Made by a program: the position numbers and the translations under genes | Shown: positions 1-39,577 of the stretch, in pieces | How the letters are laid out: each line of letters begins with the position of its first letter | Numbering within the stretch: position 1 is the first letter of the stretch | The notes under the pieces: model-generated | What the model was told of the DNA's origin: nothing | What the model saw: only the letters and a program-made list of their open reading frames with translations | Databases searched by the model: none | Source: an uncultured Chloroflexales bacterium | GTDB lineage: Bacteria > Chloroflexota > Chloroflexia > Chloroflexales > Chloroflexaceae | Reading direction: 5' to 3' | DNA: 39,577 bases | Assembly (NCBI GenBank): GCA_937925925.1 | Contig: CALANA010000118.1 | Coordinates: forward strand, 1-39,577

Positions 1-118
1 CCGCGACAGCTCGTTCCAGGGGAAGTCTTCTGGTCGTATGCGTAAGCGTACGACAAACCAAAGGATGCGGAATGGCTACGTCAAATTGGTATAACACGTC
101 TATGAGGAGACTGGCGCA

Positions 119-1639
119 CTACGGGGTATCAGCCAGTGCCCGTAATTCTAGATTATCAAAAAAGGCTTCGGTTATCACTGCACCAGGAGACACGACCAGG
201 CCATAGAGTTGCGTGGCCGGTGCATCAACGATCATCCGGGTTACGCGCTGATTGTTAATAAACAACTCAACCTCGTTCCCGCTCAGTTGGGCGGTGAGGC
301 GATTGGTTGCTGTGCGTTGAATTGACTGAGTCTGCCCTTCGGCCAGAATACGCAACCCACCCCCAATCCATTGTTCAAACCAGTAGGTTTGTTGTTCGGG
401 ATCGATCAGAAATGCCAGATAATTGCTGCCATCAACAAAGCGAAAGATCAGGCCCCCGGCACCACCGCTGACCTGTGTATCGACCCCGATACTGAAGTCG
501 GTGACATCACCAATGAACGCGGTGCGGTAACTCCAGATCTGACCGACGCCTGGCTGCGCAGAAATAGCATAGCGCCCATTCGCCAGGCCAACGCTCCAGC
601 CCAATCCTTGTATTTCGGCCCAACCCTGTGGATCGAGAAAATCATAAGCAGACAACAAGGTGCCTGGTGTAAAATCGACGGCAACAATTGGTGCTGTCGG
701 CACCGGTGTGGCCGTAGCTGGCAATGGTGTCGCTGTTGCTGGTACAATCGTAGCGGTGGCGGTCGCCGGACGTGGTGTGGCGGTTGCCGGGGGCGGCGTG
801 GCGGTTGCCGGACGTGGGGTGGCGGTCGCCGGGAGCGGCGTGGCGGTTGCTGGCACCAGGGTGGCGGTCGCCGGGAGCGGCGTGGCGGTCGCTGGCACCA
901 GGGTGGCGGTCGCCGGGCGCAGGGTACTGGTTGGTGATTGTATATCACCCGTCGCCTCAAAGTCGGATGCTGGTGACTGCGCGATGAGCGTCGCTGTTAC
1001 AGTAGGTGCCACATTTCCAGCCACCAGCATTGGTTCGCGCCGTAGCCACAGCACCACGACTAATAATCCAATCACCACCACTCCACTGCCACCAAAGAAC
1101 AACAAGGGTGGGATCGCACGTAACGAGCCAGCACGCCGACGCTGATCGGCATCAGGTGCCATACGTTGGGCAGACTGGGCCTGGGCTAGCAACGCGGCAC
1201 TATCGCGATAAAACGGGTTGATCTGTTGCAGTTGTCGCAGCAACGTGATGGCTTCTGCATAGCGTCGCGCTTTGAGGTGCGCCTGGGCCTGGGTATACAG
1301 AGTTGCCTGTTGATCGCCTCCGGGAGCGGGCGATGCAGGTGCTGGTCCGGGTGTCTCAACCTCAGGCGGCCAGTTCCTGTTAGCCTGGCGTGAGGGAGCG
1401 ATCGAACGACTGCGATCATACAGTTGCCGCTCGCGGAAGTTGCTTAACACCCGATAGGCCTCGTTGAGGCGCTGGGTGCGCTGGCTGGCATAGCTCTGTT
1501 CAGCGGGCGATGTATGCGTATAGCGGTCAGGGTGGTAGCGCGTTACCTGCTGACGATACGCACGTTTGATCTCATCGGTTGAGGCACCCGGTGCTATCCC
1601 CAGCAGTTCATAATAATCGAGTTGCTCGAAATCTTCCAT
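119..1639 (-). CDS. Membrane-anchored J-domain protein: N-terminal J domain, TPR-like segment, TM helix, (PATATP)n linker, C-terminal concanavalin/LamG-like domain
   Basis: MEDFEQLDYYELLGIAPGASTDEIKRAYRQQVTRYHPDRY carries the HPD motif; TM LLFFGGSGVVVIGLLVVVLWL; repeated PATATPxPATAT; C-terminal beta-rich domain. ORF extends to 1681 but the Met at 1639 fits the J domain better. Confidence 0.85.
   Translation of the reverse strand: MEDFEQLDYYELLGIAPGASTDEIKRAYRQQVTRYHPDRYTHTSPAEQSYASQRTQRLNEAYRVLSNFRERQLYDRSRSIAPSRQANRNWPPEVETPGPAPASPAPGGDQQATLYTQAQAHLKARRYAEAITLLRQLQQINPFYRDSAALLAQAQSAQRMAPDADQRRRAGSLRAIPPLLFFGGSGVVVIGLLVVVLWLRREPMLVAGNVAPTVTATLIAQSPASDFEATGDIQSPTSTLRPATATLVPATATPLPATATLVPATATPLPATATPRPATATPPPATATPRPATATATIVPATATPLPATATPVPTAPIVAVDFTPGTLLSAYDFLDPQGWAEIQGLGWSVGLANGRYAISAQPGVGQIWSYRTAFIGDVTDFSIGVDTQVSGGAGGLIFRFVDGSNYLAFLIDPEQQTYWFEQWIGGGLRILAEGQTQSIQRTATNRLTAQLSGNEVELFINNQRVTRMIVDAPATQLYGLVVSPGAVITEAFFDNLELRALADTP
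690..935 (-). repeat. Intragenic tandem repeat encoding a PATATPxP linker
   Basis: Reiterated ggcgtggcggt(t/c)gccgg(g/a) units on the + strand; translation is (PATATP[LRPV])n. Confidence 0.85.
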
Positions 1640-1880
1640 GCATACCAGAACCGTGTGCTGACCAGCCTGCATGCTGCGCAATCAGACACAACGGTGTTAT
1701 ATTGCAAGACTGAATAAGCTATAGAAAAGTGGGACATCCACCCACTGTTTTCGCCTACGATAGTGTGGAAGAAACCTTTTTTCCTCACATTGAAAATATG
1801 GGAAGCAAAACAAAAAAGTACCGCTCTGCCGTAGGCGAAAAAGACGTTAGCAACAAGCGACTGTCGTGCCTTGTATAGGA

Positions 1881-2118
1881 GTCCAGGCTGAAACCTGGAC
1901 AGTGCTGCCAGATACGCCAATAGGAGCCAGGCTGGAGCCTGGACAGAGTACGACCCAGGCTCCAGCCTGGACTTCCGTTTATAATTAGCTGCCAGATACG
2001 CCAATGCGTGCGTATCTGTCGTACCTCGTATAGGAGTACAGGTTTAAGCCTGGACAGAGTACGACCCAGGCTCCAGCCTGGACTCCCGTTTATAATAAGC
2101 CTGGACTGCCGTGTATAA
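1881..2118. repeat. Cluster of extragenic palindromes (CCAGGCTNNAGCCTGG type) with a 45-bp near-identical direct repeat
   Basis: ggacagagtacgacccaggctccagcctggact(t/c)ccgtttataat at 1941-1985 and 2052-2096; gctgccagatacgccaat at 1904-1921 and 1988-2005. Confidence 0.85.
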
Positions 2119-2202
2119 TCAGGATCGGCTTGCTCTAGCCTCTCTTCCAACCGCCGTTATTATAGCATACTGGCGCGTGATTGGAATGGTTGTGGGGGCA
2201 GA

Positions 2203-4068
2203 TCAACCAATCCGGGCCGTTTGGAAAGAAAACTCAACACTGCGCTGAATATGCGCAACCGAGCGAAACGCACGCTTTAGCTCTTGCTGTTCCAATTTAC
2301 TGAGACGTGAGACTGGCATCTGATTGGTGGGTTGTTCACCGGACTGGATCTGCCGATACTGGTGGCGTAGGCGCAGCAAGTTGATGGTTTCAAACGCGGC
2401 GATCAACTCTTCCGCGCCCGTTTCGCTCAAACTGCTCCGGCCAGCCGCCAGCCGCAACCGGGCCAGCGTATTGACTTCGGCACTGCCGGCCTCCAGCGCA
2501 AAGAGGCGCGCCAGATCGACAATCAACGCCGAGCCGCGCTCCTTCAGATCGATCAAATCACGGGTCGTGCCATGGTGTTCGACCACAAACTGACGGAAAA
2601 AGCCGATAGGCGGTGATTGGCGCAGCGCTGCCCGCGCCAGGCGGCTCAAGAAGATCCGTTCTTTACGACCGGACACAATAATAGGGCGCAAAACATGCTC
2701 AACATCTAATTCCCCATACACGCGTCGGTAATCAAAGAAGATGCCCACCCGCAGGAGTGCCTCCTCTTCCGGCAGGTGGATCCAGCGCCGAAAATAGTCT
2801 TGCCAGATCGACAACGGTTGCCGCCATTCAGGGTTGGTCGCCATGATATTGCCGGGACAGCGGGGAAAGCCACATGCTACCAGCCGCTCCACCACACGTT
2901 CAGCCAGCGCCAGAAAGTAGCTCTCGGCCGACGCCGGCGCAAGATCGGCATAGACCAGCGCATTATCCTGATCGGTACGCAACGTCTGCTCGTGCCGCCC
3001 TTCACTACCCAGTACCAGCCAGGCATACGGACACGGTGGTGGGCCGAGATCGGTTTCCGCATCACGCAACAGGCGTGTGAGTAACGCATCATGGGCCACC
3101 GCCACGACCTGCCCAATATCGCTGACTCGTGCGCCGGTATCGAGCAACGCCCCGACCGTCGTTGCCACCTGGTCGGCGTAGGCTCGCAAATCAGCGGTTG
3201 TCCGCGCCCGCCAGAGCTGATCGGCCAGAAAAAGGGGACTGCGACTCTGGCGACGGAGAATATCGGTGTCGGTGACAACACCGATGACGTTCCCATTTTC
3301 GGTAACAGGAATATGATGAAACTTACGTTCCAGCATCAACAACAACGCCTCAAACACCAGCCGCTCACCGGATAAGGTCAGCGCCGGCGCAGTCATCACG
3401 GCAGAGACGGGCGTGGCATCACTCAAGCCACAGGCTAGCACGCGACTGCGCAGATCGCGGTCGGTAATAATCCCCGGTGGCGTGAGATCAACAATCAGGC
3501 ACGAGAGGTAGCGATCCCGCATAATCTGTGCCGCCTCACGCACGGTGGTATCAGGCGCTATCAGGATCGCCTCGTGTTGCTCCAAGTCACGCAGCCGGGT
3601 TTGAAACAGTTCGGGAAGCACACCCGGACGCCGATCCTGAAACGCATTGCCCAGGCGCTCAATCGCCGAGGTGGTGATAAACTGTCCAAACACGGGAAAG
3701 TCCCGACACAGTTGATAAAACATCGCTGCCGGTAGCAGGTAGAGCAATGTTTTGCCACGGGCGCGACTGGTGACAATCGGGGGGCGGCGGCGAATCAACG
3801 AAGGATGCCCAAAAATCTCGCCTTCTTCGAGGGTATCGACCACGGTGCGTACCGGCCCATCTTCACGCAACAGATCGACAATCCCCTCCCGAATAATATA
3901 CAGGTATGCTGCCGGTTTTCCGCCATATACCAGAATATCCTGTCCAGCGGCGAACTCTTCCACATGGATGGCGTTGGCAATACGCTGCACCTGTTCGGGT
4001 GGTAACTGGCTGAACGGGAGCCGTTGCCGAAGAAAATGGGTAATTTCTTCTAAGGTATGGATAGACAT
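2203..4068 (-). CDS. Cyclic nucleotide-binding + CBS pair + DUF294 nucleotidyltransferase-like signalling protein
   Basis: N-terminal cNMP fold (AGQDILVYGGKPAAYLYIIREGIVDLL), CBS motifs (MRDRYLSCLIVD...GIITDRDLRSRVL; GVVTDTDILRR), NTase motif LGSEGRHEQTLRTDQDNALVY. Confidence 0.88.
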   Translation of the reverse strand: MSIHTLEEITHFLRQRLPFSQLPPEQVQRIANAIHVEEFAAGQDILVYGGKPAAYLYIIREGIVDLLREDGPVRTVVDTLEEGEIFGHPSLIRRRPPIVTSRARGKTLLYLLPAAMFYQLCRDFPVFGQFITTSAIERLGNAFQDRRPGVLPELFQTRLRDLEQHEAILIAPDTTVREAAQIMRDRYLSCLIVDLTPPGIITDRDLRSRVLACGLSDATPVSAVMTAPALTLSGERLVFEALLLMLERKFHHIPVTENGNVIGVVTDTDILRRQSRSPLFLADQLWRARTTADLRAYADQVATTVGALLDTGARVSDIGQVVAVAHDALLTRLLRDAETDLGPPPCPYAWLVLGSEGRHEQTLRTDQDNALVYADLAPASAESYFLALAERVVERLVACGFPRCPGNIMATNPEWRQPLSIWQDYFRRWIHLPEEEALLRVGIFFDYRRVYGELDVEHVLRPIIVSGRKERIFLSRLARAALRQSPPIGFFRQFVVEHHGTTRDLIDLKERGSALIVDLARLFALEAGSAEVNTLARLRLAAGRSSLSETGAEELIAAFETINLLRLRHQYRQIQSGEQPTNQMPVSRLSKLEQQELKRAFRSVAHIQRSVEFSFQTARIG

Positions 4069-4146
4069 AGTGGTTATATCAACTCTGGATCTGATTGGCT
4101 GGGGACAAGTATAGAGGGAAAGCACCCTTTTCGTCAAACCGGGCAC

Positions 4147-4443
4147 GAGGCGCGAGGGGTAGCGCGTCCCTCCGGGGTGCGTGCGGCCATCGGAGACCTG
4201 GTGGGCGATGCCGATCCGCTGCGCACGCGGTGAGATGGTTCGCGGCGCATTCCCACGTTACCACTCCTCTCCCGGCAGGGTAGCGGTCACGGTTGCTCAC
4301 AGCCATCCTGCCCGGCTCACCATGACATGGATATGCATAGGCGCGGCGATGAGGCGCGGATGCGTGAGGTGTGCGGCAATGAGGCGCGTGCCGTAGCGCG
4401 TCCCTCCGGGGTGCGGCGGCCATCGAGAACGTGGTGGGCAATG
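4147..4443. repeat. Imperfect direct repeat pair (4147-4210 and 4381-4443)
   Basis: Shared gaggcgcg..gtagcgcgtccctccggggtgcg..cggccatcg..ggtgggc. Confidence 0.75.
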
Positions 4444-4592
4444 ATGGGGTGCGTGGCGCAGATGCGTGATGCGATGAGGTGATGAAGCGTTAGAACGGAG
4501 ACGCTTTTGCGGGAACACGGTAGCCCGTTGCTTGTGCTACCGTACTCCCGCTTCAACGTACTACCGTGTCAACATAGCAGCAACCACTATGA

Positions 4593-6341
4593 TTAGTGCG
4601 CTGCCGCCGATCCCGCGCCACGAGGCACACGTACCGACTCGACCAGATCCTGGATTTCCTGCGGTGGTGCGGCAGTGGCCCGTGAGACAATCAGCGTTAC
4701 TGCGAAATTCAGGATCGCGCCGATTGTGCCAATGCCCTGGGCGGTGATGCCAAAGAATGGCCCCATCAACGGTTCAGCGGTACCGAAGATTTTGACCGAT
4801 TGCATCATCAAAATCATCACCATCGTGAAAATCAAGCCTACTAACATACCGGCGATTGCGCCCTTGTCGTTCGCTCGCTTATCAAAAATACCTAGCACGA
4901 TGATCGGGAAGAAGCTGGCCGCTGCCAGGCCAAAGGCAAACGCGACCACCTCGGCCACAAAGCCAGGCGGATTAATGCCAAAGTAACCGGCGGCGATCAC
5001 CCCAAGGAAAATCACAATTCGACCGACCAGCAGGCGTAATCCCTCGCTGGCGTTCGGGTTGATCAGGCGGTAGTAGATGTCGTGCGAGAAGGCGCTCGAA
5101 ATCACCAGCAGCAGGCCTGACGCGGTGGAGAGCGCCGCTGCCAGACCCCCAGCCGCCACGAGCGCAATCACAAAGGCGGGCAGCCGCGCCACTTCTGGGG
5201 TTGAGAGGACGATAATATCATTGTCAATCGTTGCGTGGGCAAACGTTGTTCCTTTGTCATTCGCCTGCATACTGATCTGCCCATCCTGGTTCACGAAGCT
5301 AATCAAGCCAGTGCGCTGCCAGGATGAAGCCCATTCGATGTCTCTGCCTTGCGCATCTTGCAGGTTGAGAATTTCACGCCCGGCAACCGTCTCGGTCGAT
5401 ACAACCCGCGCGCCATGGAGCGTATTAAGCAGGTTGTAGCGTGCGAATACCGCTACCGCCGGGGCGGTGGTATACAGCAGGGCAATAAACAGCAAGGCCC
5501 AGCCCGCCGAGTAGCGTGCGGCCCGCACGTTCGGCACGGTGTAGAAGCGTACAATGACATGCGGCAGGCCAGCCGTACCGATCATCAGCGCAACCGTGAT
5601 CATAAACACATCAATCGGTTTACGATTGGCAAAGGGTTCGGTATATTCCCGGAACCCTAAATCGATCTGGATCTGATTTAACTTACCGGTAATATCGCTA
5701 AAGACCAGGCTTAATTGCGGGATTGGATTTCCGGTTAAAATCACAGCAATTGCCACCGCCGGAATGAGATACGCAATGATCAAGACCACATACTGGGCGA
5801 CCTGCGTCCAGGTAATCCCTTTCATCCCACCCAACACGGCAAAGAAGGCCACAATAACCATCCCCAGCACTACACCCCAGGTGATGTCCAGGCCCAGGAA
5901 GCGGCTAAAGACCACGCCGACACCACGCATCTGCCCGGCCACATACGTCAGCGAGACGAACACCGCCGCAATCGCCGCCACCCCACGCGCCGTCTTAGAG
6001 TAGTAGCGGTCGCCCACAAAGTCGGGCACGGTATACTTGCCGAACTTACGCAGATAGGGTGCAAGCAGCAGCGCCAGCAGCACATAGCCGCCCGTCCAGC
6101 CCATGAGGTAGATCGAGCCATCGAAGCCTAATACCGAAATCAAACCCGCCATTGAAATAAACGAGGCCGCTGACATCCAGTCCGCAGCAGTGGCCGCCCC
6201 ATTCGCAATCGCCGGCACACCCTGCCCCGCAACATAGAAGCCCTTGGTGTCTTTCACGCGTGATGCATAGCCAATATAGATGTAAATACCAAAGGTCAGA
6301 ATCACCAGAATATACGTCCAGGTCTGGGCATCCATGGTCAC
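4593..6341 (-). CDS. Sodium:solute symporter (SSS family, ActP-like acetate/cation permease)
   Basis: GFYVAGQGVPAIANGAATAADWMSAASFISMAGL, GGYVLLALLLAPYLRKFGKYTVPDFVGDRYY; multiple TM helices. Confidence 0.9.
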   Translation of the reverse strand: MTMDAQTWTYILVILTFGIYIYIGYASRVKDTKGFYVAGQGVPAIANGAATAADWMSAASFISMAGLISVLGFDGSIYLMGWTGGYVLLALLLAPYLRKFGKYTVPDFVGDRYYSKTARGVAAIAAVFVSLTYVAGQMRGVGVVFSRFLGLDITWGVVLGMVIVAFFAVLGGMKGITWTQVAQYVVLIIAYLIPAVAIAVILTGNPIPQLSLVFSDITGKLNQIQIDLGFREYTEPFANRKPIDVFMITVALMIGTAGLPHVIVRFYTVPNVRAARYSAGWALLFIALLYTTAPAVAVFARYNLLNTLHGARVVSTETVAGREILNLQDAQGRDIEWASSWQRTGLISFVNQDGQISMQANDKGTTFAHATIDNDIIVLSTPEVARLPAFVIALVAAGGLAAALSTASGLLLVISSAFSHDIYYRLINPNASEGLRLLVGRIVIFLGVIAAGYFGINPPGFVAEVVAFAFGLAAASFFPIIVLGIFDKRANDKGAIAGMLVGLIFTMVMILMMQSVKIFGTAEPLMGPFFGITAQGIGTIGAILNFAVTLIVSRATAAPPQEIQDLVESVRVPRGAGSAAAH

Positions 6342-6347
6342 ACCTCC

Positions 6348-6635
6348 TTATTCGTGTACGTCAAACTTATTATCAATTCCATCCATCAATTTGGCGTAGA
6401 CGAAGATCAAGACCACAAAGGTGATCATTGATCCCTGGTGCGCAAACCAGAAACTTAAGGGTACCTGACCAAGGTTAATGGTAACGAGGGGTCGAGCCAG
6501 AATAATGCCCGCCACATATGAAACAAGCGCCCAGATCGCAAGGAGAATGAAAATCAGCCGAACATTGGCCTTCCAATAGGCGATCGCCTTCTCCTCACCA
6601 CCTTCAACCACCGCCACTTTACGTCCCGTTGCCAT
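6348..6635 (-). CDS. DUF4212 sodium/substrate symporter small subunit
   Basis: AIAYWKANVRLIFILLAIWALVSYVAGIIL...VPLSFWFAHQGSMITFVVLIFVYAKLMDGID; directly upstream of the SSS gene. Confidence 0.92.
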   Translation of the reverse strand: MATGRKVAVVEGGEEKAIAYWKANVRLIFILLAIWALVSYVAGIILARPLVTINLGQVPLSFWFAHQGSMITFVVLIFVYAKLMDGIDNKFDVHE

Positions 6636-7056
6636 GTCCTGTTCCTCCTACCAGGTTCAAATGCTTCCTCTTGCCGTTTACTTGAGACTATCGGTCTGTA
6701 CAGATGGTTCTGAATACATGCCTACGTATTGGTATCGGTCTTAGTAAAGGAGAACCGCATCCACGCGATACTCCGCGCTGCACCAACCGTTTACTGCTGT
6801 TCTAACTCATCAACGGCTTCCCACTTCCCCAATGAGCCAGGTATCTTGCAGCAAACAGCGGCCATACGGATGCACAGGTACGGTTCCTGGGCGCACCTCC
6901 TTTCGGTCAAAGTGTTCTCTGATCAGGATGTTCACAAATGGAGAAAAAAATGAGATAGCTCTATCGTAAACGAGCGCTTTAAGCTGCTGATAAAGTCTCT
7001 GTAAAGTTTTCGTAAAGTTGCTGCGGCATTGTTGAAGGCTCGTCTCGTCGCTGACG

Positions 7057-9267
7057 CTACGGATAGCGCCAGCTATCCACCAGCGCACTGGTCTGCGGTG
7101 CTATGGAGAATCCAAAGCGACTGATGGCCCAGGTGACAAAGAAGTTGACCGGCATACCAAAAATGCCCGCCGCATAGTGGCTAATCTGCAACAGGTTAAT
7201 CTCCGGGTTGATATAATTGAGCGTGATATACATGGCCGTGACAGCCATACCACTGATCATCCCCATAATCGCCGCCGGACTACTGGCCCGTTTCCAGAAG
7301 ATACTGAGCAGCAGCACCGGAAACAGGGTCGCTGCCGCCAGCGAAAATGACCAGGTCACCATATACACAATCAAACCGAAGCGGGGCAGCGCCGTCACCG
7401 CTGCCAGTAGCCCCACCACCAGCATGGTGATGCGGATAAAGCGCGGCGACTGCGAAAATCCCGCAGGCATCGTCCGCAAGCGTACTATGCGCTGCTGGGG
7501 TGTCTTGATATGGATTGGGACTCGCTGTGCAGGCCGGTATCCGCGCATTATTGTAGTTGACATAACAAAAAGTAACGCACTGGCAGCCGCCAGCGCAGCC
7601 GCCAATCCACCCGCAGCGATCAGCGCCACAACCGTTGCAGGCAAACTGGTCAGATCAGGCAGCATCCCCACCAGTTGTTCCTCACGCATCGCTGTGATCA
7701 CCAGTGCATACTGGTCAGCCGACAATCCGCTCAAGCCCCGATGGAAAAAGGCCCCGTAGATGGGAATACCCAGGCCGATCATCCCCACACTGAGCAGCGC
7801 CCAGCCTGGACTACTGCGACTCTCGCACACGCTGGCAACCGTGCAACTGCGCATCAGCAGATGGGGCATACTGGCCGTTCCACACATCAAGCAGAGCGCA
7901 AAAGCCAGCGTGTTCCAGATACCACTATCATTGGGTGTCATGTCAACCAGCCATCCATTGTTATTGATCGCTGGTGCGAGGCTAAGGGGTAACATCGTAG
8001 CCTGCCCAACCCAGATCAGCGGGATAAGCGCAGCGATGAACAAGATGAATCCCTGCACTACCTGCGTCCCGTGGAGGGCCTGCATACCCCCACGCCAGAT
8101 ATAGAGAAGCATGATCACCACCCCGATCACAACGCCAGGCGCATAGGGTACCCCCAGCAAGGCATTGCCGATCATACCTATACTCATCAGTTGCGCAGTC
8201 ATAAGCAGAAAGGCGATAATCAGCGTGACCAGGGCCGCAATGATGCGGGCAAGCACCCCCTCATATCGCAAGCCAATAAAATCGGTAATGGTATACTGGC
8301 CGGATTTCCGCACATACGGAGCAAAAAGCAGTGCCAGCAGCACATAGCCACCGATCCACCCTATCGTGGCGGCCAATCCGTCATACTCCGGCAACCAGAG
8401 CATGCCCGCCAGTCCTACAAAGGATGCGCTACTCATCCACATCGCCCCGGTCGCCAATCCATTCCACCTGCCCGGAATATGCCGACTGGCTACACAATAC
8501 TCTGCCAGCGTCAAAGTGCATGCTCGCCAGCCAATCCCCACGTACATGCTTATGGTTAAGATCACCACCACCCAGGATATGCGTCGTGGCGCAAACCCAA
8601 AGAGCAGATCATACAGCCCGATCACCAGAATAACCAGGACAAAACTCAAAACCAGGCGTAACAACAGGGTATGTTGAAGTGATTGTTCAGTTGTCGTGGT
8701 GATCAATGGCAAACCTGGCCGGGTCGCACGATCGAGACCGGCCATACGCCACGCATATCCGAAGATCAGGAATATACCGAACACCAATACACCACTTATT
8801 GTCAGCAGCGCATAAGGAGCGAGTATACTGCTCGATCCGGGAGTGGCGGGAGCAACCAGCAGCGGAGGCAACAGCACGATCAGCGGTAGACTGACCAGAA
8901 ACCAGGTAGCCAGCAGTATGCTCGTCATCTGCAGATTAGCGCGCCAGTAACCAGCCAGCCAGTCTGGTGTAGCAAGCAGGGGTATCTGGCTGGGAGCTGT
9001 GCGTGCTTCGTGGGCTAGCAAAATCGACTCAGGGCGTTCCTGTCCACCTTCTCCCCGGCCAGCTAGCGTCGGAGCAACGGATGCCAATACAGGATCAGGA
9101 CGTTCTGGTAGTTGAGCGCGGTCATCAGGAATACGCTCGATACGGGGAAAGAGACGATCCAGTGTCCAGAACGCCAGACGGACGATGAACATCCACAGCA
9201 GCAACAGCAACAACGGTCTCGCCCAATCCGACGACGCCAGCACTTCAAACATGGGTGTTCTGATCAC
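7057..9267 (-). CDS. DUF4212-like domain fused to an SSS-family permease (736 aa)
   Basis: YWRANLQMTSILLATWFLVSL...LIFGYAWRMAGLD aligns with the separate DUF4212 protein; the remainder (GAMWMSSASFVGLAGM, GGYVLLALLFAPYVRKSGQYTITDFIGLRY) aligns with the ActP-like permease; GTG start. Confidence 0.88.
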   Translation of the reverse strand: MIRTPMFEVLASSDWARPLLLLLLWMFIVRLAFWTLDRLFPRIERIPDDRAQLPERPDPVLASVAPTLAGRGEGGQERPESILLAHEARTAPSQIPLLATPDWLAGYWRANLQMTSILLATWFLVSLPLIVLLPPLLVAPATPGSSSILAPYALLTISGVLVFGIFLIFGYAWRMAGLDRATRPGLPLITTTTEQSLQHTLLLRLVLSFVLVILVIGLYDLLFGFAPRRISWVVVILTISMYVGIGWRACTLTLAEYCVASRHIPGRWNGLATGAMWMSSASFVGLAGMLWLPEYDGLAATIGWIGGYVLLALLFAPYVRKSGQYTITDFIGLRYEGVLARIIAALVTLIIAFLLMTAQLMSIGMIGNALLGVPYAPGVVIGVVIMLLYIWRGGMQALHGTQVVQGFILFIAALIPLIWVGQATMLPLSLAPAINNNGWLVDMTPNDSGIWNTLAFALCLMCGTASMPHLLMRSCTVASVCESRSSPGWALLSVGMIGLGIPIYGAFFHRGLSGLSADQYALVITAMREEQLVGMLPDLTSLPATVVALIAAGGLAAALAAASALLFVMSTTIMRGYRPAQRVPIHIKTPQQRIVRLRTMPAGFSQSPRFIRITMLVVGLLAAVTALPRFGLIVYMVTWSFSLAAATLFPVLLLSIFWKRASSPAAIMGMISGMAVTAMYITLNYINPEINLLQISHYAAGIFGMPVNFFVTWAISRFGFSIAPQTSALVDSWRYP

Positions 9268-10521
9268 TCATGCCGGATTCCGTGTTCGTAGACGGTGCCT
9301 GTGTTGCCGCACGGTCTGATCGGGGGTATACTCGGCAGGGCGGAGCTGGTTGAAGAGCATCTGCTGCTGATCGCCATCTTCCAGTGCCTGCAAGGTCTGC
9401 GGATCGATCGGTAGCGTAAAGGAAAACGTCGTCCCATGCCCCAGACCGGGGCTTTCGGCCCAGATATCGCCGCCATGGGCATACACCAGATGCCGGGCAA
9501 TGGTCAGGCCAATCCCATTACCACCGCTAGCACGGGCGCGTGATTTGTCCACCCGATAGAAGCGCTCAAAAATCTGCGGCAGATGTTCGGGCGCAATCCC
9601 AATCCCGGTATCCTGGATCGCAATAATCAGGCGTGTGGCATCGGCATGTGCCCGCACTGTTACCGTGCCACCGGCGGGCGTATAGCGAAAAGCATTCGCA
9701 AGCAGGTTAATGAGTACCTGGTTCACCCGATCCGGGTCGGCCCAGGCCAACGGCAGATCCGGCGCAATGACCGAGATCAGTTGCACCTGATCGGCTGCAA
9801 GCTGGGGCTGAAACTGGGCCACCAGATGTTCCAGTATGGCGCGCATGTCCGTTGGCCGCGGAATCACGGGAATTTGACCAGCTTCTACCCGTGAGAGCAA
9901 CATCAAATCCTCAATCAGCCGCTGGAGACGCACCGACTCGCTGAGAACGAGCGAGAACGTTTCACGACTGGGCTGCACAACACCATCGAGCAAGCCTTCC
10001 ATATAGCCTTCAATCGTTGCCAGGGGGGTGCGTAGCTCGTGCGCCACGTCGCCCAGCAGCGCCATCCGCCGCTGTTCGGTCTGCTCCAGCGTTTCCGCCA
10101 GTTGATTGACATTGCGACTCAGCTCGGCCAGTTCATCATCAGAGCCGATCAATGTACGTTCACGATAAAACCCCTGCGCCAGGCGTTGACTGACGGTGGA
10201 GATCGCATGCAGTGGCTCGACGATGCGATGGGAGACAAACAGGCTTACCGTGACGGCAGCAACCAGTGCCGAGAACGAGGCCACCAGCAGTGATTGTTGT
10301 ACCACCAGTTGAAAGTGCTTTAACCATGGTTCACTCAGATCAGCATACCGTTCCACTTGATCTGCTGCTGGCTGCTCTCCTCCGGGCAGCGCGGGCATAT
10401 CGTCCAACAGACTGCGACTGGCTAGAAAATGCGCGGTTGCCAGCAGGATCACCACCGCGATCAAAAAGATGATCAGGTGCGAAATAAACAGCTTCCAGCG
10501 CAACTGATGATGCCAGCGCAT
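9268..10521 (-). CDS. HAMP-containing sensor histidine kinase
   Basis: Two TM helices, HAMP, HisKA MALLGDVAHELRTPLATIEGYMEGLLDG, HATPase NQVLINLLANAFRYTPAGG, DTGIGI. ORF extends to 10551; the Met at 10521 follows the RR stop. Confidence 0.92.
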   Translation of the reverse strand: MRWHHQLRWKLFISHLIIFLIAVVILLATAHFLASRSLLDDMPALPGGEQPAADQVERYADLSEPWLKHFQLVVQQSLLVASFSALVAAVTVSLFVSHRIVEPLHAISTVSQRLAQGFYRERTLIGSDDELAELSRNVNQLAETLEQTEQRRMALLGDVAHELRTPLATIEGYMEGLLDGVVQPSRETFSLVLSESVRLQRLIEDLMLLSRVEAGQIPVIPRPTDMRAILEHLVAQFQPQLAADQVQLISVIAPDLPLAWADPDRVNQVLINLLANAFRYTPAGGTVTVRAHADATRLIIAIQDTGIGIAPEHLPQIFERFYRVDKSRARASGGNGIGLTIARHLVYAHGGDIWAESPGLGHGTTFSFTLPIDPQTLQALEDGDQQQMLFNQLRPAEYTPDQTVRQHRHRLRTRNPA

Positions 10522-10525
10522 ACAT

Positions 10526-11218
10526 TCACCTACCCACAAACTTATAGCCAACGCCGCGTACCGTTTGGATTAAACCCGCCGCCGGGTCATCGTCCAACTT
10601 ACGGCGTAGCACACCCACATGCACATCAACCACACGGTCAATGCCCGCAAAATCACGCCCCCACACCCGCTGCAGGAGTTCTTCGCGGGTAAAAACCCGT
10701 CCGGGATAGCTTGCCAGAGCGTAGAGAAGATCAAATTCGCGGGGGGTCAACTCGACCAGCACCTGATCGCGCCAGACCTCGCGCCGTTCGGGATGAATAA
10801 CCAGGCGGTCAAATTGCAGTACCGGACGTTCGCTGATCTGATCTAACGGTTGACGCTGACGACGGAGAATGGCCTTGACGCGCGCCACCAGTTCGCGGGG
10901 ACTAAAAGGTTTGGTCAGGTAATCATCGGCACCAATCGAAAGTCCGATCAGTTTGTCCACCTCTTCTGCACGAGCGGTGAGCATCAAGATATAGACTGGA
11001 TTTTCTTGCTGTAACCGTCGGCAAACCTCAAGCCCATCAATGCCGGGCAACATCACATCCAGCACAATCAAGTCAGGACGCACATTGCGTGCCAGGTTCA
11101 GTGCCGAGAGGCCATCATAGGCCCGCTGCACCACATAGCCTTCGGCGCTGAGATAGCTCGCCACTAGATCTACAATGGGTTCTTCGTCATCTACGACCAG
11201 AATCGTCGCTGATTCCAC
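10526..11218 (-). CDS. OmpR/PhoB-family response regulator
   Basis: ILVVDDEEPIVDLVASYLSAEGY...LIVLDVMLPGIDGLEV...LTKPFSPRELVARVKAILRR; winged-helix TPREFDLLYALASYPGRVFTREELLQRVWG. Confidence 0.95.
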   Translation of the reverse strand: MESATILVVDDEEPIVDLVASYLSAEGYVVQRAYDGLSALNLARNVRPDLIVLDVMLPGIDGLEVCRRLQQENPVYILMLTARAEEVDKLIGLSIGADDYLTKPFSPRELVARVKAILRRQRQPLDQISERPVLQFDRLVIHPERREVWRDQVLVELTPREFDLLYALASYPGRVFTREELLQRVWGRDFAGIDRVVDVHVGVLRRKLDDDPAAGLIQTVRGVGYKFVGR

Positions 11219-11384
11219 AGTAACACCTTACAGCAACTGGGGTTGCCTCGTAAACCTGTAACTGAAATGTAACTGATACTATACCACAGATTGAAAGATT
11301 ATGTGCAATACCAATGCACATTCATAGCAATCAGAGCGATCAGTTCCACTGCCCCGAACCTGAGTCCCATCTTCCGCACCCGGA

Positions 11385-11525
11385 TGGGAGTCCCGGCTTG
11401 AGCCGAGTCGGGCCACTGGAGGCCCGTTCCGCCGCCGACCGAAGTCCCGGCTTGAGCCGAGTCGGGCGGGAGACCCGCCTTCCGCCCCCGACCGGGAGTC
11501 CCGCCTCGAGCCGGGTCGGGCCACC
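11385..11525. repeat. Cluster of AGTCCCGGCTTGAGCCG(A/G)GTCGGG extragenic palindromes
   Basis: At least four copies of gggagtcccg[gc]..[ct]tgagccgNgtcggg. Confidence 0.85.
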
Positions 11526-11526
11526 A

Positions 11527-11958
11527 TCATCCCTCGCCCGCCAGTTGCAACAACCGCGCCCACTGCGCGGCATTGACCGGCACCACCGAGAGACGGCTCT
11601 GCCGCACCAGCGCGAAATCGGCAAAAAAGGCCTCGGCTTTAATCGTCGCCAGGCTGACTGGACGTGCCAGACGGCGCACCAGACGCACATCAACCACAAC
11701 CGGCGCTGCCCCACTCTGGTTGTCGGTCAGATCGGCTTGCGGATCAGGATAGGGCGCACTGGTCAGTTCAGCCATGCCCACCACCTGCCGCTCCGTCCCA
11801 GTATGGTAGATCAGTACCAGATCGCCGGTTTGCATACTGCGCATATGCTTCAGCGCCACAGTATTGCGCACCCCATCCCAGACCGTCGCACCATCACGCT
11901 CCAGGTCGGCAAAGCTATAGCTCCCTGGCTCAGTTTTGAGCAACCAGTAGTTCGGCAT
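11527..11958 (-). CDS. EVE domain-containing protein
   Basis: MPNYWLLKTEPGSYSFADLERDGATVWDGVRNTVALKHMRSMQTGDLVLIYHTG, typical EVE N-terminus. Confidence 0.92.
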   Translation of the reverse strand: MPNYWLLKTEPGSYSFADLERDGATVWDGVRNTVALKHMRSMQTGDLVLIYHTGTERQVVGMAELTSAPYPDPQADLTDNQSGAAPVVVDVRLVRRLARPVSLATIKAEAFFADFALVRQSRLSVVPVNAAQWARLLQLAGEG

Positions 11959-12039
11959 ATATGACCATCGTGCAATCGCTGTCTCATCCAATCCACATCA
12001 GATACAGTGCGATTCTAGCGCCAGTGGCAGGGTCTGTCA

Positions 12040-12480
12040 ATGATAATCGGAGCCACTGCCACCCAGTGCATCATGCCCGCCCCGCCCCGCCGCGCTCCAC
12101 CGCGCTCGCCGCGCCCGCCGCGCCCGCCATTGTCCCGCAGCGTCATTACAACGTGCGCATCCATGCCCGACAATGCATGCCATGATCGTAGGGGCACCTC
12201 TGTTGGGTGCCCGCAACGCCCCGTCATGCATACCAGTGGCAACATTGCCCCACAGCGCCTGCAGCGCTCCGCCCCGCATCACAATAATCATGTCATGATC
12301 GTAGGGGCACTGGTGGGTGCCCGCAACGCCCCACCATGCATATCAATGGCAACATCTCCGCGCCCGCCGCGCCCTCCATCGCTCTTCATTGCTCCACCAT
12401 GATCATGCGATGATCGTCGGGTCACCGCTCGTGGGTGCCCGCAACGCCCCGCAATGAAAAACAATGTGCTACAGCGCCGC
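12040..12480. repeat. Repeat island: gatcgtaggggcacc...gggtgcccgcaacgcccc hairpins with catgcataccaNtggcaacat modules and C-rich low-complexity DNA
   Basis: Copies near 12183, 12295 and 12408; related modules recur at 13446, 13590 (inverted), 13713, 29297 and 29470. Confidence 0.8.
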
Positions 12481-12491
12481 GCTGCATTGTG

Positions 12492-12606
12492 GCACTGCCA
12501 TACCGTGAGATGCTTCCTGCGTCAGCATGACATGGAAGAGGCGTTACGGGTCGAGCAATGTAGCACTGCCATACCGTGAGATGCTTCCTGCGTCAGCATG
12601 ACATGG
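12492..12606. repeat. 44-bp identical direct repeat, 71-bp period
   Basis: gcactgccataccgtgagatgcttcctgcgtcagcatgacatgg at 12492-12535 and 12563-12606. Confidence 0.92.
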
Positions 12607-12740
12607 GGGCGGCGCTGCGGGCAGGGCAATGCGCCCTCCAGGTAACACCGATGGAGCGTCAAGCAGAGCGACTTGACAAAACCACTCTGCTGATCGGATA
12701 ATTGAGAATATACGTTTTATCTTTGGAAGGTCGCTTGCTG

Positions 12741-13070
12741 ATGACTCTCACACTTGAACCGCCAGTCCTGCCAATTACGCTGACGCCGCAAGGAGTTGCG
12801 CTCGTGCGGGGCACGCGGGTGCCCATTGATACGCTGATTACGGCCTTTGCCCAGGGTGACACACCCGAAGAGATGGCCCAGAATTTCCCTACCGTAAGCG
12901 TGGCGGATGCGTATGCGGTGATTGCCTACTACCTGCAACACCAGACAGCGGTTGATGCCTACCTCGCGGAACGGCGCCAGCGTCGCGCTGCGTTGCAAGC
13001 GCAGATCGAAGCCCGGCTCGATTCGCATAGCTTACGCGCCCGCCTCCTGGCACGCCAGACAAGCGCATGA
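12741..13070 (+). CDS. DUF433-family antitoxin-like protein
   Basis: ITLTPQGVALVRGTRVPIDTLITAFAQGDTPEEMAQNFPTVSVADAYAVIAYYL; typical DUF433 organisation. Start uncertain (ORF extends upstream to 12702). Confidence 0.88.
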   Translation: MTLTLEPPVLPITLTPQGVALVRGTRVPIDTLITAFAQGDTPEEMAQNFPTVSVADAYAVIAYYLQHQTAVDAYLAERRQRRAALQAQIEARLDSHSLRARLLARQTSA

Positions 13071-13417
13071 AACTCCTCGCTGATGAAAACCTCCATCGGG
13101 CGATCGTGCGCGGCCTGCTGCGGCACATTCCGCATCTCGATCTTGTGCGGGTGCAAGATGTTGGTCTGCGTGGCACCGATGACCCAACTGTCCTGGCCTG
13201 GGCTGCCACCGAAGGGCGGTTGATCCTCACGCATGATGCTGAAACTTTGATTGCTGATGCGTATGCACGCGTGCGCGCTGGCTTGCCCATGCCCGGTGTA
13301 ATTGAGGTGAGCCAGACTGCACCGATTGGCGTCGTCATTGAAGATCTCATCCTCTTAATTCAGGGCAGTCTACCGCATGAGTGGGAGCATCAAGTACTCT
13401 ATGTACCGCTGCGTTGA
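13067..13417 (+). CDS. DUF5615 PIN-like toxin component
   Basis: MKLLADENLHRAIVRGLLRHIPHLDLVRVQDVGLRGTDDPTVLAWAATEGRLILTHDAETL; 4-bp ATGA overlap with the DUF433 gene. Confidence 0.9.
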   Translation: MKLLADENLHRAIVRGLLRHIPHLDLVRVQDVGLRGTDDPTVLAWAATEGRLILTHDAETLIADAYARVRAGLPMPGVIEVSQTAPIGVVIEDLILLIQGSLPHEWEHQVLYVPLR

Positions 13418-13439
13418 TTGCGATGCGAAGATTGCCGCG

Positions 13440-13800
13440 CCCCTCCATGCATACCAATGACAACATTGCCCCGCCCCGCCGCGCCCGTCGCGCCCCGCCA
13501 TGCCGCCCAATGCTGTGCCATGCCCCGCATTGACACTCATTGCCCCCCAACGACCAGGCCAGGCTATCGTCGCTATCGTTGCCGGGTAATGCATGGCAAT
13601 GTGGGCACCCACAAGAGGTGCCCCTACGATCATTGTTGCACAATGCCCCTGCAATGCCCCTGCAATGCCGTGCAATGCCGCGCAATGCCGCGCAGCGCCC
13701 CACATCGCCCCGCCATGCATACCAATGAAACCAGCGCCCCACAGCGCCCCGCCGCGCCCGCAGCGCTCACAGCGCCCCACCATGAACCTTTACCGCGTGC
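13440..13800. repeat. Low-complexity C-rich island (cgccccgc / gcaatgcc iterations) with dispersed repeat modules
   Basis: cccctgcaatgcccctgcaatgccgtgcaatgccgcgcaatgccgcgcag; ccatgcataccaatgacaacattgcccc; gggcacccacaagaggtgcccc. Confidence 0.8.
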
Positions 13801-13885
13801 CCCACACATAGAGAGCTTGATCGCCATCCACACCGCTGATCCAGAGCGGAAGGGCGAAGTCACATTGGTATGAGTGGAGTGGGTG

Positions 13886-14010
13886 CCGGGGGCGTAAACG
13901 CCCCGGCCAGGGGTGCCAAGGCCACCTGCGTGGCCTTGCGAGCCTGCGCCGAGGGCCGGGGGCGTCAACGCCCCGGCAAGGTGAGCGAAGGCCACCTACG
14001 TGGCCTCGCA
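13886..14010. repeat. Two copies of a composite palindrome pair (ccgggggcgtNaacgccccgg + aaggccacctNcgtggcct)
   Basis: ccgggggcgtaaacgccccgg and ccgggggcgtcaacgccccgg, each followed by aaggccacct[g/a]cgtggcct. Confidence 0.88.
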
Positions 14011-14011
14011 A

Positions 14012-14463
14012 GCCCGCGTAGGCGGGCTTCGCCCAGGTTGCCCGCGGCTTCAGCCACCGGGGGCCAGCCCGCGTAGGCGGGCTTCGCCCAGGTTGCCCGC
14101 GGCTTCAGCCGCCGGGGGCCAGCGGGTTGCCCGCGGCTTCAGCCGCCGGGGGCCAGCCCGCGTAGGCGGGCTTCGCCCGGGTTGCCCGCGGCTTCAGCCG
14201 CCGGGCACCAGCCCGCGCAGGCGGGCTTCGCCCGGGTTGCCCGCGGCTTCAGCCGCCGGGGGCCAGCGGGTTGCCCGCGGCTTCAGCCGCCGGGGGCCAG
14301 CCCGCGCAGGCGGGCTTCGCCAGGTTGCCCGCGGCTTTAGCCGCCGGGGGCCAGCCTGCGTAGGCGGGCTTCGCCCGGGTTGCCCGCGGCTTTAGCCGCC
14401 GGGGGCCAGCCCGCGTAGGCGGGCTTCGCCCGGGTTGCGCGCGGCTTTAGCCGCCGGGGGCCG
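14012..14463. repeat. Tandem array of composite palindromes, basic unit 55 bp, higher-order unit 144 bp
   Basis: gcccgcgtaggcgggc starts at 14012, 14067, 14156, 14211, 14300, 14354 and 14409, each followed by cccgcggctt(c/t)agccgccgggggcca. Confidence 0.93.
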
Positions 14464-15097
14464 AACCAGTCTCTATCACCGCCCGCAAGCCCGCTGCAAA
14501 CTGCCGTGCCCCACCCTGGGCCGGATGCCGCACTTTGTGATGCGCCACCCCCAACCGCGTTAGCGCCTGATCAGCGGTGTTGCCCATTGCCACGACCAGT
14601 ACCGCCGGAAAGAGCGTACAGACACGTGCCAGGAAGGGCAAGCCCAGCGCCAGCTCGGCAGCACGTGGGGTGCGGTTGCTCTGCGGGTTATCGCCGCGAT
14701 GTGGATGGAAGGGAAAGGCGTTCCAACCCACGGCCACAACGCCCAGGCAGGCGATCTCACGCCAGACAATCGTCGCCGTTTGCTCGGCGGAGATGCGCCC
14801 ATCGTCAGTAGCCAGCACAAACCCGCGTGCCGCACCAAACAACCCCGGTGGATCGATCCCACGTAACATAATCCGCTCGCTCGTAAACGGGATGCCCGTG
14901 CGCCGCGCCCCGAGATAGCCCGGTGCCTCGCCCACCAGCAGCAGTAGGGGTTGCCGCGCCTGCGCCTGCTCCAACGCCCGCCGCAGATTGGCACGGCGCA
15001 CAGCATTCCCGGCCACGCCATTGTCCGCATACTGGTTCGTCGCATCGGCGGCCACCGGTGCCTGTGCCAGATCGTTCAGGAGTTGATCAAATATCAT
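14447..15097 (-). CDS. Uracil-DNA glycosylase-family protein
   Basis: PLLLLVGEAPGYLGARRTGIPFTSERIMLRG and late VVAMGNTADQAL; UDG-superfamily style motifs. Confidence 0.82.
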   Translation of the reverse strand: MIFDQLLNDLAQAPVAADATNQYADNGVAGNAVRRANLRRALEQAQARQPLLLLVGEAPGYLGARRTGIPFTSERIMLRGIDPPGLFGAARGFVLATDDGRISAEQTATIVWREIACLGVVAVGWNAFPFHPHRGDNPQSNRTPRAAELALGLPFLARVCTLFPAVLVVAMGNTADQALTRLGVAHHKVRHPAQGGARQFAAGLRAVIETGSAPGG

Positions 15098-15177
15098 TAA
15101 TACATACTATACAAATTTAGGACGTACGCGCTCGTGTGAACACAACGTCTTTTGCGCCTACGGCAGCATTGTAAACC

Positions 15178-15372
15178 TGGAGTCCCGGCTCTAGCCAACA
15201 ACACCGGAGTCCCGGCTCTAGCCGACAACACCGGAGTCCCGGCTTGAGCCGGGCCGGAGCAGCCAACAACACCAGAGTCCCGACTGCAGCCGGGCTGGAG
15301 CAGCCGGGAGCAACGGAGTCCCGGCTTGAGCCGGGCCGACTCCAGCCGACAACACCGGAGTCTCGGCTTCAG
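15178..15372. repeat. Cluster of GGAGTCCCGGCT-NN-AGCC(GGG) extragenic palindromes
   Basis: Six or more iterations of ggagtcccggct(t/c)(g/t)agcc, spaced about 30-50 bp. Confidence 0.85.
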
Positions 15373-15394
15373 ATGTAGGATTGCCATACCATCA

Positions 15395-17326
15395 TCAGCG
15401 GGCGCTGGCTGACCCTTTTGCACGACTGCGCTGACGCCAGCGCTCGCGCAGGTAGGTAATCCCGTTACGTTGATAGACCAGCCACTCCACCACCAGCACG
15501 AGCAACGCCAGTGCCGCCAGCCAGCGCCAGATCTCCTGCCGCCCCACGCGCTCGCGCATCGCCGCCGTCTGTAGCCCGCTGGTCTGCGTCACTGCCAGGC
15601 GCTCCTGCGGTTTGATCTGCGACTCGCCGGCAGTAAACAGGTTGACCGCATAGCGCTGACGTAATTCAAGCTGGTTATTGTGATAGACCTCAAGCGTATA
15701 CACCCCCAGTTCGCCGGTATCATCATACACCGCCTGGTTGCCCAGGATCTGGATCCGATCGCTGTTGCGCGAACTGACCTGCCGTCCATCGGGCCGGATC
15801 ACGCGCACCTCGCTAACAGCGTCATCAATCGGCACCACCAGCGGTTGCCCTGGCACGAGCTGTGCCGCCTGCGCCCCGGTGCCGGGCGAGAGATAGCTCA
15901 CGATATTTGAGAGCAGCAGCGGAAAGGCCACCTGGAGCGGCAGATCAGACTGATGCAGGTCAAACGCCAGCACCACGATGCGCCGCCCATCGCGCTCACC
16001 GGCCACCAGCAGCGGCGCTCCATCGCTATCGATCACTATCCGCGCCCAGTTCCCCGGCACAATCCGGGCTGCCTTGAGGACACTGACCTCGCTGACGCTG
16101 ACACTGCGTAACAGCGGTTCGTCGCCAAACACCGGGCGCATAGCCGGAAACTCCAGCGTACCCGTCACCGAGAAATACGCAGTACTCTGCGGGGGCGCAA
16201 TAAAGAACAGATTCCCTGGCGGCAGCGTCGTTGGGGTTACCCCATCAATAATTGTCAGCGGCACCTGCGCTGCCGTCTGGGTAAACGTCGCTGTCGTCGT
16301 AGGCACCAGCGTCATCTGCACCCCCGGCAACAGCGCCAGGCCGGTTTCGAGAAAGCGGTTGCCCGGCCCGATCACACGCACATTCGTCTGATCGCCGACC
16401 CGACTGACGGCCCAGGCACGATCATCGGTGGGCAAGGCATCACCTTCGTTCAAGCGCGCCTCAACCACCTGCACCTGGGGCGGTATGTCAACAATGATGC
16501 TCTGCTCACGACCGGGATCGAGGCTCAGGTTGTAGGCATTGAAGAGCGCCCCATCGAGGTAGATGTCCATCCGCCGCGTGACGCTCGCGCCACCATAATT
16601 TGTGGCCTGCGCGAACAATGTCTGCCCGGCGGCGGCAGGTTGCAACGCCAGCGCACTGATCGCCACATTGTTATCGCTGCGTCCGATCGGGAAATAGCGT
16701 ACGGTGGCGGGAACGGTCAAGTCTTCCGGCACCGTAACATTCCCGTCGGAGATAATCGCCACCTCGCTCTGCTCTTCACGTGCCGCCAGCGCCGCCGCCA
16801 GCGTCAGCGCCTGTGTCAGATCGCTGTCGCCACTGTTGCGCAGCGTAATGCCGTTAATCGCATTGCGCAGCTCGCGCTGATCGGTGGTGGAGGCTACCAG
16901 CACCTCCATCTGCCCACCCGTCGCAATGATCGTGGCCTGCCCGCCATCGGGCAGTTGTTCGATCAGCCGGAGTGCCTCGGCTCTGGCTGCCTCCAGCCGG
17001 TTGGGAGCCACATCAACCGCACCCATGCTGGCCGAGCGGTCGATAATCACAATCAGGTTGCGCCCGGCAATGCCCTGTGTCAGAAAAAAGGGCCGCGCCA
17101 GCGCCAGCACCAGCAGTATCAGCAACAACAACTGCAATAAGAGCAATATATTGCGCCGTAACTTCTGCCAGGGCGCGTTGGCCTCGACATCGCGTACCAT
17201 ACGCTGCCATAGGAAAGTGGACGAGACGGTACGCTCTTCGCGGCGCAACTTGAGCAGGTACATGGCAATAATGATTGGCCCGATGAGCGCGGCCCCGATC
17301 AAGGCCATGGGAGCCAGCAGAGACAT
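15395..17326 (-). CDS. BatA/VWA-domain membrane protein
   Basis: N-terminal BatA-like MSLLAPMALIGAALIGPIIIAMYLLKLRREERTVSSTFLW; VWA MIDAS-like IIDRSASMGAVD; C-terminal TM. Confidence 0.9.
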   Translation of the reverse strand: MSLLAPMALIGAALIGPIIIAMYLLKLRREERTVSSTFLWQRMVRDVEANAPWQKLRRNILLLLQLLLLILLVLALARPFFLTQGIAGRNLIVIIDRSASMGAVDVAPNRLEAARAEALRLIEQLPDGGQATIIATGGQMEVLVASTTDQRELRNAINGITLRNSGDSDLTQALTLAAALAAREEQSEVAIISDGNVTVPEDLTVPATVRYFPIGRSDNNVAISALALQPAAAGQTLFAQATNYGGASVTRRMDIYLDGALFNAYNLSLDPGREQSIIVDIPPQVQVVEARLNEGDALPTDDRAWAVSRVGDQTNVRVIGPGNRFLETGLALLPGVQMTLVPTTTATFTQTAAQVPLTIIDGVTPTTLPPGNLFFIAPPQSTAYFSVTGTLEFPAMRPVFGDEPLLRSVSVSEVSVLKAARIVPGNWARIVIDSDGAPLLVAGERDGRRIVVLAFDLHQSDLPLQVAFPLLLSNIVSYLSPGTGAQAAQLVPGQPLVVPIDDAVSEVRVIRPDGRQVSSRNSDRIQILGNQAVYDDTGELGVYTLEVYHNNQLELRQRYAVNLFTAGESQIKPQERLAVTQTSGLQTAAMRERVGRQEIWRWLAALALLVLVVEWLVYQRNGITYLRERWRQRSRAKGSASAR

Positions 17327-17329
17327 AGC

Positions 17330-18073
17330 TTATTCCTCTTCCATCTCAATGCCCATCGCCCGTAACCGGGCTGCAAGACGTTCAGCGCGGGCCAGTGCCG
17401 CTTCCTTTTCCTGGCGCTCCTGCTCAGCACGCTGCCGTTCCTGCTCGGCCTGTTGTTGGGCCAGGCGGTGCTGCGCTTCCAGGTCGAGATAACTCAGAAA
17501 CGGCTGCCCATCCGGGCGCAGGATGCACAACTCGTCCGGCTGTAGCTGGAAGGTGATGCCCAGCCGCGGACTGACCCAGCCATCCAGCGTCTCGATCACG
17601 CGCAGGCGACCGTTGGCCCGCCGCCAGCCACTCAACTCGTTTCGATCCGGGTCATACAGGTAATATTCCTCAACCCCATAATCGTCATAGAACTCCAGCT
17701 TCCTGAACATCTCCTGCCAGGTGTTGGTCGGCGACAGGATTTCAAAGACGACCTGGGGCGGAATATTGTCTTCTTCCCACTGCTTGTAGTTGCCGCGATC
17801 ACCTTTCGGGCGGCCAAAGACAACCATGGCATCGGGGGCACGGCAAATATCCGGTCGGCCCTGTACCGGGTACCACAATAAGTCTCCAGCCACAAACACA
17901 TTCGGTTCATGTCGCAAGAGCGCATCCAGCCCGCCCTGGATGGTGACAATCCAGCGGAATTGTTTCGTGTTATCGGCCATGGGTTGTCCATCGCTTTCTG
18001 GATACACGAGTGTCGCTGCGGTGTCAGTGGTCTCCGTTGTTGCTCGTATTTCGGGCAGCAGTTCAGCTACCAT
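17330..18073 (-). CDS. Uma2-family (DUF820) putative nuclease with C-terminal coiled coil
   Basis: RPDICRAPDAMVVFGRPKGDRGNYKQWEEDNIPPQVVFEILSPTNT...KLEFYDDYGVEEYYLYDPDRNELSGW; E/Q/R-rich tail. Confidence 0.9.
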   Translation of the reverse strand: MVAELLPEIRATTETTDTAATLVYPESDGQPMADNTKQFRWIVTIQGGLDALLRHEPNVFVAGDLLWYPVQGRPDICRAPDAMVVFGRPKGDRGNYKQWEEDNIPPQVVFEILSPTNTWQEMFRKLEFYDDYGVEEYYLYDPDRNELSGWRRANGRLRVIETLDGWVSPRLGITFQLQPDELCILRPDGQPFLSYLDLEAQHRLAQQQAEQERQRAEQERQEKEAALARAERLAARLRAMGIEMEEE

Positions 18074-18142
18074 CGTTATCCTCCTTCTGAGTGGCGATGC
18101 CTGCGAATCATGCCTGACAAAGAGATAGAGATAGACAACACC

Positions 18143-18634
18143 TCACCCCCGATACCTTATTGCCCCGTCAGCAAACGGGCCAGCACCCTGGCATACCAGA
18201 TGCTGCAACTCTGCCAGTGCAGCCTGTACCGCCCGATGGAGCGCCGGGTCGTTGATCGCAAACGCACGGGCGGTATACTCGGCTTCGTCCAGCACAAGCA
18301 ACTGCTGACGATCCGGCGCGACGAACAGATCCAGGTCGAGATCTTCGGACTCAATCGTCTGGTCACCAAAGATCGCCGGACGAGTTATGTTGCAATACCA
18401 GCCCTTACGGATGCCCTCAGCCGTGCATAGCTCATACACGTTGTACCAGCGGTCGCTGTAGAAATGCTCGTAGAGGTGATCACCCGGCGCAAAAGCCACA
18501 CATCCCAGGTCAGTGAGCGGACGTTCCCAGCGGGCATGCAGCAGAATCGTGGTTGCCGTGCGATGCAACAGGCGGCCCTGGTAGGTGATCACCGTTCCTT
18601 TCGCTGGTTTGAGCAGACGTATGGTAAACATCAT
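18143..18634 (-). CDS. DUF402-family protein
   Basis: DHLYEHFYSDRWYNVYELCTAEGIRKGWYCNITRPA...SEDLDLDLFVAPD. Confidence 0.85.
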   Translation of the reverse strand: MMFTIRLLKPAKGTVITYQGRLLHRTATTILLHARWERPLTDLGCVAFAPGDHLYEHFYSDRWYNVYELCTAEGIRKGWYCNITRPAIFGDQTIESEDLDLDLFVAPDRQQLLVLDEAEYTARAFAINDPALHRAVQAALAELQHLVCQGAGPFADGAIRYRG

Positions 18635-18678
18635 CGGATGAGCGCGGTGGTCAAAAATCGCATTCCGGGCTGCGGTAG

Positions 18679-19557
18679 CTAACGCAACACACCCCGCTTG
18701 CGCATCTGCGACAACACAAAATCCTCAACCGGCACGCTGGTATCCGCAAAGAGATAGATAATCCCGCGCCCGCTGCAAAAGTTCTCGACCTCAGTCCGCC
18801 ATGCAGCCAGATGCTCGTGGTAGCGGCGCAGTGTATCCAGGTCAGCCGTAATCTCGACCGGTGCCCCGCCCTCACTGTCGATCAGTCGAAAATCGCCTTC
18901 TATCTGCGGATCGATTTCCTGGGGCGCAAGGATGTGCAGCAGCGTAATCTCAAATGAGCGTGATGAGAGGGTACGTAAAGCATCTTGCCAACCGGGATCG
19001 AGCAGATCCGAGCAAAGCAGCAGCGGCCCGGTGTTGCGTGCCGTCTGCATATAGCGGTGGCAAGCAGCGGCCAGATTGCCCTTGCCACCTGCCGTTGCCT
19101 TTTGTAAAAACAGAAAGAGTGGTATCGCCCCACGCTTGCCGCGCACTCCCGGCAACTGCTGCATGCTCCCCGTACTAAAGGCCGTCACGGTGACTCGATC
19201 GAGGCTACTCAACGAAATATAACTGAGCGCCCCGCCCAGCCGACGGGCATAATCAAACTTGTTAGGTACACCCCAGTCCATCGACGTGCTGCTGTCGAGC
19301 AAGAGATGGATCGTCAGTTCCTCTTCGGCCACAAACAGTTTGAGGAAAAAGCGATCCATGCGCGCATACAGATTCCAGTCGATCTGCCGAAAATCATCAC
19401 CCGTTGTATAGGGGCGAAAATCGGCAAACTCCACCGAGGAACCTCGACGCGGGCTACGCCGTTCGCCTTGCATGTCACCCGTCATCGCCCGCCGCGTCAG
19501 CAGCGATAGCTGATCTAATTTGCGCAGAAAGGCCGAGTCAAATAAAGGTTCGGTCAT
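18679..19557 (-). CDS. DUF58 domain-containing protein
   Basis: GERRSPRRGSSVEFADFRPYTTGDDFRQIDWNLYARMDRFFLKLFVAEEELTIHLLLDSSTSMDWG. Confidence 0.95.
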   Translation of the reverse strand: MTEPLFDSAFLRKLDQLSLLTRRAMTGDMQGERRSPRRGSSVEFADFRPYTTGDDFRQIDWNLYARMDRFFLKLFVAEEELTIHLLLDSSTSMDWGVPNKFDYARRLGGALSYISLSSLDRVTVTAFSTGSMQQLPGVRGKRGAIPLFLFLQKATAGGKGNLAAACHRYMQTARNTGPLLLCSDLLDPGWQDALRTLSSRSFEITLLHILAPQEIDPQIEGDFRLIDSEGGAPVEITADLDTLRRYHEHLAAWRTEVENFCSGRGIIYLFADTSVPVEDFVLSQMRKRGVLR

Positions 19558-19575
19558 TGATTTAAATTGACATAA

Positions 19576-20601
19576 TTACTCGGCCTTCACCGACTCGATG
19601 ATACCCTGGACGACTTCATCGGGGTTCATCCCCTCGGCCTGAGCCTCGAAGTTGAGGACGCAACGATGACGTAGCGCGGGCAAAGCCGCTGCTTTCAAGT
19701 CGGTGAACGCCACGTTATAGCGCCCGTCGAGCAGGGCCATAATTTTGCTCGCCAGGATCAGCGCCTGCATGCCACGCGGAGACGCGCCATACCGAATGTA
19801 TTGTTTGGTAATAGCGGGCGCTTCCTTGCTTTCTGGATGCGTGGCAGTGATCAACCGTGCTGCATATGCCAGAACATGGCTGGCAATCGGCACCGTGCGG
19901 GCCAGCGCCTGCATCTGGTTGATCATATCGCCATTAGCGACCTTGCGAATCTGGGGTGTGCGAGCGCCGGTGGTACGATTGGCAATCTCCACCAGTTCGG
20001 CCGTGGTCGGAAACGTGACGATAATTTTAAAGAAAAACCGATCCAGTTGCGCTTCGGGCAAGGGATAAGTACCCTCCATTTCGAGCGGGTTCTGGGTTGC
20101 CAGCACAAAGAAAGGTGCCCGCAGCCGATGCATGGTCTTGGAAACCGTCACCGTGTGTTCCTGCATCGCCTCCAGAAGCGCACTCTGCGTTTTGGGTGTG
20201 GCGCGGTTAATCTCGTCGGCCAGCAACAGATTGGTAAAGATCGGCCCTGGCTCAAACCGAAAGACTTTGCGCCCTTGCTCGTCCTCGCTAATCAGTGTGG
20301 TACCAATAATGTCCGCCGGCATCAGGTCGGGCGTAAACTGAATGCGGCTAAAGCTACAATCGATCACATCGGCCAGTGTGCGCACCAGCGTGGTTTTGGC
20401 TAATCCCGGCACACCTTCAAGTAAAGCATTCCCGCCCGCCAGCAGAGTGATTACCGTCTGGCGAATCAGGTCGCGCTGGCCCACAATAATCTGTCCAACC
20501 TCGGCCTCAATAATTTGCGCATACTGCCGAAACTCATCGGGATTCATGCGTGGTGTGGCCGGTGCCCGCTCTTGAGGCTCACGTTGGGGGGGTGTCGTCA
20601 T
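19576..20601 (-). CDS. MoxR-family AAA+ ATPase
   Basis: Walker A-like LLEGVPGLAKTTLVRTLA, FRFEPGPIFTNLLLADEINRATPKTQSALLEAMQE, LATQNPLEMEGTYPLPEAQLDRF. Confidence 0.97.
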   Translation of the reverse strand: MTTPPQREPQERAPATPRMNPDEFRQYAQIIEAEVGQIIVGQRDLIRQTVITLLAGGNALLEGVPGLAKTTLVRTLADVIDCSFSRIQFTPDLMPADIIGTTLISEDEQGRKVFRFEPGPIFTNLLLADEINRATPKTQSALLEAMQEHTVTVSKTMHRLRAPFFVLATQNPLEMEGTYPLPEAQLDRFFFKIIVTFPTTAELVEIANRTTGARTPQIRKVANGDMINQMQALARTVPIASHVLAYAARLITATHPESKEAPAITKQYIRYGASPRGMQALILASKIMALLDGRYNVAFTDLKAAALPALRHRCVLNFEAQAEGMNPDEVVQGIIESVKAE

Positions 20602-20622
20602 AGTGTTCTCCCTTATATCAAA

Positions 20623-22317
20623 CTATGGAGCGTTCCCTGGCTCCAGTTGTAAAAAGTAGTCACGGACATACTCTTTGAGATGCGGCGGAATATAGCCACG
20701 ATCAAGGGCTTCGCTGGCCGAACGGGAATATTCGGGGAAGACCTGCTCGTAGGGTACCAGCGATGGGTTGGTCGCACCCGGCAGTGCCTGTTCGCCTTCG
20801 CGCTGTTGGGTTTGCCCACCCTCGCCCTGCTGACCCTGGATAAAATCACGCTCCCCGGGTTGCCCAGATGGATTATAGGGCTGATAGACAAGATTGCTTC
20901 GTTCGTTGCCTGCTCCGCTCCCATTTCGACCGGGACGATTGGGATCGACCTGGCCGCTGGTACCACTCTGACCCTGTCCAAGATGATCCGCCTGGGAGCC
21001 GCCACTACCAGTCTGTCCCGATTGGCCGGATTGGCCGGATTGGCCAGATTGGCCAGATTGGCCAGATTGCCCGGACTGGCCCTGCTGGGCCGTCTGGCCG
21101 GATTGCCCGGATTGGCCGGACTGCCCCGATTGGCCGGACTGTCCCGATTGGCCGGACTGGCCCTGCTGGGCCGTCTGGCCGGATTGCCCGGACTGGGCCA
21201 CCTGCTGCCGACCCTCTTGAATCTGTGCCAGTGATTCCTGCACAGCCTGCTGATCAGCCATCTGGCTCTGGGCATCACGGACGTTCTGGGCCGCTTGCTG
21301 CAACTGCTCGGCGGCCTGCTGATTGTTGCCACTTTGCAATGATTGGGCAGCGTTGGACAGACTCTGTGCCGTTCGTGGGTCACTCGTTGCCAGTTGTCTG
21401 GCCTGCTGTGCCAGTTGTTCAGCCAGTGCCTCGCGTTCAGCCTCGCTCATTGATTCCAATTCTTGCGCCAGTTGTTCAAGCTGTTGCCGAGCCTGGTTCA
21501 GATCTGGGCGTACGGATGGCTGACGCCCCGACAGGCTTTCGAGATTCCGCGCCATTTGCTCCAGGGCCGCCTGCCGTGCATCGGTCTGCGGATCGAGTTG
21601 CTGTTGCAACCGTGCCTCGGTTGCCGAGAGATCGGCCAGCGCCTCCTCACGATTGCCCGTGTTTTGCCGCAGACGCTCCTGAAGTTCCGCCAGTTGCTGC
21701 TCAAGCAACGCCCGCTCCTCGGCAGTCAGTTCTTGATTCTGGGCAATTTGTTCCTCCAGTTGTGCTAGCTCATCTGCGACCCGAGCCAACGTCTGTTGCA
21801 CCTGCTGCTGCTCGGCCAGAATTGCGTTCTGCGGGTTCGGCAGCCATAGTAGCACCAGACCGAGTGCCAGTGGCAGCATACTCAGCCACAGACTCTGTCG
21901 ATCAATTGCAAGTGGTATCAGGCCTGGTTTCAGGCGTTGAGCAACGGTGGCAGCTTCTTCCTGCTGAAGTTGACTGAGCAGATGGTGATCGTGATCGCGC
22001 TGATCGTGCAACTCGATCGCCGTAGACAGGCGCTCACGCAGTTCCAACTGGCTGTCTACCCGACGTGCAACCTGTTGCAGCGGCAGTTGACGGACAAGCA
22101 AATAGCCGATCATGGCGAAGGCCCAGAGGATCAGCGGAATAACCGCCAGGAGCGACAGATTATGAAGCGGAATGAACCGGCCTGCTAATAACACCAGCGC
22201 AAAACCGATTGTCCCGATCCAGAGGGTACGGCTCGTGAGCCAGAGCGTATCCCGTAACCGGAGCCGCAATCCCAGTGGGTGCAACTGACGACGTAGCTGC
22301 TCATATGAGTTACCCAT
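20623..22317 (-). CDS. Large membrane/coiled-coil protein (DUF4175-like) with QSG repeat
   Basis: Two TM segments, long Q/A/E coiled coil, (GQSGQS)n tract, conserved C-terminal YSRSASEALDRGYIPPHLKEYVRDYF. Confidence 0.75.
   Translation of the reverse strand: MGNSYEQLRRQLHPLGLRLRLRDTLWLTSRTLWIGTIGFALVLLAGRFIPLHNLSLLAVIPLILWAFAMIGYLLVRQLPLQQVARRVDSQLELRERLSTAIELHDQRDHDHHLLSQLQQEEAATVAQRLKPGLIPLAIDRQSLWLSMLPLALGLVLLWLPNPQNAILAEQQQVQQTLARVADELAQLEEQIAQNQELTAEERALLEQQLAELQERLRQNTGNREEALADLSATEARLQQQLDPQTDARQAALEQMARNLESLSGRQPSVRPDLNQARQQLEQLAQELESMSEAEREALAEQLAQQARQLATSDPRTAQSLSNAAQSLQSGNNQQAAEQLQQAAQNVRDAQSQMADQQAVQESLAQIQEGRQQVAQSGQSGQTAQQGQSGQSGQSGQSGQSGQSGQSGQTAQQGQSGQSGQSGQSGQSGQSGQSGQTGSGGSQADHLGQGQSGTSGQVDPNRPGRNGSGAGNERSNLVYQPYNPSGQPGERDFIQGQQGEGGQTQQREGEQALPGATNPSLVPYEQVFPEYSRSASEALDRGYIPPHLKEYVRDYFLQLEPGNAP
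21009..21203 (-). repeat. In-frame 9-bp tandem repeats encoding GQS/GQT tripeptides, with an 81-bp duplication
   Basis: gattggccg iterations; ccggactggccctgctgggccgtctggccggattgcccgga at 21071 and 21152. Confidence 0.88.
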
Positions 22318-22599
22318 ACAGATATTCCTTATGCTAAAAACCGAGAAAACAACCTGACCAGATAAACACTATCTCCTCTTTGACGATCAAGTGTTATGGA
22401 TGGTTCCCTGCTCTTGTCTGGTAGTACGTGTTCACGCTTTTCCTGGGAGCGAGGACAGCTTACTCCGCACATACACATGTCGGACGGGGGCCGGATGATA
22501 CGGCAAGTCGCCCAGGCTCCTGATGTGCGAGTAACCCCAGGAGTGAACGGTTCCATTATTTGGTACTGGGTAGCGCGTTGATTCTCGGTTTCCAGCCAG

Positions 22600-23040
22600 T
22601 TAGCCCCCCTCACGTCGCCAGATAGTGCGCTCAACAGTGTGGCGCATCAGCCCATCGCGATCCCAGATCTCAACCACACGCTGGCTCACAATGGTCACCA
22701 CATTGTTGACCGGATCGGGAGTCTGCTCAACTACCTCTGCTTGCGACCGGGGTACCAGTGCTGTCAGTTTGGAGAGGTTCGCAAGTGAGGGCAGGCTGAT
22801 ATGATCAACACGCCGGCGCAGCCAGGCAAAGCCAGCTTCGGCTGCCAGGGCTGCCAGACTCACCGCCATAGCCTGACCAACATGCTTCAGTTGGGCTGGG
22901 AGCACTGCCTTTGCCGGTACCAGGCCCGTTTCCGGGCGCGCAGCGAGGTCGTTCCGCTCCAGCGAGGCACCACACCGCCCACAAAAACGATTATCTAGCG
23001 GATTCCCGTGTTGACACTGTGGACAAATACGCTCGACCAT
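22600..23040 (-). CDS. Zinc-ribbon protein of unknown function
   Basis: CPQCQHGNPLDNRFCGRCGASLERND; double CxxC. Confidence 0.75.
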   Translation of the reverse strand: MVERICPQCQHGNPLDNRFCGRCGASLERNDLAARPETGLVPAKAVLPAQLKHVGQAMAVSLAALAAEAGFAWLRRRVDHISLPSLANLSKLTALVPRSQAEVVEQTPDPVNNVVTIVSQRVVEIWDRDGLMRHTVERTIWRREGG

Positions 23041-23213
23041 AGGTCTGCTCCTTATGCGTCCATTCTAGCTTTTACTTCACGTTTCTCTTTGCAGTATAGC
23101 ACAAAAGATTTGTTACCGCATGGAATTGGAACGTTCCTACCATTGACGCGACGCTACGACATCCAGGCGTAGATAAACACTCTGTTATCTTCCATCTGGT
23201 CACCGCTTTGCGC

Positions 23214-23290
23214 CTGGGAGCGCGGGCGTCCCGCCTGCCAGCCCGCACGTGCGGGCACACTGCCCGTGCTCCCAGGTGGGCATGTTCACT
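23214..23290. repeat. Dispersed palindromic repeat (cctgggagcgcgggcgtcccgcctgccagcccgcacgtgcgggc)
   Basis: Shares cctgggagcg(a/c)gggc with 28018-28090 and partly with 22441-22455. Confidence 0.75.
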
Positions 23291-23404
23291 TGAGGATGAA
23301 CAGTTACTCACCACTCTGTTCTTGTCGAGGAATGGTATAATTTTATGGTAGACCCGTGTCTCGAACACATTGTGCTGTCTGTGGCACGGTTCTAATCCTG
23401 GAAC

Positions 23405-23518
23405 TATAGCAATCCTAATTATACTTGTAAACGTGGCATCCAGGCTTGACGCTAGACGGAGCGCTGCCAGCGTCAAGCCTGCACTCCGGGTCTTCACAAC
23501 TGATTGAGGATTGCTATA
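23405..23518. mobile_element. MITE-like nested inverted-repeat element (114 bp)
   Basis: Outer 12-bp perfect IR TATAGCAATCCT (23405-23416) / AGGATTGCTATA (23507-23518); inner 13-bp perfect IR CAGGCTTGACGCT (23441-23453) / AGCGTCAAGCCTG (23469-23481). Confidence 0.7.
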
Positions 23519-23538
23519 CCTTTTTAAGGAGTAACGAC

Positions 23539-23820
23539 GTGAGTGGTCGAAATCAGCAGGACGATTGGGATGACAATTGGGATGATGAGTGGGATGATGA
23601 AGACGCTCGTCCTAAATCACCTGTAAAACGTTTTATAGATTGGAGCGGCTTTGGGACGCTGTTTGCCAGGAAGTCAGATGAAGACGATGAAGACGGAGGA
23701 CAGTCGGGCGGTATCCTGGCCTGGAGTCGTACTTATGGTCCGCGTCTGCTTTCGCTGCTATTCTTCGTGATCGGATTGGTATTGATCTTGCGCCTGGCTG
23801 TTGTCCATGCTGGTATGTAG
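23539..23820 (+). CDS. Small acidic, W/D-repeat tail-anchored-like membrane protein
   Basis: GTG start with AAGGAG about 8 nt upstream; SGRNQQDDWDDNWDDEWDDEDARPKS...RLLSLLFFVIGLVLILRLAVVHAGM. Confidence 0.75.
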   Translation: MSGRNQQDDWDDNWDDEWDDEDARPKSPVKRFIDWSGFGTLFARKSDEDDEDGGQSGGILAWSRTYGPRLLSLLFFVIGLVLILRLAVVHAGM

Positions 23821-23848
23821 TGCATGAAGAAATGGAGAGCCATACCGT

Positions 23849-24514
23849 TTGAACTCAGAACATCTGCGGGCTGTGTTGTGGGATATGGATGGGACACTGC
23901 TGGACTCGCGTGAGTATCACTGGTTGGCCTGGCGTGAGGCGCTGACTGCGGAGGGGTTTACCCTGACCTATGAGCAATTTCTGGCCTCGTTTGGTAAGCG
24001 TAATGATGCGATCTTGCGAGGGTTCTTTGGGGCTGATCTGTCCCAGAGTGAGATAGCGCGGATTAGTGATACCAAGGAAGCACGCTATCGTACGTATGTC
24101 CATACCTCTGGAATTACACTGCTGCCTGGTGTGGCAGACTGGCTCCAGCGCCTCAAGACCAGTGGCTGGCGCCAGGCGGTAGCATCTTCGGCACCACGCT
24201 TAAATGTTGAGACCATTGTGGCGGTGCTGAACCTGGGCGAGTTTTTCGCTACCCTGGTTAGTGCTGAAGATGTACAGCGTGGTAAGCCGGAGCCAGATGT
24301 GTTTCTGCTGGCGGCCGAGCGGTTGGCTGTTCCGCCCGCCCGCTGTGTGGTGGTCGAGGATGCACCGGCGGGGATCGAAGCGGCCCGACGTGCTGGTATG
24401 CGTACTATTGGGGTACGCTCTTCGCATGCTGATCTGGAGGCGCATACAGCGGATTATGTGGTTGCGTCGCTGGCGGAACTGCCTGACGATGCCTTCGAGC
24501 GGTTGATCTGCTAG
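23849..24514 (+). CDS. HAD-superfamily hydrolase (beta-phosphoglucomutase-like)
   Basis: AVLWDMDGTLLDSREYHWLAW...VVVEDAPAGIEAARRAGMRTIGV; TTG start. Confidence 0.94.
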   Translation: MNSEHLRAVLWDMDGTLLDSREYHWLAWREALTAEGFTLTYEQFLASFGKRNDAILRGFFGADLSQSEIARISDTKEARYRTYVHTSGITLLPGVADWLQRLKTSGWRQAVASSAPRLNVETIVAVLNLGEFFATLVSAEDVQRGKPEPDVFLLAAERLAVPPARCVVVEDAPAGIEAARRAGMRTIGVRSSHADLEAHTADYVVASLAELPDDAFERLIC

Positions 24515-24582
24515 GAGGATCGGTAGTGTGGCAACGCGGCAGCTATGCTGCCGCACTCCATATGGCGGCAACGCGGCAGCAT

Positions 24583-24697
24583 GTAACCGTTCAGGTGGTA
24601 CCTGCACCGCCGGGGGCGCGGGGGCCGCAGCCCCCGCAAAACCAGGAGACTCCAGGAGAGGCAACGCCCCGCCTGACCACCCCACCTGAACGGTTAC
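24583..24697. repeat. 115-bp element with 16-bp perfect terminal inverted repeats
   Basis: GTAACCGTTCAGGTGG (24583-24598) / CCACCTGAACGGTTAC (24682-24697); internal gggggccgcagccccc palindrome. Confidence 0.75.
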
Positions 24698-24733
24698 TGG
24701 CAGCATGGCTACCGCACTCTATACTGATGCACC

Positions 24734-25153
24734 TTACTCTGCTTCGTGAATGGTGTAACTATGTTCCAGCGTCACGGCTTTTCTCAACATGCTCTGTGCC
24801 GGGCAATATTTCTGTTCGGATAATTCAATCGCCTGCTCAACAGCCTTTGGGTTGAGGTTGCGTCCAGTAAAAATATACTCGATCTGCATACGGGTGAAAT
24901 TGCGCGGATGTTCACTGGCCTGCTCCGTCTGTACCCGCACCTCAAATGCAGTAACTTCCTCCCGTTTCTTGTGGAGAATCGAGATTACATCCATGGCCGT
25001 ACATCCCGCCAGACTGATCGCCATCAACTCCAGCGGCCGAAATCCATCGTTATCGCCACCAACGGCCGGCGTTGTGCCCAACGGTACGGTGAAACCGCTG
25101 TCGGCAGTTCCGGTGAATGACATACGCCCTTGCCATGTTACGCTGGCTTGCAT
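24734..25153 (-). CDS. OsmC-family protein
   Basis: FRPLELMAISLAGCTAMDVISILHKKREEVTAFEVRVQTEQASEHPRNFTRMQIEYIF. Confidence 0.94.
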   Translation of the reverse strand: MQASVTWQGRMSFTGTADSGFTVPLGTTPAVGGDNDGFRPLELMAISLAGCTAMDVISILHKKREEVTAFEVRVQTEQASEHPRNFTRMQIEYIFTGRNLNPKAVEQAIELSEQKYCPAQSMLRKAVTLEHSYTIHEAE

Positions 25154-25267
25154 ACCAATTGCTCCTCTCAGATTACACGAGGTACGTGGTGAAACAACAA
25201 GGTGAAGCTATGTCATAGTGTTGCATCATGCCGTTCAGACCACCATCACCGCGTATGTCCTTTCAGA

Positions 25268-26317
25268 TCATTTAATAATCCCCTGAGCTACCATCAACTC
25301 GGCGTTCAGAATCGATCCCCCTGCCGCGCCACGAATCGTATTATGCGCCAGTGCCACAAATTTGTACACCAGCAACGGGCAAGGTCGTATGCGTCCCACC
25401 ACCGTTGCCATGCCATCGCCAGCATCACGGTCGCGGCGCGACTGGGGTCGGTCAGGCTCGTCGCGGACAATAATGGGGGTGCGGGGGGCGCTGGGTAAGT
25501 CTAGCTCCTGGGGCAGACCACGAAAATCGCGCAATGTGGCGAGCAGTTCATCGGGCCGAGCCTGGCGTTCCAACGCGATTGAGATACATTCCAGATGTCC
25601 CTCCAGCACAGGCACGCGATTGCAGTGAGCCGAAATGATCATGCTAGCCGGTTTAATCTGCGTACCATCAAATGTGCCCAGCATCTTCTGTGGTTCCGTC
25701 TCCACTTTTGGCTCCTCACCGCCAATATAGGGAATCACGTTATCACCAGCATCGTAACTGGGTACCCCTGGATAACCTGCACCGGAAAGGGCTTGCATAC
25801 TAACGACTAGCACTTTGCTGACCCCAAAGGCACGATGGAGCGGATGCAGCGCCATCACCAGCGGGGTTGAGGTGCAGTTGGGATTGGTGACAATTGCACC
25901 GCTCCAACGACGCTGCTGGCGCTGGATCTCAATCAGGCCTAGATGATCAGGATTGACTTCGGGGATGAGTAAGGGGACATTATCGGCCATACGATGGTTC
26001 GATGCATTGGAGCAAACAATGTGACCGGCTGCTGCCAACCGTTCCTCAATCGGCCCGGCGACATTACTCGGTAGCGCCGAGAAAACGAGCGGCGTATCGA
26101 GATGTGCATCGCTGCCGTGGATCGGCATGTCGCGCACGTTTGCCGGCATATCGTGATCGAGTACCCAGCGACACGATTCGCCATAGGTGCGCCCTGCGGT
26201 GCGCTCACTGCCGGTCAGGGCGGCAATTTCAAACCAGGGATGATCCTGTAGAAGCTGAATAAACCGTTGCCCCACTGTACCGGTTGCACCCAGTACGGCT
26301 ACTTTGATTGTTGGCAT
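25268..26317 (-). CDS. asd: Aspartate-semialdehyde dehydrogenase
   Basis: KVAVLGATGTVGQRFIQLLQDHPWF; catalytic NPNCTSTPLVMALHPL; GAGYPGVPSYDAGDNVIPYIGGEEPKVETEPQKMLG. Confidence 0.94.
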   Translation of the reverse strand: MPTIKVAVLGATGTVGQRFIQLLQDHPWFEIAALTGSERTAGRTYGESCRWVLDHDMPANVRDMPIHGSDAHLDTPLVFSALPSNVAGPIEERLAAAGHIVCSNASNHRMADNVPLLIPEVNPDHLGLIEIQRQQRRWSGAIVTNPNCTSTPLVMALHPLHRAFGVSKVLVVSMQALSGAGYPGVPSYDAGDNVIPYIGGEEPKVETEPQKMLGTFDGTQIKPASMIISAHCNRVPVLEGHLECISIALERQARPDELLATLRDFRGLPQELDLPSAPRTPIIVRDEPDRPQSRRDRDAGDGMATVVGRIRPCPLLVYKFVALAHNTIRGAAGGSILNAELMVAQGIIK

Positions 26318-26753
26318 GCACATGCTCCTAGCGCAATTCTAAATTCCTTGTGAAGACCTGGAGTCCTGGCTTGAGACGCGCTCTAGCTCCGTCCAGGCTA
26401 GAGTTGCTACTCTAATGTACCATAGCGATAGGCTCGCTATAGTACCATAGCACTTACGCTCCGGCAAGGGAACGATAGCTCCTATTGCGTGTTCCCCTAC
26501 GTGTGAACAGTTATCCCGTGAACAAGGGTAGCACAGATTTCAGTTTTGGTGTATAATCATTAAAATAAGTTACTCCGTTAACAATGTTTCACAAAATGAG
26601 TAGGAATGACGCGGTGGTAGGTGGTATAGTCAGTTCATCTTGTCATTTTTGGCAGAGCCATAGCGGAAAAGACGTTTTGTTCACGTGACTGCGTACCTGT
26701 TGTAAAATGACAGGACTTGACTGTCTGGCCCCGATCTCTTTTCGGTCTAAAGA

Positions 26754-26793
26754 ACACGCTGGCGAAGATCAAAAGATCTGCTGACCAGCGTGT
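26754..26793 (+). ncRNA. Strong conserved-looking hairpin in the leader upstream of the 26974 CDS
   Basis: ACACGCTGG-CGA-AGATC-AAAA-GATCT-GCTGA-CCAGCGTGT: 9-bp and 5-bp perfect stems separated by a purine-rich asymmetric loop. Confidence 0.45.
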
Positions 26794-26973
26794 AAAGCTG
26801 GTACAAATACAAGAGTCGTCCCTCTATCTCTCGCGAGCAACGTAAGGGTTATGATATCGGCTCCTCCCATGAGTGCAGGAGGCAGCCTCCGTGCTATGAG
26901 GCAGCGTTCAAGTTTGAAAGCGACCTTTAGCTCGGTGGGACCACAGGGAATCTCAAAGAAGGAGACAAAGTCG

Positions 26974-27366
26974 ATGATTGACCCAACTGTTCAACTTTTG
27001 CTAGAAAAAGCTATTGATACACCGACGAAGCTGCAGTTGTTGCTGATTTTTCATGAGAATCCCAAACTGGATGTGACCCCGGCCAGGATGTCTGAGCGTT
27101 CGTGTCGCGATATATGGAGCGTGACTCAGGCGTTGCAAGAATTGGCAGAGGACGGTGTGTTGCACGTTCGTACTGGTTCCAGCCGGGGCGATGTACGGTA
27201 TACGTATGTACCTCGACCGGAGTATGTCGAACCCATTCGGCGGCTCGTGCGCAACTACAACGACCCGCTAGAGCGTGATGTGCTTCATCGCTCTATTCGG
27301 GATCTGGCGGCCTATGCGCCCTTCCGCCGGCAATCGACCTGGGAACCACAGGCACTACTCGTCTAA
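26974..27366 (+). CDS. Conserved hypothetical, winged-helix-like regulator
   Basis: MIDPTVQLLLEKAIDTPTKLQLLLIFHENPKLDVTPARMSERSCRDIWSVTQALQELAEDGVLHVRTG; AAGGAG upstream. Confidence 0.75.
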   Translation: MIDPTVQLLLEKAIDTPTKLQLLLIFHENPKLDVTPARMSERSCRDIWSVTQALQELAEDGVLHVRTGSSRGDVRYTYVPRPEYVEPIRRLVRNYNDPLERDVLHRSIRDLAAYAPFRRQSTWEPQALLV

Positions 27367-27401
27367 TAGCGGGTACATGAGTTGATACGACTGCTATATT
27401 G

Positions 27402-27431
27402 CTGGCTCTGCCGCACAGCAGGGCCAGTTTT
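27402..27431 (+). terminator. Rho-independent terminator-like hairpin
   Basis: ctggctctgccgcacagcagggccagtttt. Confidence 0.75.
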
Positions 27432-27454
27432 GTATCGCGTGGTTAGGTATCTGG

Positions 27455-27487
27455 CCTGGTGGTGCTGTCCTTAGCACCACCAGGTTT
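27455..27487 (+). terminator. Second terminator-like hairpin, 12-bp perfect stem
   Basis: CCTGGTGGTGCT-gtcctt-AGCACCACCAGG-TTT. Confidence 0.75.
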
Positions 27488-27570
27488 ATCTATACGCTAT
27501 GTTTATCGTTAGGGCGATCGCACCTGCTACGTTTCAGATGTAAGCTTTTTGTCCAACCCTGGTTGTAATA

Positions 27571-27860
27571 CCGTTTCGATGTGACCCTTCCGCGTGTTTG
27601 TGTCATGCACCCGCGTTCCACCGTCGTTCCCCCCCTTTCCCCTCTCGTGTGTCAGTTTTTTTGCGCAACGCTCGGTTGTGCGGCATCAGGACGCCCCCCC
27701 CAGCGGGAGGGCCGGGGGATGGCAAGGGCGTTTTGCTACATCGCAATGAGGTATAATTAAGAAACCTGCACATGTGAAGTTCCCCCTTGCCTCCACGCCA
27801 TCCGAGCAGGGGGTAGCAGGGGCAAAAGAGGCGGAAGGGCGAAGTCAAATTGATATAATG
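27571..27860. mobile_element. MITE-like element with imperfect inverted ends
   Basis: Left ataccgtttcgatgtgacccttccgcg; right end reverse complement tatatcaatttgacttcgcccttccgc; a related single end at 13847-13873. Confidence 0.5.
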
Positions 27861-27868
27861 GGGCACAT

Positions 27869-27892
27869 CGAGCAACCACGGAGGGTTGCTCG
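27869..27892. repeat. Strong hairpin
   Basis: CGAGCAACC-acgga-GGGTTGCTCG. Confidence 0.7.
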
Positions 27893-28181
27893 GCCCCGAC
27901 GGGCGCATCCGTATGCCGCTTTTGCTCTCAACTATGAAGGCAACATAGTTTAAGGGCGCAACATAGCAGGGGCAGATCAGTGACGAAGCTTTGTCACACG
28001 TACGGGTTCACCCCCTTCTCCTGGGAGCGAGGGCATCTTGCCCTCGCGTGCCAGATGGAGTGCGCCCCACTCTCGCACCCAGGGGTGCCAGGTACTTGTC
28101 ACACTCAAACTTGACAACCGGGGCGGCACGTTCTACGCTACATACAGACATGGTACAGCATAGTTGAGGAGCTGGCTGACA

Positions 28182-29096
28182 ATGGAATATAAAGATTATT
28201 ATCGCATACTGGGGGTTGATCGCAGTGCCAGCGAGCAGGAAATTAAGCAAGCCTATCGCAAGCTGGCACGACAGTATCACCCTGACATTAATCCCGGTGA
28301 TAAACAGGCCGAAACACGCTTTAAGGAAATCAATGAAGCTTATGAGGTGCTTTCGGATAAGGAGAAGCGTGCAAAATATGATCGGTTTGGCCGTGATTGG
28401 AATCGGTATGAGCAGGTGGGCGGCGGTCGCGGTTTCGATTGGAGTGCATATGGCGGCGGCAGCGGTGGAGGCGTCAGTGTTGACTTTGGTGACATCTTTG
28501 AGACCCTGTTTGGTGGTGGCATGCCTGGTACCCAACGGCCTGCTGGTGGGGGCTTCAACATGCGCATGGAAGGGCAGGATGTCGAGCGTACAGTTGACAT
28601 AACGCTGGAAGAGGCGTTTAGCGGTACACAGCGACGCATCCAGGCGACCAGCGCCGATGGTAACCCACGGACAATTACCGCCAAAATACCGGCCGGGGCG
28701 GACAATGGTACCCGCGTGCGGATAGCAGGCGAAGGTGGCCCGGGGATGGGTGGCGGCAATCGGGGCGATTTGATGTTGCTCGTCCGCGTATTACCCCACG
28801 AACACTTTCAGCGTGAGGGAAACGATCTGAAAACAGATGTCCAGGTCGATCTGTATACACTCCTTTTAGGAGGTGAGATCCAGGTGCAAACGCTTGATGG
28901 CAAGAAGTTGACGTTGAACATTCCGGCCGGTACTCCGAACGGGCGTGTGTTTCGGCTCAATGGACAGGGGATGCCTTCAATCCGCTCACCTCAGCAGCGT
29001 GGTGATCTGTATGTTACTGCCCAGGCGTTGCTCCCCAGCCGTCTTTCTGCGCGTGAACGAGAGTTGTTTGAGGAATTGCGGAGTCTGCGCCGTTAG
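28182..29096 (+). CDS. DnaJ-class co-chaperone (CbpA-like)
   Basis: [41 protein letters not shown]-rich linker; DnaJ C-terminal [24 protein letters not shown]. Confidence 0.94.
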
Positions 29097-29104
29097 CCCA
29101 GGTT

Positions 29105-29195
29105 CATATCGAGCCGACTGGAGTCCCGGCTTGAGTCGGGTCTGAGTGGCATATCGAGCGCGACTGGAGTCCCGGCTTGAGCCGGGTCTGAGTGG
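29105..29195. repeat. Two tandem ~45-bp repeats with the AGTCCCGGCTTGAGCCGGG palindrome
   Basis: catatcgag(c)cgactggagtcccggcttgag(t/c)cgggtctgagtggc twice. Confidence 0.88.
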
Positions 29196-29742
29196 CCGTA
29201 GGCAGCAGGGCTACGGCACTGCAGCAGTGCCCCACAGCGCCCGCAGCGCTACTGCAGCAGTGCCCCACAGCGCCCGCAGCGCTCTACAAAGACTATGCCA
29301 TGATCGTCGGGGCACCCACAAGGGGTGCCTGCAATGCCCGCATAGCTCCGCATAGCCCTGCATTGGCCGCATTGTCTCCCGCAATGCCGGAATGCCCCGC
29401 ATTATCCATTGTCCTCATTGCTGTGCAACGCTTCGCATGGCTCTCGTTGCTTCGTTGTGTGGCAATGGATGGTAATGTGGGCACTCACAAGAGGTGCCCC
29501 TCGATGTTCATTGCAGAGCAACGATAGCGTTGTATTGTTCGTATTCTATTATGTGCAACATAGGATCTGATATGTTGCACATAGTAACCCGCCTTTTCTA
29601 TCGGTTTTCTTGCATCACCATCGCCGTATTGTTGCTTTTTTTGTCTCTACACCGTACAATCTACCACAGGAAAGTTTTGATATGGTGTAGAGCAGAGACG
29701 CGACCTTTTCTGCTGCTATTACCGTCCAAAGAGTATATTATT

Positions 29743-30216
29743 ATGTCAATTCAATCGCTGACTGATCAATTTGCTCAGGCACTGGAGCTGGTTGATTCTG
29801 TTGCCACCCGTGCCTACTCCCAGAACCTGTCGCGTATGGTGAATGCGGTTAATGAGACGATGCAGCAGCACCCGCAACTGCCCGATCTTATTGGCCCGAA
29901 TCCCATCCAGGTGATGGAGGAACACCGCAACAACCTTGCCCGGTTGATGCTGGCACAGTTCCGATTTAATGGCGCACGCACGCTGGTGGGGGGGCTGATC
30001 TGGATGGATCGTACTCTTATCGAGAGCGGATTTTCCCCGGACTATTTTCTGGTGGAACTGGATGTCTGGATGCAGACCATCGATCAGCATCTGGATGCAC
30101 GTAGCGCTCGACCGATTAAGCAGGTGTATCAACTGATGCGCGATGTCCACCCGCAAATCCTGGTGTTAGCGCAACAGAGTGAATCAGAACCGCCGCCGAA
30201 CAATACGATGCGCTAA
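29743..30216 (+). CDS. Hypothetical alpha-helical protein
   Basis: MSIQSLTDQFAQALELVDSVATRAYSQNLSRMVNAVNETMQQHPQLPDLIGPNPIQVMEEHRNN; upstream of the PAS-STAS gene. ORF open to 29494. Confidence 0.6.
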   Translation: MSIQSLTDQFAQALELVDSVATRAYSQNLSRMVNAVNETMQQHPQLPDLIGPNPIQVMEEHRNNLARLMLAQFRFNGARTLVGGLIWMDRTLIESGFSPDYFLVELDVWMQTIDQHLDARSARPIKQVYQLMRDVHPQILVLAQQSESEPPPNNTMR

Positions 30217-30320
30217 GAACCGTGGTAGCACTATGTATGTGCCGGCTCGTAGTGGATAATCAGTGAGCCGTCCCTCTGCTATGGCGGGAATAACGATACG
30301 AACCGAGAGGAGAGACACCC

Positions 30321-31508
30321 TTGACATGTGCAACTTTTTTCAATGGCGTAGATGCCCACCTGCTCGCCGATGCTTTTTTTGCCCGAAACGCGCATCTAGG
30401 ATGTGCCTTAAGTTCAATGATGTCTGATACCAGTGACCTGCCGCCCGATTATGTCATAATGGTTGTCAATGCTCGGTTTGAAGCGCTAACAGGATTATGT
30501 CAATCCAGGTTGGTAGGACAGCCCCTGACCGACATGTGGATGAGCCTCATGCAAACCCCGGCCACCTGGCTTCAGACTGATCATGACCTGGTGCTGGCAG
30601 GTGGTGTTATCGAATTTGAACACTATGCACCACGACGGCAATACTGGTATCATGTGTCCAGCTATAGCCCCCATAGCGGCTATCTGGTGACCACTTTGCA
30701 AGACATCACAGAGCGTAAACGTAGAGAAATTGCGCTACAGGCGAACGAAGCGCGTTATCGTGCGCTCTTCGAGACTATTAGTGACGGCATTGTCCTGCAC
30801 GACTATATTTACAATGACGCCGGTGATATCGTCAACTATCGCATCGTAGAAGCGAATGCGGGCTTTGAGAAAATGACTGGTATTTCGCGCGCGCATGTGG
30901 TCGGGAAACTCGCTACCGATGCCTATGGTACCGAGCAAGCACCCTATCTGGATAAATATTGTCAGGTTGATCGAGGGCAACACATAAGCTTTACGACCTA
31001 CTTTCCACCGCTCGATAAACACTTTTCAATCAAGGCAACGCAGCCCGGGCCGGGACAATTCACGACGCTCTTTCAGGATATTACCGATAGAGTGCGGCGT
31101 GAAGAACAAGAGCAACAGCTTATTGCCCAGGCGCTCACACTGCGCGAGCTATCGACACCGCTTATTCCGCTGTCTAATAACATAGTTGTGATGCCACTTA
31201 TTGGTACTATCGACACCTGGCGCGCGCAGCAAATTATGGAGGCGTTGCTCACCGGAGTCGCGCACCATGCCGCAGAGACCGTCATCATTGATATTACGGG
31301 CATCATATATGTTGATACCCAGGTAGCCCAGGCATTAATGCAAGCAGCACAGGCCGTGCGCCTGCTGGGTGCCCAGGTGATGCTAACCGGGGTTCAACCC
31401 CAGATAGCACTGACACTGATTCAGCTTGGAATTGACCTGCAGGGTATTATTACCCATCGCAGTTTACAGGCCGGCATCGACTATGCCCGGTCAGAGAGAA
31501 GCAGGTAG
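30321..31508 (+). CDS. PAS-PAS-STAS protein (RsbR-like)
   Basis: Two PAS-like regions (HVSSYSPHSGYLVTTLQDITERKRREIALQANEARYRALFETISDGIVL) and C-terminal STAS IIDITGIIYVDTQVAQALMQAAQAVRLLGAQVMLTG. TTG start. Confidence 0.88.
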   Translation: MTCATFFNGVDAHLLADAFFARNAHLGCALSSMMSDTSDLPPDYVIMVVNARFEALTGLCQSRLVGQPLTDMWMSLMQTPATWLQTDHDLVLAGGVIEFEHYAPRRQYWYHVSSYSPHSGYLVTTLQDITERKRREIALQANEARYRALFETISDGIVLHDYIYNDAGDIVNYRIVEANAGFEKMTGISRAHVVGKLATDAYGTEQAPYLDKYCQVDRGQHISFTTYFPPLDKHFSIKATQPGPGQFTTLFQDITDRVRREEQEQQLIAQALTLRELSTPLIPLSNNIVVMPLIGTIDTWRAQQIMEALLTGVAHHAAETVIIDITGIIYVDTQVAQALMQAAQAVRLLGAQVMLTGVQPQIALTLIQLGIDLQGIITHRSLQAGIDYARSERSR

Positions 31509-31556
31509 AGGTAGAGAGATGTGCCTTCGACCGCCTGCCAACCTACCAGGCCCCGT

Positions 31557-33272
31557 TCACCGCATCAACGGGAAGATGGCCGCGATGATCCAGGCAAAGA
31601 TAAACGCATTGGCTACCGCACCGATCATAATCACGCCGGTGCGCTGATACACGCGGCGGCTGAACGGACCATACACCATAAAGTACAGGATGAACAGCGG
31701 AGTCACGATGACCAGAAAGAAAAGGGACGGATCAAGGATGAGCGCCAGCACCAGCGACAGAACAAAGCAGATCTTGGTTATTGCATAGGCACCATGGGGT
31801 GCATCACTGCCACGGGTGAGATACTCATCGGCCAGAAAATAGGGCAGCATTGCAACAAAAACCACGAACGCAATCCCAACGCGCCGCAACGGTGGGAAGT
31901 AATTCAAAAGAAATAACTGGGCCGGCACTCCAAAGGTCAGGAAGACATAGCCGATCACGAGCAATGTCAGGGCAAGCACAGCGATCAGGTGCTGACGGTG
32001 TGCCTGTATCCCCATAGTTACTCCCTGGCCTGTAACCTGCGGCGTCGGAACCGCACCTGATGACGATTGCGCCGGTTTAGGCCGCCGCATACGTACCGTG
32101 ATCAACCAGCGCAGGCATAACCCCAGCGCGGTCAGCACGCCATAGAGTGCGAAGTGCAATGCCAATGGCCCACCGACCAGGATCGGCAACAACTGTTCAA
32201 TCGGCAAGACCTCGTTCTCTTGTACCAGCCACAGGATAATTGGCGTCATCACAGCCGGTAAGACAGCCAGACTAATCCACCATACCCACCGTACCTGGGC
32301 ACGGACTGCCGGTTGGGCAGGTGTGGTTGTCAAGCGCCGGAAGCCCGCCGACAACGGCCAGAAGAACACAAATGCCGCCAGATAGAACAATCCTAACCAC
32401 AGTACACGATAATCTAGATAGGGATCGGTGGTCAAAGAACGACCCGAACTGCTATCGAGCCAGGCCAGCGTTTCACGCTGGCTGACTGGACTGAACAACA
32501 CTCCGATGTGTTCTACCCAGGGCACAAACACTGCCCGCCGTGCTGTTCCCGTACGGAAATCGCCATAGGTTATCCCTGTTCTCCCTGGCCCGGAGGAGAC
32601 CTGCTCCACAATCTCGAGCGCAAATTGCTGAAGGGCAAACTCCATCTGTCCGGTCAACAGCAGCACGTTCGGTGGATTGTCTGGTGTTACCGCACTATAG
32701 CCCGTAGAAATAGCCACCACAGCCTCAACAGCATTCGGGTGCATCTGGGCATAGCGCAACACAGCCTCACTGCCCATCGAATGCCCCAGCAAGGCAAATG
32801 TCCCATCACCGATCTCGCGTCTACGGATATGGTCGATCACCTGATCGAGGGTCGTCGTCAGTTGCGCATAACGCTGCTCTCGCTCAAGAATACTGCCCTG
32901 CAATGGCGTTGTGTTCTGCCCATGGCCGGGAAAATCAAATGTCACCGCCGTATAGCCATTGTGCGCCAGCGCTAGCGCAAAGGGAAACATGAGTTGCTGG
33001 GAACCGGAGAACCCATGTGCAATAATCACTGCCGGGCCGGAGGCGGTGGTTGCACCATGAAAAATGGTCAGCGGAACGCCTTCGATCTGATCCGTCTCAA
33101 TCTGCAATGGCCGGAGCGGGGCCAGCAGTTGCGCAAAAGCATAGCCCATACCTGCCAGTGCCAGGAGGCCGACCAGCCCCGTCAGCACGATGCGTAACCA
33201 GCGTGGTAACAAGGGTGATTTAGGAGCCGGGGCAGCGGTTGATGTGTCTGGTGTTGATGGTGTCGAGGTCAA
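31557..33272 (-). CDS. Alpha/beta hydrolase fused to a multi-TM domain
   Basis: VIIAHGFSGSQQLMFPFALALAHNGYTAVTFDFPGHGQN; nucleophile elbow GHSMGSE; several C-terminal TM helices. Confidence 0.88.
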   Translation of the reverse strand: MTSTPSTPDTSTAAPAPKSPLLPRWLRIVLTGLVGLLALAGMGYAFAQLLAPLRPLQIETDQIEGVPLTIFHGATTASGPAVIIAHGFSGSQQLMFPFALALAHNGYTAVTFDFPGHGQNTTPLQGSILEREQRYAQLTTTLDQVIDHIRRREIGDGTFALLGHSMGSEAVLRYAQMHPNAVEAVVAISTGYSAVTPDNPPNVLLLTGQMEFALQQFALEIVEQVSSGPGRTGITYGDFRTGTARRAVFVPWVEHIGVLFSPVSQRETLAWLDSSSGRSLTTDPYLDYRVLWLGLFYLAAFVFFWPLSAGFRRLTTTPAQPAVRAQVRWVWWISLAVLPAVMTPIILWLVQENEVLPIEQLLPILVGGPLALHFALYGVLTALGLCLRWLITVRMRRPKPAQSSSGAVPTPQVTGQGVTMGIQAHRQHLIAVLALTLLVIGYVFLTFGVPAQLFLLNYFPPLRRVGIAFVVFVAMLPYFLADEYLTRGSDAPHGAYAITKICFVLSLVLALILDPSLFFLVIVTPLFILYFMVYGPFSRRVYQRTGVIMIGAVANAFIFAWIIAAIFPLMR

Positions 33273-34048
33273 ACTGACCCTGCCTGTTCGATTTCCAACA
33301 CCTGATACTCCTGACCAACCTCAGCCCGACCCGCAAAACCACCCGCACGTACGGCCGCCAGCGCCTCAGCTTCACTCATTGTCCACCGTGGACTGAAATG
33401 TACGAGAACCAGGTGTTCCACCTGCGCGGCTGCGGCAATTTCACCAGCCTGTTGCGGTGTCGTGTGCCCTGGAAACGGCTCGGCGGTGGTAGCCTCATGG
33501 ATGAGAATCGCAGATCCTCGCGCCAGATCGATGACCTGCTGGCAGGGCGCAGTATCCGCTGAATAGGTGAGTGCCCGTGCCTGCTGACGAGCCTCGAAGC
33601 GTAATGCCAGGCAGGGCCGACTGTGTTCGCTGGCTGCCGTGCGGATGATCCAGTCCGGGTCGCCGGGCACTGGCAGTACATCCCCGGCTTCCAGGGGATG
33701 CCAATCAATGGGTGTGACATACTGCTCAAGCTGGAAGGCCTCGAGAATACGTTGCACCAGGGCCAGCGTTGGCTCCAGACCATACACTGGCAGTGTCTCC
33801 CGCCGTCCCGCCAGGTACATACTAAACACCAGCGCAAACAGGCCATTGATATGGTCGGTGTGGCTGTGGGTAAGAATAATCGCCTGGATCTGCTGTGGAT
33901 CAACGCCCGCCCGTAGCAACCGCTGATAGGTACTCCCACCCGCATCGATCAGCACCGGCCCGGTGGCTCCTTCCCAGACCATATGTGTATGATCACGGTC
34001 AATATCCGGCACTCCCGTGCCTACGCCCAACAGAGTCATGCGCCCCAT
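33269..34048 (-). CDS. MBL-fold metallohydrolase (RNase Z/arylsulfatase-like)
   Basis: TLLGVGTGVPDIDRDHTHMVWEG...IILTHSHTDHINGLFAL; 4-bp overlap with the downstream hydrolase. Confidence 0.92.
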   Translation of the reverse strand: MGRMTLLGVGTGVPDIDRDHTHMVWEGATGPVLIDAGGSTYQRLLRAGVDPQQIQAIILTHSHTDHINGLFALVFSMYLAGRRETLPVYGLEPTLALVQRILEAFQLEQYVTPIDWHPLEAGDVLPVPGDPDWIIRTAASEHSRPCLALRFEARQQARALTYSADTAPCQQVIDLARGSAILIHEATTAEPFPGHTTPQQAGEIAAAAQVEHLVLVHFSPRWTMSEAEALAAVRAGGFAGRAEVGQEYQVLEIEQAGSV

Positions 34049-34061
34049 ACACTGCTCTCCT

Positions 34062-34721
34062 CTACCCTTCATCGAGATCGATTGGTACCAGCCGTTGGCG
34101 CAACGCATAGATTGCCGCCTGTGTACGATCCGCCAGGTGCAGCTTGCTCAAAATGTTGCTGACATGGGTCTTGACTGTCTTCTCACTAATCACCAGCTTG
34201 TCGGCAATCTCCCTGTTGCTCTTACCACGGGCAATCAAGCGCAACACATCCATTTCACGTTCGGTGAGTTGATCGATCTGGGTTTCGCTGGGACGGGGTG
34301 CGCTAAACTCCTGCATCAACCTGGTTGCCACCTCCGGGTGCAGCACCGCTTCGTTCCGTTGTGCAGCACGAATGGCATGCGCCAGATCTTCAGGTGACAC
34401 ATCTTTCAGCAAATAGGAGATAGCGCCGGCCTTGATCGCCGGAAAGACCTTGTTATCATCGGCAAAACTGGTGAGGACAATCACGCGTGTGCTGGGGCTG
34501 GCCTCCTTTACCTGCCGTGTGGCTTCCACTCCATCAATACCGGGCATAACCAGATCCATCAACACCACATCGGGCAAGAGTTCTCGCGCCAGTTGCACTC
34601 CCTCCTCACCGCTGCCCGCCTCACCTACCACATCAATATCATCCTGTAGCTCGAGAAAATCGCGCAACCCCTGGCGTACTACCTGATGATCATCCACCAG
34701 CAGCACATTGATCAGATCCAT
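34062..34721 (-). CDS. NarL/LuxR-family response regulator
   Basis: INVLLVDDHQVVRQGLRDFLELQDDIDVVGEAGSGEE; HTH LTEREMDVLRLIARGKSNREIADKLVISEKTVKTHVSNIL. Confidence 0.96.
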   Translation of the reverse strand: MDLINVLLVDDHQVVRQGLRDFLELQDDIDVVGEAGSGEEGVQLARELLPDVVLMDLVMPGIDGVEATRQVKEASPSTRVIVLTSFADDNKVFPAIKAGAISYLLKDVSPEDLAHAIRAAQRNEAVLHPEVATRLMQEFSAPRPSETQIDQLTEREMDVLRLIARGKSNREIADKLVISEKTVKTHVSNILSKLHLADRTQAAIYALRQRLVPIDLDEG

Positions 34722-34736
34722 CACCACTACCTCCTG

Positions 34737-37010
34737 CTATTGCCGACCATGCGCTATCGTGACAATTATTTCTGTCCCCTGGCCGATAGTTGAGTGTACC
34801 TCCATCACGCCACCCAGTTCAACCGTGCGTTCACGCATGCTGATCAACCCCAGGTGCTGACCCTCACGCGCTTGCAAGTCATCGACATGAAAGCCCTGAC
34901 CATCATCCACGATTCGCACCTGAAGCTGATCGATCCGAAAATCCAGGGTTACTTTGACGCTGCTGGCCTGGGCATGCTTGATCACATTGTTCAGTGCCTC
35001 CTGGACAATGCGATATAACCCCTGTTCCATCCCACGGGCCAACCGTGCATCACCAGTCGTACGTAACTCGATTCGCAATCCTTCGCGACGACTCAAACCC
35101 GCAATATGCCGCTGCAACGCGGTCACCAATCCTTGATCACTCAGCGCGGGTGGTCGCAATTGGAAGATCAGCGCCCGCATCTCGGCCAGCGCTGCCGCCG
35201 CCGTCTCCTGGAGCCGCTTAAGCTGGGCAGATGCGCGTTGCGGGTTCTTTTGCATCTGCGTCTGAATGGCCTGCGCCGTCAGGGTCATACTAAACAGTTG
35301 TTGGGTGACACTATCGTGCAACTCACGTGCCAGCCGATTACGCTCTTCCAGCACAGCCATTTCCTGGGAACGATGATACAGGTGGATATTCTCAATCGCT
35401 CCGGCCAGCACATCGGCAACGGTATGCAACACACTCACATCTTCAGCGGTAAATGCAGCCACCCGTTCCGACTCCAGATTCAACAGGCCCAGCACGCGTT
35501 CGCCCACAATGATCGGTACACACAACTCGGCTCGTGTATCGGGCCGATCTACCGCTATATATTCTGGATCACGCAGCACATCATCAATATGCTGCGTTTG
35601 CGCTGTGCGATAGGTACGCCCCAGAATACCCAGATGCACGTGCTGTCGATACGCAACGACTGCCGAGGGATTACGCCCGGATTGGGCATAGCGCACAAGC
35701 TCGTTGGTGGTCTCCTCCACCAGATACAGTTCGACATGGCTATAGCCAAAGCCGTGCTGGATCTGGTGTGTCACCTCATTCAACATCTGGTTCATATTCA
35801 TCGTGGCCGTGGCAGTGCGGGCCAACAAATTGAGGATGGTCAACTGATCAGCCCGCCGCTGCACTTGCTGCGCCAGCCGTTGTGATTCCTGATAGAGCAA
35901 AGCACTATTGATCGGGCCGCTGATCTGGGCGGCAATGGCCTCCAGCAGATCGACATCTTCATATGAAAACGCATCACGCTGACGGTGACCAACCTGGATC
36001 GTACCAATCACCTTGCCTCCACTGAGAAGAGGAACTGCAATGTATGAACGCGCCTGGGGTGGTTGACCACACAGAGCCAGTTCCACATCTGTGGCATAAT
36101 GCAGCACATACCCATGATCCTCAACATCCAGGGCATTGGAGAAATAGGATCGCCCATGATGCGCCACACAGCCGATAATACCCTGGCCGGGCTGGATGCG
36201 TGCTGTACGAATTGTTGCATCCACAGGTTGCACTGCAGCCGCGATATACAAAGTGTTCTCCGCCGTGAGCAGGGCAATCGAACCACTCTGAAATCTTGCA
36301 TCCAGGCGCACAGTCGCCCGTTCCAGAATGCAATCAAGATCGAGGGTGGCACTCACCTCACGTCCCAGTTCTGCCAATAGTTGCTCTTTCGCTAACAGAC
36401 GGGCACCCCGGTCAGCCAGACGCACATTCTCGAGCGCCAGCGCAGCCTGCCGCACAAAGGCCTCCAGCACCTGGATGTTGGTCAGGGTAAACGTCGGTGC
36501 TGATTCCGAAACCACAAGATAAATCACCCCCATCAGCCGTTCGCTCCGACTGCGCAGAGGTATCAGCAGCACGTCGTGCGTCTGTTCCGTCTCAGTACTA
36601 CCAGGTGTACCTGAGAGTTGCGGCTCACAGGCCACGTGCTGGTTGGCCGGGATCAAAAAGGACTCACTGATACGAAAGGCTGGCTGCAGCAGCGACTGGT
36701 AAAAACTGGGGGCGACCGGTGTGGCTCGCAGATGAGCCTGCAGCGGCTCCGGTACACCCACAAAAGCCACTGCCTCGAGTACATCGGTGTCTGGATTGCG
36801 CAGGCGCACATACACCTGCGGACTGGGGACAAAGCGATGCAAGGTTTCGGCCACCTCCCACAACAACTCCTCCAGCGAAATATCGGCATGCAATTGCGGG
36901 CCGAGCGCCAGGAGATCGCCCAGCGGCAGGCTATGGGTCAGATCGATCGTCAGGGGATGTAGTGAATGTATGTGATTTTGCGGTTCCAAATGGGTCATCA
37001 TACCCTTCAA
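34737..37010 (-). CDS. Multi-GAF histidine kinase (HisKA_3 type)
   Basis: GAF-like repeats; RLARELHDSVTQQLFSMTLTAQAIQTQ; HATPase VQEALNNVIKHAQASSVKVTL. Confidence 0.94.
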   Translation of the reverse strand: MKGMMTHLEPQNHIHSLHPLTIDLTHSLPLGDLLALGPQLHADISLEELLWEVAETLHRFVPSPQVYVRLRNPDTDVLEAVAFVGVPEPLQAHLRATPVAPSFYQSLLQPAFRISESFLIPANQHVACEPQLSGTPGSTETEQTHDVLLIPLRSRSERLMGVIYLVVSESAPTFTLTNIQVLEAFVRQAALALENVRLADRGARLLAKEQLLAELGREVSATLDLDCILERATVRLDARFQSGSIALLTAENTLYIAAAVQPVDATIRTARIQPGQGIIGCVAHHGRSYFSNALDVEDHGYVLHYATDVELALCGQPPQARSYIAVPLLSGGKVIGTIQVGHRQRDAFSYEDVDLLEAIAAQISGPINSALLYQESQRLAQQVQRRADQLTILNLLARTATATMNMNQMLNEVTHQIQHGFGYSHVELYLVEETTNELVRYAQSGRNPSAVVAYRQHVHLGILGRTYRTAQTQHIDDVLRDPEYIAVDRPDTRAELCVPIIVGERVLGLLNLESERVAAFTAEDVSVLHTVADVLAGAIENIHLYHRSQEMAVLEERNRLARELHDSVTQQLFSMTLTAQAIQTQMQKNPQRASAQLKRLQETAAAALAEMRALIFQLRPPALSDQGLVTALQRHIAGLSRREGLRIELRTTGDARLARGMEQGLYRIVQEALNNVIKHAQASSVKVTLDFRIDQLQVRIVDDGQGFHVDDLQAREGQHLGLISMRERTVELGGVMEVHSTIGQGTEIIVTIAHGRQ

Positions 37011-37804
37011 TCAGTGCGAGTTGATCGATCCAGAACATCTATGCCATCTAATTCACTAATCTGGCCCGTATTCCAGGCTGTACCACGGCCAATGCTTATC
37101 GGGCCAAACAGCACAGCCTGCTCGATCATGATCACACGGCGCTTCAACAACTCCAGTACGGCCCAGAAAGAGACCACTATTTCTTGCCGGGTACAGGTCA
37201 ACGCCAGCAAATCTTCAAAGCTAAACCAGGCCTGCCGGCCCAGACGATCACGGATGTGCTGTACCACCTCGGCTACTGTCAGGCGGGGTGGTAGTGGCAA
37301 CGGACTGGCAGCGGCAGTCGTTTGTAGCAGTTGCATCCGCTGTTCCCAGGCAGCCGTTAATTCGGCCAGCGAGTAGTGCCGTGTATCATTCCAGATAACT
37401 GTGGGTAGGATCGGCAGTGTGGGGACAGCGGTGCGCACGAACGTTTGTCGCCCCTGTGCCTGCCATTCCTGAAGCCGGAGCGCTGCCTGCTTGTAGCGCT
37501 GATACTCGCGGAGCTGGCGCGTCAGGGCTTCAGCATCATCCTCAAGTGAACTGGTCTCTGGTGTCTCGGCCCGAATCGGGGGTGGAAGCAACGTGCGTGA
37601 CTTGATCAGCAGCAAGCGCGCTGCCAGTGCCACGAATTCGGCCAGCGCACGTGGTTCGGGTGCTTCCAGTGAGCGTACATGCGTCAGATACTGATCAGCA
37701 ATCTGCGCCAGCGCGATCTGCGTTATGTCAAGTTTGGTACGTTCGATCAGTTGCAAGAGCAGATCAATCGGCCCCTCAAACGCTGGTAAGGTCACCCGAT
37801 ACAT
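37007..37804 (-). CDS. scpA: Segregation and condensation protein A
   Basis: MYRVTLPAFEGPIDLLLQLIERTKLDITQIALAQIADQYLTHV...LAEFVALAARLLLIKSRTLLP. Confidence 0.95.
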   Translation of the reverse strand: MYRVTLPAFEGPIDLLLQLIERTKLDITQIALAQIADQYLTHVRSLEAPEPRALAEFVALAARLLLIKSRTLLPPPIRAETPETSSLEDDAEALTRQLREYQRYKQAALRLQEWQAQGRQTFVRTAVPTLPILPTVIWNDTRHYSLAELTAAWEQRMQLLQTTAAASPLPLPPRLTVAEVVQHIRDRLGRQAWFSFEDLLALTCTRQEIVVSFWAVLELLKRRVIMIEQAVLFGPISIGRGTAWNTGQISELDGIDVLDRSTRTD

Positions 37805-37824
37805 CGCATCCCCATCAAATACAT

Positions 37825-38367
37825 CTAATGCTGCTGATCAGCCCACTGCAACAGTGCGGCCTGACCGGTTGGGGCCACATCATGATAATGGCGGATAATG
37901 GAGACCACCTCGGCGGGACTACCAGCACGGGCCGCCATCTGCGCTCCGCGCCAGGCATGTTCGGCGTAAATGCGCAATGGATGCAACGGGCCACGTCCAC
38001 TGGCCGCCGCTGCCCCATACAGTCCTGGTGCCACCTTTTTCAGCATGGTCACCAGGGTGTACCAGAACAGTGGCAACCCACGCCCATCATCATCAACCTT
38101 ACCGCAATCGTGTATCAGCGCTGCCCGTAACAAGTAAGGATCGCTATACCCCGCTCTGACGAGTGTTGTATACACGTCCAGGCAGTGCCGCTGATCATAG
38201 CGCGGCATATCCAGGAACAGGCGATACTCAGCGGCTGTGAGTACCTGCGCTACCAGTTGCCACTCCTCGGCCTGTACCTCGGCCTGGATTGCTGCCTGAA
38301 ATTGGCGTATCCGATAGCGTAGCTCAGACAACGGGGGTCTGGTTGGTGATTGCTCAACTGGTTGCAT
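37825..38367 (-). CDS. HD-domain phosphohydrolase
   Basis: DQRHCLDVYTTLVRAGYSDPYLLRAALIHDCGKVDDDGRG...IYAEHAWRGAQMAARAGSPAEVVSIIRHYHD. Confidence 0.9.
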   Translation of the reverse strand: MQPVEQSPTRPPLSELRYRIRQFQAAIQAEVQAEEWQLVAQVLTAAEYRLFLDMPRYDQRHCLDVYTTLVRAGYSDPYLLRAALIHDCGKVDDDGRGLPLFWYTLVTMLKKVAPGLYGAAAASGRGPLHPLRIYAEHAWRGAQMAARAGSPAEVVSIIRHYHDVAPTGQAALLQWADQQH

Positions 38368-38528
38368 ATCCACGTTCTTTACACTCTGTATATTCCTGAT
38401 CCACAAATGCTGATAGCACTAAAAAACCTGGCGGTGGGCAAAAAAAGGATTCGCGGAAGGTGCCGCCTGCACCTCCCAATATGACAGCAGCATGGCTTAG
38501 GCACGCCATAACCCTTTTCAGACAGGGG

Positions 38529-39332
38529 CTATGGCACCAGTGCCAGCGTACGTACCGGGCTATGCGCACTACCCTCTATCTTCAGCACACTGATCGCCAG
38601 CGTTGCCCCGGTTGGCGGCAATTGCTCCACATTTGTCAGATTCTCCAGGAGCAACCAGTATGGCCTGGTCGTCATAGCTGGCAGCACCTCCGGCGCAAGC
38701 GCAACCTGGGTCGCTGGCAGATCCAGACCCAATCCACGCACCCGACGCTGCCTGAACAGTAAGTCTACCGCTGCCGCGCTCACTCCTGGCACCTGCACGT
38801 TCTGGTGGGCATCCAGGTGCAGATAATCGGCGGACGTAGTCCAGCGTATATCCCACCCGGTTGCCAGTAATACCAGGACATCGGCAGGAATAGGGCCGTG
38901 TTGCTGCTCCCAGGTTACAATATCGCTTGTCCCCAGGCGATACGCACTGTTATCTTGAGCATCATCGCGCACATCCAGTACGATGACCTCGGTAAGCAAC
39001 TCATATGGTGCCAGTTGCTCCACCGTCACCGGGGCCACACCTGCAGTGCTTATAATCGACAGCCATGTGCCATTTGGCGCACCCAGTTGAGCAATATGCG
39101 TGCGGTTATCCTGATCTGCGGGCATAATCCGTGTGAGCGCACTGCCTGGTAGATGCGGCATATCATGTTTGATCACATGACTCAGATCGACCATCCGCGT
39201 AAACTGTACTGTGTGCAATCCTGGCTCTGAACGTGGTGCCAGACTACAGGTCACCAGCACGATCAGTATCGGCAGGAAGCGTTTAACATAGAACCACCAT
39301 CTACTCACGCGGTTAATTATACCAGTTCTCAA
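38529..39332 (-). CDS. Secreted/anchored cyclase-family (PF04199-like) protein, apparently degenerate
   Basis: Signal-like FYVKRFLPILIVLVTCSLA; MVDLSHVIKHDMPHLPGS; DVLVLLATGWD; VRGLGLDLPATQ; VEQLPPTGATLAISVLKIEGSAHSPVRTLALVP. Confidence 0.78.
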   Translation of the reverse strand: MRTGIINRVSRWWFYVKRFLPILIVLVTCSLAPRSEPGLHTVQFTRMVDLSHVIKHDMPHLPGSALTRIMPADQDNRTHIAQLGAPNGTWLSIISTAGVAPVTVEQLAPYELLTEVIVLDVRDDAQDNSAYRLGTSDIVTWEQQHGPIPADVLVLLATGWDIRWTTSADYLHLDAHQNVQVPGVSAAAVDLLFRQRRVRGLGLDLPATQVALAPEVLPAMTTRPYWLLLENLTNVEQLPPTGATLAISVLKIEGSAHSPVRTLALVP

Positions 39333-39379
39333 AGAATACTTGAGCGCTGTCGCAAAGTGTAGAGCCAGACGGAACGACT

Positions 39380-39577
39380 ATTATTGATACGAGTTACGTA
39401 CTCGCGTCCGCGTCAGCCCGCACCGACGAGCTTGGCCAACCGGTAGCCCGCCCGTTTACGGGCCGGGCGATCCTACCGCGTACCCTGTGATTGATACAAG
39501 GTACGCGGTCACGTCCCGGACGTGGTCGCGCCGGGCGACCGTGGCCCGGGTCGCTAGTGCGGACGGCGCGTCAGCCC
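39380..39577. repeat. Window-edge GC-rich palindromic repeat region
   Basis: ttgatac(g/a)a(g/a)(t/g)tacg(t/c) twice; gcgtcagccc at 39410-39419 and 39568-39577; gcccgcccgtttacgggccgggc. Confidence 0.5.

Follow-up and report, generated by a model that had tools for sequence, protein, structure and literature searches.

The fused gene and its neighbours

The window, by which we mean the whole 39,577-nucleotide stretch analysed here, carries a gene in which a DUF4212 small-subunit domain and an SSS permease are encoded as a single chain, flanked on one side by a separate DUF4212/SSS pair and on the other by a two-component system:

2203-4146: cNMP/CBS/DUF294 protein (Pfam)
4593..6341, minus strand: stand-alone SSS permease from the split pair; 13 TM helices, member of the short clade, retains the Na2 motif (profiles, hydropathy, tree)
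6348..6635, minus strand: stand-alone DUF4212 protein, the small subunit in the split pair (Pfam, 107 bits)
7057..9267, minus strand: fused protein of 736 aa, with N-terminal TM, linker, DUF4212, linker TM and SSS permease (ORF, Pfam, NCBIfam, hydropathy)
7249..8499, minus strand: SSF domain, residues 257-673 (Pfam)
7585..7590, minus strand: A560-A561 in TM8 (alignment)
8440..8442, minus strand: M276 in TM1 (alignment)
8614..8670, minus strand: linker TM at residues 200-218; its homologue in the long SSS clade is the additional N-terminal helix
8728..8952, minus strand: DUF4212 hairpin, residues 106-180 (profile match)
9160..9216, minus strand: N-terminal TM helix, residues 18-36
9268..10551, minus strand: histidine kinase with 2 TM, an outer loop of ~48 residues, HAMP, HisKA and HATPase_c (Pfam, hydropathy)
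10526..11218, minus strand: OmpR/PhoB-type response regulator, Response_reg + Trans_reg_C (Pfam, NCBIfam)

The fused gene begins with a GTG that directly abuts the stop codon of the kinase gene, with zero gap. An earlier note on this DNA had proposed that a DUF4212 segment precedes a full SSS permease in one chain. This is borne out by Pfam, whose DUF4212 model (PF13937) matches residues 106-180 (E 2.1e-7; 31.7 bits, with the cut-off at 30), inside the region of residues ~85-190 that the note had singled out, and whose SSF model matches residues 257-673 (E 4.7e-37). With NCBIfam, the permease part scores 349.1 bits against TIGR03648, above the cut-off of 320.75, while the small-subunit part reaches 24.2 bits against TIGR03647, a model of the subfamily_domain type, just under its cut-off of 26.05. 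Most orthologues in the same family score ~80-97 bits for DUF4212, which points to a DUF4212 likeness in the window protein that is real yet eroded; clear scores among orthologues include 91 in L054 and 66.6 in L035. The separate pair adjoins the fused gene at 4593-6635, as had also been noted, and its small subunit and the fused copy are the only two DUF4212 matches found in the source genome, which is 93% complete.

The extra N-terminal part described in the earlier note does consist of one TM helix plus a linker, and an LFP motif that is near-invariant across the fused family follows the helix at residues 39-41; what had been overlooked is a further TM helix at residues ~192-223, between DUF4212 and the SSS core. 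By hydropathy, the split permease of the window has 13 helices and its small subunit, whose N-terminus is basic, has 2; an intact fused protein has 17 (1 + 2 + 1 + 13). The TM helices are kept in the fused protein of the window.

Several repeats lie elsewhere in the window. Tandem repeats of 21 bases at 714-944 code for the Pro/Thr/Ala-rich middle of a DnaJ-like protein of 520 aa (119-1681, minus strand), and short intergenic repeat families occur at 11374-11518 and 15193-15380, at 12176-12466 and at 13964-14517. Repeat units of the GGAGTCCCGGCT type are common to two sites 4 kb apart, and an array of 9 copies lies at ~14 kb.

Distribution and origin of the fusion

Among 100 relatives, DUF4212 was found in 55, and in ~40 of these one copy lies within an open frame of roughly 550-970 aa, that is, in fused form. 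Across 301 genomes sampled evenly from the phylum, the fused frames are confined to the order of the window. The survey of fusion frequency that the earlier note had suggested thus removes the fusion from the realm of local events, with ~40 genomes of the order carrying it. Outside the phylum, DUF4212 occurs in 122 of 349 genomes of the phylum of Paracoccus (Pseudomonadota) and in 48 of 238 from the phylum to which a MAG titled Myxococcales belongs. Among the long-frame candidates read in these two phyla, L100 (776 aa) is the sole genuine fusion: it alone held up of three candidates from Pseudomonadota, and four long DUF4212 frames from the phylum of the Myxococcales-titled MAG proved to be upstream frame extensions, with the domain C-terminal and a separate permease after it. 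Fusion is rare in the other phyla and the rule in the order of the window. We found no mention of DUF4212 in the literature examined. The NCBI description of TIGR03647 reportedly mentions occasional fusion already.

Since DUF4212, whether as a protein of its own or in fused form, accompanies SSS permeases of three phyla, the proposal that the small subunit is integral to the permease is likely to be right. Two other arrangements were observed. In a pseudomonadotal locus (L105:2632-7367, minus strand), a regulator, a 2CSK_N-type kinase and a DUF4212 frame are followed by an MFS transporter in place of an SSS permease, and in genome G016 (L078:3592-8069) two split small/large pairs stand in tandem, followed by DUF294.

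We built a tree of 47 VC_2705-type permeases, from which the distant ActP-like L005_5827 was taken out because it joined the branch of the window by long-branch attraction. The tree splits the permeases into a short clade with 13 TM helices, which includes the split permease of the window, and a long clade with one extra N-terminal helix. All fused proteins of the order, the 736-aa protein among them, form one group in the long clade, next to split long permeases from the same and from neighbouring families; the window protein thus belongs with the VC_2705-family SSS. L100 is nested among unfused long permeases of Pseudomonadota, so the fusion arose twice, both times in the long clade. The side-by-side arrangement might suggest that the split pair gave rise to the fused gene. 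The trees rule this out, since the two permeases belong to different clades, and the fusion is kept across several families of the order, usually at a locus other than that of the split pair.

Judging from topology, the extra helix would set the N-terminus of long-clade permeases on the cytoplasmic side, where the C-terminus of DUF4212 ends, and this may be what makes fusion possible in the long clade. The clade pattern offers a testable rule, namely that the small subunit fuses only to permeases with an extra N-terminal helix and a cytoplasmic N-terminus. Unfused long forms have as neighbours an acetyl-CoA synthetase gene (acs, at L112), a PEP-synthase-like gene (pps, at L107) and a histidine kinase (at L114). 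The first two point to acetate- or pyruvate-like substrates, and the third indicates that association with a kinase is not limited to the order of the window.

A conserved operon with a kinase and a regulator

Around the fused genes a recurrent gene order was seen, consisting of an EVE-like gene, a regulator, a kinase and the fused permease. In a strict count over the 38 loci with room for a kinase upstream, the kinase lies directly upstream of the fused gene in 35 and the regulator is present in 35. The exceptions are L057, where a run of N occupies the position of the kinase; L070, where the kinase frame overlaps an over-extended permease frame; L062, with a kinase and no regulator match; and L073, with neither. 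In many relatives the kinase and the fused gene overlap by four bases, which together with the gapless junction in the window makes translational coupling likely.

The kinases of this operon have two TM helices by hydropathy and an outer segment of ~39-48 residues, a length that would not accommodate a usual extracellular sensor domain. In the window kinase the outer loop does not contain the APLTLGAAAAETG motif that is common in kinases of this family. We considered whether this loss reflects co-evolution with the permease and do not claim so, as deeper lineages with intact permeases also do without the motif and G009, which has no fused permease, nearly keeps it.

Divergence of the window copy

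The fused copy of the window differs from its relatives at positions of functional weight. In TM8 it reads AALAAASA where the other VC_2705-type proteins compared read AALSTADG or AALSTASG. The conserved Ser-Thr pair aligns exactly with S364/S365 in structures of vSGLT, known Na2 ligands. This pair is present in all 46 other VC_2705-type proteins compared, from three phyla, and is replaced by Ala-Ala (A560-A561) in the window fused copy only. In TM1, the window copy has M276 at a position that is D in the other VC_2705-type proteins compared and E in the congener. The DUF4212 core TGFPLGYYMxAQG of relatives has become APYALLTISG, and most of the NGDG-containing periplasmic loop that precedes TM8 is gone. 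In VC_2705-type permeases this loop carries an EF-hand-like stretch (NGDGxxxY/DKNGDGRIEY; L054 residues ~520-535, L004:6358-8088), possibly a cation site.

Across 179 columns that are invariant in 35 fused relatives, the window copy keeps 118 and the congener G001 keeps 157. The terminal branch of the fused protein measures 1.33 substitutions per site in the window, ~3-10x longer than in its relatives (0.45 for G001, 0.11-0.36 for the other family members), whereas that of the window kinase (0.51, against 0.12-0.84 in others) is unremarkable. Amino-acid identity to relative G002 is 45% for the fused protein, 64% for the kinase and 79% for both the regulator and the split permease. Acceleration is confined to the fused gene, and the kinase and regulator evolve normally. 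The earlier note had suggested that the fused copy has specialised. The divergence of the window copy is clear, but it is not tied to fusion: conservation extends to 35 other fused copies, in which the Na2 motif is retained, and only the window copy has run away, with a milder trend in its one congener.

Despite this divergence, the open reading frame holds zero stops and no sign of a frameshift over 736 codons, whereas simulated unconstrained drift to 50-60% identity introduced an average of 13-17 stops, and at least 5 in each of 200 runs, which argues that the fused gene is still under selection. Codon differences are more frequent at third positions than at first and second positions, although part of this pattern predates the acceleration. 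A frameshift or assembly error as the source of the divergence was considered and rejected: the other frames of 7057-9267 gave no convincing match to intact relatives, and the sole hit below 1e-3 was to L037, which is itself frameshifted. The AlphaFold2 model of the window protein reached a mean pLDDT of 66, that of an intact relative 80, with the DUF4212 helices among the better-predicted parts. Both models match SSS structures by fold. Against SiaT, the window protein gave a TM-score (target length) of 0.67-0.68 and the intact relative one of 0.82; the lower value may reflect the quality of the model.

Loss of the fused gene in two relatives

Relatives G008 and G009 have the regulator, the kinase and a small and a large subunit in this order, with no fused gene in between. 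Here the fused gene has been lost from its operon position, with its first helix left behind in G008. The gap of 414 bases after the G008 kinase holds a frame whose product aligns with residues 1-46 or 6-51 in fused relatives (tblastn E 1e-4). This frame (L088:3546-3740, minus strand) comprises only the N-terminal helix and the LFP motif of the fused permease (MIIFQALFGLDW...LALDRLFPVMQHR...), followed by a stop, and could be either a deletion remnant or a small membrane peptide that has been kept. Since kinase and regulator persist in both genomes, the kinase can do without the permease.

Interpretation

We propose that the fused permease was ancestrally paired with the kinase and that the window copy has become uncoupled from Na+ and now partners the kinase in a Na+-independent or sensor-like role, a reading to which we assign a probability of roughly 0.4. 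In this proposal, the fused permease is the third member of a conserved operon of response regulator, histidine kinase and DUF4212/SSS protein, and most members are probably working Na+ symporters for a short-chain monocarboxylate of the acetate, pyruvate or lactate type, a substrate class suggested solely by the acs and pps neighbours of distant relatives. As a structural subunit, the DUF4212 hairpin would pack onto the permease in cis; the kinase would probably read the state of the permease or work beside it. In the lineage of the window, the side-chain ligands of Na2, the acid of TM1, the DUF4212 core and the periplasmic loop were lost, while the frame stayed intact and co-encoded with the kinase, and the adjacent split pair would perform Na+-coupled uptake. 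That Na+ coupling itself has been lost in this lineage we consider probable. Against the proposal stand the scattered nature of the residue losses, which also fit relaxed selection, the poor model of the window protein, and the absence of the fused gene from G008 and G009 while kinase and regulator remain.

The strongest alternative, which we hold to be a serious though not the favoured explanation, is that a split Na+ symporter beside the operon made the fused copy redundant, so that it is now decaying slowly under relaxed selection, with the congener at an early stage, the window at a late stage and G008 and G009 at the end point. The gradient of conservation from G002 through G001 (157/179) to the window (118/179) fits such a series, as do the stretch in G008 that matches only the fused N-terminus and the fact that the losses strike functional residues. 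However, 736 codons without a stop or frameshift, the codon-position pattern of a still-constrained protein and the retention of the TM helices argue against decay. For the window copy, we regard a sensor-like partner and a gene on its way out as nearly even.

A bolder version of the proposed kinase partnership, in which the three genes form a split transceptor throughout the order and the window permease gave up Na+ symport for the role of a dedicated sensor subunit, a separate-gene parallel of CbrA, seems to us rather unlikely. Less likely still, and in our view doubtful, is that transport was kept and the permease became recoupled to protons or turned into a uniporter or exchanger, with a titratable residue such as H399 replacing the Na2 site. 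Such recoupling has a precedent in CbrA, which carries histidine on the proton gradient without Na2 residues (PMC7918813, PMC13022988), and the T399H change lies in core TM5, one turn ahead of the residue that aligns with the Asp of SiaT/vSGLT; yet H399 was picked from the sequence itself rather than from an alignment with CbrA, and many further conserved positions have also changed. That the window protein is an ordinary Na+ symporter which tolerates the changes, the TM8 pair being non-essential in it, is very improbable, because, although its TIGR03648 score remains above the cut-off and it is recovered by the search for the SSS fold, the pair is kept in every other protein compared across three phyla and Na2 substitutions are reported to be highly deleterious in all SSS transporters studied (PMC7918813).

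If the kinase does read the permease, the order would offer a natural series of ~35 intact operons, one without the sodium site and two that have kept the kinase without the permease. It would then allow a direct test of the transition from transporter to sensor, so far studied in single-chain proteins like CbrA.

Comparison with known systems

The closest relatives are the VC_2705 family (TIGR03648 with TIGR03647/PF13937), whose permease subfamily and small subunit are shared with the fused protein by profile. The fused protein differs in being a single chain with an extra N-terminal TM and a linker TM, and the window copy differs further in having neither the Na2 ligands nor the DUF4212 core motif and in its TIGR03647 score just below the cut-off.

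Other systems pair an SSS permease with a small membrane protein. ActP is likewise an SSS permease of the acetate group, and its small partner is YjcH. However, the window permease scores 110.9 against an equivalog cut-off of 1099 for ActP, and the small proteins belong to different families. SGLT1/2 with MAP17 likewise combine the SSS fold with a small membrane subunit and were among the top fold matches, but MAP17 is an unrelated single protein of animals and has no link to a kinase.

CbrA and CrbS, the SLC5-STAC kinases, likewise link an SSS domain to a histidine kinase. CbrA is an SSS-kinase transceptor in which the Na2 site is filled by K196 (PMC13022988, preprint; PMC7918813); loss of this site is shared with the window copy only, as the other fused copies, unlike CbrA, keep it. 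CbrX, a two-helix peptide, packs on the SSS domain of CbrA against TM3 and TM8 (PMC13022988, preprint), whereas the permease described here carries a two-helix module within its own chain. Instead of forming one chain, kinase and permease come from two adjacent genes (9268-10551 and 7057-9267), and the regulator is of the OmpR type whereas CbrB is described as a sigma-54 activator. For a STAC domain, Pfam shows nothing beyond HAMP, HisKA and HATPase_c in the window kinase and nothing after SSF in the permease. Chain architecture and the missing STAC domain both place the window proteins outside the CbrA family, and the resemblance to CbrA is one of a possible working mode.
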